Below are positions 1 to 64,000 of a DNA stretch of 64,000 nt, in pieces. Every line of letters starts with the position of its first letter. Within the stretch, counting starts at the first letter, position 1. Source of the DNA: an uncultured Lachnospiraceae bacterium (GTDB lineage Bacteria; Bacillota; Clostridia; Lachnospirales; Lachnospiraceae); assembly GCA_934339135.1 (NCBI GenBank), contig CAKRHP010000006.1, positions 62,001 through 126,000 on the forward strand, written 5' to 3'. Made by a program: the position numbers and the translations under genes. The notes beneath the pieces were generated by a model, which saw only the letters and a program-made list of their open reading frames with translations, made no database searches and had not been told where the DNA came from.

Positions 1-2418
1 AAAATAATATTGCATTTGTATGGCAAACAGCGATTTTCGAAAATGAATATCCAATCCGGCAATCCCAAGCACCCGCCGGCGAAGCTGTGAGATATCCTCT
101 CCGGAACGGTTCTCCTGTACCGCCCTCTGATACAGATACAAAAGCACACGGACATTGTCTCCCACAAACGGCAGACACTTTTCTGCCAGGTGATCCAGAT
201 GTACCATCCGGTGCACGGTGTAACCAATCGAGGAAGCATATCTGCGCCCCTCCCGGTCCGTGAGAAAAATCTGCGGTTCCGGTGTAAAAACAGATATCAT
301 CGCTCTGCCATGGACAAATGCTGCGTTTTCCTCCTGCTGCAGCTCCCGGTGGCGCACAACTACACCGGCGATCCTGGGATCCTCGCACCGGATCTCTCTG
401 GCAAAAAGGATCGACGGCAGAGCAGATGCCAGCTGCTCATTGATCATATCCTCCCGGATAAACTCCTCATAGATCACTGACAGATTATCATTGATCCGCC
501 CCTGCTCTAACTGCTCCAGTGCAAACTTCTCCATGGATGCTTTATAACTGTCATACATGGTCTGATCCCGGTCCTTATGGCGGATCACATAGGCATAAAG
601 CATCGCTTTTTTTGTTGCATTCAACTGATTATTGTATGAAAAATATAGTAATACTCTATCCGGAAGTACCATGTCGGGAGTTTCTTCCAATGCATATATA
701 TAATTTTCATAAAGGTCTGTAATCTTTAAATTATGTTCAATACCAAGCCGGTACCACTTTACATTCTCCGGCAAAACTCGCCGTTCCCGCATCAAAAGCT
801 GACAGATCATGGTGAGCAGATCATCGGAGGGACGCTCCTCGTACATCCGGTACATATCCCCCATCATAACACCGGTAAAATCTCTGGTCCTGCTGATCAG
901 ATAGGCATAGCGAAACTGCAGTTCTTCCTCCAGAATCCGGTGGGAAAGTCCCCAGTGAAGTGCCTGCGCTTTTGCTTCCGTAAGCTCCAGCACCAGCTCC
1001 GGTGTGCTATTGTATAACCGGCAAAGTTCCAGATATAAAAGCGGACTGTGACAGCCTGCCTCGATATGTTCCAATATTGCCTCCTGCCGCTTGACAGAGA
1101 TCTGATAGCTGTCATCCATCTGCAGCAAAAACCACAGGATCAGCCAGTGACTGTGACCGTTCTGATAGCATTCCCGGATCTTAGATAATGCTCCGGCCCG
1201 TTCTGCTGCCTCCGGCTTCCAAAGATGCATCAGATAATAGTAAGCACAATATAGCAAAGGCTCCCGCTCCTGTATCTCTAACAGCCTTTCCTCTAACTGT
1301 GTCATTTCCAGATGAAACGCTTCCTCCTTCCGGGTCTGCAATGCCAGATAGATCCGGAACACCCGCACCAGCCATTGATATCTGCTTCCTGACTGTTCCG
1401 GCTGATCCAGACTGTTTATGCTTTTTTCTGCGGACGCAATAAAGTCCTTCCGGGACATTTTTCCTGCCTGATAATACACAAAGCTCCGGTATAAATTCCA
1501 GACATCCTTCTGCTGCTGTATTTTCCGGCGGCGCTCCTCATCAGACATGCAATATCTTCTGGCGATCACTTTAAGCTCCAGCTGCTGTCTTGCGCTGCTG
1601 ATCGTGATCCGTGCAAAATTATGACCGATCGCCATACAATCCGGATTGATCACCAAAACAAGTTCATAAGTATCTCCGGTAAAATCTGTGGTTCTGATAC
1701 ACGAACGTTCAAAGCGTACAAATGGAGCGTCCGACTTCACTTCGTATTCTCCGTACCCCCAGGTGTCCTTGTGAAGTATGATCTTGTCTGCAAATATATT
1801 CTCACATTTCGGATATTGCAGTTCCCGCTTTTCTACAGAAAGTTGTACCGGAGTCTTTTTGTGGGCGGCGATCAGAAACTCCTCCAATGCCATACTCTTA
1901 TCATTGCCCTTCAAAAGTCCCCGATAACGCTCCAGATAGACTTCCTTTTCCTGAAGAAAGATCCGTTCAAATGCCGGACTTTGAAAAATCCGTAATGCCT
2001 CCATATAATGACTTTTTACAAGCTCTGTAAACTGGTTCAGGTCACGGATCCTTCCCGCAGAGGTCTCGCAATACGGCACCATGACCGCAACCGTAAACGG
2101 CAGGACTGCCACACCACAGTCGGAAAGAATCTGAAACACTCCCTTAATGATATCCCCCGGCTGACAATAGGTTCCACGAAAAGCAAAGGAAATTTCATTC
2201 TCTGATCCGGAAAAGCTCTCTTTTTCCAGGATCATGCCGCTGCAGTCTGTACACACGATTCCCCGCATGCTGCGTCCCTTGCTGTTAGAGATTCGGAAAC
2301 TTCCCTGCGCGATCTCTCCGGCATCCACGGTCACAGAAAGCTCAGATGGACCCAGAACCACCTCCGGCATATGATATTCGAATATTCCTTTTGCGTACTG
2401 ATCGATCTTCTCTTTCAT
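1..2418 (-). CDS. DUF5717 family protein, C-terminus beyond window edge
   Basis: An open minus-strand frame runs from an ATG preceded by GGGAGGC to the window edge, giving 806 codons without a stop. The product begins MKEKIDQYAKGIFEYHMPE and continues with beta-rich stretches, then a helical, TPR-like half rich in Leu, Tyr and Glu. I recognise this as the DUF5717 family, large soluble proteins common in Lachnospiraceae; members are usually longer than what is visible, so a few hundred residues are probably missing. There is no signal peptide or membrane segment. The function is unknown. It is the first gene after its own promoter and is transcribed off the left edge. Confidence 0.8.
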   Translation of the reverse strand, partial: MKEKIDQYAKGIFEYHMPEVVLGPSELSVTVDAGEIAQGSFRISNSKGRSMRGIVCTDCSGMILEKESFSGSENEISFAFRGTYCQPGDIIKGVFQILSDCGVAVLPFTVAVMVPYCETSAGRIRDLNQFTELVKSHYMEALRIFQSPAFERIFLQEKEVYLERYRGLLKGNDKSMALEEFLIAAHKKTPVQLSVEKRELQYPKCENIFADKIILHKDTWGYGEYEVKSDAPFVRFERSCIRTTDFTGDTYELVLVINPDCMAIGHNFARITISSARQQLELKVIARRYCMSDEERRRKIQQQKDVWNLYRSFVYYQAGKMSRKDFIASAEKSINSLDQPEQSGSRYQWLVRVFRIYLALQTRKEEAFHLEMTQLEERLLEIQEREPLLYCAYYYLMHLWKPEAAERAGALSKIRECYQNGHSHWLILWFLLQMDDSYQISVKRQEAILEHIEAGCHSPLLYLELCRLYNSTPELVLELTEAKAQALHWGLSHRILEEELQFRYAYLISRTRDFTGVMMGDMYRMYEERPSDDLLTMICQLLMRERRVLPENVKWYRLGIEHNLKITDLYENYIYALEETPDMVLPDRVLLYFSYNNQLNATKKAMLYAYVIRHKDRDQTMYDSYKASMEKFALEQLEQGRINDNLSVIYEEFIREDMINEQLASALPSILFAREIRCEDPRIAGVVVRHRELQQEENAAFVHGRAMISVFTPEPQIFLTDREGRRYASSIGYTVHRMVHLDHLAEKCLPFVGDNVRVLLYLYQRAVQENRSGEDISQLRRRVLGIAGLDIHFRKSLFAIQMQYYF

Positions 2419-2462
2419 GGTGCCTCCCATATCCAGCTTACAATCCAAGCATAATTAATAGA

Positions 2463-2492
2463 ATTATACCATTTCGCAAGGGGGCATTTCAA
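2463..2492 (-). promoter_or_regulatory. Sigma-A-type promoter of the DUF5717 gene
   Basis: On the minus strand a TTGAAA box is followed 18 bases later by a perfect TATAAT, about 45 bases before the DUF5717 start codon. Prediction from consensus only. Confidence 0.5.
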
Positions 2493-2537
2493 GTGCCATG
2501 CACAGATAAGTAGAAAGTAAAAAAACTTTTCCCAAAA

Positions 2538-2569
2538 GAAAAAATCTCCGGCACATAACATGCCGGAGA
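2538..2569 (-). terminator. Intrinsic terminator after rfbC
   Basis: The minus strand forms a nine-base-pair stem (TCTCCGGCA with its complement) around a seven-base loop, followed by a run of T residues. It lies just past the epimerase stop codon and separates that gene from the DUF5717 promoter. Confidence 0.8.
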
Positions 2570-2586
2570 CTCTGTCTCTTTCCTGT

Positions 2587-3153
2587 TTATTCGTAATCCA
2601 ATGCAATATCCTCTGAAAATGCCGGATGCTTTCCATCCTTCTCTGAGATGTTCGGAACAACCCCTTCCGGAATCGGCCACTCAACACCGATGGTTTCATC
2701 ATTCCACATAATCCCTGCCTCAGATGACGGATCATAAAAATCGGTACACTTGTAAGCAAACTCTGCGGTATCCGAAAGTACATAAAAGCCATGTGCAAAT
2801 CCCTCCGGGATATAGAACATGTTTTTCTTCTCTGCAGTCAGCGTAACACCAAACCATTTTCCATATGTCTTGGAACCGCGGCGGATATCCACTGCCACAT
2901 CAAACACCTCTCCACTGAGCACACGTACCAGCTTGCCCTGTGTATGATTCTTCTGGTAATGAAGCCCTCGGAGCACACCCTTTGTAGAGCTGGACTGATT
3001 ATCCTGTACAAAAACCATATCCAGTCCTGCCTCTTTAAATGCATTGTAATTGTATGTTTCCATAAAATATCCACGGTTATCTCCAAATACCTTAGGCTGG
3101 ATCAGGTAAAGACCCTCGATCTCACCGCATTTTTCAAACGTAAAATTGCCCAT
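2587..3153 (-). CDS. rfbC: dTDP-4-dehydrorhamnose 3,5-epimerase
   Basis: The 188-residue cupin enzyme would epimerise dTDP-4-keto-6-deoxyglucose at C3 and C5 on the way to dTDP-rhamnose for cell-surface polysaccharide. Visible family features are the N-terminal PKVFGDNRGYFMETY stretch, the catalytic-His segment GVLRGLHYQ, the VFDVAVDIR strand and the EFAYKCTDFYDP segment carrying the catalytic Tyr. The start was chosen at MGNFTF because AGGTGAT sits at proper distance; an in-frame start eight codons upstream lacks a site. No other rhamnose genes (rfbA, B, D) are nearby, so the remaining pathway must be encoded elsewhere. It ends in a strong terminator. Confidence 0.92.
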   Translation of the reverse strand: MGNFTFEKCGEIEGLYLIQPKVFGDNRGYFMETYNYNAFKEAGLDMVFVQDNQSSSTKGVLRGLHYQKNHTQGKLVRVLSGEVFDVAVDIRRGSKTYGKWFGVTLTAEKKNMFYIPEGFAHGFYVLSDTAEFAYKCTDFYDPSSEAGIMWNDETIGVEWPIPEGVVPNISEKDGKHPAFSEDIALDYE

Positions 3154-3196
3154 TTCTTTATCACCTTTCTTAATCAAATCTCTGAGGCTAATTATA

Positions 3197-4063
3197 TCAC
3201 TGTGTTACAGACTTCGCAAATAATTTTTTGTGCTTCGGCTTTTTGCGGGCCTTTCGCCGGTTTTTCCGTCCAAATTCAGTAATCTCTCCCGGTTCTTCCT
3301 GTGACACAGCCACTTCTCTGGCCGCTTCAGTGGCATCTCCAATGGGAGGAACATGACCGGAATTTCCTTTTTCCGTTGCAGTCTCTGCTGCCCCATTTTC
3401 TCCTTTTACCTGTTGCAATATCTCCTTTAACAGATGAAGCTGACGTTCCTGCAGTTCCTCTTTCTGCATCAGCAGATAATTCATTTCCTTCTGCAGACGT
3501 ACCGTCACTTCCTCACAAATGCGCTGCTCCGATTCCTGGCTTATCTCCTCCACGGATGACCGGATCATCTGACGCATCATTGCCTCAAACTGCCGGAGTC
3601 GTTCCAGGGAAGCAGCCTGCGTCTGTCCGTACTGTGTCTGCACTCCGTTCCCTCTTTCCTTGCTCTGTTCCAGCTCATAACTTTTTTCCTGCCAGGTTTT
3701 CTGACGCTTTTCATACCGGTCTCTGGCATGCTCAATAGAAGTCACCGATCCCTTACCATGTTCCATGGCTTCCCGCATCACCTGATTATTTAAGTCCTCC
3801 CGAAGCTGATAAAGAATCTTTGGATCCATATGTTCTACCCGTTCCAGATCCGGCAGCAGCTTCTTGATCGCCTTTAACTGAAACCCCTGCTCCTTCAGAT
3901 CCTTGACCGACCGCAGCAATTTGATTTCCGACTCTCTGTAATACCGGTGCCCCAGTTCATTTCTCGGAATCGGAAGTTCCAGCTCCTCCTCCCAGTATCG
4001 AAGCACATGATTCTCCACTTCCAGCATTTTTGATGCATCTGATATCATATATCCTTTTTCCAT
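3197..4063 (-). CDS. MerR-like helix-turn-helix protein with coiled coil
   Basis: The 288-residue product starts with a MerR-type winged helix (ISDASKMLEVENHVLRYWEEE, then a GHRYYRESEIKLLRSVKDL segment), residues about 5-75. A long Glu/Gln/Arg-rich coiled coil (about 80-220) and a basic tail (KNRRKARKKPKHKK) follow. There is no C-terminal effector-binding domain like that of classical MerR sensors; the build resembles RacA-type DNA-binding structural proteins, so a chromosome-organising role is possible but unproven. The start at MEKGYM follows GAGG at good spacing; an upstream in-frame GTG overlaps the previous gene's stop codon. It probably shares an mRNA with the upstream membrane protein. 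Confidence 0.7.
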   Translation of the reverse strand: MEKGYMISDASKMLEVENHVLRYWEEELELPIPRNELGHRYYRESEIKLLRSVKDLKEQGFQLKAIKKLLPDLERVEHMDPKILYQLREDLNNQVMREAMEHGKGSVTSIEHARDRYEKRQKTWQEKSYELEQSKERGNGVQTQYGQTQAASLERLRQFEAMMRQMIRSSVEEISQESEQRICEEVTVRLQKEMNYLLMQKEELQERQLHLLKEILQQVKGENGAAETATEKGNSGHVPPIGDATEAAREVAVSQEEPGEITEFGRKNRRKARKKPKHKKLFAKSVTQ

Positions 4064-4098
4064 AACCATCCTCATTTCATTCATAATATTGATCACCA

Positions 4099-4911
4099 TC
4101 ACATATATTCTTCTAATATCTCTTCAAAAAGCTTTGCCTTTTCCGCAGCCGCCTGCTCGGACAGCATATTCTGCCGTCCGGCAATATCACGGTCAAGCTG
4201 CATTTCCTCCCGGAAGGATTCCAGCAGTTCCTTGATCTCCGTCAATGCGGGCAGCCCAGATGTCCTGATATCGTCAGAGACTTTTCCGGCATCGGCAGCT
4301 GGCTCTGTCGCCGCTGTTTCCATTTCTGCGGCAGTCATTTCCTCCGGTTTAAAATATTCCATCCGGTATTTTTCTGTCGCCTCCTGATGAAAATACTCGT
4401 TTTCCAGACGGGCACGCATAGTATTTTCCATATAATCGATGAGCTGGATCCGAAATACCTTCAGACACTTATGAGTGTCAAAAAACACTTCCGATGCTCC
4501 CTGCACACAAAGCAGCAGCAGAGTCACAAGACCTGTAACCCAGAACCATTCCGGCGGCATTCCATAATATCCTGCCAGAAAACAGCTGATTCCGGCCCCC
4601 GCTGCGATCAGTCCGGAAAAATAAAATCCCAGATTCTCCCATGTCTGCAGGGAAATTCCCATAAAACGATAATGATAGAGATACCGATCCACAAAATTTT
4701 CCACGTTATGTACACTGATATGCAGCTTATAATAAGCCTCAAATTTTGACATCATCGCCTTCATCCAGCGGTTTCCTGTGGTTCCCATCTGATTGGAATC
4801 CCAAAGTAGTTTATGAAAAAGTCCATAACTAACCGCCTTAAGAAGGACTGATAACGCACAGACCGCCATCAGAACAAATAATACATTATAGTTTTCCAAT
4901 TGTGCTTTCAT
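4099..4911 (-). CDS. Conserved membrane protein of unknown function
   Basis: The 270-residue protein has an N-terminal hydrophobic helix (about 8-28), a cytosolic-looking segment, two adjacent hydrophobic helices (about 92-140) and a hydrophilic, Glu/Ala-rich C-terminal half with coiled-coil character. I recognise no named domain. It reads directly into the MerR-like gene, which suggests joint transcription and possibly a membrane-anchored partner for that coiled-coil DNA-binding protein; this is inference from adjacency only. Confidence 0.6.
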   Translation of the reverse strand: MKAQLENYNVLFVLMAVCALSVLLKAVSYGLFHKLLWDSNQMGTTGNRWMKAMMSKFEAYYKLHISVHNVENFVDRYLYHYRFMGISLQTWENLGFYFSGLIAAGAGISCFLAGYYGMPPEWFWVTGLVTLLLLCVQGASEVFFDTHKCLKVFRIQLIDYMENTMRARLENEYFHQEATEKYRMEYFKPEEMTAAEMETAATEPAADAGKVSDDIRTSGLPALTEIKELLESFREEMQLDRDIAGRQNMLSEQAAAEKAKLFEEILEEYM

Positions 4912-5089
4912 AACTATCCTGTCCTTTCCATAAATAATGTTTCCTTTATGATAGACGTATTCTCTCCGGATGAACAGATAGCTTTGATTGTCATTTTTAT
5001 TTCTGCTTCGACAAAATGTGCTTCGGACACGTTTTATTCACGAAAATGTGCTAAAATATAATCAGATTATTTCGAAAGGAGATCCGCCT

Positions 5090-7117
5090 ATGAATCGAAA
5101 AAAAGGAGTTCAACTGACTGCAATATTTCTGGCATCCGTCTTACCGCTGACCGGAATCTTTTCAACACTGCCGGAGGTTTCTGCGTCCGACTCGTCCCTG
5201 TCTGTTATAGAGCATATTGATACTGCAAACAATAATGGTCTGATCCGTTCAAAATATGTGGATGAAAATGGAGAGGAAGTTACCATATCCTCCCCCAAAA
5301 ACACCAAAAATATCCGCAGCCAGTCCTCTCTTCCTTCCGCCTATGATTCCCGTGACCGGGACGTCATAACTCCCATAAAAAACCAGGGGATCACCGGAAG
5401 CTGCTGGGCTTTTGCAGCCTTGAAAGCATTGGAATCCGACAGTATTCTACAGAATCTGTCTACACTGGCGGGCACCGATTATTCCGAAAGCCATCTGGTC
5501 TGGTATACATACGCTCCCCTTTCTGATAAAACCGACCCGTTATATGGGGATACTTTATCTTCCCGGACAACAGATTCCGGTGGATACTATAACCTCGGTG
5601 GCAATGCTTATTATGCAAGCTATATCCTGGCAGACTGGCGGGGTGCTGTATCCGAAGAGAAAGCTCCCTTTTCTGCAGACAGCAATCAGGCTTTGCGAAC
5701 CATGATCCAGTCAATGGCCTCAAAACCGGACACACTACGTACAGACGCAGAGGTTCATCTAAAAAACATGGACTTTTATGATCCATCGGATATTTCCGGC
5801 ATTAAAGAAGCAATTATGGAACATGGTTCTGTCGATGTTTCCGTTTATTATGATACATCCAATATGTATCATAGTTCCACTGTCACCTCCGCCTATGAAT
5901 CCAGTCACGATTCCGAGGATGCCAATCACTGTGTTACGGTCATCGGATGGGATGACAATTTTAATACCTTTTCCAAAAGCACACCTTCCTCTGGTGCATG
6001 GCTGATCGCCAACAGCTATGGTGAAAACTACAGCTATAGTACAAACGGATATTACTGGCTTTCCTATTACGATTCTTCTCTGTGTGAAATCTGTACCCTG
6101 GAAGCAGAATCCACAGACAAATATAATACAAACTTTCAATATGACGGTGTCGGCTGGGGAGATCTCTATCAGGACACAGAGGACATTGGCTTTTCCAATA
6201 TCTTTACCAACGATACAGATTCCCCATGCCGCATTGGCGCTGCCGGATTTTATACGTTATCGGATAACCAGCCCTACAAAATTGAAATATACCGGCAGCT
6301 GACCGGTTCTGCACCAAACAGTGGCACACGAATTGACAAGTGTACCACTTATGGGACAGTAGAGCATTCCGGCTACCATACAATCTCTTTAGCAAACTCC
6401 GTAGCAGTCGCCGCCGGAGAACGCTTTTCTGTTGTAGTAACCTTTTACGCAGAGAACGGCAATACTGTTTACGTCCCGGTTGAAGGCAGCAGCGATCCCC
6501 TGGGTTCCAAATACAGCAGCAAGAGCGGGCAAAGCTATGTATATTCTGAGGGAAAATGGATGGATAACACCTCCATCAAGCTTGGAGTCAGCCATCGTAA
6601 CATGAACAATGTCTGTCTCAAGGCACTGGCATCCACGATTTCAGACACCGAATATGAGCAGCAACAGCAAAATGAGCCTCTCGCCTCTGCTTCTCCCTCA
6701 CCGGCATCAGAAAGTCCGGCCGCTACTGCCACAACAAGCCCGGAGATTTCTCCGACTCCTCAATCTCCAGCCTCCCCGGCACCTTCTAATACAGCAACCA
6801 CACAAACACCATTGCCAGCACCAACCGTTTCTGCATCACCAACCGGAAACCGTTCTGTCAAAAACGTAGTGATTGTAGTAAAAAAGAGAAAAGTAACACT
6901 TCGAAAGGGGAAATCAACAAAAATCCCAATCCGTGTTACACCTTCCGGCAGTTTTAAAACACTAATCTTTCAATCCAAAAATAAAAAAATAGCAACCATA
7001 AATAAAAACGGAAAAATAAAGGCGAAGAAAAAAGGAACCACCCGGATCATTGTAAAAATTCCGAATGGTACAAAATTATCCATAAAGGTTATCGTAAAAA
7101 AATCAAAAAAGAAATAA
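5090..7117 (+). CDS. Secreted C1 (papain-like) cysteine protease with Ig-like C-terminal domain
   Basis: The 675-residue protein starts at an ATG after AAAGGAGAT and has a signal peptide (about 1-32). A papain-fold peptidase follows: oxyanion Gln99 and nucleophile Cys105 in NQGITGSCWAF, His280 in ANHCVTVIGWDDN, Asn308 in GAWLIANSYGENY. Next come a beta-rich domain (about 335-530), a Pro/Ser/Thr-rich linker (about 545-600) and a lysine-rich bacterial Ig-like (Big_2) domain at the C-terminus. The layout fits an exported enzyme held at or in the cell wall, with the basic domain perhaps binding anionic polymers (inference). The catalytic set is complete, so activity is expected; the substrate is unknown. 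It is monocistronic and ends in a terminator shared with cysS. Confidence 0.88.
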   Translation: MNRKKGVQLTAIFLASVLPLTGIFSTLPEVSASDSSLSVIEHIDTANNNGLIRSKYVDENGEEVTISSPKNTKNIRSQSSLPSAYDSRDRDVITPIKNQGITGSCWAFAALKALESDSILQNLSTLAGTDYSESHLVWYTYAPLSDKTDPLYGDTLSSRTTDSGGYYNLGGNAYYASYILADWRGAVSEEKAPFSADSNQALRTMIQSMASKPDTLRTDAEVHLKNMDFYDPSDISGIKEAIMEHGSVDVSVYYDTSNMYHSSTVTSAYESSHDSEDANHCVTVIGWDDNFNTFSKSTPSSGAWLIANSYGENYSYSTNGYYWLSYYDSSLCEICTLEAESTDKYNTNFQYDGVGWGDLYQDTEDIGFSNIFTNDTDSPCRIGAAGFYTLSDNQPYKIEIYRQLTGSAPNSGTRIDKCTTYGTVEHSGYHTISLANSVAVAAGERFSVVVTFYAENGNTVYVPVEGSSDPLGSKYSSKSGQSYVYSEGKWMDNTSIKLGVSHRNMNNVCLKALASTISDTEYEQQQQNEPLASASPSPASESPAATATTSPEISPTPQSPASPAPSNTATTQTPLPAPTVSASPTGNRSVKNVVIVVKKRKVTLRKGKSTKIPIRVTPSGSFKTLIFQSKNKKIATINKNGKIKAKKKGTTRIIVKIPNGTKLSIKVIVKKSKKK

Positions 7118-7125
7118 CGGAACAT

Positions 7126-7170
7126 CAAAAAATGCCTGTGGAATTTTATCTATTCCACAGGCATTTTTAT
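7126..7170. terminator. Bidirectional terminator between the C1 protease and cysS
   Basis: A long A/T-flanked stem, AATGCCTGTGGAAT with its near-perfect complement around a short loop, is bordered by A residues on one side and T residues on the other. It can serve both converging genes. Confidence 0.85.
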
Positions 7171-7234
7171 AATTTTCTGTATTCATAATGCCGCAAATCT
7201 CTGCATTCTATCCGCTTCTGATCCCTGCATTACA

Positions 7235-8641
7235 TTATATTAACGACCATACGGTACCCTCTCTGGTATCCTTAATCTCCACACCACGATCCAACAGTTC
7301 CTGACGAATGGCATCTGCCTTCGCAAAATCTTTTTCTTTTCTCGCTGCCTGACGCTCTGCAATCTTTTCTTCCACAAATGCTGCGAGTTCATCATCCGCC
7401 CGGCTTTCCTCAACCTCTGCGGTAAGATTCAGAGAAAATACCCGGTCAAAATCCTCCACCAGATATCTCTTGGAGGCATCACTAATATCCGCCTTCAGTA
7501 CATCATACAACACCGTCAAAGCCTGAGATGTATTGATGTCACTGCCCATGGCCCCGGCAAAAGCATCCTGATATGGTTTTACTTCACTCATATCCGGTTC
7601 TCCCTCTTTGGACAGAGCCGCGATCCTCTTAAGAAGCTTCTCATATGCCACCTTGGAATTGTCCAGCACATCATACGTAAACAACAATGGTTTACGATAA
7701 TGAGACTGCAGACAGAAGAAACGATACACCAGAGGATCATATCCTTTCTCCTCCAGTAGCGAAACCGTCAAAAACTCTCCTTTGGATTTGCTCATCTTCC
7801 CGGATTTGTCATTTAAATGCTGCACATGGAACCAGTAATTGCACCACTTGTGTCCCAGATATGACTCACTCTGCGCAATCTCATTGGTATGATGCGGGAA
7901 TATATTGTCAACACCTCCACAATGGATATCAAGATACTCCCCCAAATGCTTCATACTGATGCAGGAGCACTCAATATGCCAGCCAGGATATCCAACACCC
8001 CATGGACTGTCCCATTTCAACTCCTGATCCTCAAACTTGGACTTGGTGAACCAAAGAACAAAATCGGTTTTGTTGCGCTTGTTCTCATCCTCCTCCACGT
8101 CATCACGAACACCTACCTGCAGGTTTTCTTCATTCTGACCGGAAAGAACATAATATTCCTTCAGCTTACTGGTATCGAAATAAACATTACCTCCTGCCAC
8201 ATAAGCATACTCCTTCTCCAGAAGCACCTCGATCATATGGATAAACTCCGGGATACAGTTTGTCGCAGGCTCTACGATCTCCGGAATCTTGATATTCAGC
8301 TTCCCGCAGTCTGCAAAAAATGCTTTACGATAAAACTCAGCGATCTCCATCACTGTTTTGTGTTCACGCTTTGCACCTGCCAGCATCTTATCCTCACCGG
8401 TATCTGCGTCACTGGTAAGATGTCCTACATCTGTAATATTCATACAACGTTTCACATCATAACCGGCATATCCCAGATACTTCTCCAAAACATCCTCCAT
8501 CATATAACTGCGAAGATTACCGATATGCGCAAAATGGTATACAGTCGGTCCACAGGTATACATTTTCACCTTACCCTCTTCGATGGAATGAAAGGGCTCA
8601 ACCTTTTTTGTTAATGTATTATAAAGTGACAACTCTCTCAT
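7235..8641 (-). CDS. cysS: Cysteinyl-tRNA synthetase
   Basis: The 468-residue class I synthetase charges tRNA-Cys. Visible are the zinc Cys in MYTCGPTVY, the HIGH-type motif AHIGN, the zinc-binding segment WHIECSCIS, the CGGVDNIFPHHTNE motif and the KMSKS loop (GKMSKSKG). The length is normal for the family. The start at MRELSLYNT was taken because ACGGAG lies seven bases upstream; nine extra upstream codons are open but unsupported. It sits downstream of a sulfate importer in the same orientation, a sensible cysteine theme, but has its own promoter. Confidence 0.97.
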   Translation of the reverse strand: MRELSLYNTLTKKVEPFHSIEEGKVKMYTCGPTVYHFAHIGNLRSYMMEDVLEKYLGYAGYDVKRCMNITDVGHLTSDADTGEDKMLAGAKREHKTVMEIAEFYRKAFFADCGKLNIKIPEIVEPATNCIPEFIHMIEVLLEKEYAYVAGGNVYFDTSKLKEYYVLSGQNEENLQVGVRDDVEEDENKRNKTDFVLWFTKSKFEDQELKWDSPWGVGYPGWHIECSCISMKHLGEYLDIHCGGVDNIFPHHTNEIAQSESYLGHKWCNYWFHVQHLNDKSGKMSKSKGEFLTVSLLEEKGYDPLVYRFFCLQSHYRKPLLFTYDVLDNSKVAYEKLLKRIAALSKEGEPDMSEVKPYQDAFAGAMGSDINTSQALTVLYDVLKADISDASKRYLVEDFDRVFSLNLTAEVEESRADDELAAFVEEKIAERQAARKEKDFAKADAIRQELLDRGVEIKDTREGTVWSLI

Positions 8642-8701
8642 GACACGCTCCGTTTCTGTGCATAACACACGATTTTCTTTATTTCAGATCTCATCCTTTA
8701 T

Positions 8702-8730
8702 ACTGTACAGGATTTTCACTGTTTCTTCAA
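8702..8730 (-). promoter_or_regulatory. Promoter of cysS
   Basis: The minus strand shows TTGAAG, a 17-base spacer and TACAGT about 60 bases before the cysS start. No T-box leader (specifier stem or AGGGTGG box) is visible in this short upstream region. Confidence 0.4.
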
Positions 8731-8808
8731 GTCCTAACCAATATTTCAGACTGCAAAGTTGCACAAATTACCGACGAATGCGAAGAGTCCATGGAGACAA
8801 TCCTGTCA

Positions 8809-9543
8809 CTATTTTATCATTAGTGCCTCATAACGCGCCACGTCAATGAAATCCTGCACAAAAGGAGTTGCCGGATGATGGCAGATTTCCTCCGGGGAAC
8901 CAATCTGCTCCACTCTGCCCTGATTCGTAACAATAATGGTGTCTGCCACCTCCATGGCTTCCTCCTGATCGTGAGTTACGAAAATGCTGGTCACACCAAC
9001 CTGACGGATCATTTCCTTAAGCCAGCTCCGCAGTTCCCGACGTACCTTGGCATCAATGGCCGCAAATGGTTCATCCAAAAGAAGAAGATGCGGATTAGGG
9101 GCAAGAGCACGGGCAAACGCTACTCTCTGCCGCTGTCCTCCGGAAAGCTGGTGGGGATAACGTTTGCCCAGATCTTTCATGGAGATCAGCTCCAAAAGCT
9201 CCTCTACACGTTCCTTGATCTCTGATTTTTTTCTTTTTTGAATCTCCAGACCGAAGGCAATATTATCCGCCACGGTCATATAACGAAACAGCGCATAATT
9301 TTGGAATACAAATCCAATGCCCCGTTTGCTGCCCGGAATATCATTAACTCTTTTTCCTTCTACCAGAATATCTCCGGAATCCGGCACATCCAGTCCGGCG
9401 ATCATCCGCAGGATCGTTGTTTTTCCACTGCCACTTGGTCCTAAAAGTGCCGCCAGATGTCCTTTTTCAATACCAAAAGACACATCCTGTGATGCATGGA
9501 AACCATCAAATGTTTTATTAATATCTTTCATTTCTATATACAT
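8809..9543 (-). CDS. cysA: Sulfate ABC importer, ATP-binding protein
   Basis: The 244-residue ATPase would power the adjacent fused permease. It has the Walker A GPSGSGKTT, Q-loop (FVFQNYALF), signature LSGGQRQRVAFARAL, Walker B LLLLDEPFAAID and switch His in FVTHDQEEA. It is shorter than typical CysA proteins (about 350 residues) and stops after the nucleotide-binding domain, lacking the C-terminal regulatory beta domain. The assignment to sulfate rests on the neighbouring sulfate-type binding protein and permease. The three genes lie in the order sbp, cysTW, cysA. Confidence 0.88.
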   Translation of the reverse strand: MYIEMKDINKTFDGFHASQDVSFGIEKGHLAALLGPSGSGKTTILRMIAGLDVPDSGDILVEGKRVNDIPGSKRGIGFVFQNYALFRYMTVADNIAFGLEIQKRKKSEIKERVEELLELISMKDLGKRYPHQLSGGQRQRVAFARALAPNPHLLLLDEPFAAIDAKVRRELRSWLKEMIRQVGVTSIFVTHDQEEAMEVADTIIVTNQGRVEQIGSPEEICHHPATPFVQDFIDVARYEALMIK

Positions 9544-9600
9544 AAGCTCATTCCTTTCCCTGATAGTATTTGCAAAACTTATCGCTCCGCCTTCTGCTTT

Positions 9601-11316
9601 TTACAGGCTTTCTCTGCGTTTTCCCACTGTCACAACCACAGACCGCAGGATCAACAGGATCACTGCCATGATCACCAGCAGAGACGATACTGCAAATGCC
9701 GCTGTGGTATTAAATTCGTTATAAAGGATCTCTACATGCAGGGGCAGTGTATTGGTGACACCTCTCAAATGACCGGAAATAACGGAAACTGCGCCAAATT
9801 CCCCCATTGCCCTTGCTGTACAAAGCACGACACCGTATAGCAATGCCCATCTCATGTGTGGAAATGTGATCCTGGAGAATATTTTCCATTTTCCGGCACC
9901 CATCAGCGCTGCCGCCTCTTCCTCCTGATTGCCCTGTGCCTGTAATACCGGCAAAAGTTCCCGGAATACAAAAGGAAATGTCACAAATATCGTAGCAAGA
10001 ATAACACCCGGCACAGCAAATACGATCTTTATATTATGTTCCTGTAAAAATCCCCCCATCCATCCCAGATTACCAAAGGTCAGGCTGAATACCAGACCGG
10101 CAATGACCGGAGAAATGGAAAACGGAATATCGATCAATGCTGCCAGGATCTGTCTCCCCCGAAAATAATATTTTGAGATCAGAACCGCCGCAAAAATACC
10201 AAATATCGTATTTACCACAACCGCAGATACTGTCGCAAACACTGTCAACTTCAATGCCTTGATCGTGTATTCATCCATAACCGCCTGCGCATATGCCTGC
10301 CAGCCATCCTTCAATGCACTGCTTACCACCAGGATTAACGGAAATATCATCATCACTACCATAAACAAAACTGCCACTGCGATCAAAATCCATTTTACCG
10401 GACGATGACTGTCCTTCTCATAGGGTTCTACAACCTTTTTCAAAGACGCTCCGTTTTCTCCCCCATTCTGAAAACGCTGCATATAGATCTGAACTGAATT
10501 GATCAAAAGCATCAGCACAAAGGAAATGATCAGAAGAACGACCGCAATCGCCGTCGCATCGGAATATTTAAACTGCTCCAGCTTTGACATGATCAGAAGC
10601 GGTGCGATCTGTGTTTTAAACGGAATATTTCCCGCAATAAAGACAACACTTCCGTATTCTCCAATTCCTCTGGCAAATGCCAGACCAAACCCTGCCAATG
10701 CAGCGGGATAAATCTCCGGCAGAATCACCTTAAAAAATGTTCGTATTCTTCCTGCACCCAGCATCATTGCCGCTTCCTCATAACCCCGGTCAAATTTTTC
10801 CAACACCGGCTGCACAGAACGCACCACAAACGGTATGCCTATAAATATCATTGCTATGGTAATTCCTGCTTTGGTATATGCGATCTTGATCCCTGCCTTT
10901 GCAAACAGTGCGCCGATCCATCCCTGATCCGAGTACAGTGTCGTCAATGAAATACCCGCAACTGCCGTGGGAAGTGCAAAGGGAAGCTCGATCATCCCGT
11001 CTAATATTCTTTTCCCCGGAAATTCATATCTTACCAGCACCCATGCCAGAATGATACCAAAAATAACATTGATCAATGCTGCGACAAACGCACAAGTCAG
11101 GCTGACCTGATAACCGGACAAGATCTGTCTGGATGTCACAACCTGTACGAATTCTGAAAAACTAAGCCGTCCTGCCGACCATATGATCGATGCTAACGGG
11201 ATCAACACGAGGCAGGATAACATAGTGACCGATACGCCAAGTGTCATGCCAAAGCCCGGAATCACACGCACCCCATGAGGATTTTTTCTCTTTATAATTC
11301 CTATTCCCTGCTGCAT
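9601..11316 (-). CDS. Fused CysT-CysW sulfate ABC permease
   Basis: The 571-residue membrane protein is two permeases in one chain. The N-terminal half (about 20-285) has the CysT-type EAA loop EEAAMMLGAGRIRTFFKVILPEIY; the C-terminal half (about 305-565) has the CysW-type loop EEEAAALMGAGKWKIFSRITF. Each half carries about six hydrophobic helices; a hydrophilic linker (QNGGENGASLKKVVEPYEKD) joins them. In most bacteria these are separate genes. No internal stop or frameshift is seen, so this is a real fusion forming the full transmembrane channel for the ATPase encoded next. Confidence 0.9.
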   Translation of the reverse strand: MQQGIGIIKRKNPHGVRVIPGFGMTLGVSVTMLSCLVLIPLASIIWSAGRLSFSEFVQVVTSRQILSGYQVSLTCAFVAALINVIFGIILAWVLVRYEFPGKRILDGMIELPFALPTAVAGISLTTLYSDQGWIGALFAKAGIKIAYTKAGITIAMIFIGIPFVVRSVQPVLEKFDRGYEEAAMMLGAGRIRTFFKVILPEIYPAALAGFGLAFARGIGEYGSVVFIAGNIPFKTQIAPLLIMSKLEQFKYSDATAIAVVLLIISFVLMLLINSVQIYMQRFQNGGENGASLKKVVEPYEKDSHRPVKWILIAVAVLFMVVMMIFPLILVVSSALKDGWQAYAQAVMDEYTIKALKLTVFATVSAVVVNTIFGIFAAVLISKYYFRGRQILAALIDIPFSISPVIAGLVFSLTFGNLGWMGGFLQEHNIKIVFAVPGVILATIFVTFPFVFRELLPVLQAQGNQEEEAAALMGAGKWKIFSRITFPHMRWALLYGVVLCTARAMGEFGAVSVISGHLRGVTNTLPLHVEILYNEFNTTAAFAVSSLLVIMAVILLILRSVVVTVGKRRESL

Positions 11317-11382
11317 AATAATTCACATTCCTTTCTGTACCCGCACGCTGTAAACAGCTGGCACATCTCTCCAAAAAAGCGT

Positions 11383-11431
11383 AAAAGGGGACAGCCAGAC
11401 TCCGGTCAGCATATTCCGAAGCGGCTGCCCC
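11383..11431 (-). other. Intercistronic hairpin between sbp and cysTW
   Basis: The minus strand can fold GGGGCAGCC against GGCTGTCCCC with an inner CTTCGG/CCGGAG stem, followed by only four T residues. It lies inside the transport operon and could stabilise the sbp message or terminate part of the transcripts, giving more binding protein than permease. Inferred from sequence only. Confidence 0.45.
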
Positions 11432-11497
11432 TGATTGGTTTCCATCTCTTTATATTTTGTGTTGTTCAAAACAGACTTGCATCTGTTTTCCTTGAGA

Positions 11498-12535
11498 TCA
11501 CTCACTGTAGATCTGGTCAAATACAGCTCCATCGTCAAAATAATCCTTAAACGCCTGATCCCATCCGCCAAAATCATCAATCGTCACCAGATTCATATCC
11601 AGATCAAACTGATCTGCAAACTCCTTCAGGATCTTTTCATTGGAAGGACGGTAGTAATTCTCTCCTGCCAGCCTCTGTGCTTCATCAGAATAAAGATATT
11701 GCAGATATTCCTTAGAAACCTCCTCCGTTCCGTGCTTCTTTGCCACAGAATCCACAACCGCCACAGACGGCTGTGCGAGAATGCTGACACTCGGCGTCAC
11801 GATCTCATAATCGTCCGGATACTCTTCCATAGACAAATATGCCTCATTTTCCCAGGCGATCAACACATCTCCCTGTCCTTTCTCTACAAATGTAGAAGTT
11901 GCTCCTCTTGCTCCGGAATCCAGTACCAGCACATTTTGGTAAAGTTTCTTCATAAATTTTTTGGTCTGCTCTTCATCATTGCCATCCTGTTGCTGTTTAT
12001 AGGCCCAGGCAGCGAGGAAATTCCAGCATGCACCTCCGGAAGTCTTTGGATTTGGAGTAATCACATCAACCCCTTCCTTTACCAGATCATCCCAGTCATG
12101 AATCCCCTTTTCATTTCCTTTCCGAACAAGAAATACTATCGTTGAAGTATACGGAGAACTGTCCTTGTCAAACTCATCGATCCAGCCCTTGTCAATGAGC
12201 CCGGCTTCCTCAATCGCCGTAATATCATGCGCCAGAGCCAATGTCACCACATCTGCCTCGTTTCCCTCGATCACGGAACGTGCCTGAGAACCGGAGCCAC
12301 CATGAGATGCCGTAACCTTAACGGACTGCCCTTTCTCCTTCTGCCAATGCTTCTGAAACAACTCATTATAGGAAGCATAAAACTCTCTGGTTGGATCATA
12401 AGAAACATTTGTAATGGAAATTTCCTTTGCATTTCCCGTATTTTTATTCTCTTTATTTTCTCCGCTGCAGCCTGTGAGGATTGTTCCTGCTGCAATCGTT
12501 GTGGTCAATAATAATGCAATTAATTTATTTTTCAT
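11498..12535 (-). CDS. sbp: Sulfate-binding lipoprotein of ABC importer
   Basis: The 345-residue protein has a lipoprotein signal ending in the lipobox LTGC, followed by an Asn/Lys/Glu linker. Sulfate-binding family signatures are visible: ISITNVSYDPTREFY near the mature N-terminus, the HGGSGSQARSVIEG segment and NPKTSGGACWNFLAAWAY. It would capture sulfate (or thiosulfate) outside the membrane and hand it to the fused CysTW permease. The start was set at MKNKLI, eight bases after GAGAGG; an in-frame ATG two codons earlier is possible. It is the first gene of the operon. Confidence 0.93.
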   Translation of the reverse strand: MKNKLIALLLTTTIAAGTILTGCSGENKENKNTGNAKEISITNVSYDPTREFYASYNELFQKHWQKEKGQSVKVTASHGGSGSQARSVIEGNEADVVTLALAHDITAIEEAGLIDKGWIDEFDKDSSPYTSTIVFLVRKGNEKGIHDWDDLVKEGVDVITPNPKTSGGACWNFLAAWAYKQQQDGNDEEQTKKFMKKLYQNVLVLDSGARGATSTFVEKGQGDVLIAWENEAYLSMEEYPDDYEIVTPSVSILAQPSVAVVDSVAKKHGTEEVSKEYLQYLYSDEAQRLAGENYYRPSNEKILKEFADQFDLDMNLVTIDDFGGWDQAFKDYFDDGAVFDQIYSE

Positions 12536-12582
12536 TCTCATTTCCTCTCTTTCCTTTTCTTTCAATCGATTGATTTAGGCAT

Positions 12583-12611
12583 AGTATATGCGTTGTCAAA
12601 TAAAAATGCAA
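12583..12611 (-). promoter_or_regulatory. Promoter of the sulfate transport operon
   Basis: TTGCAT and TATACT are separated by exactly 17 bases on the minus strand, about 50 bases before sbp. The roughly 300-base, A/T-rich gap between sbp and the divergent spore-protein gene holds this promoter and no further gene that I can see. I find no recognisable SAM riboswitch or T-box. Confidence 0.6.
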
Positions 12612-12860
12612 TGGGTTATTCGAATTTATTTATACATTCATATCGTTTTTAATATGTATATTTTCATTTGTATATGGAAATAATGATAATACTATATTAA
12701 TTGTGATATATATCATCGGTACTCTTTTCAGAATCCATATCCGTTCCGGTACATATCCCCTAAATATTTACCGATGCCTCCCTGCCACAAGGCATCATTT
12801 TCATTATAAAATAACGGCTATGCTATCACAAGCCATAAAACCAGAAAGGAGCCACATAAA

Positions 12861-13085
12861 ATGACCAAAAAAGAAAAACAGGAAATTAAGACAATGGAAG
12901 ACGTACACAAACTGCCGGCCGAAGAACAGACAAAATGGGAGATTGCCAACGAGCTGGGATATTTTGACAAGATTGTCACATCCGGCTGGAAATCCCTGAC
13001 AAGCCGGGAGAGCGGACGTATCGGCGGTGTCCTTTCTTCCCGCACCAAAAAGACGCATCCGGCGAAATCTGAGGATTCTGAGTAA
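12861..13085 (+). CDS. Alpha/beta-type small acid-soluble spore protein
   Basis: The 74-residue basic protein ends in a clear SASP module: KWEIANELGYFDKI, then GWKSLTSRESGRIGG. These DNA-coating proteins protect the spore chromosome and are degraded by the GPR protease at germination; the WEIANELG stretch matches the usual GPR cleavage region. A charged N-terminal extension of about 25 residues precedes it, as in minor (SspF-like) members. AGAAAGGAGCC precedes the ATG. Expression is expected in the forespore, but no clear sigma-G promoter was identified by eye. This gene indicates that the organism is a spore former. Confidence 0.87.
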   Translation: MTKKEKQEIKTMEDVHKLPAEEQTKWEIANELGYFDKIVTSGWKSLTSRESGRIGGVLSSRTKKTHPAKSEDSE

Positions 13086-13119
13086 AAAGACAATGAAAGC
13101 GGACTCAGAAAACGAAATT

Positions 13120-13158
13120 CAAAAAAGATCCGGATCACAAAACCTGTGATCCAGATCT
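13120..13158 (-). terminator. Intrinsic terminator after the 184-residue hypothetical gene
   Basis: AGATC-GGATCACA pairs with its complement around a short loop, and on the minus strand a run of six T residues follows. It may also end the converging spore-protein transcript. Confidence 0.75.
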
Positions 13159-13182
13159 GTCATATTTCTACTATTCCTGCTC

Positions 13183-13737
13183 TTACAGGATGTTGCCAAT
13201 ATTCTCCCGGTTGCCCGGCATAAACAGGAACGGAAGCTTTCTGGTCTCATCCCCATAGATATACTTTGCATACCGTTTACACAGATTCTCGTAAGTCTCT
13301 GTGGTGTATTTTACCTTCAATGCCCTTGCCATGCGGTGAAGCACCAATGGCGCAACACAATGTCCCCAAAGCTCTCCGTCACCCTCATTGAACATCTCCG
13401 GAGTAATTGCCATACGCTCCTTCGTCACAGTATTAACCACCTCAAGACGAACAAAATCATTGATCTCATCCACAGAATACTCCAGAGCACAGATATCGTC
13501 TCCGTGACGTACTGTAATGAGATCTGCAAGAATTCCTTCTACCTCACCCATATGCAGGATTTCGTCTTTCTTGGCTCTGCCATCGTTAAACCGGAGCATC
13601 TCTAACAGCTTGTCAATGCTCTCCTGATTGAGCACGGAGCTGTCTACCCCTTCTCGTTTTTCATTGATAAAATCGATCAATGTATCAATTTCCGTCTGCG
13701 AAAGCAGGGAAAAATCCTGATTCTGTACATTCGCCAT
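13183..13737 (-). CDS. Hypothetical protein with tandem LSQxEID-like motifs
   Basis: The 184-residue soluble protein follows a strong AGGAGG site. I do not recognise the family. The N-terminal 50 residues contain two similar helices, LLSQTEIDTLIDFI and VLNQESIDKLLEML, which resemble the CheY-binding LSQxEIDxLL motif at the start of FliM/FliN switch proteins; the rest does not look flagellar. The middle is acidic and beta-rich, and the C-terminal third is basic with a YKYIYGDE-like helical segment. No flagellar genes are nearby, so the resemblance may be only a general helix pattern. It is probably monocistronic. Confidence 0.55.
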   Translation of the reverse strand: MANVQNQDFSLLSQTEIDTLIDFINEKREGVDSSVLNQESIDKLLEMLRFNDGRAKKDEILHMGEVEGILADLITVRHGDDICALEYSVDEINDFVRLEVVNTVTKERMAITPEMFNEGDGELWGHCVAPLVLHRMARALKVKYTTETYENLCKRYAKYIYGDETRKLPFLFMPGNRENIGNIL

Positions 13738-13758
13738 TTTGCTACCTCCTTAATCCAT

Positions 13759-14216
13759 CTACGCCTGTGCAAACATTTCCTGTTCGACGGCCTCCAACTC
13801 GGTCTCGGAGTAATCCATAGAAATGATCATTTCCCGGGATAATCCGCTTTCGAGCATTTTTCGTATCGCATTCATTCTTTCCTCTGAACGGCCTTCTGCC
13901 AAGCCTTCTGAACGACCTTCTTCCCGTACTATTTTTTCACGCTCTTTCGCATAATCTTTGGCATATTTTTTCGCATAATCCTCTACCGTTTTGCACATTT
14001 CTCCAAAACCCCCTTCCGTTTCTTTGAAATACTGCACCGCTTCACATATGTGATCATCTGTCCGTTATGCAGTGCATCATACTCCGTGATATACAGGAGG
14101 GTCACCTGTGGTATATCTGAAAAGTCCGTACCCTTTGGTGTGTGTGACGCCGTAGTTGCTGCATAATGAGCCTCTTGAGATTTTATTATATCATCATCCA
14201 TCCTGCAAATCAACAT
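13759..14216 (-). pseudogene. Remnant of Rpn / PD-(D/E)XK nuclease family transposase
   Basis: Two out-of-phase frames together give the C-terminal half of a recombination-promoting nuclease (Rpn/YhgA-like) family protein. The first reads KGTDFSDIPQVTLLYITEYD and on to YVKRC. The second continues YFKETEGGFGEMCKTVEDYA and then the typical charged EGRSEGLAEGRSEE tail. A single-base shift near 14030 breaks the frame, and a second is likely near 14205, where a VDLQ-type motif lies in another frame. The 5' half with the catalytic core is missing. Such genes are abundant and mobile in gut Clostridia; this copy is dead. Confidence 0.75.
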
Positions 14217-14315
14217 CGGTTTTTCAGCAAAACCCTCCCGTTATCCTTTGATTTTCGCCAGTATAACAGGGAAATAGGAATCAAACAATAGGATATCATT
14301 TTCTCCTGTCAGATA

Positions 14316-14585
14316 CTATATCCAGTTATAATCGCCCCCGGTAACGGCAAGGCTTAAAAGCTGGTCATACTTTGCCACTTCCTCCTCACCCTGAAGCATC
14401 TGCACCAGCTTTGCATCTTCTGTGATCACAGGCATCTCCTCATCCGGGCCGATTTCCATGTCCGGCTCCTCCCCACAGTAAGGACACACGATGCTGGGAC
14501 CGATCTTGATATCAAGAAAACGGCTTCCGCAGCTTTTGCACTCATAATATCCACACTTTTCTGTTCCATCAGGTACGTAAAACAT
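14316..14585 (-). CDS. Small zinc-ribbon protein
   Basis: The 89-residue protein carries two CxxC knuckles (CKSC and CPYC, about 20 residues apart) preceded by another Cys in EKCGYYE, a typical zinc ribbon at residues 8-40. An acidic helical tail follows. The start at MFYVPDG is preceded by GGAGA at six bases; longer in-frame starts have no good site. The function is unknown; zinc ribbons of this size often act as adaptors. It lies 3' of another small acidic protein in the same direction. Confidence 0.55.
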   Translation of the reverse strand: MFYVPDGTEKCGYYECKSCGSRFLDIKIGPSIVCPYCGEEPDMEIGPDEEMPVITEDAKLVQMLQGEEEVAKYDQLLSLAVTGGDYNWI

Positions 14586-14663
14586 AATAATCTCCATTCT
14601 TTTCCCAGCCCGCAGACTTCGGACCGCAGGCACAATTTTTGCAAAACGAATTTACTGTAATTA

Positions 14664-15011
14664 TCACTTCAATAACTCTTCTTCCAGCTCCTCCACGGCA
14701 TCCATATATCCCTCCAGCCACTGATCCTGCTGATCGGTATCTGCCGTCTCCTCCACCGGTATAATATCTGCCTGTCGTCTGGCTGCCTCCAGACTATAGA
14801 GCGTTCCGTCACCGCCGATCACCACCCGGGCGCCCTCGTCCAATGCCCGGTGATACATCTGTGCATCTTCCATTTCAATGACCTCTTCCCTGCCATACTC
14901 GTCCTCAAGAAAAACGGTCACCATGGGAATGTACCCCTCCGGTCTGCCCTCGCATCCAAAATCTGCCTCATCAATGCGCATGATGGTATATATTGTCATA
15001 TCCTGTTCCAT
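14664..15011 (-). CDS. Hypothetical acidic protein
   Basis: The 115-residue, strongly acidic protein follows AAGGAATG. It starts with a beta-rich segment (TIYTIMRIDEADFGCEGRP, then MVTVFLEDEYG) and ends in a Glu-rich helix. I do not recognise the family. It lies between the phosphatase and the zinc-ribbon gene, all on one strand with gaps of less than 100 bases, so co-transcription is plausible. Confidence 0.5.
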   Translation of the reverse strand: MEQDMTIYTIMRIDEADFGCEGRPEGYIPMVTVFLEDEYGREEVIEMEDAQMYHRALDEGARVVIGGDGTLYSLEAARRQADIIPVEETADTDQQDQWLEGYMDAVEELEEELLK

Positions 15012-15080
15012 AATTTCATTCCTTTAATCTGCTATATCTGCTGCCGCAGCCTCTGAATATTTCCCTGCATATCCGATCCA

Positions 15081-15620
15081 TTACAGATCAAATTCCAGCA
15101 GTGTACAATTATCAATTCCAAATGCTGCAAACTCCTCATTGGTCATCTCATGAAAATAGGACTGCACGATACGGGCAATGCCGTTATGCGCCACCAGAAG
15201 ATATGTCTTGTCCGACGGATCATTTTTCAGATCATCGATCAGATTATAGATCCGCTGTGCCATCTGCAGCATAGACTCCCCTGTGCCAAAATGATTGACA
15301 AAGCAGGCTTTGGCCTTGCGAAACTCCTCGCCATTACGCGCCGTTCCTTCAAAACGTCCAAAGTTCTGCTCCTTTAATCTCGGCTCCATCCGCATAGGGA
15401 TCCCGGTCTCCTCGCTGATATGACGCGCCGTCTCCGCCGCACGGATCAAGGGTGAATAGAGAATTTCATCAATCTCATAGCCAGCCTCCCGGATCATTTT
15501 GCCGGCGGCCACCGCCTGCTCATGTCCAAGCTCCGTCAAAGTAATATCTGTGGCACCACATATTTTATTTTCTACATTCCAGAAAGTCTGTCCGTGTCTC
15601 GTAAAATATAATTTTTTCAT
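15081..15620 (-). CDS. Histidine phosphatase superfamily protein (phosphoglycerate mutase-like)
   Basis: The 179-residue enzyme has the phosphohistidine motif LYFTRHGQTFWN at its N-terminus, the YSPLIRAAETA segment with the second conserved Arg, an EQNFGRFEG motif and the LLVAHNGIARI segment with the second active-site His. This branch of short cytosolic phosphatases acts on small phosphorylated metabolites; the substrate cannot be told from sequence. The start at MKKLYF follows GGAAAG; 16 open upstream codons lack support. Confidence 0.85.
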   Translation of the reverse strand: MKKLYFTRHGQTFWNVENKICGATDITLTELGHEQAVAAGKMIREAGYEIDEILYSPLIRAAETARHISEETGIPMRMEPRLKEQNFGRFEGTARNGEEFRKAKACFVNHFGTGESMLQMAQRIYNLIDDLKNDPSDKTYLLVAHNGIARIVQSYFHEMTNEEFAAFGIDNCTLLEFDL

Positions 15621-15688
15621 AATATTTCTGCTTTCCTTTCTACTACCTGCAGGCTTCGGGTCATCCAACCGGTCCTCCGTATGCTCTT

Positions 15689-16570
15689 TTAATCATTACG
15701 CAGCTCTGTCAGCATTTCAAAAAAACGCTCCATGGTCGGAGAAACAAATTTATTCTCATGATAGATCAGAGAGTAATGGCGTTTCAGATCCATGTCACGG
15801 ATCGTGAAGGAACCGATCTGATGCATCCGAAGCTGCTTTTCCAGCATACGTTTTGGCAGAATGGATATCCCCAGTCCAATAGACACTGCATTGATCAGTG
15901 CCGCCGTACTGGTGCTCTCCCATGTGGGTCTGATCTGGAAATTTTTCAATGCAAAGCTGGAGTCCGCAAGCTGGCGGGTACCACTGTGGGGCTCTCTCAT
16001 GAGAAAATGCTCGTCCTTTAAGCTGTCCAGTTCCACATCCTCCGCCCCTGCCAGCGGATGAAAACGACTGCATACCGGTACAAGCTCATCATCCAGAAAT
16101 ACGGTCGATTTGAGCTTTTCGGAATGAACGGATCCCTCGATCAAAGCAAAGTCCAGATGATTTTCCAGCACGTTCTGCTCGATCACATCAGAACTGTCCA
16201 CTTTTACGTACAGATCCAATTCCGGATATTCCTTCGAAAAACGGCTGATCAGCTGTGGCAGAATACAGGAGCCGATACTGATACTGGAACCAACCCGGAG
16301 TCTGCCGGAGGTATCCCAGTTTTTCATTTCCGCATCCATCTCATCATACAGGGACAACAACCGCACTGCACTTGGGTACAGCTGGCTTCCGGCGGATGTC
16401 ACCCGGATCCCGCGGCCGCTCCGCTCAAACAGCTTGGTATGATAATATTCCTCCAGTTCCCGTATGGCAAGACTGGTCGCCGGCTGTGTCATATGAAGCT
16501 TTTCTGCCGCCCTGGTAATACTCTCCTCCTGATAAACCGCCACAAATATCTTAATGTGTTTTAATGTCAT
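15689..16570 (-). CDS. LysR family transcriptional regulator
   Basis: The 293-residue regulator has an N-terminal helix-turn-helix (KHIKIFVAVYQEESITRAAE, then MTQPATSLAIRELE) and a periplasmic-binding-like effector domain (about 90-290). Family members bind a small molecule and activate or repress target genes. Its start codon overlaps the stop of the FAD protein gene by four bases (ATGA), so the two are translationally coupled, and that oxidoreductase or its product may be linked to the signal (inference). Confidence 0.9.
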   Translation of the reverse strand: MTLKHIKIFVAVYQEESITRAAEKLHMTQPATSLAIRELEEYYHTKLFERSGRGIRVTSAGSQLYPSAVRLLSLYDEMDAEMKNWDTSGRLRVGSSISIGSCILPQLISRFSKEYPELDLYVKVDSSDVIEQNVLENHLDFALIEGSVHSEKLKSTVFLDDELVPVCSRFHPLAGAEDVELDSLKDEHFLMREPHSGTRQLADSSFALKNFQIRPTWESTSTAALINAVSIGLGISILPKRMLEKQLRMHQIGSFTIRDMDLKRHYSLIYHENKFVSPTMERFFEMLTELRND

Positions 16571-17946
16571 TGTTCGTCCTCACTGATAATATGTCTTGCT
16601 ACATACACACCGCTGGCCGACGCATGGGACAGAGAATGGGTCACACCACTGCCGTCTCCGATCACGTAAAGTCCCTTGTGACAGCTTTCCAGATTGTGAT
16701 CCAGCGCAACCTCCATGTTATAGAACTTCACCTCCACACCATAAAGCAGTGTGTCGTCATTGGCAGTACCCGGAGCCACCTTATCCAGTGCATAGATCAT
16801 CTCGATGATCCCGTCCATGATACGTTTTGGAAGTACCAGACTTAAATCTCCCGGTGTTGCTGACAATGTCGGTGTGACAAGATTCTCATGAATACGCTTC
16901 TCCGTGCTTCGTCTTCCGCGTACCAGATCTCCAAAACGCTGCACGATCACGCCGCCTCCCAGCATATTGGAAAGCCTTGCGATACTTTCTCCATATCCGT
17001 TGCTGTCCTTAAAGGGCTCGGAGAAATGCTTCGCCACCAGAAGGGCAAAGTTGGTGTTCTCCGTTTTCTTTTCGTCCCCTTCATAACTGTGGCCATTCAC
17101 CGTAATGATGCCATTGGTATTTTCATTGACCACGATTCCGTTTGGATTCATACAGAAGGTGCGGACACGGTCCTCAAACTTCTCGGTGCGGTAGACGATC
17201 TTGCTCTCATACAGCTCATCCGTCAGATGGGAGAAAATGACCGCCGGAAGCTCCACACGGACACCAATATCTACACGGTTGGAGCTGGTTGGGATTTCAA
17301 GCTCTCTGCAGACCTTTTCCATCCATTTGCTGCCGCTTCGGCCTACCGACACAATACATTTATCACACTCATAGGTTGCACTGTTTTCACAGACAATGCG
17401 ATAGCCACCATCTATGATCTCAATGGTTTCCACCGGTGTGTCAAAGTAAAACTCCACATGATCCTTCATCTGCTCGTACAGATTGCCCAGCACAATATAG
17501 TTAATATCTGTGCCCAGATGGCGTACCGATGCATCCAGCAGATTCAGCTTATTCTGCAGACAGAGCTTTTTGAACTTCGTCCCTGCCGTGGAGTAAAGCT
17601 GCGTTCCTTCGCCACCGTTTGCCATGTTGATCTCATCCACATATTTCATCAGCTCCACTGCTTTCTCTTTACCGATATATTCAAACAGGGTGCCACCGAA
17701 ATCATTGGTGATATTATATTTTCCGTCGGAAAATGCACCGGCTCCGCCAAAACCACACATGATCGAGCAGCGTTTGCAGCCGATACAGCTTTTGATCTTT
17801 TTGCCGTCGATCGGACATTTTCTCTTTTCCAGAGGATATCCTTCCTCAAATACTGCAATTTTGCAGTCCGGCTTCTTTTTCATCAGCTCATATGCCGCAA
17901 AAATGCCTCCCGGACCTGCCCCAATAATTATTACATCATATCTCAT
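16567..17946 (-). CDS. FAD-dependent dehydrogenase-like protein (COG2509 type)
   Basis: The 459-residue protein starts with the FAD-binding motif YDVIIIGAGPGGIFAAYEL. A Cys-rich segment follows (KRKCPIDG, then CIGCKRCSIMCGFGGAGAFSDGK), characteristic of the COG2509 group of predicted dehydrogenases. The C-terminal GLYVIGDGSGVTHSLSHASASG loop closes the FAD fold. The reaction is unknown for the family. The start at MRYDVI was chosen because GAGAGGAAG lies upstream. It is translationally coupled to the LysR gene behind it. Confidence 0.85.
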   Translation of the reverse strand: MRYDVIIIGAGPGGIFAAYELMKKKPDCKIAVFEEGYPLEKRKCPIDGKKIKSCIGCKRCSIMCGFGGAGAFSDGKYNITNDFGGTLFEYIGKEKAVELMKYVDEINMANGGEGTQLYSTAGTKFKKLCLQNKLNLLDASVRHLGTDINYIVLGNLYEQMKDHVEFYFDTPVETIEIIDGGYRIVCENSATYECDKCIVSVGRSGSKWMEKVCRELEIPTSSNRVDIGVRVELPAVIFSHLTDELYESKIVYRTEKFEDRVRTFCMNPNGIVVNENTNGIITVNGHSYEGDEKKTENTNFALLVAKHFSEPFKDSNGYGESIARLSNMLGGGVIVQRFGDLVRGRRSTEKRIHENLVTPTLSATPGDLSLVLPKRIMDGIIEMIYALDKVAPGTANDDTLLYGVEVKFYNMEVALDHNLESCHKGLYVIGDGSGVTHSLSHASASGVYVARHIISEDEQ

Positions 17947-18042
17947 ATGCCCACTTCCTCTCCAAAGACAATCAATCATGCCTTATTATACACTATTTTA
18001 GGTGTTTGGAACATAGAGAAATATAAAGTTATTGCAAACAAT

Positions 18043-18076
18043 AAAACAGGACTGCCTGTGAAGACAATCCCGTTTT
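18043..18076 (-). terminator. Probable terminator of the ABC exporter operon
   Basis: An imperfect stem, AAAACGGGATTG with its partner, is followed on the minus strand by TTTTATT just past the stop codon of the second exporter gene. It is slightly weaker than others in the window because of mismatches. Confidence 0.55.
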
Positions 18077-18102
18077 TACTATATTTATAAGATATTTCAC
18101 CT

Positions 18103-19839
18103 TTAGTATTTCCACTGCTCCGTTTGAAGCTGCAGCTCTACCATATGACGGTAAATGCCATCGGTCTCTTTTAATTCCTTTGGCGTGCCGCTCTCTGCCA
18201 CAACACCGTCCCTGAGGACAACGATCTTGTCTACGCCATCCACTGTTCTCATACGGTGTGCTATGATCAGCACGGTTTTGTTTTTGATAAGCTTGGAGAT
18301 AGCTTCCTGAATGAGAGATTCGTTGTCCACATCCAGAGAAGCGGTTGCCTCATCCATGAGAATGATCGGTGCATCCTTCAAAAATGCCCTGGCAATGGAG
18401 ATACGCTGACGTTCTCCTCCGGAAAGTTCAGAACCGTTCTCTCCAATCGTACTGTCCCATTTTTCGGGCAGCTTTTCAATAAATTCATCACAGTGCGCCA
18501 GCTTTGCCGCTGCCATAACTTCCTCGTCTGTGGCGTCCTTCTTACCGATCCGGATATTTTCCATGACAGTATTATTAAACAGTGTGACATCCTGAAATAC
18601 AATGGAGTACAGGGACAACAATGTCTCCGGATCAATTTCAGATACATTCATACCACCTACAGTGATCGTTCCCCGGTCTGCGTCCCAGAATCTTGCCGCC
18701 AGTCTGGATACCGTGGTCTTACCGCCGCCGGAAGGTCCGATCAGTGCCGTTACCTCTCCCTGTTTCGCCGTGAAACTCACATCCCGGAGCACCTGTTCTC
18801 CGTCCTCATAGGAAAAACCCACATGGTCAAAGCAGATATCATAACCCTCATAGTCCATATCCTCTCTGCCTTCCTGCTCCTTATGGCTTAAGATCTCATC
18901 CATTCTCTTGCACCGGGTATCGGTTGCGATCACAGCAGACAGATTCTGGAGAGCTACCTGAAACGGGTCATACATTCTGGAGACCACCAGCAGATACATA
19001 AAGAAGGTCAGCGCACTGATCTCACCTCCGGAGAATAAAATGCCTCCCGTCAATGCAACCACACCGATCCCAAACTTCAATATCATCTGTGCCGAACATA
19101 CAAAAACGGCATTGACAAACTCAGAGGATACGCTGTGACTTTCCACTGCCTTGATCTTCCGGTTGAGTCCTGCCATATATGTCTCTGTGGCATTGTAGGA
19201 TTTCAGATCCCGAAGGGTTTCCAGTCCCTCCTGAATCCCATCCATACAGTCGATCTTGTACTTCGTCGCCTTCTCATCTAACCGCAGGGTAATGGGACGT
19301 GCCGCAAATACTACCAGAAAGGCAACCGGAAGCACCCACACAGCTGCCAGCGTCATCCGCAGATCAAAGAAAAACAGGCTGATCACGACGATCGTTGTGG
19401 AGATCATGGCTCCGATCAGCTCCGGTATAAAATGGGAACTTGCTGTTTCCAGCCATGCACAGTCTCCCATAATGGTGTTGGTGAGATCCGCCAGATCCTT
19501 TTTACCAAAGAAGGATAACGGCAGCTTTCGAAGCTTTTCTGCCAGCGTGCGGCGGCGCACTCCACTTTCTACATATGTAGATAAAAACGTGGCATTATAC
19601 TGAAAATACGACGTCAGGATTATCAGCAGAAGTGCTGCCACAGTTCCTCCAATATAAAGAGGCATCCTGTCTCTTCCTATGGATCCCTCCAATATATCCG
19701 ATGCCAGCAGATACAGGATTCCCACCGGAAACATCAGCACAATATCCGATATAGTAACGGCAATGATCGCCTTGACCATATCTCTTGCTCCCTGATCCGA
19801 AAGGGCATATTTATGTTTTATCTTTTCTAACAAACTCAT
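18103..19839 (-). CDS. ABC exporter half-transporter (second gene of pair)
   Basis: The 578-residue protein has an N-terminal six-helix membrane domain (about 15-310) and a C-terminal ATPase: Walker A GPSGGGKTT, signature LSGGERQRISIARAF, Walker B PIILMDEATASLD and switch His in IIAHRMRTV. The start overlaps the preceding gene's stop by four bases, showing translational coupling into a heterodimer. The closest match by eye is the family that includes iron-siderophore transporters (IrtA/IrtB, YbtP/YbtQ) and uncharacterised Firmicute exporters. The substrate cannot be assigned. Confidence 0.85.
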   Translation of the reverse strand: MSLLEKIKHKYALSDQGARDMVKAIIAVTISDIVLMFPVGILYLLASDILEGSIGRDRMPLYIGGTVAALLLIILTSYFQYNATFLSTYVESGVRRRTLAEKLRKLPLSFFGKKDLADLTNTIMGDCAWLETASSHFIPELIGAMISTTIVVISLFFFDLRMTLAAVWVLPVAFLVVFAARPITLRLDEKATKYKIDCMDGIQEGLETLRDLKSYNATETYMAGLNRKIKAVESHSVSSEFVNAVFVCSAQMILKFGIGVVALTGGILFSGGEISALTFFMYLLVVSRMYDPFQVALQNLSAVIATDTRCKRMDEILSHKEQEGREDMDYEGYDICFDHVGFSYEDGEQVLRDVSFTAKQGEVTALIGPSGGGKTTVSRLAARFWDADRGTITVGGMNVSEIDPETLLSLYSIVFQDVTLFNNTVMENIRIGKKDATDEEVMAAAKLAHCDEFIEKLPEKWDSTIGENGSELSGGERQRISIARAFLKDAPIILMDEATASLDVDNESLIQEAISKLIKNKTVLIIAHRMRTVDGVDKIVVLRDGVVAESGTPKELKETDGIYRHMVELQLQTEQWKY

Positions 19840-21623
19840 GATGCCGCACCTACCTTCCAGTTGACTGATTTGTTGTATTCCTCCCACATGTGGGCGTAAA
19901 CTCCCGACTGAGCTATCAGCTCTTCATGGCTGCCGCTCTCTGCCACCGTTCCATCCTTTAGCACGTAGATTCGGTCCGCATTGGTTACGGTGGACAGCCG
20001 GTGAGCGATCATGATCACCGTTTTGTCTTTGGAAAGCTTTTCAAAGGCTGCCTGCACCCGCTGTTCATTGTCCGGATCGGCAAATGCCGTGGCTTCATCC
20101 AGGATCAGAACCGGTGCATTCTTCAGAAATGCTCTGGCAATGGAAAGTCTCTGTGCCTCTCCCCCGGACACATAAGTGCCCTCGGCACCGATCATGGTAT
20201 TGATTCCATCCGGAAGCTTTTCAATGATATCCATGCACTGTGCTTCCTCCAACGCCTTCATGACCTCTGCATCCGTGGCATCCGGCCTGCCGATCCGGAC
20301 ATTCTCAATAATCGACATTTTTAATAACTTGCTATCCTGAAATACATAGGATATCTGATTCATCAATTCACTGCCTGTAATATCCCGGACGTCCACACCG
20401 CCAAGCTTTATACTGCCTTCCTTCACGTCCCAGAATCTTGCGATCAGAGACGCCAGCGTTGTCTTGCCGCCGCCGGACGGTCCCACAAATGCCACATGCT
20501 CACCTGCCTTGATCTGAAGCGTAACACCGTCCACTGCATTTTTCTCTGCGTCCTCATAGGCAAAGGAAACATTCTCCATAGATAAAGAACTGTCCTGCGG
20601 CAGCTCACCCTGCAGCGGCTCAGGCAAAGGCTTCCGGGCCATCAGACTGTCCATGCGCATCAGGGCATCTTTCACCTGCAGCTGTGCCTCTCCGGCATAG
20701 GCAAGCTTCATTAAGGTTGTGGTTAAGATCGGCGTGATAATAATATAGAAAAACAGATTCAAACCAAGCTTTTCGGAAATTCCATGGCCACCCAGCAGAT
20801 ATGCTGCCGCAATGATAAAAGCAAAGGTGGAATTGACTGCTGTAGTAAAAGCAGCCATTGGCTTTCGCATTCTTTTGGTATAATCCAGCGTCCATTTTTC
20901 GTATTTATCAATGGAATCCTTAAATCTCTTAAAGGAAAATACGGTCTGACCAAAAGTCTTGACCACCGGAATGCCCCGGACGTACTCCACTGCCTCCGCA
21001 GACATAGTTTCCAGAGAGTTCTGGTACTCCTTCATACTTTTTTCCATGTCCTTACCCATCATACTCCCCATAAACAGAAAACCGAGCACTGCCGGGATCA
21101 GACAGATCAGGCCCAAATGCCAGTCAAACACCAGAAGCAGGGCGATCAGGCCCACCGGGGTTGCCACAGATACCGCTTTATCCGGAAGGTTATGTGCCAG
21201 ATATGTCTCCGTTGCCGCACTGGAATCTATCACGATCTTGCGGATCTTTCCGCTGCCTTCGCTCTCAATAAAGCCCATCGGCAGCTTCATGATATGCTCC
21301 ATCATGATGGTTCTCATGGACGCCTGCACCCGGAATGCTGCCATATGGGAACACATTAACCCTGCAATATACAAAAGCATCCCTAATAATGCATAGCCTA
21401 CAGCGTGCCATCCATAGGAAGCGATTCCCTGTGCCCGGGCAAAGTTTAACTTTACCCGGATCACCTCCTGCATGATCCGCCAGATATCATAAAACGGCAC
21501 CAGCGCAACAAGAGCACTGACCGCTGCCAAAACCGCCGACAGGATACTCAGATACTTGTAGTTTCCTGCAAAATTAAAGAGCTGTTTCAACAGGCTTTCT
21601 TCTTTTTGCTTTTTCTCTTCCAT
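19836..21623 (-). CDS. ABC exporter half-transporter (first gene of pair)
   Basis: The 595-residue protein has a six-helix membrane domain (about 20-320) and an ATPase: Walker A GPSGGGKTT, signature VSGGEAQRLSIARAF, Walker B PVLILDEATAFADPDNE and switch His in MIAHRLSTV. The DEATAFADPDNE form is typical of the IrtA/YbtP-like branch, whose characterised members import metal-siderophore complexes despite an exporter fold. An inverted repeat in front of the gene suggests repressor control. It is paired with the following half-transporter. Whether it moves metallophores, peptides or drugs is open. Confidence 0.85.
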   Translation of the reverse strand: MEEKKQKEESLLKQLFNFAGNYKYLSILSAVLAAVSALVALVPFYDIWRIMQEVIRVKLNFARAQGIASYGWHAVGYALLGMLLYIAGLMCSHMAAFRVQASMRTIMMEHIMKLPMGFIESEGSGKIRKIVIDSSAATETYLAHNLPDKAVSVATPVGLIALLLVFDWHLGLICLIPAVLGFLFMGSMMGKDMEKSMKEYQNSLETMSAEAVEYVRGIPVVKTFGQTVFSFKRFKDSIDKYEKWTLDYTKRMRKPMAAFTTAVNSTFAFIIAAAYLLGGHGISEKLGLNLFFYIIITPILTTTLMKLAYAGEAQLQVKDALMRMDSLMARKPLPEPLQGELPQDSSLSMENVSFAYEDAEKNAVDGVTLQIKAGEHVAFVGPSGGGKTTLASLIARFWDVKEGSIKLGGVDVRDITGSELMNQISYVFQDSKLLKMSIIENVRIGRPDATDAEVMKALEEAQCMDIIEKLPDGINTMIGAEGTYVSGGEAQRLSIARAFLKNAPVLILDEATAFADPDNEQRVQAAFEKLSKDKTVIMIAHRLSTVTNADRIYVLKDGTVAESGSHEELIAQSGVYAHMWEEYNKSVNWKVGAAS

Positions 21624-21656
21624 TATGTTATCCTCCCATTTTTCATTTCCAAGAGT

Positions 21657-21681
21657 CTATGTTAGTTTGAGCTAACCATAG
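21657..21681 (-). promoter_or_regulatory. Inverted-repeat operator before the ABC exporter pair
   Basis: CTATGTTAG and CTAACCATAG form a near-perfect palindrome around TTTGAG. It begins about 11 bases past the predicted -10 box, inside the leader region, where a bound repressor would block transcription. The GTTAG/CTAAC arms recall iron-type DtxR/IdeR boxes, but this is only a resemblance. Confidence 0.55.
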
Positions 21682-21691
21682 TTTCAATAAC

Positions 21692-21719
21692 ATAATAGCA
21701 TACCGGCTCCTTTTAGCAA
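21692..21719 (-). promoter_or_regulatory. Promoter of the ABC exporter pair
   Basis: The minus strand shows TTGCTA, 16 bases and TATTAT, immediately upstream of the palindromic operator. Confidence 0.4.
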
Positions 21720-21750
21720 TGAAATAAATAATAATCTTTATCAAATACAC

Positions 21751-21793
21751 AAAAAGGGATGTTTCTGAAACGTAATATTTCAAAAACATCCCC
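21751..21793 (-). terminator. Intrinsic terminator after thrH
   Basis: GGGATGTTT and its complement, extended by a TTTCA/TGAAA inner stem, form a hairpin followed on the minus strand by five T residues. Confidence 0.8.
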
Positions 21794-21817
21794 TGAGGGT
21801 GAATATAAATCCTAACG

Positions 21818-22420
21818 CTATCCCAGCACCTTCTTAATCGCAGCCAGAAGCTCGTCATATGTCTCATATGCAGGCAACTCCGGATGATCTGCCTTGATCT
21901 GATCGGTGCTCTTGAATAAGAATCCCGCCTTACTAGCCTCGATCATACCAAGATCGTTGTGGCTGTCACCACTGGCAATGGTATCATAGCCAATAGACTG
22001 CAGAGCCTTTACGGTGGTGTACTTCGACTTCTCACAACGCATCTTAAATCCGGTGATCTCACCGTCCGGTGCAACCTCCAGTGAATTACAGAAGATTGTT
22101 GGCCAGCCCAGTTTCTTCATCAGAGGGCTTGCAAACTGTGTAAATGTATCACTGATAATGATTACCTGTGTAATGGAACGAAGCTCATCCAAAAACTCCT
22201 TTGCTCCCGGAATCGGATCGATCGTAGCGATGGTGTCCTGAATCTCCTTGAGTCCCAGACCATGCTCCTTAAGAATACCCAGACGCCAGTTCATAAGCTT
22301 ATCATAATCCGGCTCGTCTCTTGTGGTTCTCTTTAACTCCGGAATCCCACTTGCCTCTGCAAATGCAATCCAGATCTCCGGTACAAGTACTCCCTCTAAG
22401 TCCAAACATACAATATCCAT
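21818..22420 (-). CDS. thrH: ThrH-type phosphoserine phosphatase / homoserine phosphotransferase
   Basis: The 200-residue HAD-superfamily enzyme matches ThrH throughout: MDIVCLDLEGVLVPEIW holds the nucleophile motif (here DLEG), ISDTFTQF the Ser/Thr motif, and SGDSHNDLGMIEAS the C-terminal Asp motif. ThrH dephosphorylates phosphoserine and can pass the phosphate to homoserine, which links serine and threonine metabolism. The start at MDIVC is preceded by GAGG at six bases; a Met two codons before is also possible. It is monocistronic with its own terminator. Confidence 0.9.
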   Translation of the reverse strand: MDIVCLDLEGVLVPEIWIAFAEASGIPELKRTTRDEPDYDKLMNWRLGILKEHGLGLKEIQDTIATIDPIPGAKEFLDELRSITQVIIISDTFTQFASPLMKKLGWPTIFCNSLEVAPDGEITGFKMRCEKSKYTTVKALQSIGYDTIASGDSHNDLGMIEASKAGFLFKSTDQIKADHPELPAYETYDELLAAIKKVLG

Positions 22421-22501
22421 TTTCATCCTCATTTCTGCACACGTTCCTCGTATTTTCACAGAGATTGTCTGTGTGCCGGACATATGATCTCTGTTTCTTT
22501 A

Positions 22502-22635
22502 AAGTTGAGTATATCACAAATTCGCAACGCAAGGGAGCTTGTTCACTTGCGCAGAATTTGTGAACGACAAAATCTTAAAGCGCAATGCGCGACAGATGCG
22601 AAGCATCTGGATTTTGAAGTTAGTATATCACAAAT
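22502..22635. repeat. Short palindromic element flanked by direct repeats
   Basis: A perfect 10-base inverted repeat (TCACAAATTC and GAATTTGTGA, at 22514 and 22554) encloses a second pair, CGCAAG/CTTGCG. A direct repeat of the form AAGTT-AGTATATCACAAAT occurs at both ends of the stretch, and a CAGATGC/GCATCTG palindrome lies between. There is no open frame of note. The structure looks like a small non-autonomous repeat of the kind dispersed in clostridial genomes, but other copies would have to be found to prove it. Confidence 0.5.
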
Positions 22636-23191
22636 CCCCAGCTTTTCCAATATGAACCGCAATATAATCATGCCCTGTCGCCGGCACAAACCGTTCCAGC
22701 ACATCTCCGGTCTTCAACCGCAGGCTGGATGTATTGACGCATGGATGACATCCTAACAACTCATGTGCCAGCAGATCTTCATCCACCAAAAGCTCTACCC
22801 GGTGCTCTGTATCATTCATCAATCCCATCACACTGACGGAACCGGGCCTGATATCCAGATACTCCTTCATCCTTTCTGCTGAGGCAAAGGATAATCTGGT
22901 GCTTCCAATCTGTCCTGCCACTTCGGAGGAACGAAATTTCTTATCTCCCAGTATCATCAGCAGATAATAATGATCCTCTTTCGAATTCGTCAAAAAAAGA
23001 TTTTTGCACACAACTGCCGGTGCAAGTGCCTGATCAATTTCTATGCAGGCTTCCATTGTCTCCACAGCCTCATGATCGATCCGCTCATATTCTATCCCTA
23101 ACCGGTCCAGAAAATCGTATACACGAAGCTCTGTGTCCGTTCTTCCTGTCCCATTTTTCGGTCTGCCTTTTTTTATTTGAAGTTGGTTCAT
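22628..23191 (-). CDS. YbaK/ProX-type aminoacyl-tRNA deacylase
   Basis: The 187-residue protein has the YbaK/EbsC editing fold: YDFLDRLGIEYERIDH near the N-terminus, VVCKNLFLTNSK with the conserved Lys, RLSFASAERM, the GSVSVMGLMND turn and the C-terminal LRLKTGDVLERFVP segment. Stand-alone members hydrolyse mischarged tRNA, mainly Ala-tRNA-Pro (ProXp-ala/PrdX). The start overlaps the stop of the DnaJ-domain gene by four bases. A short Lys/Arg-rich N-terminal extension precedes the fold. Confidence 0.88.
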   Translation of the reverse strand: MNQLQIKKGRPKNGTGRTDTELRVYDFLDRLGIEYERIDHEAVETMEACIEIDQALAPAVVCKNLFLTNSKEDHYYLLMILGDKKFRSSEVAGQIGSTRLSFASAERMKEYLDIRPGSVSVMGLMNDTEHRVELLVDEDLLAHELLGCHPCVNTSSLRLKTGDVLERFVPATGHDYIAVHIGKAGDL

Positions 23192-24222
23192 ATATTTCTC
23201 TCTCCCTTATATTGTTTCAACAAATTCTCAATCTTAAGGCCAATACTCTCAGGAAATGTACCTGTAGTCTCCCTTGGAATCCGCATCCAGAAATCAATAT
23301 TTTTGTATTTGCTTTTTCTACTCGTGTTTTTTCTGTCCTGTTTTCGGGACACTTCAATCTTAACCTGAGCACGTTTCTGTTCCAGCAAAGGGATCACAAT
23401 ATGATACAATCTGTCATCCCGAAAAGACAAATAACCTGCCTCTTTTCCGGTCTTTGTTTTCAAATAAAGACGATGTGCCCGGACCCCCGCCGGATATAAT
23501 ACCATTCCGACGCTCAGTCCCGCTGTCGTCCCTCCAGCCTCAAGCATCGCCGGAATGTAGTAGGTCTCAGCCTCTTTCCCTGTCTCTACCGGTGTCAGCA
23601 ATTCCTCCATACTTTCTGCCCCGTCAATAAACTGCTGTGCCAGCAGATATGCAAGCTCTGCCTGAAACCGAAGACGTATTGCCGCCTGCCGGCTCATCCC
23701 ATTTCTTTCATCGATCTCTGCCAGCAGACGTTCACTGCACTCCAGAATGCTTTTTAAGAATAACGAAAAATCCTCCTCCGGCTTCCACAGATATTTCCCC
23801 TCTGCGATCGACACAACACCGATCATGGTTCCATCCATATCTTCAACTTTATGAAAAATTTTACGCTTCGTATAAGCACCCGGATTTTCCGGAGCATCCC
23901 AGCCCATCTCTGCATTCCATGAACTTTGTCCATATTTTGCATGCCATGCGGTCTGAGAAGCTGTTCTGGACTGCTTTTTTCCTTCCGATGAATCCCAATC
24001 CTGTGAACTTCGTTTCTGTTGTGCATCGGCCTCCCGGTCTGCCTGACGAAGTGTCTCATATGCCTCATTGATCTCCTGTGCGGTATACGGATATTCCTCC
24101 ACATCAAATGCACCGGAGTCAGGGTGAACCCGGTGCATCAACTGTCGATATTGTTTTTTGATCTCTTTGAAACTGGCATCCTGTGATATTGCCAGAATGT
24201 CGTATGCCTGTAATGTTGTCAT
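23188..24222 (-). CDS. J-domain protein
   Basis: The 344-residue protein has an N-terminal J domain (about 1-65: AYDILAISQDASFKEIKKQ, the diagnostic HPD in HRVHPDSGAFD, then EINEAYETLR). It lacks the Gly/Phe, zinc-finger and client-binding domains of DnaJ proper, so it would recruit DnaK to a special client. The remaining 270 residues are a conserved-looking but unrecognised domain with beta-rich segments (GTTAGLSVGMVLYPAGVRA) and a basic C-terminus. It is translationally coupled to the deacylase behind it. Confidence 0.8.
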   Translation of the reverse strand: MTTLQAYDILAISQDASFKEIKKQYRQLMHRVHPDSGAFDVEEYPYTAQEINEAYETLRQADREADAQQKRSSQDWDSSEGKKQSRTASQTAWHAKYGQSSWNAEMGWDAPENPGAYTKRKIFHKVEDMDGTMIGVVSIAEGKYLWKPEEDFSLFLKSILECSERLLAEIDERNGMSRQAAIRLRFQAELAYLLAQQFIDGAESMEELLTPVETGKEAETYYIPAMLEAGGTTAGLSVGMVLYPAGVRAHRLYLKTKTGKEAGYLSFRDDRLYHIVIPLLEQKRAQVKIEVSRKQDRKNTSRKSKYKNIDFWMRIPRETTGTFPESIGLKIENLLKQYKGERNI

Positions 24223-24343
24223 AATTTTATTCTTCTTTTCAATGTATTTCTATGCATTTTAACACTATCCCTGTGGGGATGCAATCATGCTTCCTGGTGA
24301 ATGACAAAAAAACAGAATGCCAGGTCTAGTTTTTTCTTATTTT

Positions 24344-24591
24344 TTACTCATGCAATAAAGTTTCCAACTTCTCAGCCATAACCGTTTCCAAATTATATGC
24401 CCATACCTCAATAGAACGATCCTCAAGCATTAACTTGAAGTTATACTGCATCTCCTTGGGTGTAATAACATCCCCTGTAGAAATATCAATTTTTAATGGT
24501 GTTCTGACTCCATCAAAATCTGTGCGTCGGCTGATTTCTTCCTTGACAAATTCCGAATCAAATCCTTTAACTGTGTCGCTGATTTTATCAT
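24344..24591 (-). pseudogene. Internally deleted AbiEii-type nucleotidyltransferase toxin gene
   Basis: An intact start with GGAGGTG reads MIKSATQLKDLIRNLSRKK and on to ADAQILM, which is the N-terminus of AbiEii-family toxins. It then stops within six codons. A second frame covering the same bases continues with LKIDISTGDVITPKEMQYNF and ends AYNLETVMAEKLET, a conserved segment from the middle of the same family. The nucleotide-binding core between them has been deleted (junction near 24510), and the C-terminus is also missing. This is the decayed toxin half of an AbiE abortive-infection pair; no AbiEi antitoxin is recognisable upstream. Confidence 0.8.
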
Positions 24592-24701
24592 AACAGCACC
24601 TCCAAATATTGGAAAGAGTCGACAGCTTAATCATAATAACACGAAAATATGTTCGATTTTCTATTGACGAACTTCACGGATTCAGTTAATATACAAAGAG
24701 A

Positions 24702-24759
24702 CTGTGGTTGGAGCCTTCCTATAACCATCAAGTGGCAGGAGGTGTGAACCAATCCACAG
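24702..24759 (+). other. Strong nested hairpin before the methyltransferase gene
   Basis: CTGTGGTTGG pairs with CCAATCCACAG (one bulge) and an inner CCTTCC can pair with GGAGG around ACCATCAAGTGG. The region lies between the toxin remnant and the methyltransferase and holds no credible gene. It could be a structured leader of the methyltransferase mRNA or the scar of a mobile element; I do not recognise the family. Confidence 0.4.
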
Positions 24760-24841
24760 CATCTCCAATTAGTATAGCACGAACAGACCTTGGAGAGGGT
24801 CTATAAACACTACTATATAATACGAGAAGGAGATGATTATC

Positions 24842-25492
24842 GTGGAAATACAGCATAAGGGCTGGGATTGGGATGCAGTGAAGTCTGAATCATGGAATGA
24901 AATTTCAGAAGAGTTTTTACCTGTGGCACTAAGCTGGGTTAGAAAGTATCACTCAGTATTGGATATTGGAACAGGGAAGGGAAGGCACGCCTTTTTCTTT
25001 GCAAAAAATGGTTTTAAGGCGAGTGCAATAGACTTATCGGAAAGTAGCATCACATATGTGAAAGAGCAGATAAAAGAAAAAGGTCTCGATAATATAGATG
25101 CGAGAGTGGAGGATATGACGGAGCTATCATATGAAAATCAAAGTTTTGATTGCGTCATATGTTTTCATACAATCTATCATACCAGTTATGATGGAGTTGT
25201 TAAGGCATTGAGGGAGATAAATCGAGTTTTGAAGGATAAAGGAGAGGCATTTATTTCATTCAATACAAAGGATAATCCACATTATGTTAAAGAAAAAACG
25301 GTGGATGGATATACGATGATAGCAACGGAGGGACATGAAGCCGGTATCCCGCATTGCTATGTGGATGAAAATGACTTGTTTGGATTACTTCAGGATTTTG
25401 AGATTCTGTCAATGAATAAAGAAATTAATTATGTGAGAAAAGGAAAAAGAACACATGGTGTTCATTTTTATGTTCACGTTGCGAAAAAATAG
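24842..25492 (+). CDS. Class I SAM-dependent methyltransferase
   Basis: The 216-residue enzyme has the SAM-binding motif I VLDIGTGKGRHAFFFA, the acidic loop SAIDLSESS, and the motif-IV region DCVICFHTIYHTSYDG. The overall pattern is of the TehB/small-molecule methyltransferase type; the substrate is unknown. The start is taken as GTG, nine bases after AGGAG; an ATG three codons earlier overlaps that site. It is on the strand opposite its neighbours and is visibly more A/T-rich, with many ATA, GAA and AGG-type codons. Together with the adjacent toxin remnant this suggests horizontal acquisition. Confidence 0.8.
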   Translation: MEIQHKGWDWDAVKSESWNEISEEFLPVALSWVRKYHSVLDIGTGKGRHAFFFAKNGFKASAIDLSESSITYVKEQIKEKGLDNIDARVEDMTELSYENQSFDCVICFHTIYHTSYDGVVKALREINRVLKDKGEAFISFNTKDNPHYVKEKTVDGYTMIATEGHEAGIPHCYVDENDLFGLLQDFEILSMNKEINYVRKGKRTHGVHFYVHVAKK

Positions 25493-25521
25493 CAGATGTG
25501 TCTAGGTTTTTCTTTTCTCTA

Positions 25522-27051
25522 TTAATTTTTCTTGACCGCTGCCCGTTCCATCACGGCATTTACCAGTGACTCCTCATCAGCCTTTTCTGCCACCTGCACC
25601 GCAATCCCGTACCGCCCGGCTTCCTTTGCCGTCTGTTCGCCGATGCAGACGGCCCGCATCCGTGCGCACGCCTCCGGAGATATATTTTCCACCGTCCCCC
25701 GTACCGTGGAAGCGCTGGTAAACACAAAGACCGCCCGTTCATCCGTTGCAAGCTCCTCAAGTGCCTGCCTGTCCCGTCCCACATTTTCCAGAGTACGGTC
25801 TACTGCTTCCGTGCGGTAGATCGCAATATCGTCTACCGAATGACAGATATCCTTTTGAAGCCTTGCCAGCAGATCCGGCGATCCGGCCTCTGCCCTGGCG
25901 ATAAGTATGCGGTCCTGCCTGCCGGTCTTCTTTGCCAATGCCTCACCCAGTGCCGCTGCCGAATATTCCTCCGGGATCAGATCCGCATAAATGCCATGCT
26001 GCTCCAACTGTCTGGCAGTCCCCGATCCAATCACTGCAATTTTCAGGCTGAATAACCTTCGAATGTCAAATTTTACTTCGGCGCATTGTTCAAAAAATAC
26101 ATCAATACCGGATGGACTGGTAAATACAAGCCATTGGTATGTCTCGATCTGTGCCAAAGCCCGGAACAGATCTGTCCGTTTTATCGGACAGATCTGTATG
26201 GATGGGAACTCCAACACCTCGGCTCCCAGACTGCGGAACTTTTCTGCCAGCCTCTGCATCCGCTGCTTCGGACGGGTCAGAACAACTCTGGTTCCTGCCA
26301 AAGGAAGCCTCTCATACCAGCCAAAATCCTCCGCCAGTGCACAAACCTTTCCAATCAGCAGAATCGCCGGAGTCGGCAGCTTTTCCTTCTCCATCCTCCC
26401 TGGGAGCTCAGAGACAGTCGAGATCAGTCTCTGCTGTCCTGCCGTCGTCCCCTGGGACAAAAGCGCTGCCGGCATCTGTGGATTCATTCCTGCTGCAATA
26501 AGCCCGTGACAGATTTCCGGCGTTGACGCCACTCCCATCAAAAATACAAGCGTACCCTCCATCCGGCACAAAGCCTCATAATCCAGTTCCAGACTCTTCC
26601 CCCGGCGTTTATGTCCCGTAATAATATGAAGGGAAGAACAATAGTCCCTGTGTGTCACAGGGATTCCATTGTAAGCCGGTACCGCCAGTGCCGAAGTGAT
26701 TCCCGGTACCACCTCGTAGTCGATTCCACCCGCAAGCAGCTCCTCGATCTCTTCTCCTCCTCTGCCAAACAGAAAGGGATCACCGCCCTTTAAACGGACC
26801 ACATTTTTTCCTCTCTCAGCATAAGAAACAAGAAGACGGCTGATCTCCTCCTGTGGCATCGCATGATGGGAAGACCGTTTCCCGACATAAACCTTCTCCG
26901 CTGTTTCCGGAAGTCTGGCAATGACCGCCTGCCCTACCAAAGCATCATAAACGATCACATCCGCCATATTCAATACTCTCTCTGCTTTTTTTGTTAAAAG
27001 CTCTGCATCTCCCGGACCGGCTCCCACCAGCCAAACCTTTCCCTTCGCCAT
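25522..27051 (-). CDS. cobA-hemD: Uroporphyrinogen-III C-methyltransferase / uroporphyrinogen-III synthase fusion
   Basis: The 509-residue fusion has an N-terminal SUMT domain (about 1-240: VWLVGAGPGDAELLT, VVRLKGGDPFLFGRGGEE, VPGITSALAVPAYNGIP, GTLVFLMG) and a C-terminal HemD domain (about 250-505: RVVLTRPKQRMQRLAE, WLVFTSPSGIDVFF, IAVIGSGTA, VFVFTSASTV). It would close hydroxymethylbilane to uroporphyrinogen III and methylate it twice to precorrin-2, steering flux to cobalamin or siroheme. This fusion is common in Clostridia. AAGGAGG precedes the chosen ATG, and hemC ends 10 bases upstream, so both lie in one operon. Confidence 0.95.
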   Translation of the reverse strand: MAKGKVWLVGAGPGDAELLTKKAERVLNMADVIVYDALVGQAVIARLPETAEKVYVGKRSSHHAMPQEEISRLLVSYAERGKNVVRLKGGDPFLFGRGGEEIEELLAGGIDYEVVPGITSALAVPAYNGIPVTHRDYCSSLHIITGHKRRGKSLELDYEALCRMEGTLVFLMGVASTPEICHGLIAAGMNPQMPAALLSQGTTAGQQRLISTVSELPGRMEKEKLPTPAILLIGKVCALAEDFGWYERLPLAGTRVVLTRPKQRMQRLAEKFRSLGAEVLEFPSIQICPIKRTDLFRALAQIETYQWLVFTSPSGIDVFFEQCAEVKFDIRRLFSLKIAVIGSGTARQLEQHGIYADLIPEEYSAAALGEALAKKTGRQDRILIARAEAGSPDLLARLQKDICHSVDDIAIYRTEAVDRTLENVGRDRQALEELATDERAVFVFTSASTVRGTVENISPEACARMRAVCIGEQTAKEAGRYGIAVQVAEKADEESLVNAVMERAAVKKN

Positions 27052-27061
27052 CTTTTCCTCC

Positions 27062-27946
27062 TTATGCCTGCGCAAACTGCTCCATCAGCTCCTTTGCCAG
27101 AGCTTCTGCCACCCCGGCTGGATCCGTGACCGGTCCTTTCCGTTCTCCGGTCACATACCCCATTTCTCCGGTTCCCTTACTGTACATTGCCCGCAAAAAA
27201 AGCTCTCCATCCTCAATGACTGCATGAGCCGCCACCGGAGAAGAACATTCTCCTCCCACGGCGCGGATAAAGCTTCGTTCACATTTCACGACAATTTCAG
27301 ACTCTTTATTCACATATCCGTTCAATATTGCACAATCAAAGTCTTTGCGGCTCTGCAATGCCAAAACACCCTGCCCGGCACAGGGAATGATCTCCTCTGT
27401 GGTAAAATATCTGGAGATCCGATCCGCAAGTCCCAGTCTTTTTAAGCCTGCTGCCGCCAGGATCAATGCACTGTACTCTCCGTCATCCAGCTTTTTTAAT
27501 CTGGTGAGCACATTTCCCCGCACGCTCCGAAAACTCATCTGTGGATACAGCTTCTGCGCCTGCAGCACTCTCCTCCGGGACGAACATCCGATAGGAAGCC
27601 GTTCATCCGGTTCCGATACTCCCTTTGGCAGAACCAGCACGTCTCTCGGATCCTCCCGATCCGAATAACCGATCAGAGGCAGATTGGGATTCTCCTCTGC
27701 CGGCACATCCTTCAGACTGTGCACAGAAATGTCACTTCGTCCGTCAAGAAGTGCTGCGTCCAGCTCCTTAACAAACAGCCCTTTTCCTCCTACCTGATCC
27801 AGCGTTCTGTCAAGAATTTTATCCCCTGTGGTTTTCATTGTAATGATCGGAGCATCAATTCCCTGCTCCTGCAGATACCTTTGCACCAGTTCCGACTGTA
27901 CTACCGCCAGCCTGCTTTCCCGGCTTCCGATCCGTATTGTCCTCAT
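27062..27946 (-). CDS. hemC: Porphobilinogen deaminase
   Basis: The 294-residue enzyme joins four porphobilinogen units into hydroxymethylbilane. Visible are RIGSRESRLAVVQS at the N-terminus, the substrate-contact segment MKTTGDKI, SVHSLKDVPAE, SSRRRVLQAQ, RGNVLTRLKKLD, and the cofactor-binding cysteine region as VGGECSSPVAAHA. It belongs to the hemA-hemC-cobA/hemD series on this strand. The start at MRTIRIG has GGAGG eight bases upstream. Confidence 0.96.
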   Translation of the reverse strand: MRTIRIGSRESRLAVVQSELVQRYLQEQGIDAPIITMKTTGDKILDRTLDQVGGKGLFVKELDAALLDGRSDISVHSLKDVPAEENPNLPLIGYSDREDPRDVLVLPKGVSEPDERLPIGCSSRRRVLQAQKLYPQMSFRSVRGNVLTRLKKLDDGEYSALILAAAGLKRLGLADRISRYFTTEEIIPCAGQGVLALQSRKDFDCAILNGYVNKESEIVVKCERSFIRAVGGECSSPVAAHAVIEDGELFLRAMYSKGTGEMGYVTGERKGPVTDPAGVAEALAKELMEQFAQA

Positions 27947-28048
27947 TCTCTGATCCTCCATACGATCCAATCTGTTCCACGGATCGGATCATACATCATA
28001 TATTTTATCACTCGATATTTACAAACTTCATTTCTATCTATAACTATT

Positions 28049-29314
28049 TTACCGGGATCCGTCAGATGTTTCCCCCGGATAAAGGTCTGACATCGCATCC
28101 ACACAGTCCCGGAACGTGGACACGTCCACCGAGTCTCTCACAGAAAACATCAGTTTATTCACTACCTTCTGTACCGATTTTTGGACAATCTCTTCGGCTG
28201 CTGCCAGATCTGCTTCTTCCACATTTCCCTGGAAAGCCGGCAGACTTTTCCGAATCTGCCCTGTCACTCTTGCCATCACGTCCTCCGATGCCTTCCCGCT
28301 GATCTGAAGCAGCATTGGAACAACATCTTTGGCATCGTACCAGTTCTGAAATTCCTGCGTTTTCTCCTGCAAAAGTATCTCCGCATCGGACAGAGACTGC
28401 CTGGCATCTTCCGGCAGCTCTGCTCCAAAATCGTCAATATCATATAAAGTAATTCCTGGCAGCGTTCCGATTTCTTCCTGAATATCTCTTGGCACCGCCA
28501 GATCTACAAAAACCGTATCCTGTTGCAATTGTTGTACCGGCAGCTTTTCCAATGTGATCGTCGTATTGGGACTGGCCGTTGCCGAAAAGATATATCTGCA
28601 TTCCGGCATTTTTTCATAACGCTTCGAGTAATCAATTCTTCCTGCCGCCGGAGGTACATCCACGATGCCACTGCGGTACTGCCGTATGGTCACCGTCACA
28701 TCCGCACCCCGGTCTAACAGAAGCTGAGCCGTCATACGTCCCATCACACCATTTCCGATCACAAGACATTTTTCTCCCTGAAAAACAGCTCCATCCCGTT
28801 CCAGACCAGAAATGGCCGCTAAAGGTGCCGAATGATTGGACGAAGGAAGCACAATCTCTGTTTTAACTTCCTTTCCTGCCGTTACCGCCATCCGGAACAA
28901 TGTTTCCAATATCTTATCTGTCCCAAAAAACTGCCTGGAAAAATCTGCAGCATCCTTCATCTGCGTCAGGATCTGATCCTCTCCAAGGATCTGGGATTTC
29001 AAGCCTCCCGCCAATGCAAACAGATCCTGTACTGCCTCCATCCCCCGGCGTATATGCAGATATTGTACATATCGCTCCGGTTCCAGATCCTTTAACCCGC
29101 AAAACAATTGTTTCTCATCCTGATCCCATTCCTCCGTATAGGACAACACAAGCTCTGTCCGGTTACATGTTGACAACAGAACGCAGCCGGAAATCCCTTC
29201 CAACTGCCTCAAATACTTTATCGTTTCCTCCTGTTCCCTTTTGGTATAGCTGAATCTTCCTCTGATATCCAGTCCGGCATCCCTGTAATCAATGCCAACC
29301 ATCGTAATATCCAT
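28049..29314 (-). CDS. hemA: Glutamyl-tRNA reductase
   Basis: The 421-residue enzyme reduces Glu-tRNA to glutamate-1-semialdehyde, the first committed step of tetrapyrrole synthesis. The catalytic Cys lies in LLSTCNRTELVLSY, the ALAGGLKSQILGEDQIL segment follows, and the NADPH site is CLVIGNGVMGRMTAQLLL. A C-terminal dimerisation helix is present. AGAGGTGAC precedes the ATG. It is the first gene of the minus-strand tetrapyrrole operon; the region immediately upstream holds a terminator-like hairpin that might attenuate it. Confidence 0.95.
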   Translation of the reverse strand: MDITMVGIDYRDAGLDIRGRFSYTKREQEETIKYLRQLEGISGCVLLSTCNRTELVLSYTEEWDQDEKQLFCGLKDLEPERYVQYLHIRRGMEAVQDLFALAGGLKSQILGEDQILTQMKDAADFSRQFFGTDKILETLFRMAVTAGKEVKTEIVLPSSNHSAPLAAISGLERDGAVFQGEKCLVIGNGVMGRMTAQLLLDRGADVTVTIRQYRSGIVDVPPAAGRIDYSKRYEKMPECRYIFSATASPNTTITLEKLPVQQLQQDTVFVDLAVPRDIQEEIGTLPGITLYDIDDFGAELPEDARQSLSDAEILLQEKTQEFQNWYDAKDVVPMLLQISGKASEDVMARVTGQIRKSLPAFQGNVEEADLAAAEEIVQKSVQKVVNKLMFSVRDSVDVSTFRDCVDAMSDLYPGETSDGSR

Positions 29315-29409
29315 ATGTCACCTCTTATGTTTTATCCATTTCCCCCCACCCGGCAATCACTAGTAATATATCACCTTTCCATCGAGAAATCCATACCCGG
29401 AAACTCTGT

Positions 29410-29600
29410 ACACACAAAAAACCGCCGGATAGAATTTTCTCTACCCGGCGGTTCTTTGTGCCGTCCTATACGATGTGGGTTCCCCTTGTCCGATCCGAAC
29501 CCTTTATGTATCTTAACACTTTCCACTCCCTTGAAAAATGTCCTACGACATTTCCTGCCCTCATTATTTGTTTCCCGTTCTTTCTCCACCCATTATTCAA
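29410..29600 (-). ncRNA. Candidate structured RNA or hemA leader ending in a terminator
   Basis: The roughly 470-base gap between hemA and the divergent response regulator has no convincing gene, but its minus strand is rich in structure: AAATGTC/GACATTT and GGGTTC/GAACCC hairpins, three GGAC-containing unpaired segments, and then a strong terminator (CCGCCGG with its complement, six T residues) at about 29419-29454. A TGATAATAT box lies at the presumed 5' end. It could be a free small RNA or a riboswitch-like attenuator of hemA, whose start is about 100 bases beyond. I found no cobalamin-riboswitch motif and do not recognise the family. Confidence 0.35.
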
Positions 29601-29614
29601 CATATTATCACGGC

Positions 29615-29664
29615 TTTTGTCATATTTCTACTATTTTGTCATGAAATACCTGTTTTTGGTCATG
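29615..29664 (+). promoter_or_regulatory. Three phased TTTTGTCAT-type direct repeats
   Basis: TTTTGTCAT occurs three times (third copy with one extra G) at starts about 19-21 bases apart, roughly two DNA turns, upstream of the LytTR regulator gene. The last two copies extend to GTCATGAAAT. LytTR regulators commonly bind such spaced direct repeats, so autoregulation is plausible. Confidence 0.4.
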
Positions 29665-29711
29665 AAATCATTTTCGTAAATTTTAATTTTTCCTAAAATG
29701 AATGTTAATGA

Positions 29712-29741
29712 TTGCCTAACAGGTCTCTGTAGTGGTACAAT
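29712..29741 (+). promoter_or_regulatory. Promoter of the LytTR system and hemL
   Basis: TTGCCT and TACAAT are separated by 18 bases, about 40 bases before the response-regulator start. Confidence 0.4.
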
Positions 29742-29782
29742 ACAATAATAGAAAACACCCTTTCAAACAGGAGATTCTACAA

Positions 29783-30469
29783 ATGAGCCCATCTGTATTT
29801 ATATTAGAAGATAATAAAATGTTTGCCCGAAATTTAGTGGAAATGATCGAACAATACCCTCTTAAGCTGAATTGTGTCGTATCATATGATCTCAACAGCG
29901 CCTTAAAACAGCTGAGTGATTCCATCCATTATACCGCATTTTTTATTGACATTGCACTGGATGAGACAACAGAAAATAGAGACGGATTATCTTTTGCAAA
30001 ATATTTATCTGAAAGCACTCTCCATAAAGATACACCTATTATTTTCACAACAAGCTTCCCACATTATGTATATGAAGCTTTAAACCAGCTTCATTGCTAT
30101 GCCTATCTTCTCAAGCCTTTCCGACAGGAGGACGTTTTTTTTCAGCTTGACCAGATTTTAGAAACAAATTGTTCCATTCGTCTAAAAACGGCGGAGGGAA
30201 TTTTTATGAAGCTAAATACAAATGATATCTATTTCATTCAGGCTTTTGGCAGAAATATGCTTTTTTGCACCAAACACGGAGAAGTCTGTTCCAGACAATA
30301 TACCATGAAATCTTTGAGTGATCTTCTGCCAAATCACTTTGAGCGTTGTCACAAATCATTCTTGGTGAACACAAAATATATTCATTCGGTCAATCCGAAG
30401 GATAAAACACTTCATATCAAAGAAATCGAAGACGACATTCCTTACGGAAAGGATTTTCATCTCGAATAA
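29783..30469 (+). CDS. LytTR family response regulator
   Basis: The 228-residue protein has a receiver domain (about 1-120) with the acidic pair in FILEDNKM, the phospho-acceptor Asp in AFFIDIAL, and a Lys in YLLKPFRQ, followed by a LytTR DNA-binding domain (about 130-225: IYFIQAFGRNMLFCTKHGE, then RCHKSFLVNTKYIHSV). The start after CAGGAG was preferred over an upstream in-frame Met without a site. It is followed 28 bases later by its apparent kinase and then hemL. Confidence 0.92.
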   Translation: MSPSVFILEDNKMFARNLVEMIEQYPLKLNCVVSYDLNSALKQLSDSIHYTAFFIDIALDETTENRDGLSFAKYLSESTLHKDTPIIFTTSFPHYVYEALNQLHCYAYLLKPFRQEDVFFQLDQILETNCSIRLKTAEGIFMKLNTNDIYFIQAFGRNMLFCTKHGEVCSRQYTMKSLSDLLPNHFERCHKSFLVNTKYIHSVNPKDKTLHIKEIEDDIPYGKDFHLE

Positions 30470-30497
30470 TCATAGTGAAAGAAGGGGGGAGACTATA

Positions 30498-31814
30498 TTG
30501 TCAGCGTATATTCCGTATCTTATAGTAAACATTTTTCAAATTGGGTCCTACGCTATGTGCATGCTTTATCTGACCGGTGAGCTTTCCCGGCAAAAGAAGC
30601 ATCCCTGGTCTACAGGGATCAGTTTTTTGGCCATGTACCTGCTGAGCGTCACCATTCAGTTACACGATGATGGATGGGTCATTATCGGACTTTTTCTGAT
30701 ATTGAGTGTGTACTTTTTATTTATTTATTTCAACACCTCAAAGTCCATCAGCCAATGCCTGAATGTTGTAATTTGCGGCTACCTCATTGAAACAATCTGT
30801 CAATGCTTCTTTATTTTGTTGTATAACCTGCTGCGTATCCCATGTGATGTAAATGGCTATAACGATCCGGTTTCCCTCTCGATCGTCTTATTGGGATGTC
30901 TGCTGCTGATTCCGGTACTTCGCTTTCTACCGGTACGGAAATGGATGAATCGTCTGGAAAATGTGTCTTATTCCTCCTCACTTGCGGTACTTCTGATACT
31001 GGTTATTATATCCGCACTCAGTTTAAGATACGAAAAGATCAGTCTCGGACTTTTAATGCCTGCCGTTGCATCAATCCTTATTTTTTCTTTTCTTGGTGTC
31101 CTGATCATTATGCAAAGCCTTTCCGACCAAAGACGAAAACAGGCAATACGGGATTATGAAACATACATGCCCATCCTAAATGATATGATTGAAAATATCC
31201 AGAAACAGCAACACCTTTATAATAATCAGATTGCTACTCTGGTGCATTTAGCAGATTCCTATCAGGATTATGATTCTCTTTCCAAAGCGTTGAAAAATTA
31301 TTCGAATTTCAGCGAAAACATTGTGAACAATGAATCCTATTCCTTTCTACACATTGAAAATAAGCTGCTGGCAAGCCTGCTGTACTGCAAATTTCAAGAA
31401 GCACGATCCGCCGGTAAAAAGATCATTGTGAGGGTAAATGATTATCATTATCACAGTCCCTGCTCGGATACAGAAATTGTGGATATTGTCGGTATTCTGA
31501 TCGACAATGCTCTGGAATCGTCCAAAGAAAACGACACCATATATATCACACTTGGAAAACAATCCGGCTCCGATAATCCGTTTTTTATCACCGTGCAAAA
31601 TCCCGGACCACTGGTCACCGGAAAATTTGTCCATGATATTTTTTCTCCACGCTATTCCAGCAAAAAAAACTGCACCGGACACGGACTGGGACTTACTATA
31701 TTAAAGTCCTTTGTGGATAAATACAACGGCTCTATCACTGTAGGAAATAATTACATAGAACCTTCTGATCATTCCGATCAATTGCAATACATATTTTTTG
31801 AAATAGAAGTTTAA
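30498..31814 (+). CDS. GHKL (AgrC-like) sensor histidine kinase
   Basis: The 438-residue kinase starts at TTG, eight bases after GGGGGGAG. It has six or seven hydrophobic helices (about 5-215), a coiled linker with the dimerisation segment, and a GHKL ATPase domain: DIVGILIDNALESS as the N box and GHGLGLTILKSFVDKY as the G region. AgrC-type kinases sense secreted peptides, but no AgrD- or AgrB-like gene lies near. A canonical phospho-acceptor His is not obvious; the segment around IATLVHLAD is a candidate. It pairs with the LytTR regulator just upstream. Confidence 0.85.
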   Translation: MSAYIPYLIVNIFQIGSYAMCMLYLTGELSRQKKHPWSTGISFLAMYLLSVTIQLHDDGWVIIGLFLILSVYFLFIYFNTSKSISQCLNVVICGYLIETICQCFFILLYNLLRIPCDVNGYNDPVSLSIVLLGCLLLIPVLRFLPVRKWMNRLENVSYSSSLAVLLILVIISALSLRYEKISLGLLMPAVASILIFSFLGVLIIMQSLSDQRRKQAIRDYETYMPILNDMIENIQKQQHLYNNQIATLVHLADSYQDYDSLSKALKNYSNFSENIVNNESYSFLHIENKLLASLLYCKFQEARSAGKKIIVRVNDYHYHSPCSDTEIVDIVGILIDNALESSKENDTIYITLGKQSGSDNPFFITVQNPGPLVTGKFVHDIFSPRYSSKKNCTGHGLGLTILKSFVDKYNGSITVGNNYIEPSDHSDQLQYIFFEIEV

Positions 31815-31832
31815 CGAAGGAGGCAACAAGCT

Positions 31833-33104
31833 ATGACACAATCAGAAACACTTTTCGAGGAGGCAGTCAAATATATTCCGGGAGGAGTGAATTCTCCCGT
31901 ACGCGCCTTTGGTTCCATCGGAAGTACACCACGTTTTATCACCAAAGCAGACAAGGCTTACATGTGGGATGAGGACGGCAATCGTTATATTGACTTTATC
32001 GGTTCCTGGGGGCCTATGATCCTTGGTCATAACCACCCTTCCGTTTTATCAGCAGTACAGGAAGCATGTGCAAACGGATTAAGCTTCGGTGCCGCAACCA
32101 GGCAGGAAGTGACTATGGCAAAGCTGATCTGCGATATCGTACCTTCCATTGACATGGTTCGTATGGTCAATTCCGGTACCGAGGCAGTAATGAGTGCCAT
32201 TCGCGTTGCCAGAGGCTATACCGGCCGGGATAAGATCATTAAGTTTACCGGCTGTTATCACGGGCACTCCGATGGTCTGCTGGTCAAGGCAGGCTCCGGT
32301 GTAATGACTTCCGGTGTTCCTGATAGTTCCGGTGTTCCTGTATCCGTTACCAGGGACACCCTTACTGCAGAATACAACAACTTCGACAGCGTCCGTGCTC
32401 TCTTCGAACGGTTCGGGGAACAGATTGCCGCAATTATCGTAGAGCCTGTTGGCGCCAATATGGGTGTGGTTCCTCCGGTTTCCGGATTTCTTCAAAGTCT
32501 GCGGGATATCTGTGACAAATACGGCAGTCTCCTAATCTTTGACGAGGTGATCACCGGATTTCGTCTCTCTCTTTCCGGGGCTCAGGGATATTATGGGATC
32601 ACTCCGGATCTGACCACATTTGGCAAGATCATTGGAGCCGGCATGCCGGTAGGTGCCTATGGCGGCCGCCGTGATATTATGGAACAGGTTTCGCCTGTAG
32701 GCAATGTATATCAGGCCGGTACATTAAGCGGCAACCCGGTTGCCATGGCAGCCGGCATCACACAGCTCACCCTTCTCCGGGATCACCCGGATTATTACAC
32801 CGAGTTGAATAACACCTCGGATCAGTTTTTCCATAAAATGAAGGAGATCCTTGTTGAAAAGAATCTCCCTTGGCAGGTAAATCATGTTGGCTCTATCGGA
32901 AGCCTGTTTTTCACGGAGCAGCCGGTTACCGATTACTCTAGTGCCAAAACCTCCGATGTCAAGGCTTATGCCCATTATTGTAATCAAATGCTCTCCCACG
33001 GCATTTATATTGCTCCGGCCCAGTTTGAAGCAATGTTCCTGTCTCTGGCACATACTGCTGCAGACCTTCAGCAGACACTGGATACAATGTACCGCTGTTT
33101 ATAG
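31833..33104 (+). CDS. hemL: Glutamate-1-semialdehyde 2,1-aminomutase
   Basis: The 423-residue class III PLP aminotransferase turns glutamate-1-semialdehyde, the product of HemA, into 5-aminolevulinate. Clear motifs are IPGGVNSPVRAFGSI, FTGCYHGHSDGLLVKAGSG, LLIFDEVITGFR and the PLP-Lys segment TFGKIIGAGMPVGAYGG. AAGGAGG precedes the ATG, only 18 bases after the kinase stop, so it appears to be the third gene of the two-component operon. It is separated from, and opposite to, the other tetrapyrrole genes. Confidence 0.95.
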   Translation: MTQSETLFEEAVKYIPGGVNSPVRAFGSIGSTPRFITKADKAYMWDEDGNRYIDFIGSWGPMILGHNHPSVLSAVQEACANGLSFGAATRQEVTMAKLICDIVPSIDMVRMVNSGTEAVMSAIRVARGYTGRDKIIKFTGCYHGHSDGLLVKAGSGVMTSGVPDSSGVPVSVTRDTLTAEYNNFDSVRALFERFGEQIAAIIVEPVGANMGVVPPVSGFLQSLRDICDKYGSLLIFDEVITGFRLSLSGAQGYYGITPDLTTFGKIIGAGMPVGAYGGRRDIMEQVSPVGNVYQAGTLSGNPVAMAAGITQLTLLRDHPDYYTELNNTSDQFFHKMKEILVEKNLPWQVNHVGSIGSLFFTEQPVTDYSSAKTSDVKAYAHYCNQMLSHGIYIAPAQFEAMFLSLAHTAADLQQTLDTMYRCL

Positions 33105-34607
33105 GGCTTCCGCATCTTCTACAGAACACTCGATAAAAGAAAAGCAAAATGTAGTCCCTTCGCCCGGTTGGCTTTCTACAGAAATGTCACCCTCATGGCG
33201 GAGGGCTATTTGTTTGGCAATCATTAGTCCCAGACCTGTTCCGTTTTGGTTCTGTCTTAGTTTGGATGTATAGAATTTTTCAAAAATATACGGAAGCTGT
33301 TCTTTCGATATCCCGATTCCATGATCACGGATCCGAATCTGCAAACGCACCTGTTCCTTTTCCTTCTGTCTTTCCAGCGATATCTCAATCACACCATTTT
33401 CATAAGAAAACTTCACTGCATTATCCACAATGATCAGAAACATCTGACGAAGCCGGTCATAATCCCCCAGGATCAGACAGGGTTCGTTTTCCGGCATCTG
33501 CACCTGAAACTGTATCTTTTTTTCCTGTCCCAGCACACGTCCATGACGTACCACATCACTAAAAATCTGGATCAGACTGACCGGTTCCTTTTCAATCTGA
33601 AATTCCGGATTCTGCATTTTCGATAAAACAAACAGATCCCCCACAAGACGTTCCATCCCCTGACATTCCTGCACCATACGCTGATAATATTCCTGCTCCT
33701 GCTGCTTACCTGACACTACACCGTCTGCAAGAGATTCCGAATAGCCTCTCAGCACCGTGATCGGAGTCCGCAGTTCATGGGATACATTTGCAAAAAAATC
33801 CTGACGCACCCGATCCAGATTTTCCCGTTCCTCATTAATCTGCCGCAAACGGCCCGCCAGCTCATCCAATGCACTTTCCAGCTGTCCCAGCTGTGTGTCT
33901 CGCCGTATAATATGCTGCTCACTGTAATCGCCTTCTACAAGCCGTAAAATGTCTTTACGAATCCTTGCCAGAGGACGTGACAAATATTTTGAGGCTCCCA
34001 ATGCAATAATATATGAGATGATCAGTGCCATTACAGCACTAAGCGATAAAAGATACATTCCCTGACGTACACCCATCTGTTGTCTGTCCAGCATACTGAC
34101 CATCATAACTGCTCCCGCCGCCTCTCCGGAATCCCGGTCAATATAGACCGGGATCGCAATTCGGAGGATCACCATACCATACATCTTATCAAAATTGGAA
34201 TTGTTCGCTTTCTTTCCATGAAATGCCTGCTCCAGAACATCATACATTTCATCTGTCAGACTTGCCGTATCGGCATTTGTGTAATCTTCGGTCAAAGGAC
34301 GAGATGCCTTGTCATTGCTGACGATCCAAATATCGATTTCATCCGCTCTCTGCAACTCATCAATATCTGCAGCATACTTGGAAAACCTGTCCTTTTTTTC
34401 CTTTTGGGCAAGCTTTCCCACTCTTTTGGCGATCACTTCTCCCTGCCGGCTGAGCGTCTCTGTATATGACCGCATATAATTATTTTCATATAATCTTAAA
34501 AAAATAACACCGATCAGGGTTACAGTTAATGCCAGTACCACCACAAATGACAGATAGATCCGTATGGCTATATCGTTTCTGCGAAACAAATGCACCAAAT
34601 GCTTCAT
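33099..34607 (-). CDS. OmpR-system sensor histidine kinase
   Basis: The 502-residue kinase has a short cytosolic start, one membrane helix (about 15-40), an extracellular sensor (about 40-175), a second helix (about 180-205), a HAMP linker, the HisKA segment VSHELRTPITVLRGY with the phospho-acceptor His, and a HATPase domain (DNAVKFSYENG, RDHGIGISKEQL, GTGLGLMIAKQI). ATG was chosen over a GTG four codons upstream because of the GTGGAG site. It lies downstream of its response regulator, and its 3' end overlaps that of the converging hemL by six bases. Confidence 0.92.
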   Translation of the reverse strand: MKHLVHLFRRNDIAIRIYLSFVVVLALTVTLIGVIFLRLYENNYMRSYTETLSRQGEVIAKRVGKLAQKEKKDRFSKYAADIDELQRADEIDIWIVSNDKASRPLTEDYTNADTASLTDEMYDVLEQAFHGKKANNSNFDKMYGMVILRIAIPVYIDRDSGEAAGAVMMVSMLDRQQMGVRQGMYLLSLSAVMALIISYIIALGASKYLSRPLARIRKDILRLVEGDYSEQHIIRRDTQLGQLESALDELAGRLRQINEERENLDRVRQDFFANVSHELRTPITVLRGYSESLADGVVSGKQQEQEYYQRMVQECQGMERLVGDLFVLSKMQNPEFQIEKEPVSLIQIFSDVVRHGRVLGQEKKIQFQVQMPENEPCLILGDYDRLRQMFLIIVDNAVKFSYENGVIEISLERQKEKEQVRLQIRIRDHGIGISKEQLPYIFEKFYTSKLRQNQNGTGLGLMIAKQIALRHEGDISVESQPGEGTTFCFSFIECSVEDAEAL

Positions 34608-34624
34608 CTTTTTCTCCACTTTCC

Positions 34625-35323
34625 TTAATCAATACCGTCAACCTCAAATTTGTATCCCACACCCCAGATGGTTTTGATCCCCCAATCCGGATGCTGCACC
34701 GAATCCAGTTTTGACCGGAGACGCTTAATATGGGAATCAACAGTACGACTGTCCCCATAATAATCATATCCCCAAAGGCTGTCTAACAGATTATCTCTTG
34801 TAAATACTTTATTGGGATGACTTGCCAGAGTCCACATCGTCTCAATCTCCTTTTTGGTCAAAGGAATCCTCTGATCATTCACCTTAAAAGTGTACTCTTC
34901 CAGATTAATATAAAGATTTTTGATGCGGATAACACCTTCCTTTTCTTTTGTCTCCTGAGATGGTGTCATTCTTCTCAGAACAGCTCGTAAACGCGCCATA
35001 ACTTCTCCGGGACTAAATGGCTTTACAATATAATCGTCTGCGCCAATATCCAACCCCATGATCTTATCATAATCTTCCCCTCTGGCGGTGATCAATATAA
35101 TAGGAACACTTGATTCCCGGCGGATCGTCCTGCATACTTCATACCCATCTTTAAGCGGCATCATCACATCCAGTAAGATTGCCGTAGGCTGATATTCTTC
35201 AAAAACCCGCTCCGCCTCCAAACCATCTCTGGCTATCACAGGTTCATATCCTTCCTTTTGTACATACGCGGCTAAAATGTCGGTAATATCTTTATTATCA
35301 TCTGCGATTAATATGTACTGCAT
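34625..35323 (-). CDS. OmpR/PhoB family response regulator
   Basis: The 232-residue regulator has a receiver domain (LIADDNKDI acidic patch, phospho-acceptor Asp in AILLDVMMPLKDG, Lys in YIVKPFSPGE) and a winged-helix domain (LTKKEIETMWTLASHPNKVF, SRTVDSHIKRLRSKL, TIWGVGYKFE). It sits directly upstream of the matching kinase. No target genes can be named; the divergent neighbour, a secreted Ig-like protein, is one candidate. Confidence 0.93.
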   Translation of the reverse strand: MQYILIADDNKDITDILAAYVQKEGYEPVIARDGLEAERVFEEYQPTAILLDVMMPLKDGYEVCRTIRRESSVPIILITARGEDYDKIMGLDIGADDYIVKPFSPGEVMARLRAVLRRMTPSQETKEKEGVIRIKNLYINLEEYTFKVNDQRIPLTKKEIETMWTLASHPNKVFTRDNLLDSLWGYDYYGDSRTVDSHIKRLRSKLDSVQHPDWGIKTIWGVGYKFEVDGID

Positions 35324-35435
35324 AATTTCTCCCTTCCTGCTGTAAGCATTTTATTGATGCATGTGGTATTTATACATAGTTTACCATAAAAATGCGGAAA
35401 AATTATGGCAATTTTTCTTAAATCATGACATGATT

Positions 35436-35464
35436 TTGCCACGGTTATCCCATATGCTATGAAT
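35436..35464 (+). promoter_or_regulatory. Promoter of the Ig-like secreted protein gene
   Basis: TTGCCA, 16 bases and TATGAAT lie in the intergenic gap next to the response-regulator gene. Confidence 0.35.
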
Positions 35465-35522
35465 ATAAACAAAATATATTTATATATGTATTGACTTCCA
35501 TCAGAAAGGCATGGTTCTTATT

Positions 35523-36173
35523 ATGCAGAAAAAGATAAAATATCAGTTAATTGTTTTTCTACTGCTGTTTTCTCTTTTGACGGATACTGCATCTGCATCC
35601 GCCAAAAAAATGCGTAGCAGAAAAAAAGAAGCAGAGGCTCCTTACTCATTAAATATGATCACCTCTGATCTGCTGCTCGGAGAAAGTTTTCTTCTTACCG
35701 TAAATGGTATCACAGACGAAAACGTCATCTTCAAAAGCAGCTCCAGTGATGTGGTCTCCATCGATCCGGAAGATGACGACACCAGCTGCCGATGTACCGG
35801 TAATACGGTTGGTAAAGCGACAATCACAGTAAAGATCCGGGAAAAGGGATTTCTATTTTTTAACAACAGCTCTACGACTCTTACCTGTAAGGTTACCGTA
35901 AATCCCAAAGCTTCCAGCATACAGTTTAACCGCCAGAAGCTTCGTATGGCACCAAACACCAGAAGAAAGGTCCGTATTACGCTGCGCCCAAGTATCACTA
36001 CGGAAGTTCCCGTATTTTCTTCTTCCGATCCAAAGGTAGCCAGAGTGAATGCTGCCCGTAAGATTGTAGCAAAATCTCCTGGTATCGCAGTGATCACCGC
36101 AACGATCCAAAATGGAACTACTGCTACCTGTCGCGTGATCGTAACCGAAAAAAACAATGCATCCGGTAAATAA
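35523..36173 (+). CDS. Secreted protein with bacterial Ig-like (Big_2) domains
   Basis: The 216-residue protein has a signal peptide (YQLIVFLLLFSLLTDTASASA), a basic stretch and then two beta-sandwich repeats of the Big_2 type: the first around residues 35-125 with the DVVSIDPEDDD turn, the second around 125-212 with VPVFSSSDPKVARVN and SPGIAVITATI. No anchor motif is visible, so it may be released or held by its basic patches. Two in-frame ATGs exist four codons apart, and neither is ideally placed relative to the AAAGG site. It resembles the C-terminal domain of the C1 protease at 5 kb. Confidence 0.72.
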   Translation: MQKKIKYQLIVFLLLFSLLTDTASASAKKMRSRKKEAEAPYSLNMITSDLLLGESFLLTVNGITDENVIFKSSSSDVVSIDPEDDDTSCRCTGNTVGKATITVKIREKGFLFFNNSSTTLTCKVTVNPKASSIQFNRQKLRMAPNTRRKVRITLRPSITTEVPVFSSSDPKVARVNAARKIVAKSPGIAVITATIQNGTTATCRVIVTEKNNASGK

Positions 36174-36203
36174 TCGTCCCCGGAGCATCCTTTGCACCGT
36201 TCC

Positions 36204-36245
36204 AAAAGACCAGAAGGAATCTTCTCATACTCCTTCTGGTCTTTT
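36204..36245. terminator. Bidirectional terminator between the Ig-like protein and murI
   Basis: A 15-base stem, AAAAGACCAGAAGGA with its perfect complement, is flanked by A and T runs and lies between two converging genes. Confidence 0.9.
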
Positions 36246-36248
36246 GAT

Positions 36249-37046
36249 CTATTGTCCACTTGTAAATAACAACCGACATAATTCCATTTCCTGTTTTGTA
36301 TCACGGCTGTTAAAAAAAATAACATTTCCTTTCTCTTGTTTCGGATTCAAAAGCTCCTTTTGCGCAAGACGCCTCCTCATCTCTCTGGCAGTCCCCGGAC
36401 CACCATCATAAATGGTTACCTCTTCTCCTGCGATCTCCTGTATCACTTTTCTCACAAAAGGATAATGGGTACATCCTAACACAATGCCATCCACAGGTTC
36501 TTCCGAAACTTTTCCCAACAGCTCCTGCAAATATGTACGCAGATCTTCCCCCTCCAGATCTCCCCGTTCCACAAACTCCATGAGTCCCGGACACGGAAGA
36601 GGAACAATGCGGATCTGATCTTCATAGCACGCCATGAGTTTGTGAAATTTCTCCTGACGAATCGTCATAGGTGTTGCCATCACCACGATCCTTGCTCCCG
36701 GTTTTTGCACCGCTGCCGGTTTGATCGCCGGCTCAATTCCCACCAGAGGCAGCTCCGGATACATTTTACGAAGCACAGCAACTGCTGCACTCGTGGCCGT
36801 ATTACAAGCCACGACAATCCCTTTTGCCCCCCGCTGCATCAGTTCCTCTACATGTCGGATCGTCAGTTCCCGGATCACCTCCGTGGGCTTGGTACCGTAA
36901 GGCGCATTGGCAGAATCTCCGTAATATATAAAATCTTCATGCGGCATGACCTTTACCAGTTCCCGAAGCACACTGATTCCTCCCATGCCGGAATCAAAAA
37001 CACCGATGGGATGATTTCTCAATTCTTCCAGATTCTCTGTACTCAT
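36249..37046 (-). CDS. murI: Glutamate racemase
   Basis: The 265-residue enzyme supplies D-glutamate for peptidoglycan. Its two catalytic cysteines are in IVVACNTATSAA and IVLGCTHYPF, and IGVFDSGMGGISVLREL and YYGDSANAPYGTK are family signatures. The start at MSTENL, four bases after the ArsR stop and preceded by GGAGGAG, shows tight coupling to the upstream metal regulator, an unusual operon partner for a cell-wall gene. Confidence 0.95.
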   Translation of the reverse strand: MSTENLEELRNHPIGVFDSGMGGISVLRELVKVMPHEDFIYYGDSANAPYGTKPTEVIRELTIRHVEELMQRGAKGIVVACNTATSAAVAVLRKMYPELPLVGIEPAIKPAAVQKPGARIVVMATPMTIRQEKFHKLMACYEDQIRIVPLPCPGLMEFVERGDLEGEDLRTYLQELLGKVSEEPVDGIVLGCTHYPFVRKVIQEIAGEEVTIYDGGPGTAREMRRRLAQKELLNPKQEKGNVIFFNSRDTKQEMELCRLLFTSGQ

Positions 37047-37050
37047 CACA

Positions 37051-37419
37051 CTACTCCTCCTCGACATGTTCCAGTCCCTGATCAATGATCGCCCGGACAT
37101 GGGCATCTGCAAGAGAATAGAACACAGACTTTCCTTCCCTGCGGCTTCGAACCAGTTTATTCTGTTTCAAAATGCGAAGCTGATGAGAAACAGCTGACTG
37201 GGTCATATTTAATGCCGCCGCCAGATCGCACACGCACACCTCTGCCTCAAAAAGAACAAATAAAATACGGATTCTGGTAGAATCTCCAAACACCTTAAAC
37301 AGCTCTGCCAGATCATACAGCACTTCCTCCGGCGGCAGCTTTTCATTTACTATATTTAACAATTCCTGATGCACCTCAATACTGTCACAGCAGTCCAATG
37401 TAATGTGTTCATGTTTCAT
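37051..37419 (-). CDS. ArsR/SmtB family metal-responsive repressor
   Basis: The 122-residue winged-helix regulator has the recognition segment ALNMTQSAVSHQLRILKQNKL and the sensory-helix motif EVCVCDLAAAL, whose CxC matches the metal site of ArsR/CadC proteins. A His/Cys-rich N-terminus (KHEHITLDCCDS) could add ligands, as in CadC. C-terminal His residues (DAHVRAIIDQGLEHVEEE) may form a second, zinc-type site. It lies downstream of the P-type ATPase it presumably controls and has its own promoter. Confidence 0.9.
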   Translation of the reverse strand: MKHEHITLDCCDSIEVHQELLNIVNEKLPPEEVLYDLAELFKVFGDSTRIRILFVLFEAEVCVCDLAAALNMTQSAVSHQLRILKQNKLVRSRREGKSVFYSLADAHVRAIIDQGLEHVEEE

Positions 37420-37470
37420 AATATACAAATCCCCCTCCATTCCCACATAAGATAAAAGCCAATTACTATT

Positions 37471-37499
37471 AGTATGTAGGAATCAGAGAGGGATGTCAA
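37471..37499 (-). promoter_or_regulatory. Promoter of arsR-murI
   Basis: TTGACA and CATACT are separated by 17 bases on the minus strand. The -35 box touches the end of an AGACATGG/CCATGTCT inverted repeat that lies between the ATPase stop and this promoter. Confidence 0.5.
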
Positions 37500-37540
37500 G
37501 ACATGGTTTCCGTTGTCCATGTCTAAATAATATTCTATTT

Positions 37541-39412
37541 TTACAGTCTCTTCACAGATAACGCCCGGATGGCATTCAATACTGCGATCACCATAACTCC
37601 CACGTCGGCAAAGATTGCAGCCCACATGTTGGCAATACCCAGCGCACCCAGGATCAGGCAGATCACCTTAATACCAATGGCGAAATAAATGTTTTCATAA
37701 ACAATGCGGATACATTTTCTGGCAATTTTGATCGCCTTTGCAATCTTCATGGGATCATCATCCATCAATACAATATCCGCCGCCTCAATCGCCGCATCGG
37801 ATCCCATAGCTCCCATGGCAATACCGATATCTGCTCTGGAAAGCACCGGTGCATCGTTGATACCATCTCCGACAAACGCAAGCTTTTCTCTGGAACTCTG
37901 CCCGGCAAGAAGCTTCTCCACACCACTTACCTTATCTGCCGGAAGCAGCTCTGCATAATATTCAGAAATGCCCAGCTCTTTTGCCACATGTTCTGCTACG
38001 TTGCGGCGGTCACCGGTGAGCATTACGGTCTTGCGGATACCTGCTTTGTTCAATGCCTTGATCGCCGCTGCCGCTGTCGGCTTTGGCTGGTCAGAGATCA
38101 GAATACTTCCCGCAAAGGTCTGATCCACTGCCACATAAACAACAGTTCCGACTTCATTTAATTCCTTATAGGAAACACCAAGCTTTTTCATGAGCTTGTC
38201 GTTGCCAACGGATACTTCCTTTCCGTCAATCGCAGCCTTTACACCATTGCCGCTGATCTCCTCCACATCTGCAATGCGGTTCTTATCGATCACCTTGCCA
38301 TAAGCCTTCTGCAGACTGCGGCTGATCGGATGACTGGAATAGCTCTCTGCCAGTGCAGCATATTCCAGAAGCTGATCCTCGCTCATTCCCTCCGGATAGA
38401 TGGAGGATACCGCAAAGACACCCTGTGTCAGCGTACCTGTCTTATCAAAGACAACACAGCTCGTCTGTGCCAGTGTCTCCATATAATTGGAGCCCTTTAC
38501 CAGTACACCGGAACGGCTTGCCCCACCGATTCCCGCAAAGAAGCTGAGCGGAATACTGATAACCAGCGCACACGGACAGCTGATAACAAGAAATGTCAAT
38601 GCACGGAAGATCCACTCACCCCAGTTCGGTGCAATATGCAGGAACAAAATACTTACCAGCGGAGGCAGTACCGCCAGTGCCGCCGCACAGTAACATACGA
38701 TTGGTGTGTAATAGTGCGCAAATTTTGAAATAAAATTCTCAGAGCGTGACTTTCTGGAACTGGCATTTTCCACCATATCCAGAATCTTAGAAACCGTAGA
38801 CTCCCCAAACTCTTTGGTCGTTCTGATCCGAAGCACTCCTGTCATATTAATGCAGCCACTGACGATCTCATCATCAACCTCTGCTTCCCGCGGAAGGCTT
38901 TCTCCCGTCAGGGCACTGGTATTTAAGGTACTTTTTCCTTCAATGATCACACCATCGATCGGTACCTTCTCTCCCGGCTGTACCACGATCACGCTGCCAA
39001 TCGCAACCTCGTCCGGATCTACCTGCTCCAGTTCTCCGCTCTCCGTTTCCACATTGGCATAATCCGGACGGATATCCATAAGTTCGCTGATATTGCGACG
39101 GCTCTTGCCTACCGCATAACTCTGGAACAGTTCTCCGATCTGGTAAAAGATCATAACGGCAACGCCCTCGGTATAATCCCCCAATGCGATTGCTCCAATG
39201 GTTGCCACCGCCATCAAAAAGTTCTCATCAAACACCTGACGGTTCATAATACCCTTTACAGCCTTACGCAGGATATCATAACCGATCACCAGATAAGGAA
39301 CCATAAATAAGGCAAACCGGATATATCCATCTACCGGCAGCAACGAGATCAGCCCCACCAATGCAACCGCTATGATAATACGGATCAGAGCCTTTTTTTG
39401 TTTCTTTGTCAT
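37541..39412 (-). CDS. cadA: P1B-type heavy-metal-exporting ATPase
   Basis: The 623-residue pump has the metal-site CPC in VISCPCALVISIPLSF, the phosphorylation site VVFDKTGTLTQG, the TGES motif (LTGESLPREAEV), the HP motif (SSHPISRSL) and the hinge GDGINDAPVL. CPC plus these flanks fits the Zn/Cd/Pb (ZntA/CadA) group. It lacks the usual N-terminal HMA domain; that domain is encoded separately by the preceding gene. It would expel zinc, cadmium or related ions, under control of the ArsR protein encoded behind it. Confidence 0.92.
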   Translation of the reverse strand: MTKKQKKALIRIIIAVALVGLISLLPVDGYIRFALFMVPYLVIGYDILRKAVKGIMNRQVFDENFLMAVATIGAIALGDYTEGVAVMIFYQIGELFQSYAVGKSRRNISELMDIRPDYANVETESGELEQVDPDEVAIGSVIVVQPGEKVPIDGVIIEGKSTLNTSALTGESLPREAEVDDEIVSGCINMTGVLRIRTTKEFGESTVSKILDMVENASSRKSRSENFISKFAHYYTPIVCYCAAALAVLPPLVSILFLHIAPNWGEWIFRALTFLVISCPCALVISIPLSFFAGIGGASRSGVLVKGSNYMETLAQTSCVVFDKTGTLTQGVFAVSSIYPEGMSEDQLLEYAALAESYSSHPISRSLQKAYGKVIDKNRIADVEEISGNGVKAAIDGKEVSVGNDKLMKKLGVSYKELNEVGTVVYVAVDQTFAGSILISDQPKPTAAAAIKALNKAGIRKTVMLTGDRRNVAEHVAKELGISEYYAELLPADKVSGVEKLLAGQSSREKLAFVGDGINDAPVLSRADIGIAMGAMGSDAAIEAADIVLMDDDPMKIAKAIKIARKCIRIVYENIYFAIGIKVICLILGALGIANMWAAIFADVGVMVIAVLNAIRALSVKRL

Positions 39413-39452
39413 AGATTCACACTCCTTCCTACGAATCGCTTTTTAACAGCGA

Positions 39453-39671
39453 TTACAGGAAGATCTCGCAGTCATCTTCCACTTTCTTGCAATTTTTTAA
39501 TACATCCTGCATCACGGCCTTTGGCTCAGCACTTTCCTCAAACTCAACAGACATCTTTAATGTCATAAAGTTTACGACAGCATCCTTTACACCATCGGTA
39601 GCCTTTGCAGCCTCTTCCATCTTATTCGCACAGTTTGCACAGTCAACCTCAATCTTATACGTCTTCTTCAT
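39453..39671 (-). CDS. Free-standing HMA metal-binding protein
   Basis: The 72-residue ferredoxin-like HMA domain carries the metal-binding motif DCANCANKMEE (CxxC). Stand-alone HMA proteins act as chaperones that deliver metal to ATPases; this one directly precedes a pump that has no HMA domain of its own, so the two probably work as a split pair. The acidic C-terminus (KKVEDDCEIFL) adds another Cys. It is the first gene after a strong promoter and operator. Confidence 0.88.
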   Translation of the reverse strand: MKKTYKIEVDCANCANKMEEAAKATDGVKDAVVNFMTLKMSVEFEESAEPKAVMQDVLKNCKKVEDDCEIFL

Positions 39672-39713
39672 AATGATTTCCATCCTTTCAAAAATATATG
39701 TTTGCTTTCTTCA

Positions 39714-39736
39714 TCATATGAACAATCATTCATGTG
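39714..39736 (-). promoter_or_regulatory. ArsR/CadC-type operator of the metal efflux genes
   Basis: CATATGAA and TTCATGTG form an imperfect palindrome around CAATCA, the pattern of ArsR/SmtB operators (ATATGAACA-type half sites). It sits just past the -10 box. Confidence 0.65.
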
Positions 39737-39745
39737 TTTGATTCT

Positions 39746-39773
39746 ATTGTACCAAATCTTTTCCATATGTCAA
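39746..39773 (-). promoter_or_regulatory. Promoter of the HMA protein and ATPase genes
   Basis: A perfect TTGACA is followed after 16 bases by TACAAT, directly upstream of the palindromic operator. Confidence 0.65.
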
Positions 39774-39787
39774 TACATAAAAGTAAA

Positions 39788-39831
39788 AAATCAAAGGGAA
39801 TGTCTCATTCCAGTGGAGTGAAACATTCCCT
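39788..39831 (-). terminator. Terminator after the hydrogenase-like gene
   Basis: AGGGAATGT pairs with ACATTCCCT through an extended, slightly mismatched stem; TTGATTTTTT follows on the minus strand. Confidence 0.75.
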
Positions 39832-39856
39832 GATACCGTTCTATTGATTCATTTGA

Positions 39857-41302
39857 TTAGCGGTGCTGTTCAAATGCACTCAGATCATAGTTTTTAAGAT
39901 TATCAGTAATACTTCTGTCATCTGCCTCATCGATCAGCTTATCACGAACCTTCTTGGTCTTCATCGGATCCGCATGACCACTTGGACCGCCCACACAGCC
40001 GCCCTCACAGATCATACCCTCGACAAAATCCTCCGGAAGTCTTCCGGCCTTCAGCAAAAGCATTGCCTTTTTACATTCCATGGCCCCATTTGCCTTGAAT
40101 ACCTTGGCATCTACTTCCTGATCTGTCTCTTTCATATATTCCAGTACGGAAGCAGTTACACCACCGGCATTACCGTAACGCTTACCATAGGTACTTGACT
40201 CCTGATACTCGTTTGGAGCCGGCTCCAGCTCAATGTCTTTTGCTTTCATAATGGCACGGATCTCGCTGTAGGTAAGAACAGCATCTGCATTGCCCTCGAT
40301 CTGCTGGTCTACAACCTCTGACTTCTTACCGATGCATGGACCGATAAATACGGTATAGCAGTCAGGCTCCTTTGCCTTGAGCATTCTGGAGATCATACAC
40401 ATTGGTGAAACTGTGGTGGAGATCAGATCTGCCTGCTCCGGATAATGCTTGCGGATCATATTCACAAATGCCGGACAGCAGGATGTGGTCTTCTTCTCCC
40501 CTGCATGATATGCTTCCAGCCACTCCTCAGCCTCGCTCTGTGTGGTCATATCTCCACCGAGACCAACCTCGATCATGTCAGCAAAGCCAACCTTCTGCAA
40601 AGCGATCTTCCAGCTCTCCATAGTAATGTCAGGACCAAACTGTCCCTCTGTCGCAGGAGCTACCATACCATAAACCTTCTTGCCTGCCTTCAGCGCACCG
40701 ATCACATCCAGAATGAATGTCTTGGAGCCGATGGCACCAAACGGACATTTGTGGATACAGTGGCCACAACGGATACACTTGCTCTCATCAATAACGGAAA
40801 TACCAAGATCATTGTATGTAATAGCATCTACCGGACATGCGAACTTACATGGACGTTTCAGATGAGCGATAGCATTGTAAGGACATGCCTTTGCACACAT
40901 ACCGCACTCTTTACATTTATTGGCATCAATGTGGGAACGCTTCTCTCCCGGGCTGATGGCACCGAACTTACATGCATTCACACATGCCTTGCCAAGACAG
41001 TTCTGACAATTGTCCGTTACAACATAACTGGAAATCGGACAGTCCTCACATGCGGAAGAAATAACCTGTACGACATTTCCATTGTCCTCCGGACCAGGAG
41101 CTTTCCCTTCTGCCAGACGAATACGCTGACGGATGATCTCGCGCTCTTTATAAACGCAGCAACGGAACTGCGGTGTTGGTCCGGGTATCATCTTGCGTGG
41201 CAGGTGATCTCTTTCCTCCTCCAGAGTGCCCTCAAAGGCCAGCTTTGCCACCTCATAAAGTACATCATGCTTGATCCTAATCACATTTTCATCTGCAAAC
41301 AT
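39857..41302 (-). CDS. Monomeric [FeFe]-hydrogenase-like iron-sulfur protein
   Basis: The 481-residue protein has ferredoxin-type cluster motifs at residues about 85-190 (CQNCLGKACVNAC, CKECGMCAKACP, CIRCGHCIHKCP) and an H-cluster domain. The three H-cluster signatures are TSCCPAF (Cys275, Cys276), GPCIGKKSE (Cys323) and GMICEGGCVGGP (Cys432, Cys436), so all H-cluster cysteines and the proton-transfer Cys are kept. The usual MPC Met and the third motif are altered, as in the less studied group B or D enzymes. It may evolve or sense H2. No maturases lie nearby. The start at MFADEN follows AAGGAGAG. Confidence 0.88.
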   Translation of the reverse strand: MFADENVIRIKHDVLYEVAKLAFEGTLEEERDHLPRKMIPGPTPQFRCCVYKEREIIRQRIRLAEGKAPGPEDNGNVVQVISSACEDCPISSYVVTDNCQNCLGKACVNACKFGAISPGEKRSHIDANKCKECGMCAKACPYNAIAHLKRPCKFACPVDAITYNDLGISVIDESKCIRCGHCIHKCPFGAIGSKTFILDVIGALKAGKKVYGMVAPATEGQFGPDITMESWKIALQKVGFADMIEVGLGGDMTTQSEAEEWLEAYHAGEKKTTSCCPAFVNMIRKHYPEQADLISTTVSPMCMISRMLKAKEPDCYTVFIGPCIGKKSEVVDQQIEGNADAVLTYSEIRAIMKAKDIELEPAPNEYQESSTYGKRYGNAGGVTASVLEYMKETDQEVDAKVFKANGAMECKKAMLLLKAGRLPEDFVEGMICEGGCVGGPSGHADPMKTKKVRDKLIDEADDRSITDNLKNYDLSAFEQHR

Positions 41303-41457
41303 TTTTTCTCTCCTTATTTTGTCAGTTTGTGTACATAGATTTCTTGATCGGATCCTTTCCGCCAAAAAATGGTCAGAATGATCCCTTGGAGATAGTATAA
41401 CATAGATTTGCCGATAATGAAATTATTTTTCTATAAAGTTTTTTAATTGATATTTTT

Positions 41458-42480
41458 TCATCTTTGACCAATCTTCAGATTTGGCACTGCATTCAGATCC
41501 AGACCATGACGTGTCCCTGCCATATACTCATAATACCCCTGTGATGCGATCATTGCCGCATTGTCGGTACAGTAAACCGGTGACGGATAGCAAAGTCCTA
41601 GTCCTGCCTCATCACATGCCTGTTTCATGGCTTCACGGAGTGCTGAGTTGGAAGCCACACCGCCTGCCACGGCAATCCGCTTTTCTCCCAGCTTTTTGGC
41701 TGCACCAACGGCTCTGCCCACCAGCACATCAACGACTGCCTGCTGGAAGGATGCCGCCACATCTGCCCGGTTTACTTCAATGCCCTTCATCTCGCATCCA
41801 TTGAGATAATTTAAAACGGCTGATTTTACGCCGGAAAAGCTGAAATCATACTCACAGCCATCAATTTTGGCCCGGGGAAACTCAATGGCATGGGGATTTC
41901 CCTCCTTTGCCAGCTTGTCAATCTTTGGTCCACCCGGATATCCCAGACCAATGGCTCTGGCAACCTTATCAAATGCCTCTCCTGCGGCATCATCATGAGT
42001 GTAGCCGATAATCTCGAATTTGCCATACTCCAGCACACGGACCAGATGGGTATGACCTCCGGATACCACAAGACACAGAAACGGTGGCTCCAGATCCGGA
42101 TGCTCCAGATAATTTGCTGCAATATGCCCCTCGATATGATGCACGCCCACCAGAGGCTTTCCTGCCGCATACGCAATTGCCTTTGCCGCACCGACACCAA
42201 CGAGAAGTGCCCCGACCAGTCCCGGTCCGTACGTCACGCTGACTGCATCGATCTCATTCAGCGTAACCTTGGCATCCGTCAGTGCCTGCTCAATCACCTG
42301 ATTGATCCGTTCTACATGTTTACGGGAAGCAATCTCCGGCACCACTCCTCCATATAATGTATGAATATCAATCTGAGAGGAGATTACATTGGACATTACC
42401 GTTCTGCCGTTTTTTACTACGGAGGCTGCCGTCTCATCGCAGGAGCTCTCAATTCCCAATATCAATACGTCTTTTCCCAT
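41458..42480 (-). CDS. tsaD: tRNA N6-threonylcarbamoyladenosine transferase TsaD
   Basis: The 340-residue ASKHA-fold enzyme transfers the threonylcarbamoyl group to A37 of ANN-decoding tRNAs. Motifs include [27 protein letters not shown] with metal-binding [29 protein letters not shown] and [14 protein letters not shown]. It works with TsaB and TsaE, which are encoded a few kilobases upstream on the same strand. The start at MGKDVL follows AAAGG. Confidence 0.96.
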
Positions 42481-42526
42481 GATTCTAACCAAACCTTTCT
42501 CACATATTTTCCTGTAAATTATCAAA

Positions 42527-42556
42527 GAAGAAAGGATGACACTGCATCCCTTCTTC
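42527..42556 (-). terminator. Probable terminator between the membrane-anchored protein gene and tsaD
   Basis: GAAGAAGGGATG pairs with CATCCTTTCTTC around a short loop and is followed by TTTGAT on the minus strand. The modest T run suggests partial termination. Confidence 0.5.
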
Positions 42557-42579
42557 TCCCTTTTTCCATTTCATTCTGA

Positions 42580-43182
42580 CTACTTTTCAGCCTCTGCAGC
42601 AGTAATCTGCTTCCACCCAAGGATCTTCCATCGTCCTTTACTGTCCTTTCGACAAATATATTCGGCATAGGATTCTGTTGTTTTGGATTTTTTGGAGGTT
42701 TCCAGCACCGATGCAACCAAAGTTGCTTCCTCTCTTCCATCGACCTCTGCATATTTGACCTGATCATCCTCCTGCACAATATAGGAAGAAATAAAATTTT
42801 TCGCATCGTCAAACGTCTTAATATCTTTCTTTAAAGCCTGATACATCTCCTCCTCGGAATTCCCTTTGTGTTTCAGAAATTCTTCATCATAAAGCAGACG
42901 AAGCTGCTGATATAATGCCTTCCGGTCTTTTTCCTTCATGTTGGTATTGTACATACATTTGTTGATACGCCAAAACAGCTTTACAACTTCCGTAGGAGTG
43001 CCGGGATATTCCAGATCCAGATCCTTTGCCAGAAGCTTGCCTACCTCGGTCTTAGGTAAACTGTCTTCTCCCTTTTCCTCTGCCTCTTTCTGCTGATAAA
43101 CACGAACTCCGGCAAAAATCAGCACCGCTGCTGCAACAACTACTACAAACACGATCAAAATCTTTTTTGTCATTTTGTCCAT
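42580..43182 (-). CDS. Membrane-anchored protein of unknown function (possibly DUF6715)
   Basis: The 200-residue protein has one N-terminal membrane helix (ILIVFVVVVAAAVLIFAGV) with a basic cytosolic start, then an extracellular alpha/beta domain that contains TPTEVVKLFWRINKCMYN and a C-terminal GRWKILGWKQIT strand pair. It resembles uncharacterised Lachnospiraceae proteins often labelled DUF6715; I am not certain of the number. The start is ATG after AGGTGACGATC, five bases past the rnz stop, so it is co-transcribed with rnz. Confidence 0.65.
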   Translation of the reverse strand: MDKMTKKILIVFVVVVAAAVLIFAGVRVYQQKEAEEKGEDSLPKTEVGKLLAKDLDLEYPGTPTEVVKLFWRINKCMYNTNMKEKDRKALYQQLRLLYDEEFLKHKGNSEEEMYQALKKDIKTFDDAKNFISSYIVQEDDQVKYAEVDGREEATLVASVLETSKKSKTTESYAEYICRKDSKGRWKILGWKQITAAEAEK

Positions 43183-43187
43183 GATCG

Positions 43188-44111
43188 TCACCTCTCCTCC
43201 TCTTCATCGATGAAATCCAGAGTTTTGCTCCACTTATCCCTTGCAGCATGTGCATGCGGAAAGATTTTTTTCACTTCCTTCATATAATCCTCCGGATGCA
43301 GCATGGATGGACTGTAATGTGTCAGCCACATTTCCTGCACGCCCGCTTTCTTCGCAAGTCTCGCTGCCTCGTACATTGTCATATGTTTAAATTCTGCTGC
43401 TTTTTTCTGTTTTTCGCGATCCCCATACATCCCCTCACAGATGAACAAGTCAGATCTCGACGCATTCTCTGCGATAATATCCATCGGTCTTGTATCAGTA
43501 CAATATGTAAGCTTAATCCCTTTTCTGGCTGGTCCGATCACCATATCCGGAGTATAAATCCGCCCGTCCTGTTCTATGGTTTCTCCCTTCTGCAAACGAC
43601 TCCACAACTTTAACGGAACCTCATTAGCCTTTGCAAGTTCCGGATGAAACTTTCCTCCTCGCGGCACGGTAATCGTGTATCCATAGCAGGTGACATTGTG
43701 ATTGACCCGGAAGGCTCTGATATGATAGCCATTTACTTCCAGATCCTGCTCCTTCTCACTGAGTTCTATAAATTGAATCGGAAAGGGAAGCCCCGGCGCA
43801 ATAACGCGCAATGCGTTGACTGTTTTTTCCAGCCCCCTCGGTCCGATCATAGTGACCGGACGAGTCCGGTCGGAGTTGCCCATAGACAAAAGAAGCCCCG
43901 GCAGGCCGCTGATATGATCTCCGTGGTAATGGGTAAAGCAGATCGTATCAATCGGATTGACACTCCATCCCTTCTCGCGAATTGCGATCTGCGTGCCCTC
44001 CCCACAATCCACCAGAAGGCTGCTGCCCTCCAGACGGGTCATCGCGGCCGTGAGCCACCGCCCCGGCAGCGGCATCATTCCGCTGGTTCCCAATAAACAT
44101 ACATCTAACAT
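43188..44111 (-). CDS. rnz: Ribonuclease Z
   Basis: The 307-residue metallo-beta-lactamase-fold nuclease trims tRNA 3' ends. It shows the zinc motif FTHYHGDHISGLPGLL, CGEGTQIAIRE, the FRVNHNVTCYGYTI His and a C-terminal LTHYSPSM His. The length matches the short RNase Z form. The neighbouring tsa genes give the cluster a tRNA-maturation theme. Confidence 0.93.
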   Translation of the reverse strand: MLDVCLLGTSGMMPLPGRWLTAAMTRLEGSSLLVDCGEGTQIAIREKGWSVNPIDTICFTHYHGDHISGLPGLLLSMGNSDRTRPVTMIGPRGLEKTVNALRVIAPGLPFPIQFIELSEKEQDLEVNGYHIRAFRVNHNVTCYGYTITVPRGGKFHPELAKANEVPLKLWSRLQKGETIEQDGRIYTPDMVIGPARKGIKLTYCTDTRPMDIIAENASRSDLFICEGMYGDREKQKKAAEFKHMTMYEAARLAKKAGVQEMWLTHYSPSMLHPEDYMKEVKKIFPHAHAARDKWSKTLDFIDEEEER

Positions 44112-44155
44112 AATCCACCTCTTCTCATCTCTGAAAGAATCCGTGGACTATTGTA

Positions 44156-44374
44156 TCACAATTCAGTTGCTTCTGTCACCATTGGTGGTGTAACAAATTT
44201 CTTCACCATTTCATCATAGCAGTCCTCGCAAAGCAGAAACGAATGAATCTCTCCATCCCGTTTTGAAAAGTATCCCCACTGTTTTTTTCCTTCAAAGACA
44301 TCCTCTCTCAAAATGCCATTTTCGTATTTCAGCATGCGTCCGCATCCATTACAAAATAATTTTTTCTCTGCCAT
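44156..44374 (-). CDS. Small CxxC zinc-binding protein
   Basis: The 72-residue protein has two CxxC pairs, FCNGCGRML and LCEDCYDEM, bracketing a beta-rich middle (EDVFEGKKQWGYFSKRDGE). This is a treble-clef or rubredoxin-like zinc knuckle found in many Firmicute genomes without a known role. GGGAGG precedes the chosen ATG. It lies between rimI and rnz on the same strand. Confidence 0.65.
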   Translation of the reverse strand: MAEKKLFCNGCGRMLKYENGILREDVFEGKKQWGYFSKRDGEIHSFLLCEDCYDEMVKKFVTPPMVTEATEL

Positions 44375-44485
44375 CTTTATCCTCCCGTCCTCCACAGTCA
44401 GACCACTGCTGCTTCATTTTCTTTTCTTACAAAAAGTATATCCTGTCCCGGCATCTCTGTACAGTGGAAAACAAAGGAAACATTT

Positions 44486-44920
44486 TTATAAATTCTTCCG
44501 CATGATCACGGCATGCTCCTGCGGATCCCTGTAATAGTTTTTGCGAAGAGACATCCGCTGAAAGCCGAATTTAATATACAATCCAATTGCCGCCTCATTG
44601 CTCTCTCTCACCTCCAACAGGATCTGCTCTGCACCCTTGCCGGCGCATTCCTGAAATGCCTGATATAAAAGTGCTCCTGCAATCCCCTCCCGACGGTGAG
44701 CCGGATCCACAACGATATTGCACAGATCTGCTGTTTCAAAAGAACACCAGAGTACACAGCTTCCCACAACAGCATCATCCTGTAACGCAGTCAGATAAAT
44801 CTTATCCTCATCCTGCAGATGATCCATATAATCCTGCTCACTCCAGGGATGAGCAAAATTTTCTCTCTGCAATGCGGCTACCGCTGGCGCCTCCGCCATC
44901 TCCATATGTTTAATTTGCAT
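44486..44920 (-). CDS. rimI: Ribosomal protein S18 alanine N-acetyltransferase
   Basis: The 144-residue GNAT enzyme has the acetyl-CoA loop in DPAHRREGIAGALLY and the ILLEVRESNEAAIGLYIKFGF segment that defines RimI, with a C-terminal NYYRDPQEHAVIM strand. It would acetylate the N-terminus of S18; in this family the gene usually follows tsaB, as here, with an overlap of 11 bases. Confidence 0.92.
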   Translation of the reverse strand: MQIKHMEMAEAPAVAALQRENFAHPWSEQDYMDHLQDEDKIYLTALQDDAVVGSCVLWCSFETADLCNIVVDPAHRREGIAGALLYQAFQECAGKGAEQILLEVRESNEAAIGLYIKFGFQRMSLRKNYYRDPQEHAVIMRKNL

Positions 44921-45617
44921 TTAACTTTTCTTCTCTTTCTCGCTCTGCCTGAGATTTTCGCAGATAAACCGGCCGGTGTTCTGCGGCAGTTTCTATCCTG
45001 CCCTGATGATAATAACACTCACCCAATGCCGCCACCGCTGCTGCTCTCTGTCTCGACAAATGACATGGTGCAAACTGATACTCATTCACAGCCTCCTCCC
45101 GGATGATCTCCTCATAAACCGGCACGCCGTCTCCAAGGAAATGAACCTTTACCGGGTATTTTGCCAGTTCCTTCAATAAATCATGAATATCCATGGCACA
45201 CTGATCGATCACAGAAATCAGTCCTCCCTCCCGCATCTCATAAACCCCGGTATAAACCTGATTTCTCCGGGCATCCATAATGGGACAGATAAAGCCGTCC
45301 GCCTCTGCAAGCTGATAAGCAAGTCCCTCCAGCGTCGGAACCGGAATGATCGGCTTGTCCAACACAAGGCCAAGTCCCTTTACGGTAGCCGACCCGATAC
45401 GGAGTCCGGTAAAGGATCCCGGCCCTGCTGCCACTGCTATGGCATCCAATTTCTCCAGAGGAATCCCTGCATAATCCACAACCTGCTTTATCATAGGAAG
45501 TAATGTCTGGGAATGGGTCTGCTTATTATTTACTGTGAACTCTGCCACGATCGCATCCCCGGACAATATCGCTGCCGATGCCACCAGACCAGAGCTGTCC
45601 ACGCCTAATATCTTCAT
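44910..45617 (-). CDS. tsaB: TsaB, t6A-complex scaffold
   Basis: The 235-residue inactive ASKHA homologue partners TsaD. Visible motifs are ILGVDSSGLVASAAIL, SQTLLPMIKQVV and IAVAAGPGSFTGLRIGSATVKGL. It lies between tsaE and rimI with very small gaps, a conserved order in Firmicutes. Confidence 0.94.
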   Translation of the reverse strand: MKILGVDSSGLVASAAILSGDAIVAEFTVNNKQTHSQTLLPMIKQVVDYAGIPLEKLDAIAVAAGPGSFTGLRIGSATVKGLGLVLDKPIIPVPTLEGLAYQLAEADGFICPIMDARRNQVYTGVYEMREGGLISVIDQCAMDIHDLLKELAKYPVKVHFLGDGVPVYEEIIREEAVNEYQFAPCHLSRQRAAAVAALGECYYHQGRIETAAEHRPVYLRKSQAEREREEKLNAN

Positions 45618-45642
45618 CTTCTATCACGCCTTTCTGATTAAA

Positions 45643-46074
45643 TCATCTTTTAATAACAGTAATTTTTCTATAGTCAAATCCTTTTTCCAGTACTTTTTCT
45701 ATCTGTACCTCTATTACATGCTCCGGGATCAGTTCTTCAATCAGAGATGCCCATTCGATCAGGCAGACTCCGTTCCCAAAGAAATAATCCTCATAACCAA
45801 TCTCATCCATTTCCTCCGGATCTGCAATCCGGTATACATCAAAATGATACAGTGGAATTCTCCCCTGCTCATATATCTGCATGATCGTAAAGGTAGGACT
45901 GCTGATAGGTTCCTCAATTCCAAGACCTTTTCCGAATCCCTTTGTGAATACTGTTTTCCCTACACCTAAATCACCATTTAACAATACGATATCCCCTGGC
46001 TTACAATCCTCTCCCAGTCTTTTCCCCAGTTCATAAGTATCCTGTTCCCGTAAGCTTTCTATCACCTCAGTCAT
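45643..46074 (-). CDS. tsaE: TsaE, t6A-complex ATPase
   Basis: The 143-residue P-loop ATPase has Walker A LNGDLGVGKTVFTKG, the SSPTFTIM switch and YHFDVYRIADPEEMDEIG, all typical for TsaE. It resets the TsaBD complex after each cycle. The start overlaps the stop of the preceding membrane-protein gene by four bases. Confidence 0.95.
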   Translation of the reverse strand: MTEVIESLREQDTYELGKRLGEDCKPGDIVLLNGDLGVGKTVFTKGFGKGLGIEEPISSPTFTIMQIYEQGRIPLYHFDVYRIADPEEMDEIGYEDYFFGNGVCLIEWASLIEELIPEHVIEVQIEKVLEKGFDYRKITVIKR

Positions 46075-46619
46075 GAATGCTCCTCCTGATCCTTCTCCTC
46101 CTGATGTTTGTCCGCCTCTGCCGGATCATAATCCGCATATTCCTTTACCTTTGCCGCTGCAAAGGTCTTGATCTCCTCAAACTCCGTGCCGCACTGATCC
46201 TGCGGAAAAATAAAAGCTCTGACCGGAGACATGTACAAATACACCGCCTTCGCCGTACAGGTGATCTTGCGGACATCATACCATTTTACCGCCGCCTCCT
46301 GCTCTCCCTGGGAAACTGTGATCCCCTCCGGCGACAATACATAATGAAGCTTTGAATTGATGTTCTTATTCTGCCTTGCCTGCGCCTTTGATTTTGAATA
46401 AAGCATCACCGGCTGAACGATCGTAAACAGACAACCAATGATAAATAATGCGATCCGTGCCGTGGTATCCATCGCACCAAAGCGAAGCACCAGAATAAAC
46501 CAGCAGGAAAGGCTGATCACCACACCGAAAATTCCTGATATATTTCCATATGCGTGTCTCATGGAGAATGCATACAGATCTCCCGCTGTCAGCTCTACGT
46601 CAAACGCTATTTCCTTCAT
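46071..46619 (-). CDS. YcxB-like membrane protein
   Basis: The 182-residue protein has two membrane helices (about 25-80) and a cytosolic beta-rich domain with the YVLSPEGITVSQGE, VKWYDVRKITCT and YLYMSPVRAFIFPQDQ segments of the YcxB family. A highly charged, His/Glu-rich tail ends the chain. The function is unknown. It is the first gene of the tsaE-tsaB-rimI run. Confidence 0.72.
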   Translation of the reverse strand: MKEIAFDVELTAGDLYAFSMRHAYGNISGIFGVVISLSCWFILVLRFGAMDTTARIALFIIGCLFTIVQPVMLYSKSKAQARQNKNINSKLHYVLSPEGITVSQGEQEAAVKWYDVRKITCTAKAVYLYMSPVRAFIFPQDQCGTEFEEIKTFAAAKVKEYADYDPAEADKHQEEKDQEEHS

Positions 46620-46842
46620 AAATGATCTCCTGTTCTTTCTTACTTATTCTTATACCAGCACAACGATTCATTATTCGTTGTACTAGCATTATAGCAGAAT
46701 ATAGCGAAAAAACAATATATACAAAACCTCCGTCATATGTTATCTTTAAAATCAGGAAACACTTTATGGGTTTAATATATGCAAAAACAAGGGTTATCGT
46801 ATCTGCATTTCAGACATTGCAGATACCAAAAGGGGGATTTTT

Positions 46843-48723
46843 ATGATGGATATTACAAATATGAGTATAGACGATATCCGCGAACAGGTGGAAAAGCAGA
46901 TCGACTTCGACCGGCTTGAGGAGCTAAATGCCCATCTCGAGAGGGATATTCGGAGCATTCTTGACTCCTGCGGATTATATTACCGGATCTTTTCACGCGT
47001 AAAAACGAAAAGCTCCATCAGCAAAAAGCTTTATAATGGAAAATACGGCACCGAAAAGAATTCGAAAAAAGTACAGGATCTTATCGGTCTGCGTATTGTT
47101 CTTTACTATTCAGATGATCTGAGCATTGGTCGTGAAATTATGGAAAAAACTTTCCTGCGTACAGGAACCTGGTCACGAAACGATTTCAATGCCGCAGAAT
47201 TCCGTGCCACAAAGATCAATGGTGTATTCCGTCTGCCTTCCGATCATTTCAAATTATATACCAGTGAACTGTGGGATCTTCCCATTGATACAACCTTTGA
47301 GATCCAATTCCGCACGGTATTCTTTGAAGGCTGGCACGAGATTGAACATGATATGCGCTACAAAAGTCTTCTGCCAGATGACAAATTTTGGGAAAACAGT
47401 GAAGACCTTTCCCGGATCCTGCACTGCATCCTCGCCAATCTGGAGTTATCAGACTGGTCTCTGGTGCAGCTTTTTGAGCACCTTTCCTATAACCATTATC
47501 AAAACGGAAACTGGGATCTGATGCTGAAAAGCCACTTTCGGCTGCGCATGGAAGATAAGGAACCACTTTCTCCTGCGATCACAGTACTTTTCGATCAGGA
47601 CCGCCGTCTGGCGAAACAATTCTTCAAATGCGAAAAAATTGTATTGGTTCGCGAATTGTTAAAGCAGGATTATATTCCAAAGATCACCTTCGACCTGATC
47701 ATCCGTCTGCTCAATGAAAGTGTCGTACATGATGCCCGCATCACAGCATATTATCAGGAGCATGATCCATTGGCAGTCAAAACACCGGTACCGGTCCGTC
47801 AGGCATTAAAGCCTTTGGACAGCAATACTCTGTTCCATTTGGAAATTCCACTTTTGCACAAGCCTGTGCGAGAGCTTAAAACAGAATTTAACAACGCATC
47901 CCATATTATTTACCGATGGATCCGGTATAAACTAAGCTATATCTTTCCGGATCTTCCGGCCGAGGCCGAAACGCTGCACCGCCACCTGCCCGGTTATGAC
48001 ATCAAGTGTACCTGGAATGCCGAACAATATATTATGGAAGCCGAATTTTCTTATATTGATGACAAGATGCCCGGAACACTGTGGCATATTACTGTCTCCC
48101 TTCAAAAGGACGGCTCCAGTGAAAAAGAACCTTTGTTGTTCCGGCACCAGACCACCCTTCATACTCCGACTACAGCCATCCACCGTGAAACCTTCAGTAA
48201 ACCATCTTATCTGGCAGAATTATCCTCCAAGATCGGGCTGATGGATCAGGAACGTCTTGGCACACAGGGACGTTTTGTAAACACCCCGGAAAGCTTTGAG
48301 ACATTCGAACATCTGATTCACGATCCGCAAAGACGTCTTCCGGTAGTTGTGATCACCCAGCATAAGGCAGTTTCTCCGGAAAATGCCAACACTTATCGGG
48401 AAGGATACGATATGAACACCTTTCCTGTCAACGGAACACGTCTTGCAAAGGTGATCGGTCTGTATTCCCATGTTTATATGCTGGACCACCGATTGACCGA
48501 GAACCTTTCCATAGAGAAGCAGAACCAAGAAGTACTCCATGGAGGCATCCTGATATTCTGGCCGGTTTCATCTCACAGAGAAACCACGATATATACCAGC
48601 CAGATGATCCGCGAGGCTCACTTTGATTACAACCGTTTTGCGTTTCATGAACAGAATTTCAACGAAAAAGCTTTTCGTTCCAAACTGGCACAGATCATCA
48701 AGGATGACCATGTCACCCATTAG
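46843..48723 (+). CDS. RelA/SpoT-domain protein with a large C-terminal domain
   Basis: The 626-residue protein has an N-terminal synthetase-like fold (about 15-210): RVKTKSSISKKLY for ATP binding, KVQDLIGLRIVLYYSDD, and the catalytic-Glu motif FEIQFRTVFFEGWHEIEHDMRYK. The loop that usually binds GDP/GTP (GYRSxH) reads KINGVFRLPSD instead. A middle helical region and a C-terminal beta-alpha domain (about 500-625) with LPVVVITQHK, LAKVIGLYSHVYMLD and GGILIFWPVS follow; this domain is not one I can name. It has no HD hydrolase, TGS or ACT domain. GGGGGATTTTT precedes the ATG. It may make a nucleotide other than ppGpp. Confidence 0.78.
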   Translation: MMDITNMSIDDIREQVEKQIDFDRLEELNAHLERDIRSILDSCGLYYRIFSRVKTKSSISKKLYNGKYGTEKNSKKVQDLIGLRIVLYYSDDLSIGREIMEKTFLRTGTWSRNDFNAAEFRATKINGVFRLPSDHFKLYTSELWDLPIDTTFEIQFRTVFFEGWHEIEHDMRYKSLLPDDKFWENSEDLSRILHCILANLELSDWSLVQLFEHLSYNHYQNGNWDLMLKSHFRLRMEDKEPLSPAITVLFDQDRRLAKQFFKCEKIVLVRELLKQDYIPKITFDLIIRLLNESVVHDARITAYYQEHDPLAVKTPVPVRQALKPLDSNTLFHLEIPLLHKPVRELKTEFNNASHIIYRWIRYKLSYIFPDLPAEAETLHRHLPGYDIKCTWNAEQYIMEAEFSYIDDKMPGTLWHITVSLQKDGSSEKEPLLFRHQTTLHTPTTAIHRETFSKPSYLAELSSKIGLMDQERLGTQGRFVNTPESFETFEHLIHDPQRRLPVVVITQHKAVSPENANTYREGYDMNTFPVNGTRLAKVIGLYSHVYMLDHRLTENLSIEKQNQEVLHGGILIFWPVSSHRETTIYTSQMIREAHFDYNRFAFHEQNFNEKAFRSKLAQIIKDDHVTH

Positions 48724-48745
48724 GAAACGTGCATTTTCCTGCCAC

Positions 48746-49966
48746 TTAATCCAATATGATCTTCACTGCTTTGTGTTTTTCCGAACCTCCGCCCTCTCTG
48801 CACAAACGCAGTGTCAGCCGGTCACCCTGTTGGTGGGTAGACAAACACAGACTCAGATCGTTCATAGTTTTTATCTTATTGCCGTCGATCGAATAAATTC
48901 TGTCTGCAACCCGGATTCCACCATGATAAGCAGGGGATTTCAGTTGAACCTCCGTAACATAAACGCCTTCCCTGTCTCCTGCATCTTTACCGTGGATGCC
49001 CAGATACACATTTTGTTTACGATCTACAATTGCCTGTGCCATCACCGCAATATCCGCAGAAGACACAAATGCCCAATTGGTTTCTCCGGTAATGTCCTTA
49101 TACTGCTCTGTGATCATTCCAATGATCTTTCCTTCAATGTTCATCGCAAAACCATTGCCACCCTTCGTATAGGCAATATCCGTTGCAAATACGGAGAAAT
49201 TTTTATCTGTAGCCTGCACAGAAATATCTGCATTCACAATATTGCCCAGCATCACGGAATTCATCATTCCATTGGGACAGCCAAAAAGAAGAATACGGTC
49301 ACTGAGCTTCAACGATAATTCTGACGCATACTGCGTAAAATCTGTCACTACGATTTCTTTCATCGTGCTTTTTGAGACACCATCCACATTGACACCAAGC
49401 ACAGCAATTCCTATATTATTATCCTCCTCCACAAGCTCTGCAGATGCCTTTTTCCCATCCACAAATTCCACTTCCAGAACCTTTTCCCCTGTGATAGAGG
49501 AAAGCTGTGTCAATATATACAGCATGCCTCCCTTGCGTTTAAATAAGAGACCACTCTGCACCATGTCATCCTGCTTGCTCTTCTGATACCAGCTTTCGGT
49601 ATGTATCTTTCTCACCGATACTACGGATTTATTGCAATTCACCCCAATTTGTGCGATCCGTTTCCAATAATCCTCATAGGCTTCGATCATATCCGCATCT
49701 GACTTTCCGACGCTGTTATTCTGTTCTTCCTGTACGTTATCAGAATTATTCAGGAGATTCTCCCGATAGACCTGTGCATCCCTCTCGCTCAGCACGTCCT
49801 GCACCTTCCAGAATACCACAGATGCAACCACTCCGAAAACACACGCAAGAACGATCACATATACAAGTTTTTTCGCAGGGCAGAATCCTTTTTCCCTCTG
49901 GGGTTCCCGCACTGCTTCCTGTAGAAAGCAATACTCCTCTTCTGTTGTTTTCTTTTTTTCTTCCAT
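48746..49966 (-). CDS. HtrA-like membrane protein with degenerate protease site and PDZ domain
   Basis: The 406-residue protein has a cytosolic start, one membrane helix (LVYVIVLACVFGVVASVVFW), an acidic linker, a trypsin-like double barrel (about 110-310) and a PDZ domain (about 320-400: YLGIHGKDAGDREGVYVTEV, then YHGGIRVADRIYSIDG). The catalytic triad is gone: the His segment reads YILTQLSSI, the Asp segment NNIGIAVLGV, and the Ser loop KGGNGFAMN. It should therefore bind peptides without cutting them. It converges with the RelA-like gene. Confidence 0.8.
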   Translation of the reverse strand: MEEKKKTTEEEYCFLQEAVREPQREKGFCPAKKLVYVIVLACVFGVVASVVFWKVQDVLSERDAQVYRENLLNNSDNVQEEQNNSVGKSDADMIEAYEDYWKRIAQIGVNCNKSVVSVRKIHTESWYQKSKQDDMVQSGLLFKRKGGMLYILTQLSSITGEKVLEVEFVDGKKASAELVEEDNNIGIAVLGVNVDGVSKSTMKEIVVTDFTQYASELSLKLSDRILLFGCPNGMMNSVMLGNIVNADISVQATDKNFSVFATDIAYTKGGNGFAMNIEGKIIGMITEQYKDITGETNWAFVSSADIAVMAQAIVDRKQNVYLGIHGKDAGDREGVYVTEVQLKSPAYHGGIRVADRIYSIDGNKIKTMNDLSLCLSTHQQGDRLTLRLCREGGGSEKHKAVKIILD

Positions 49967-50130
49967 ATTATTTCTCCAATTTCTATGATAACGTTTTTAT
50001 ATAAAGCTTATCACACATATATGAATAGTTTATGAATAAGCAGTTAATATGATATTTTAAAATTATGTTGCAGTATCTTATCTGTGTGGTGTATGATGAT
50101 ATTAACTGTATTGAAATGAGGTCTACAAAA

Positions 50131-52512
50131 ATGAATACAAAAGTATTACAGACATTAGAATATAATAAAATAATCAACCAGCTGATTTCTTTTGCCTCCT
50201 CTCCATCCGGCAAAGAATTTTGTCAGGACTTAACCCCCCGCACAGATCGCGATTGGATAGAAATGTCTCAACGGGAAACCTCTGATGCACTCACCCATAT
50301 TCTGACCAAGGGCGAGCTTTCCTTCTACGGAATTCAGGATATTCGTCCCTCTTTAAAACGACTGGAGATCGGATCCTCTCTGGGAAGTCATGAGCTTTTG
50401 GATATTGCGCTGCTTCTTTCCACTGCTGCATCCGTGAAGAACTACTTCCGCCAGGCACTCCGGGAAGATGACTCCACCGGTGATTCCCTTAACGAACGCT
50501 ATCAGCTGATCGAACCGTTATCTCCTCTGATGCAGGAGATCCGTCGATGCATTCCGGAACATGATGTCATTGCAGACGACGCTTCCACCGGACTCGCTCA
50601 GGTACGCAGACAGCTAAAGCTGACCAACGACCGTATCCACGAACAGTTAAACAGCATTCTCAATAGTTCTTCCCGGAGCATGCTCCAGGATTCCATCATC
50701 ACAATGCGAAACGGCCGATACTGCCTGCCCGTCAAAGCCGAATATCGTTCCTCCTTCCGTGGAATGCTTCATGACCAGTCAGCAACCGGTTCCACCCTTT
50801 TTATTGAACCGGCTGCTGTCGTGAAGCTGAACAACGACATTCGCCAGCTGGAGCTCCAGGAGCAGGAAGAGATCGACAAAATTCTTGCAGATCTGAGTAA
50901 TCTTGCTGCGGAGCAGTCCTTCTTCCTGGCACAGGATTACCGGGTTTTATGTGAACTGGATTTTATTTTTGCCCGCGCCATGCTCTCCAAAAAGATGCAT
51001 GGTACACGACCTCTTTTCCCGGCAGAGGGATATATTGAGATCAAGAACGGACGGCATCCCCTGATCGATCCCAAAAAGGTCGTTCCTATTGATATTCATA
51101 TCGGAAAAGACTTTTCTCTTCTGGTAGTAACCGGACCAAATACCGGCGGCAAGACAGTTTCACTGAAAACCGTAGGCCTTTTTTGTCTGATGGGACAGGC
51201 CGGTCTTCATATTCCGGCATTTGATAACTCCTGTCTGAAGATTTTTGATGAAATCTACGCTGATATCGGTGACGAACAGAGTATCGAACAGAGCCTGAGT
51301 ACCTTTTCTTCTCATATGGTCAATACTGTGTCGATTCTGGAAAAAGCAGATTCCAACAGTCTGGTACTTTTTGACGAGCTTGGTGCCGGTACCGATCCTA
51401 CCGAGGGGGCTGCTCTCGCCACAGCAATCCTTGCCAATCTGCACAAACGAGGCAGTCTGGTGATGGCAACCACGCACTACAGCGAGTTAAAGCTGTACGC
51501 CCTGCAGACACCGGATGTTCAAAACGCCTGCTGCGAGTTTGATGTATCAACCCTGCAGCCAACCTACCGTCTTTTGATCGGTATTCCGGGAAAAAGTAAT
51601 GCATTTGCTATTTCCGGCAAGCTGGGCTTATCCCCAGAGATCATTGAAGATGCCAAAGACCGTGTTTCTTCCGATTCCCAAAATTTTGAAGATGTCTTGA
51701 GCGATCTCGAAGCATCCCGGATCAAGCTGGAACAGGAGCACAAAACGATTTCTGAAAACCGCAAAGAAATTTCACGTCTCAAAAAAGAACTTCGTGAGAA
51801 AACAGAGAAACTGGAGCAGTCCCGCGAAAAGATTCTGCAAAATGCCAATCAGGAGGCAAGCCGCATCCTTGCAGAAGCCAAAAATGTGGCGGATGATACC
51901 ATACGGAAATATACCAAATGGGCCAAAAGCGACCGCCATATTCAGGAAATGGAGAAAGAGCGGGCCGAATTACGTAACCGGATGAACAAGCACCAGAATC
52001 AGTCCGGAAGCAAACCTCAAAAGAGAAAAAAGAAATCCATCAAAGCTTCTGATCTGATGATCGGTTCTAACGTTCATATATTAACCTTAAACGCAGACGG
52101 TACGGTCAGCACCCTGCCGAATGAGAAAGGGGATCTTTTTGTACAAGCTGGTCTCCTGCGCACTCAGGTCAACATCAAAGATCTGGAACTGCTTCCGGAA
52201 GAAAAAACAAAACAAACAGAAAAACGCCACAGCGGAAGCGGAAAGATCCGTATTGACAAGGCCGCTTCTGTTCACCAGGAAGTAAACCTCATCGGCATGA
52301 CCGTCGATGAAGCAATGCCTGTATTAAATAAATATCTGGATGATGCTTATCTGGCACATATGACACAGGTAACCGTGATACACGGCCGTGGAACCGGAGC
52401 ACTCCGTAAGGCTGTCCATCAACAGCTTGCCCGTTTAAAATATGTAAAGTCTTATCGCCTTGGTGAATTTGGCGAAGGGGATATGGGAGTTACCATCGTA
52501 ACTTTCAAATAA
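50131..52512 (+). CDS. mutS2: Endonuclease MutS2
   Basis: The 793-residue protein has the MutS core and ATPase (Walker A VVTGPNTGGKTVSLKTVG, Walker B SLVLFDELGAGTDPTEG, ATTHYSELK), a long coiled coil (about 520-650) and a C-terminal Smr nuclease domain (LIGMTVDEAMPVLNKYLDDA, TVIHGRGTGALRKAVHQQL). MutS2 lacks the mismatch-recognition domain and is linked to recombination control and collided-ribosome rescue. The start at MNTKVL has GAGGT about ten bases upstream. It is followed 27 bases later by a response regulator. Confidence 0.95.
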   Translation: MNTKVLQTLEYNKIINQLISFASSPSGKEFCQDLTPRTDRDWIEMSQRETSDALTHILTKGELSFYGIQDIRPSLKRLEIGSSLGSHELLDIALLLSTAASVKNYFRQALREDDSTGDSLNERYQLIEPLSPLMQEIRRCIPEHDVIADDASTGLAQVRRQLKLTNDRIHEQLNSILNSSSRSMLQDSIITMRNGRYCLPVKAEYRSSFRGMLHDQSATGSTLFIEPAAVVKLNNDIRQLELQEQEEIDKILADLSNLAAEQSFFLAQDYRVLCELDFIFARAMLSKKMHGTRPLFPAEGYIEIKNGRHPLIDPKKVVPIDIHIGKDFSLLVVTGPNTGGKTVSLKTVGLFCLMGQAGLHIPAFDNSCLKIFDEIYADIGDEQSIEQSLSTFSSHMVNTVSILEKADSNSLVLFDELGAGTDPTEGAALATAILANLHKRGSLVMATTHYSELKLYALQTPDVQNACCEFDVSTLQPTYRLLIGIPGKSNAFAISGKLGLSPEIIEDAKDRVSSDSQNFEDVLSDLEASRIKLEQEHKTISENRKEISRLKKELREKTEKLEQSREKILQNANQEASRILAEAKNVADDTIRKYTKWAKSDRHIQEMEKERAELRNRMNKHQNQSGSKPQKRKKKSIKASDLMIGSNVHILTLNADGTVSTLPNEKGDLFVQAGLLRTQVNIKDLELLPEEKTKQTEKRHSGSGKIRIDKAASVHQEVNLIGMTVDEAMPVLNKYLDDAYLAHMTQVTVIHGRGTGALRKAVHQQLARLKYVKSYRLGEFGEGDMGVTIVTFK

Positions 52513-52539
52513 ATCAAGGAATGAAATGGAGAAGATGAA

Positions 52540-53247
52540 ATGGCTGAAAAACAAAAAATTTTAATTGTAGACGATGACAATAATATCGCTGAGCTTGTAA
52601 GCATGTATTTGGTAAAAGAATGCTTTGATACTTACATCGCAAATGACGGGGAAGCCGCTCTGACTGCCATCACAAGTTATCAACCAAATCTTATTGTTTT
52701 GGACATTATGCTTCCCGGCATCACTGGATACGACGTTCTCCGGGAGCTTCGTAAAACATCAAACCTCCCTGTCATCATGCTTTCTGCCAAGGGCGAAACC
52801 TTCGACAAAGTTCTCGGACTCGAGCTGGGAGCTGATGATTATGTAATGAAACCCTTTGATACAAAGGAACTGGTTGCCAGAATCAAAGCAGTTCTGCGCC
52901 GCTATACCATAGAATCATCCGCACAGGAAGCCGAAACGATTCCAAAAGAATGTGTTACTTATCCTAACCTGATCATCAATCTCACCGACTACTCTGTTTA
53001 CTATTTCAAACAAAGAGTAGAGATGCCCCCAAAAGAGTTGGAACTTTTCTACTTCCTTGCTTCACATCCAAATCAGGTATTTACCCGTGAACAGCTTCTA
53101 GATCATATCTGGAGCTATGATTACATTGGAGATACCCGTACCGTAGATGTCCATATCAAACGACTTCGTGAAAAGTTTTCCCAGCCTGCCGAATGGAACA
53201 TCGCCACGGTATGGGGTGTTGGTTATAAATTTGAATATCACGCATAA
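52540..53247 (+). CDS. OmpR/PhoB family response regulator
   Basis: The 235-residue regulator has a receiver domain (ILIVDDDNNIAEL, phospho-acceptor Asp in LIVLDIMLPGITG, Lys in YVMKPFDTKE) and a winged helix (PPKELELFYFLASHPNQVF, TRTVDVHIKRLREKF, VWGVGYKFE). It forms a pair with the following kinase and may share a message with mutS2. Confidence 0.94.
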   Translation: MAEKQKILIVDDDNNIAELVSMYLVKECFDTYIANDGEAALTAITSYQPNLIVLDIMLPGITGYDVLRELRKTSNLPVIMLSAKGETFDKVLGLELGADDYVMKPFDTKELVARIKAVLRRYTIESSAQEAETIPKECVTYPNLIINLTDYSVYYFKQRVEMPPKELELFYFLASHPNQVFTREQLLDHIWSYDYIGDTRTVDVHIKRLREKFSQPAEWNIATVWGVGYKFEYHA

Positions 53248-53273
53248 ATCACAACTTTGAACGGAGAATTTCC

Positions 53274-54701
53274 ATGAAACTATCAATTCGTTCTATTTAC
53301 GTTGCCATCTATCTGCTTCTGGCAGCGGTAATGTTTGTACTAATACATTTTCTTGGAGTTCATCTGATATCGGACTCCCTTATTACTGAACGAAAAGCGG
53401 CACTTTACGAAGAGGCAAGTGCTCTTTCGAAACGATATTTTTTTAATGTCAGATCCATTGACGCATTTGATGACCAGACCGAATCTACTCTGCGAGAACG
53501 TATGTCTTCCCTGCAGACCATGAGTCATGCCCGTTATTTTCTGGTGGACGGTACCGGCAGGATCTCCGTAGACTCCGCAGAACAAAACAGCCTTGAGGGA
53601 CAAAACTTCAACGACTTAAATCCTACATTCTTAGACAATGATACCTATATGGGGCATCTCAACAGCTCATATCTTCCAAAAGAATCCCTGTCCATTATCT
53701 ATCCACTGTCTGGTGACCATGATATAAACGGGTATCTTGTCATTATGACCTCCCTAAAAGAACTTCGTATCAGCGCCCGCCATCTGACAAAGAGTTTTCG
53801 TATATGCTTTGTCCTGTTTTTTCTGGTACTTCTGTTCATTTTGTTGGAATTATACTGCCTGACACTGCATCCGCTCCGTCAGCTTTCCCTCACGATCCGG
53901 GAATATTCCCAGGGACACTTTAAGACAAAAATGAAGAATCTTCCTCTCCGGGAATATGACTCTTTGACAACAGCCATCCATAATCTGGCGTCCTCCAGCA
54001 AAAATGCCGGTGCTTATCAAAAAGACTTTGTAGCGAATGTTTCTCACGATTTTCGATCTCCTCTGACCACTATCCGGGGATATATCGGAGCCATGCTGGA
54101 CGGTATGATCCCACCTGAGACTCAGGAAAAATATCTGAAAATCATTTTAATGGAGACGGAACGTCTGACGAAACTAACAGAACAGCTTTTAGAAATGAAC
54201 CGCTATGAAAACAATGGTATTATCTTAAACTACAGTACCTTTGATATTAACGAAGTCATCCGCAATGCTGCTTCCAGCTTCGAAAAGCGCTGCACGGAAA
54301 AAAAAATCTCCATTCATCTGATTTTCAGTGCTCCATCCCTGTATGTAGATGCCGACCGGGACAAAATATCGCAGGTCATCCAAAATCTCATTGACAATGC
54401 AGTAAAATTCAGTTCCCCGGATTCTTCTATTGAGATTCAGACCACGATCCAGAAGGATAAAATTTTCGTCACAGTCAGCGATCACGGTATTGGAATCCCC
54501 GAAGAAAGCCTTCCTCACATATGGGATCGCTTTTATAAAACGGATGTCTCCCGTGGAAAGGATAAAACCGGCTCCGGTCTTGGGCTTGCGATCACCAAGG
54601 AAATTATTGATGCCCACCATGAATATATTCATGCCACCAGCATTTTGGGAAGTGGCACTGACTTTTCATTCTCACTGCCACATCATGCATCGGGAATATA
54701 A
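53274..54701 (+). CDS. HAMP-containing sensor histidine kinase
   Basis: The 475-residue kinase has two membrane helices (about 10-32 and 165-190) enclosing an extracellular sensor, a HAMP linker, the HisKA motif ANVSHDFRSPLTTIRGY (phospho-acceptor His) and a HATPase domain (NLIDNAVKFSSPD, SDHGIGIPEESL, GSGLGLAITKEI). GGAGAATTTCC precedes the ATG. It works with the regulator just upstream; the signal is unknown. Confidence 0.94.
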   Translation: MKLSIRSIYVAIYLLLAAVMFVLIHFLGVHLISDSLITERKAALYEEASALSKRYFFNVRSIDAFDDQTESTLRERMSSLQTMSHARYFLVDGTGRISVDSAEQNSLEGQNFNDLNPTFLDNDTYMGHLNSSYLPKESLSIIYPLSGDHDINGYLVIMTSLKELRISARHLTKSFRICFVLFFLVLLFILLELYCLTLHPLRQLSLTIREYSQGHFKTKMKNLPLREYDSLTTAIHNLASSSKNAGAYQKDFVANVSHDFRSPLTTIRGYIGAMLDGMIPPETQEKYLKIILMETERLTKLTEQLLEMNRYENNGIILNYSTFDINEVIRNAASSFEKRCTEKKISIHLIFSAPSLYVDADRDKISQVIQNLIDNAVKFSSPDSSIEIQTTIQKDKIFVTVSDHGIGIPEESLPHIWDRFYKTDVSRGKDKTGSGLGLAITKEIIDAHHEYIHATSILGSGTDFSFSLPHHASGI

Positions 54702-54724
54702 TGCTTTATTTTGCTTTATAATCT

Positions 54725-54759
54725 AAAAGAGGAATCTGCCAAAACAGATTCCTCTTTTG
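54725..54759. terminator. Bidirectional terminator between the kinase and pfkA
   Basis: AAAAGAGGAATCTG pairs perfectly with CAGATTCCTCTTTT around a short loop, between converging genes. Confidence 0.92.
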
Positions 54760-54777
54760 TTTAATAATATATGATTC

Positions 54778-55758
54778 CTATTCTCTTGTACCAAGTACGC
54801 GGGCAATCTCATACTCATACTCGTCAATGGACTTGGTCATTGCAAATGCCTCATCTACATCCACATCATAAATTTTCCCGTTTTTATATCCGATCAGACG
54901 GTTCTTTCTCCCCTGATCGATGACATCAACTGCATACGCACCCATCATGGAAGCATAAAAACGATCTCTGGCAGTTGGGCTTCCACCTCTCTGCAGATGT
55001 CCAAGGATCGTTGCTCTTGTTTCAATGCCGGTTGCTTCCTCAATTCTCTTTGCCAACTCGTCAGAATGACCCACACCCTCTGCATTAACAACGATCTGAT
55101 GTGTCATACCAAGCTCTCTGTTCTTATGGATCTGCTCCAGAAGTGCATCATAGTTATTGTCAAACTTCTCCGGCAGAAGAATCTCCTCTGCACCATTTGC
55201 AATACCGCACCACAATGCAATATATCCAGCGGAACGTCCCATAACCTCAACAACGCTGCATCGCTCATGAGAATTTGATGTCTCACGAAGTCTGTCAATC
55301 GCCTCCATTGCGGTATTGACAGCAGTATCAAATCCAATCGTATAATCAGTATATGCAATATCCAGATCGATCGTACCCGGAATACCGATAATATTAACAC
55401 CAAATTTGGACAGATTCTTCGCTCCGGTAAAGGAACCGTCTCCTCCAATAACGATCAGCGTCTCGATTCCCATCTCCTTGCAGATCTCTGCCGCTTTCTT
55501 TTTTCCTTCTATCTCACGAAACTCTGCACTGCGGGCTGTAAACAAAAATGTACCGCCATGCTGCAGTTTTTCTGAAACATCCTTAAAAGTTAATAAATCC
55601 ATCTCTCTGTGAAGAATACCATTGTATCCTCTGCGAATACCATAGACATCATAGCCTCTGGTAATACCGGTACGAACAACCGCACGGATGGCTGCATTCA
55701 TGCCCGGCGCATCTCCTCCACTTGTAAGTACTCCGATCTTTCCTTTCTTTGTGCTCAT
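54778..55758 (-). CDS. pfkA: ATP-dependent 6-phosphofructokinase
   Basis: The 326-residue enzyme phosphorylates fructose-6-phosphate in glycolysis. Motifs: IGVLTSGGDAPGMNAAIRA, GGDGSFTGA with the Gly that favours ATP over pyrophosphate, the catalytic PGTIDLDI, and VEVMGRSAGYIAL. The residue after the catalytic Asp is Leu, where E. coli has Asn. The start at MSTKKG fits the family's N-terminus. It has its own promoter. Confidence 0.95.
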   Translation of the reverse strand: MSTKKGKIGVLTSGGDAPGMNAAIRAVVRTGITRGYDVYGIRRGYNGILHREMDLLTFKDVSEKLQHGGTFLFTARSAEFREIEGKKKAAEICKEMGIETLIVIGGDGSFTGAKNLSKFGVNIIGIPGTIDLDIAYTDYTIGFDTAVNTAMEAIDRLRETSNSHERCSVVEVMGRSAGYIALWCGIANGAEEILLPEKFDNNYDALLEQIHKNRELGMTHQIVVNAEGVGHSDELAKRIEEATGIETRATILGHLQRGGSPTARDRFYASMMGAYAVDVIDQGRKNRLIGYKNGKIYDVDVDEAFAMTKSIDEYEYEIARVLGTRE

Positions 55759-55878
55759 TTTTTCCTCCATTCTGCCACAAACAACCATGGCATCGTTAAT
55801 TATTTCTATGTATGATCTGTGCTGATCCCCCCAAATACCTGGAATACGCACAAAATATAATAATATGCACACATTTCT

Positions 55879-55907
55879 ATTTTATTATGATACGGGACTA
55901 TTTTCAA
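55879..55907 (-). promoter_or_regulatory. Promoter of pfkA
   Basis: TTGAAA, 17 bases and TAAAAT on the minus strand lie about 120 bases before the start codon. The rest of the roughly 500-base, A/T-rich gap up to the PadR gene holds the control sites of the divergent PadR operon and no gene that I can see. Confidence 0.45.
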
Positions 55908-56045
55908 TCCCTTTTTCAATATTTTTCAAAAAACTTTACATTTTTAAAGGAATAACGCTTTTTAACAAATAATCTATATCACCCGTTTTCATATTTTGTA
56001 AAAAAGGGCTGATTTTTCATCAAAAGTATGATATAATTGTGACAT

Positions 56046-56073
56046 ATTGTTGGCAATAGGCAATATAGCCAAC
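56046..56073 (+). repeat. TGTTGGC/GCCAACA inverted repeat
   Basis: Seven-base arms enclose a 13-base spacer in the gap between pfkA and the PadR1 gene, just downstream of a TATAAT box at 56032-56037. It may be an additional regulatory site; no protein can be assigned. Confidence 0.35.
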
Positions 56074-56159
56074 ATTGATCATAAAAAATTGTATATTTTC
56101 GTCACTTGCATTATTTTACAATCCGTACGATAATGTAATTAGAGAAAATATGTAAAGAT

Positions 56160-56193
56160 ATGTCTGAATATAATATGAATATTTATAAGACAT
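56160..56193 (+). promoter_or_regulatory. Candidate PadR operator overlapping a -10 box (operon 1)
   Basis: ATGTCT and AGACAT form outer arms and AATAT/ATATT inner arms of an imperfect palindrome. A TATAAT at 56169-56174 lies within it, the same arrangement as the perfect site before the second PadR gene, although the sequence differs. No good -35 box is visible. Confidence 0.4.
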
Positions 56194-56275
56194 GATCAGA
56201 GGGAAAGAGTTAGAGATTGGCATATTGTTCCTAAGAAGGAATAATATGTACTCCGAAAGGAAAGGGATGAATGTT

Positions 56276-59143
56276 ATGATGTTTAACACCAGTGAGTTAA
56301 TTCTCGATGCAGTTATTTTATCAATTGTGGCCAGTACGCCTGAGGGCATTTCGGGCTTTAAGATTGTCCAGAATGTACGCTCAAAAATTGATGTACCGGA
56401 GAACACATTCTATCCTTTGTTAAAGCAGATGCAGGCTGATGGCTATCTGGAAGTTTACCATAAGGATATCGGTGGTCGAAGCCGTCGTTTTTACAAGATT
56501 ACGGATGCCGGACGTGAGCATCTTACATATTGTCAGCAAACCTGGAACAGTTATCTGCAGGGAGCCAGTTCCCTTTTGATGAATGGAGCTGCACAGCCAC
56601 AGCCGGCTGCAGCACCTGCACCGGCTCCTCAGCCACCGGCAGCTTCTTCCTCTCAACCACAGCCGGCTCCTGTTATGAATGCTGCTACTCAGGCAGTTCC
56701 CGTTTCTGAACCACAACCGGTTTCTCCTATGACAGCCGCTACTCAGGCAGTTCCCGTTTCTGAACCGCAACCGGTTCCTCCTATGACAGCCGCTACTCAG
56801 GCAGTTCCTGTTTCCGGATCACAGCCGGTTCCTGTCATGGAGACTGCTCCTCAGGTGACTCCTGTTTCTGAACCTCAGCCGGTTCCTGTCATGAACGCAA
56901 CGCCACAGATTAATCCGGCCATGATGCAGCAACAGCAGAATGCCGCTGATGCAGAGGATTCTTTCCATATTGGCGGCGCATCAGATGCCATGATGGATTT
57001 CGATTTTTCTATTGGTGATGATGACGCTGTAAATTCTGATGATATGGGATTTTCTTCTGATGGCGATTTATTTGAATTTGATAATATACCAGCATCTTCA
57101 TTTATTTCCTATGATGATGCTCCGGCAGAACCAATGCCAGAACCTGTCTATCCGGAACCTGTTGCTCCAATAATGGAAGCTGCTCCGGAACCTGTCACTG
57201 AACCTGTTGCTCCGATAATGGAAGCTGCTCCGGAACCTGTCACTGAGCCTGTTGCTCCGATGATGGATGCTGCTCCGGAACCTGTCACTGAGCCTGTTGC
57301 TCCGATGATGGATGCTGCTCCGGAACCTGCCACTGAGCCTGTTGTTCCGATGATGGATGCTGCTCCGGAACCTGCTACTGAGCCTGTTGCTCCGATGATG
57401 GATGCTGCTCCGGAACCTGCCACTGAGCCTGTTGCTCCGATGATGGATGCTGCTCCGGAACCTGCCATCGAACCCGTTACTCCAATCATGGAGACTGCTC
57501 CTGTTTATCAGGAGCCTGCCAGCGAGCCTGTTGCTCCAGTCATGGAAGCTTCTCCTGTTTATCAGGAACCTGCCGATGAGCCCGCTACAGAGACCATTGA
57601 TATGAATGCAGAGCCTGTTTATCAAGAGCCTGCTGATGAACCAGCTACAGAAACGATTGATATGAATACAGAGCCTGTTTATCAAGAGCCTGCCGATGAG
57701 CTTGCAACAGAAACTATTGATATGAATGCTCCTATTGAGGAGATGGTCTCAGACGTAGTCTCTGAGGAACCTGTTGAGGACGACGAGGCGGATTTCCTTG
57801 CAGAAATGGCAATGGGGGATTCTGATGAAAATGAGACGGATGATCTTCCGGAACTGGAAAGCTCCGTATCGGACATCGCCACTATTAACGCATTAGAAAG
57901 CATGCTGACACAGCTGCGTTCCTTCGAGTCCGTTATGGAGGCACATCCTGAGCCTGCTGCAGCTACCGAGGAGCCTTCCGCTAACTTAAACATTAATGAT
58001 ATCAATGCTGTTGCTGCGATGTTAAATCCAACTGAGGCTGACGAAGTTCCTGCTGATAATACAACAAGTCAGGAGTCATCTTCTACTCCGGTTCGCTATG
58101 CTGAAGTCCGAAATAAAGAAACCGATGATTCTGTCAACAGCCTTGTGGATCTTTTAAAAGATGATGATCAGCCAAAGAAACGTGGTTTCTTTGGACGTAA
58201 TAAAAAGAAAAATATCCCAAAGGAACTGATTGCAGATACCCCAAGATCTACCTCTACACCGATACCGGTACCAAGTCAGGTCAGAGCAAAATCAGAATCC
58301 TCGCCGATTCCTGTTTCTTCTTCCCGAATGCAGGAGGTTCGTAATCCGGACAGCGATGATTCTGTTAACAGTCTTGTGGATCTCTTGAAGGAGGATAATT
58401 CTTCTTCTAAGAAGAAAGGGCGTAAATCACGTTCTGCTGCTGATGAGTTCAGAGCTACCGCTGCAGATATTTCTGCAATGTCAAGTTCTGTTCCACTTCC
58501 AAAGCAGACATCTTCTTCCAATCCATTACGGGCATTTTCTTCATCAACACCATTACGGGCATTCTCTTCCTCCAATCCTGTCCGGGCATTTTCTTCATCC
58601 CGACCGGTTGGTCCTGTTCCAAAAGCTGAGAATTCCCAGTCAAAACCGGTATCCAGATCCAGTTACCGTGAAGTACCTGCCGACGATGCTGTTGGTGGAT
58701 TAGCAGATCTTCTTATGGAAGGAAAGCAGAGCAAATCTGCTACACCAAAGATTTTCAAACAGAGAATGGTTTCCAGCTCACAGCCTCTTGCAGGAGTTTC
58801 TTCTGAAACGCCTGTTCCGGAGACAGATTCCTCTGAGCTGCAGGCACACAAACCAGCGGCATCCAAATCCTTTGACGAAAAGGCAGCTGCTCCAAATGCG
58901 AAGCCTGTGGAGACCACCGCTACCATTACAAAACCTTTAGAGGCAAAAGCCATCAGCACAAAGCCAACAGAGGCAAAACCAGTGGAACCAAAATCTGTAG
59001 AAACCAAAGCAGTGGCTACTCCAAAGCCAGAGGCTGCAGAGCCGGCACCGGCTGCCCAGCCTGCGGAAGCTCCTATGGATGACTTCAAGCGTCGTCTGTT
59101 ACAGGCACACTTGATTTCCAATGAGGATGACAATAATAAATAA
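56276..59143 (+). CDS. PadR-family regulator with giant repetitive disordered tail (PadR1)
   Basis: The 955-residue protein has a PadR winged helix at residues 1-100 (FNTSELILDAVILSIV, PENTFYPLLKQMQADGYL, RRFYKITDAGREHL), clearly similar to the 110-residue PadR2 encoded 5.6 kb downstream. The remaining 850 residues are Pro/Ala/Glu/Ser-rich and probably disordered: 18-residue repeats, then 15-residue, then 20-residue, then 9-residue repeats. Three copies of a hydrophobic motif, DDSVNSLVDLLK, stand out at 617, 694 and 803 (third copy DDAVGGLADLLM). There is no membrane segment. The start at MMFNTS was chosen for the AAAGGG site and the match to PadR2. It is the first gene of the operon with HAAS1 and DUF4097-1. 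Confidence 0.8.
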   Translation: MMFNTSELILDAVILSIVASTPEGISGFKIVQNVRSKIDVPENTFYPLLKQMQADGYLEVYHKDIGGRSRRFYKITDAGREHLTYCQQTWNSYLQGASSLLMNGAAQPQPAAAPAPAPQPPAASSSQPQPAPVMNAATQAVPVSEPQPVSPMTAATQAVPVSEPQPVPPMTAATQAVPVSGSQPVPVMETAPQVTPVSEPQPVPVMNATPQINPAMMQQQQNAADAEDSFHIGGASDAMMDFDFSIGDDDAVNSDDMGFSSDGDLFEFDNIPASSFISYDDAPAEPMPEPVYPEPVAPIMEAAPEPVTEPVAPIMEAAPEPVTEPVAPMMDAAPEPVTEPVAPMMDAAPEPATEPVVPMMDAAPEPATEPVAPMMDAAPEPATEPVAPMMDAAPEPAIEPVTPIMETAPVYQEPASEPVAPVMEASPVYQEPADEPATETIDMNAEPVYQEPADEPATETIDMNTEPVYQEPADELATETIDMNAPIEEMVSDVVSEEPVEDDEADFLAEMAMGDSDENETDDLPELESSVSDIATINALESMLTQLRSFESVMEAHPEPAAATEEPSANLNINDINAVAAMLNPTEADEVPADNTTSQESSSTPVRYAEVRNKETDDSVNSLVDLLKDDDQPKKRGFFGRNKKKNIPKELIADTPRSTSTPIPVPSQVRAKSESSPIPVSSSRMQEVRNPDSDDSVNSLVDLLKEDNSSSKKKGRKSRSAADEFRATAADISAMSSSVPLPKQTSSSNPLRAFSSSTPLRAFSSSNPVRAFSSSRPVGPVPKAENSQSKPVSRSSYREVPADDAVGGLADLLMEGKQSKSATPKIFKQRMVSSSQPLAGVSSETPVPETDSSELQAHKPAASKSFDEKAAAPNAKPVETTATITKPLEAKAISTKPTEAKPVEPKSVETKAVATPKPEAAEPAPAAQPAEAPMDDFKRRLLQAHLISNEDDNNK
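56675..56890 (+). repeat. 54-base tandem repeat, four units (in PadR1)
   Basis: Four consecutive in-frame units encode variants of the pattern ATQAVPVSEPQPVPPM. Units 1-3 are most alike; unit 4 has diverged. Confidence 0.8.
57161..57475 (+). repeat. 45-base tandem repeat, seven units (in PadR1)
   Basis: Seven in-frame units encode VAPMMDAAPEPATEP with small changes (Met/Ile, Asp/Glu, Ala/Val); an eighth, diverged unit follows. Near-identity at the DNA level suggests recent expansion by slippage or recombination and likely length variation among strains. Confidence 0.9.
57551..57730 (+). repeat. 60-base tandem repeat, three units (in PadR1)
   Basis: Three in-frame units encode PVYQEPADEPATETIDMN with minor substitutions. 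Confidence 0.85.
58514..58603 (+). repeat. 27-base tandem repeat (in PadR1)
   Basis: Three full units and a partial fourth encode SSNPLRAFS-type nine-residue repeats, a basic/aromatic stretch within the otherwise acidic tail. Confidence 0.75.
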
Positions 59144-59238
59144 TTGATATAACAATTATATCTATTCATGGTATCCATTGCTTTTCGGCAATGGATACTT
59201 GTATAAAACCGTATTTTATACAAAAAGGGGAGGAAAAC

Positions 59239-60642
59239 ATGACAAAATTTGAATTTTTAGGCGACTTGAGCCGCCTGATCGCTGATCTTCCGCAGGAAGA
59301 AGTGGAACAGGCGATGGAATATTATGAGGATTATTTTGCAGATGCCGGTCCTGAAAAAGAACAGGAAATCATCCGTGACTTTATCTCTCCGGCTTATATT
59401 GCCGAACAGCTCCGCGAAGCTTCTTTACAACGTCAAAGAGCTGCGGCACAGGCAAGCGTTCAGGAAGAGGAACGACTTGCAGCAGCCGCCAGAGCACAGG
59501 CTGCTGCCGGTAAACCACCGGTATATTCCAGAAAGCTTGCAGCGCAAGCACAAAAAAATGCTTCTATGGCCACTTCAACCGGATTTGTAACACAAACTCC
59601 GACGGTAAAGACAAAATCACCGATTCCCCCTTCTCAACCGCAAAATACTCCTTCTGCTAATGGAGTACCCCAACCGGCACCAATACAGGGGAATCCTTCC
59701 GGCACTGCTATGCCGTACTCACAGACATTCACTCCCGCTCAGGCTGTGGCTTCTGTTTCTACCGTACCGACTCCGGCCCAGGCTGCGGCTGCCTCTATCG
59801 CAGGCACTCCGACTCCCGCTCAGGCTGCGGCTTCTATTGCCGCATCACCAATGTCAGAGCAGACAGCCCCGGTTTCTTCTATGCCGGTCGGGACTGCACC
59901 AACTCCGGTACAACCTGCTGGTTCCAACCAACCACAAAATGTGTCTTCCATACAGAGGCCACACACCGTCGGCCAGACCGCCGGTATAGCTCCTCAGACA
60001 TCCGCTACTCCTCAACAGCAGATATCTTCCACATCTGCTCCAAAGGCAGCCGGGGGACCTTCAAAAGCTTCCGCTATGCGTAACTCTATCTTCCGCGACG
60101 ATACGGAGGAGGACAAAAAGAAAGCAGAAGAAGAACTTGCAAAACGCAATAAAACAAAGGTTGATATTAAATCCATCAACTCTACTACGTCCAAAGTAGA
60201 TAAAAAAATATCACGTTCAGAAGCAAAACGAAATGCTGCCATAGAAAAGGCAAACAATGCCGAGCGATACAGTAGTTCCAAAAAAATGGTCATCGCAATC
60301 GTTCTGTTGATAACTTGTCCGATCTGGCTGACACTTTTGGGTGTCATTCTTGGAGTATTTGTCCTTGGAATTTGTGCTGTAATCGGATGCATCCTTGCTG
60401 GAATCGGATGTTTTGCCGCAAGCCTTTCATCCATCGCACTGTCTCTTCTGGCCATACTCTCTGTTCAGATTTCAACCGGCATCTTTACATTGGGATGCGT
60501 ATTATTCCTGTTCGCCGCAGGATGCGGATTATGTTTTCTCGGCTACAAGCTGGCAACGCGAATTCTTCCGGGGGCATACTTCAGTATCAAGGTATTATTT
60601 AACGGAATGAAAGCAAGACTGGCTCGCCTTGCTCTCAAATAA
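59239..60642 (+). CDS. HAAS (DUF1700) membrane protein with long Ala/Pro linker (HAAS1)
   Basis: The 467-residue protein starts with a HAAS/DUF1700 domain (about 1-65: FEFLGDLSRLIADLPQEE, then AMEYYEDYFADAGPEKEQE). A low-complexity linker of about 230 residues rich in Ala, Pro, Gln and Ser follows, then a charged stretch (DDTEEDKKKAEEELAKRNK) and four hydrophobic helices in the last 118 residues. HAAS proteins are helical signalling adaptors that usually accompany PadR regulators. AAAGGGGAGG precedes the ATG. Its paralogue downstream is about half as long, the main difference being this linker. Confidence 0.87.
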   Translation: MTKFEFLGDLSRLIADLPQEEVEQAMEYYEDYFADAGPEKEQEIIRDFISPAYIAEQLREASLQRQRAAAQASVQEEERLAAAARAQAAAGKPPVYSRKLAAQAQKNASMATSTGFVTQTPTVKTKSPIPPSQPQNTPSANGVPQPAPIQGNPSGTAMPYSQTFTPAQAVASVSTVPTPAQAAAASIAGTPTPAQAAASIAASPMSEQTAPVSSMPVGTAPTPVQPAGSNQPQNVSSIQRPHTVGQTAGIAPQTSATPQQQISSTSAPKAAGGPSKASAMRNSIFRDDTEEDKKKAEEELAKRNKTKVDIKSINSTTSKVDKKISRSEAKRNAAIEKANNAERYSSSKKMVIAIVLLITCPIWLTLLGVILGVFVLGICAVIGCILAGIGCFAASLSSIALSLLAILSVQISTGIFTLGCVLFLFAAGCGLCFLGYKLATRILPGAYFSIKVLFNGMKARLARLALK

Positions 60643-60686
60643 TCTGACAGACAGAAGCAAACAATTGCTTCAGAATGGAGAAAAGC

Positions 60687-61601
60687 ATGAATAATAAAAT
60701 TAAAATCATCATTGCAGTCGGTATCATAGGTATTTTGATCATGGTGGCAGGTTTTGTTATGGGTAGCGGTCCATCCTCTATTCCAGCCATTTTTTCCGGT
60801 CAGAACCTTCCAACCGGTGCTGCAAATATTAAGGACGTTTCATCCAGCGACATCCGCTCTATCGAACTAAATTTATTTTCCAGTAAGATTTCCATTAAGT
60901 CCGGAGAAAATTTTGATCTTTCCGGCAGCGGCCAATTTGATGGCTATGTTCTGAATGGAGTATTATATGCAGGTGCTACAGAGGCAAAAAGAACCGCAAA
61001 TGTCTTAGGCATGAAATTTAATGTTCCATCAAAATGGATCTGTGGTTATGGAAGCTATGTTCTTGTCATCCCTCCTGATGCAAAGCTGGATGAGATCACG
61101 ATCAATACAAACCATTGTGATATCACCTGTGATTCTTTAATTGCCAGCAAGATCAATATTAATGTAAATCATGGAGATTTAAAAGTCAATCAGCTTACTG
61201 CTGACAATGCTGCCATATCTGTAGATGGTACATTAGAGGCAGCCTCCTCACAGATTGCCATGAGCGGTAATATCTCTGCCAAGCAACGTCTGACACTGGG
61301 CACTGCCGGTGCTGCAAAGGATAATACAATGAATAACACAACCATATCCAATAAACGTGGTGGTATTACATTATATGCGAAGCTGACAGGAAATGCTTCT
61401 GTCCAGACAAGCCGTGGAAATCTTGAAGCTGTTTTATATGGCAGCCATACTAATTATACGTTACCGGCCGCTACAGCCAATCTTCTCATTCATGATTCCT
61501 CGATCCAGGAAGACAACACAAAAGATAATTCCACAGAGCTCTTCGGTACTGTGGGAGTGGATGTCTCAAAAGGAAATGCATCCATCTCCTTTGAACAATA
61601 A
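60687..61601 (+). CDS. DUF4097 (toastrack-like) exported protein 1
   Basis: The 304-residue protein has one N-terminal membrane helix (IIIAVGIIGILIMVAGFVMG) and then a repetitive beta-strand domain typical of DUF4097: short strands such as SKISIKSGENF, INVNHGDLKV and VQTSRGNLEAVLYG, with frequent G-D/N-L turns. Proteins of this type are found with PadR/HAAS or Lia/phage-shock systems and are thought to sense or shield the envelope (family knowledge). ATGGAGAAAAGC precedes the ATG. It is the last gene of operon 1. Confidence 0.82.
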   Translation: MNNKIKIIIAVGIIGILIMVAGFVMGSGPSSIPAIFSGQNLPTGAANIKDVSSSDIRSIELNLFSSKISIKSGENFDLSGSGQFDGYVLNGVLYAGATEAKRTANVLGMKFNVPSKWICGYGSYVLVIPPDAKLDEITINTNHCDITCDSLIASKININVNHGDLKVNQLTADNAAISVDGTLEAASSQIAMSGNISAKQRLTLGTAGAAKDNTMNNTTISNKRGGITLYAKLTGNASVQTSRGNLEAVLYGSHTNYTLPAATANLLIHDSSIQEDNTKDNSTELFGTVGVDVSKGNASISFEQ

Positions 61602-61689
61602 TTCATACTTCGACCAAGTGCAATCATGGCAGAGAAGCAGCACTTTCAGATTCTGGAGTTATAAACACCCTTTCATAAAGGTTATACAG

Positions 61690-61728
61690 GCATTCAAAGA
61701 TAAAGAATATCTTTGAATGCTTTTTTTC
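61690..61728 (+). terminator. Terminator of PadR-HAAS operon 1
   Basis: GCATTCAAAGATA pairs perfectly with TATCTTTGAATGC around a short loop and is followed by seven T residues. It separates the two tandem operons. Confidence 0.93.
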
Positions 61729-61805
61729 ATAAACAGAAAATCCTGATAATATAGAATAATACCGGGATGAATGATTTTTTGTTTTATATAAAATTATCTT
61801 ATGTC

Positions 61806-61834
61806 TTGACAGGATATATTATACATCGTATAAT
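61806..61834 (+). promoter_or_regulatory. Perfect consensus promoter of PadR-HAAS operon 2
   Basis: TTGACA, exactly 17 bases, TATAAT: the ideal sigma-A sequence. The -10 box lies within the left arm of the palindrome described next, so repression must be tight for such a strong promoter not to be constitutively on. Confidence 0.85.
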
Positions 61835-61857
61835 ATCACCATATTATACGATGTATA
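61820..61857 (+). promoter_or_regulatory. Perfect 17-bp inverted repeat, candidate PadR2 operator
   Basis: TATACATCGTATAATAT and its exact reverse complement flank a CACC spacer. The element covers the -10 box and probable start site and lies 50 bases before the PadR2 start codon, a classical autorepression layout. It lacks a T run, so it is not a terminator. Confidence 0.8.
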
Positions 61858-61907
61858 GTATTATATATTGTAAGGTTATATCAGCATCAACACGAAAGGA
61901 GTATTTC

Positions 61908-62240
61908 ATGGTATTTAACACTGGCTCTGCGCTATTAGATGCCATTGTGCTTGCCGTTGTGGAACGGTCTTCCGTGGGAACCTATGGCTATAAGATCACA
62001 CAGGATGTACGATCTGTCATAAATGTTTCGGAATCAACACTCTATCCGGTTCTCCGAAGACTACAGAAGGATAACTGCCTTTCTGTATATGACAGAGAGT
62101 GCCGCGGGCGAAACCGCCGGTACTATCAGATTACCGAACAAGGCAGGGTACAATTAAACCTCTATCGGCAGGAATGGCACAGTTATTCCCATAAGATCAG
62201 TCAACTGCTGTTGCACACATCAACAGACACAAATCAATAA
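61908..62240 (+). CDS. PadR family transcriptional regulator (PadR2)
   Basis: The 110-residue regulator is a minimal PadR: FNTGSALLDAIVLAVVERSS, the recognition region SESTLYPVLRRLQKDNCL, and the wing and C-terminal helix RNRRYYQITEQGRVQLNLYRQEW. Homology with the first 100 residues of PadR1 is evident across the whole length. It follows GAAAGGAG. It probably represses its own operon through the palindrome upstream and is the first gene before HAAS2 and DUF4097-2. Confidence 0.94.
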   Translation: MVFNTGSALLDAIVLAVVERSSVGTYGYKITQDVRSVINVSESTLYPVLRRLQKDNCLSVYDRECRGRNRRYYQITEQGRVQLNLYRQEWHSYSHKISQLLLHTSTDTNQ

Positions 62241-62262
62241 ACGAAAAGAAATGAGGAGAATT

Positions 62263-63030
62263 ATGACAAAATATGAATTTTTAGGAGATTTAAGCCGGTT
62301 ACTGGCAGATCTTCCGGAGGAGGAACGCAAACAGGCGCTTCACTATTACGAAGATTATTTTGCCGATGCCGGAGAAGATAACGAACAGGATGTCCTGAAA
62401 GAGCTTGGCTCTCCGGAAGTAATTGCCGATCAGATCAAAAATGACGGCACTGAAGACATTTCCTACGGAGACAGTGCCGGTTTCCATGCGGCCGATGCAC
62501 CTCAGTTATACCGAACCGCTGAACACACACAGGATCACCACACACAGAACACTTCCGGTACCGAGGACGGCTGGCATAAAATGTCCGGCTCACAAAATTC
62601 CAGTAATAACCGGCAGAAAAAATCCGGCTTTTTTGCCAAAATGGATCAATCAAATACTCTCATCATGATCATTGTCCTGATCGTCACCTCTCCAATCTGG
62701 GGATCCGTATTGATCAGTATTGCCGGCATCCTTTTGGGTATTGTGAGTGCCATCGTTGGTATTTTTGCTGCAATGATCTTTGGCGGTGCCGGATCAGCGA
62801 TCGGAGGTGTCGCTACCATCGTTGGCGGAATCATCGGCATTATCGCCGGAAAGACTGCCGGAGGTATTCTTACCATTGGCGTTGGATGTCTTTTATTTGC
62901 GCTCGGCTCCGCATTCTGCTATCTGGGAATATTCCTTGTCATCCGATTATTCCCGTTGCTCTGGAAACAGCTCCAGCGTTTCTGGGACTGGATCACAGGA
63001 AAACTTACAGGAAAGGAGCAGTCTTATTAG
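62263..63030 (+). CDS. HAAS (DUF1700) membrane protein (HAAS2)
   Basis: The 255-residue protein repeats the HAAS1 design in short form: HAAS domain at 1-65 (YEFLGDLSRLLADLPEEE, then HYYEDYFADAGEDNEQD), a Ser/His/Asn-rich linker of about 60 residues, then four Gly/Ile-rich hydrophobic helices ending in KLTGKEQSY. It would couple membrane state to PadR2 (inference from family context). GAGGAGAATT precedes the ATG. Confidence 0.9.
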   Translation: MTKYEFLGDLSRLLADLPEEERKQALHYYEDYFADAGEDNEQDVLKELGSPEVIADQIKNDGTEDISYGDSAGFHAADAPQLYRTAEHTQDHHTQNTSGTEDGWHKMSGSQNSSNNRQKKSGFFAKMDQSNTLIMIIVLIVTSPIWGSVLISIAGILLGIVSAIVGIFAAMIFGGAGSAIGGVATIVGGIIGIIAGKTAGGILTIGVGCLLFALGSAFCYLGIFLVIRLFPLLWKQLQRFWDWITGKLTGKEQSY

Positions 63031-63043
63031 ACAAGTGTAAATT

Positions 63044-63994
63044 ATGAAAAAAAGAAATATATTTTTGATCATTTTATCCGGAATATTTTTGATCGGTATA
63101 GTATGTATTATTGCAGGAATCATGATGGGAGGGACGCTTTTTTCCTTTCATATCAACCCGAAAACCTCATCGGAATCATATACGGAAAGGGGATCCATGA
63201 CTCTGTCTGATAAGGAAGCTTCACAGATCACAGGCTTCGACTTCGACTTTAAAGCTCAGGAGGTTGTGATCCGGTCCGGGGAATCCTATGGCATTGAAGC
63301 TAAAAATGATAATGAAAATAACCGCTATCATTCCTACATTAAGGACGGCGTCTGGCATGTGGAAACTCCTGATAATGCAAATGCCGATGTTACAGTCCTC
63401 GACCATACGATCCAGATTCCTTTTGGTCACAGGATCACGAATGACAGTCTCTATACGATCACCATCCCCTCCGATGTAACCTTTGATAAAGCGAATATTT
63501 CCTTAGCGGCAGGGGCATGCCGTATCAATACACCTCTGATTGCCGGACAATCCACCATAAAAATCGGCGCCGGGGATTTAACGGCAAAGGAGTTGCAGGC
63601 GAAGACATTAACGATCAAGATTGGTGCCGGAGAAGGCATTATTGACAAGCTTCAGGTTACGGAACATTGCACCGCTAAGGTCGGTGTGGGAAATCTGGAA
63701 CTCGGGGATAAGGCCTCCTCCTCTGATATCCATAATCTTGTCTCCAAAACAGCCATGGGAAATACCGAGATCACGGGAAAACTCACGGGAAACAGTACAT
63801 TGAAATGTGCCACCGGGAATCTGGATCTGACACTGGCAGGTGCAAAAAGCAATTACAACTTTAATACGAGCACCACCATGGGAGACATTACCTTCAAAAA
63901 GGATTCCCAGCCAGAAAACAGTTCCTCAGAAAATTATGGAGACGTAACCCTCAAATGCAGCATGGGAGCAATTACGGTGGACTTTATGAACTGA
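63044..63994 (+). CDS. DUF4097 (toastrack-like) exported protein 2
   Basis: The 316-residue protein has an N-terminal membrane helix (IFLIILSGIFLIGIVCIIAGIMMG), then a beta-helix-like DUF4097 domain with regular short repeats (KIGAGDLTAKELQ, KIGAGEGIIDKLQV, KVGVGNLELGDK, KCSMGAITVDF). It is a diverged paralogue of the protein encoded at the end of operon 1. Its start follows the HAAS2 stop by 13 bases with no strong ribosome-binding site, so translational coupling is likely. The gene ends six bases before the window edge. Confidence 0.85.
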   Translation: MKKRNIFLIILSGIFLIGIVCIIAGIMMGGTLFSFHINPKTSSESYTERGSMTLSDKEASQITGFDFDFKAQEVVIRSGESYGIEAKNDNENNRYHSYIKDGVWHVETPDNANADVTVLDHTIQIPFGHRITNDSLYTITIPSDVTFDKANISLAAGACRINTPLIAGQSTIKIGAGDLTAKELQAKTLTIKIGAGEGIIDKLQVTEHCTAKVGVGNLELGDKASSSDIHNLVSKTAMGNTEITGKLTGNSTLKCATGNLDLTLAGAKSNYNFNTSTTMGDITFKKDSQPENSSSENYGDVTLKCSMGAITVDFMN

Positions 63995-64000
63995 CGAAAA

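Follow-up and report, generated by a model that had tools for sequence, protein, structure and literature searches.

HAAS and PadR have been proposed, from comparative genomics, to form a signalling pair that provides an alternative to two-component systems in membrane stress, and the part of that work devoted to the HAAS-PadR-Toastrack module describes PadR as a standalone wHTH protein (PMC11237479). At the locus considered here, which lies in a window of 64,000 nucleotides (the whole stretch of DNA that was analysed) from an uncultured Lachnospiraceae bacterium, PadR does not stand alone. Because it continues into a tail of 852 residues (residues 104-955), approximately eight times as large as the DNA-binding domain, the cassette to which it belongs is a variant of this module. 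As judged from its homologues, the tailed PadR is one protein, and it is a real, conserved and lineage-specific elaboration of a known module. A long, conserved region of predicted disorder is unexpected on a bacterial repressor that is normally minimal.

Organisation of the tailed cassette

The genes are arranged in the order pfkA (on the minus strand and named from sequence similarity), tailed PadR, HAAS, Toastrack and a second cassette, with the following features:

56106..56134, forward strand, candidate promoter TTGCAT-17-GATAAT, from a by-eye reading of aligned upstream regions
56276..59143, forward strand, gene for tailed PadR (955 aa), for which the more upstream ATGs 56267 and 56192 are also possible starts
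59171..59198, forward strand, intercistronic palindrome or hairpin GTATCCATTGC-N6-GCAATGGATAC, between tailed padR and HAAS
59239..60642, forward strand, HAAS membrane protein (PF22564), 467 aa, with a net positive linker of approx. 310 aa
60675..61601, forward strand, DUF4097 Toastrack protein (PF13349)
61908..63994, forward strand, second, ordinary cassette of short PadR, HAAS and Toastrack, which serves as an internal comparison

In the open reading frame listing, positions 56192-59143 form one uninterrupted frame that holds the PadR domain and the tail together. Translation probably starts at 56276, which was chosen from the AGGAAAGGG stretch (56267 is possible), and the product predicted from this codon has 955 amino acids, a mass of 101.6 kDa and a pI of 4.2. 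The motif MMFNTSE was found in all 121 homologue sequences checked, and the annotated starts of 162 homologues differ (MNVMMF in 77, longer in 73, MMF in 11 and MFN in one). The start at 56576 given by an earlier, sequence-only reading of this DNA is codon 101 of the 955-aa protein as read here; that reading was also incomplete in that the neighbouring HAAS and Toastrack genes went unmentioned. The -10 element and the spacing of the candidate promoter are identical in all four aligned species, and the -35 element is TTGCAT in three of them and TTGAAA in the fourth (L004). When upstream inverted repeats were compared as candidates for the PadR operator, none was common to all four species.

The HAAS gene adjoining PadR was assigned by a PF22564 match of 35.2 bits (cut-off 27), and Toastrack by a PF13349 match that is barely above its cut-off (24.0 versus 22.9 bits). 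Judged by sequence similarity, L002, whose PadR domain lies on a separate contig (L003), and L004 retain the tailed cassette. In L001, a transposase-like gene (9389-10888) separates tailed PadR from HAAS, and the N-terminus of HAAS is missing in this MAG. Upstream of the short PadR of the second cassette in the window there is a 21-bp inverted repeat (61816-61861, 95% complementary, 4-nt gap), which is possibly the operator of that cassette.

The palindrome after tailed padR (59171-59198 in the window) recurs at the corresponding place in L001, L002 and L004, with 11-bp arms that are unchanged and a loop that varies. Its core is single-copy in each of three genus genomes, and the whole palindrome occurs once in the window versus zero occurrences expected. 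The stretch is predicted to fold well as RNA, with z values of -5.5 in the window, -3.3 in L002 and -5.8 in L004, and a T-run is absent downstream. The palindrome could be either an operator or an mRNA hairpin.

The linker between the HAAS domain and the first membrane helix has 310 aa and a net charge of +11 in the window, 316 aa and +11 in L001, and 291 aa and +15 in L002. A pattern scan of 46 sources returned 25 rows from 22 of them; after removal of four tailed-cassette rows and three duplicates, the 18 other distinct HAAS linkers have 64-254 aa and net charges of -14 to +1, and 17 of them are negative. Among these 18 is the linker of the second cassette in the same window, with a net charge of -9. 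These values suggest, from three related loci and with one counter-example, an opposite-charge pairing between the HAAS linker and the PadR tail; the pairing is not universal because the HAAS linker of L004, which is also tailed, has 171 aa and a net charge of -6.

The PadR domain

56276..56584, forward strand, PadR winged-helix domain, residues 1-103 (PF03551, structure match and tree)

The N-terminal domain belongs to the PadR family by its PF03551 match (37.9 bits, cut-off 27), and the closest solved structure is PDB 3l7w (E 2.2e-14). At 955 aa, the protein does not have the small size usual for PadR, a customary trait that lies outside the Pfam definition of PF03551. PadR regulators bind DNA sequence-specifically as dimers. 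The AlphaFold2 model of the tailed protein places a helix at residues 77-103 with modest confidence. An unrooted tree of 42 PadR domains unites the nine tailed ones in a single group (100/100, bootstrap not settled), and 18 positions that are fixed in this group differ from most of the 33 short PadRs. Several of these positions sit in the TFYPLLKQM region, which we take to be the DNA-reading helix of PadR; thus, tailed PadR may choose an altered operator.

Compared with L001, the PadR domain has a dN/dS of 0, with zero amino-acid changes. Its synonymous divergence from L001 is low (0.32, window 56276-56584 versus L001 6019-6327; 0.84 in the comparison with L003), and in the same comparison with L001 the last 455 residues of the tail reached 1.10 and pfkA 0.63. 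Recombination at the 5' end is a possible explanation of the low value.

Repeats and spacers of the tail

The N-terminal part of the tail, together with the end of the PadR domain, contains the following segments:

56516..57916, forward strand, K/R-free stretch, residues 81-547 (467 residues, 88 of them acidic), which starts within the PadR domain
56585..56938, forward strand, spacer 1, Pro/Ala/Gln-rich 54-bp (18-aa) repeats, of varying length in homologues
56951..57115, forward strand, acidic conserved segment SFHIGG..DLFEFDN..FISYDD, dN/dS 0.038 versus L001
57116..57760, forward strand, spacer 2, 45-bp and 60-bp repeats, acidic and Pro-rich, of varying length in homologues

Tandem Repeats Finder identified arrays of 54 bp (4.4 copies), 45 bp (7.6), 60 bp (2.9) and 27 bp (3.3), and additional 54-bp rows that span the junction of two arrays. 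Every period is divisible by three and hence in frame, which agrees with the four kinds of tandem repeat in one frame that had been read from the sequence. Both anchor motifs of the repeat region were found in 75 of 121 sequences; in these, 187 to 305 residues separate the start from MMDFD and 162 to 298 residues separate MMDFD from INALESML, and the remainder after INALESML is nearly constant (419-437 residues). Against L001, dN/dS is 0.20 in spacer 1 and 0.18 in spacer 2, values affected by a codon alignment that is partly arbitrary within repeats, and 0.037-0.076 in the conserved parts of the tail, with no value for one part in which dS is saturated; the last 455 residues gave 0.051. Against L002, the spacers gave 0.30 and 0.27 and the other parts 0.07-0.10; the divergence of L004 is too high for dS in most parts. 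Since dN/dS is low along the tail, the tail behaves like a translated and constrained protein. By these comparisons, the repeats are variable spacers, and constraint sits in short predicted helices and one coil block. The sequence-only reading is incomplete in that the repeats on which it had placed its emphasis are the least constrained part, and constraint lies in the helical motifs and a K/A/T/P-rich block.

The composition of the tail is low-complexity, and its net charge is -89. The longest K/R-free run in 1000 shuffled tails was 176 residues, versus 467 observed, and in 162 homologues it ranges from 85 to 509 (median 374). Segment 597-821 is basic (pI 9.7). Aromatic residues make up 3.1% of the tail and glycine 1.9%, and Trp is absent. 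Charge segregation is 0.0257, and the highest value among 500 shuffles was 0.0167.

Conserved motifs and predicted structure

The conserved C-terminal half of the tail carries a series of short motifs:

57782..57814, forward strand, motif DEADFLAEM, predicted helix 503-513, in a conserved island
57860..57943, forward strand, predicted 28-residue helix 529-556 (SDIATINALESMLTQLRSFESVM), pLDDT 71-82 at residues 531-550, island 537-557
58115..58162, forward strand, SLVDLL motif copy 1, then PKKRGFFGRNKKK, predicted helix 614-629
58346..58399, forward strand, SLVDLL motif copy 2, then KKKGRKSRS, predicted helix 691-708
58688..58717, forward strand, SLVDLL-type motif copy 3 (GGLADLL), predicted helix 805-814
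58859..59026, forward strand, strongly conserved block KSFDEKAAAPNA..PVETTATITKPLEAKAISTKP..VETKAV.TPK, residues 862-917, predicted coil
59078..59116, forward strand, C-terminal motif DDFKRRLLQAHLI (F[KR].RL..A.L helix), predicted helix 936-943, in 162 of 162 homologues

When 34 selected members were aligned (effective number 16.4), conserved islands emerged at residues 1-104, 499-519, 537-557, 685-710, 858-921 and 930-949. The best conserved part of the tail is the VETKAV.TPK-bearing block (residues 862-917), which is rich in K, A, T and P. The remaining SLVDLL copies misalign across the 34 members because copy number differs. All 162 homologues contain SLVDLL-type motifs (two in 3, three in 148, four in 4 and five in 7), which bears out the suggestion that the tail is multivalent. 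In particular, the motif occurs 4-5 times in the L004 group of 11 proteins (P0121-P0131), most of which have no strongly Pro-rich spacer, although P0127 does have one.

The AlphaFold2 model, built on a shallow alignment of 34 rows, has a mean pLDDT of 41.6 and values below 50 for 760 of 955 residues; the PadR domain itself reaches only about 35-70. Tail helices were placed at residues 214-222, 503-513, 529-556, 576-583, 614-629, 691-708, 723-735, 805-814 and 936-943. Subject to this low confidence, the tail is predicted to be mostly disordered, as the sequence-only reading had supposed, and to contain short helices. Conservation in residues 501-955 averages 0.73 inside predicted helices versus 0.56 outside, and the overlap of helices with conservation was equalled by only 4 of 454 circular shifts.

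No Pfam match ties the motifs of the tail to any known binding motif. The tail also gave weak Pfam matches (KIP1, IL11, DUF5327 and SasG_E) and, on the L004 repeats, a DUF384 match (5e-5, yet under its cut-off); these, and two Rfam matches far under the gathering score, were taken as chance. Second copies of the C-terminal block or the SLVDLL region were sought elsewhere in three genus genomes, and none was found.

Homologues and distribution

In all 162 distinct homologues (drawn from the best 120 of 182 and the best 120 of 200 protein-search matches), PadR lies close to the N-terminus and the C-terminal motif falls in the final 45 residues. Among them is a 918-aa protein of Clostridium sp. 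OM07-10AC, a commensal relative whose name suggests a cultured strain. It might be argued that translation stops after PadR or that the repeats are mis-assembled, since short PadRs elsewhere end at this point (101-117 residues after FN in 28 of 28 loci). Such an explanation is extremely improbable given that PadR and tail are joined in every homologue retrieved and that the tail is under in-frame selection. An assembly artefact, which the sequence-only reading had considered unlikely, is rejected on the strength of the joined homologues among the matches listed, as is a separate tail gene, a finding by which that reading could have been refuted; the single PadR-plus-long-tail protein of unusual length that it described is upheld.

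Among the genomes searched, the tail appears confined to one Lachnospiraceae genus. All three genomes of this genus that were searched, from three species, are tailed. In 397 genomes of the family, the tail search gave three matches; those in G001 and G002 are genuine, and the match in G062, a KPAET-rich protein, was taken as chance. The PadR domain itself matched in 215 of the 397. The 150 strongest PadR rows of this sample comprise two tailed proteins, 145 frames that do not exceed 181 aa and three longer frames, none of which is an independent tail: a stop separates PadR from the next gene in G245 (TAG) and G032 (TGA), and G275 encodes a PadR-HAAS fusion that lacks a tail of this kind (L047, 2105-3370, minus strand, a membrane protein of 421 aa in one frame). 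Of the 392 genomes of the order sample, 51 gave a match at E 1e-26; these account for 52 rows, of which one is tailed and 51 are short (at most 152 aa). Plasmid searches gave 14 matching records, the best of which covers 11% of the query, and viral contigs gave zero matches.

A search for long proteins with a usual PadR, which can detect only sequences that share 5-residue words, gave 17 matches (approx. 329-1046 aa), none with a long K/R-free tail; their longest K/R-free run is 93 residues, and the highest proline fraction after PadR is 0.064. Seven of the 17 carry PF22564 and are PadR-HAAS fusions. P0168-P0170 combine PadR, HAAS and DUF4097 domains in single proteins of 470-478 aa, which are either genuine fusions or assembly products. 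Among the open-licence papers listed by the literature searches, covered mainly by title and abstract, no description of a PadR with a comparable tail was found.

Possible roles of the tail

The best fit, a tentative one, is that the tail serves as a docking arm between DNA-bound PadR and a membrane HAAS complex. The PadR domain would bind an operator, perhaps within its own cassette, the long acidic spacers would supply reach, and docking would fall to the repeated amphipathic motifs together with the C-terminal helix, with either the membrane HAAS protein or the membrane itself as the most likely partner. Envelope stress would then alter docking, and the regulator would be released or repositioned. 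Consistent with such a role are the operon context with PF22564 and PF13349, kept in relatives, the published proposal of HAAS and PadR as a signalling pair, the PadR-HAAS fusions found elsewhere (G275 and the seven long proteins), the selection on the tail, the coincidence of predicted helices with high conservation, the SLVDLL-type motifs of every homologue, and the long net-positive HAAS linker in three of four tailed loci. Against it stand the relatedness of those three loci and the negative linker of L004, the predicted coil at 862-917, which falls outside the docking account, the HAAS N-terminus missing in L001, the low overall confidence of the AlphaFold2 model and the lack of a Pfam match between the motifs and a known binding motif. 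It is rather doubtful that evolution has given the regulator and its membrane sensor a matched pair of long, oppositely charged disordered arms, by which a DNA-bound repressor would reach the membrane and stress would be passed by polyelectrolyte and short-motif contact rather than by phosphorylation or a small ligand.

The same motifs could instead act as weak contacts in a charge-segregated tail that clusters the regulator at the operator or nucleoid, the condensate scaffold suggested by the sequence-only reading. Multivalency and a charge segregation above the shuffle maximum speak for this unlikely alternative, and there is a precedent in BtRho, in whose IDR short conserved charged motifs control condensation by complex coacervation, as far as the published account describes it (PMC13269538). 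The paucity of aromatic residues and glycine and the absence of Trp tell against it; given the aromatic content, condensation via aromatic stickers is not favoured, and the charge segregation leaves room for coacervation with a polycation. The exceptional K/R-free run from residue 81 and the strongly negative net charge would also suit an acidic autoinhibitor, in which this block lowers the affinity for non-specific DNA or covers the DNA-binding face for as long as the C-terminal motifs remain unengaged. That role seems improbable: it leaves the conserved SLVDLL and C-terminal motifs unexplained, and the run has just 85-164 residues in P0122, P0123, P0125, P0127 and L004. Least expected of these functions, and quite unlikely, is a nucleoid-membrane tether in which PadR is a mere DNA anchor, the tail organises the chromosome or division proteins, and regulation is secondary. 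The layout recalls FtsZ and SSB; however, synteny with the HAAS and Toastrack genes favours local regulation, and no division gene was recognised among the ORFs of 50065-64000.

Because the window also holds an ordinary PadR-HAAS-Toastrack cassette for comparison, what the tail does to membrane-to-DNA signalling is directly testable. Tailed PadR would help to reveal how the HAAS-PadR pair transmits its signal.

Comparison with known systems

FtsZ and SSB each consist of a folded domain, a variable disordered linker and a conserved C-terminal peptide. The linker-plus-tip layout of tailed PadR resembles theirs. BtRho of Bacteroides is a transcription factor of a gut bacterium with a long IDR that holds short conserved charged motifs, to which tailed PadR, with its long tail of predicted disorder, is comparable; however, the proteins are unrelated, and condensation has been shown for BtRho, whereas for tailed PadR it is a hypothesis (PMC13269538). 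The Listeria proteins LstR and LltR are PadR repressors that mainly control their own membrane-protein operons, which is also the kind of setting in which tailed PadR is found, although their abstract-level description mentions no long tail (PMC6624303). The closest counterpart is the HAAS-PadR dyad with Toastrack, in which, as outlined in the proposal, the PadR, HAAS and Toastrack genes are likewise consecutive; in contrast to that dyad, PadR here carries an additional 852 residues, and its HAAS partner is extended too (PMC11237479).
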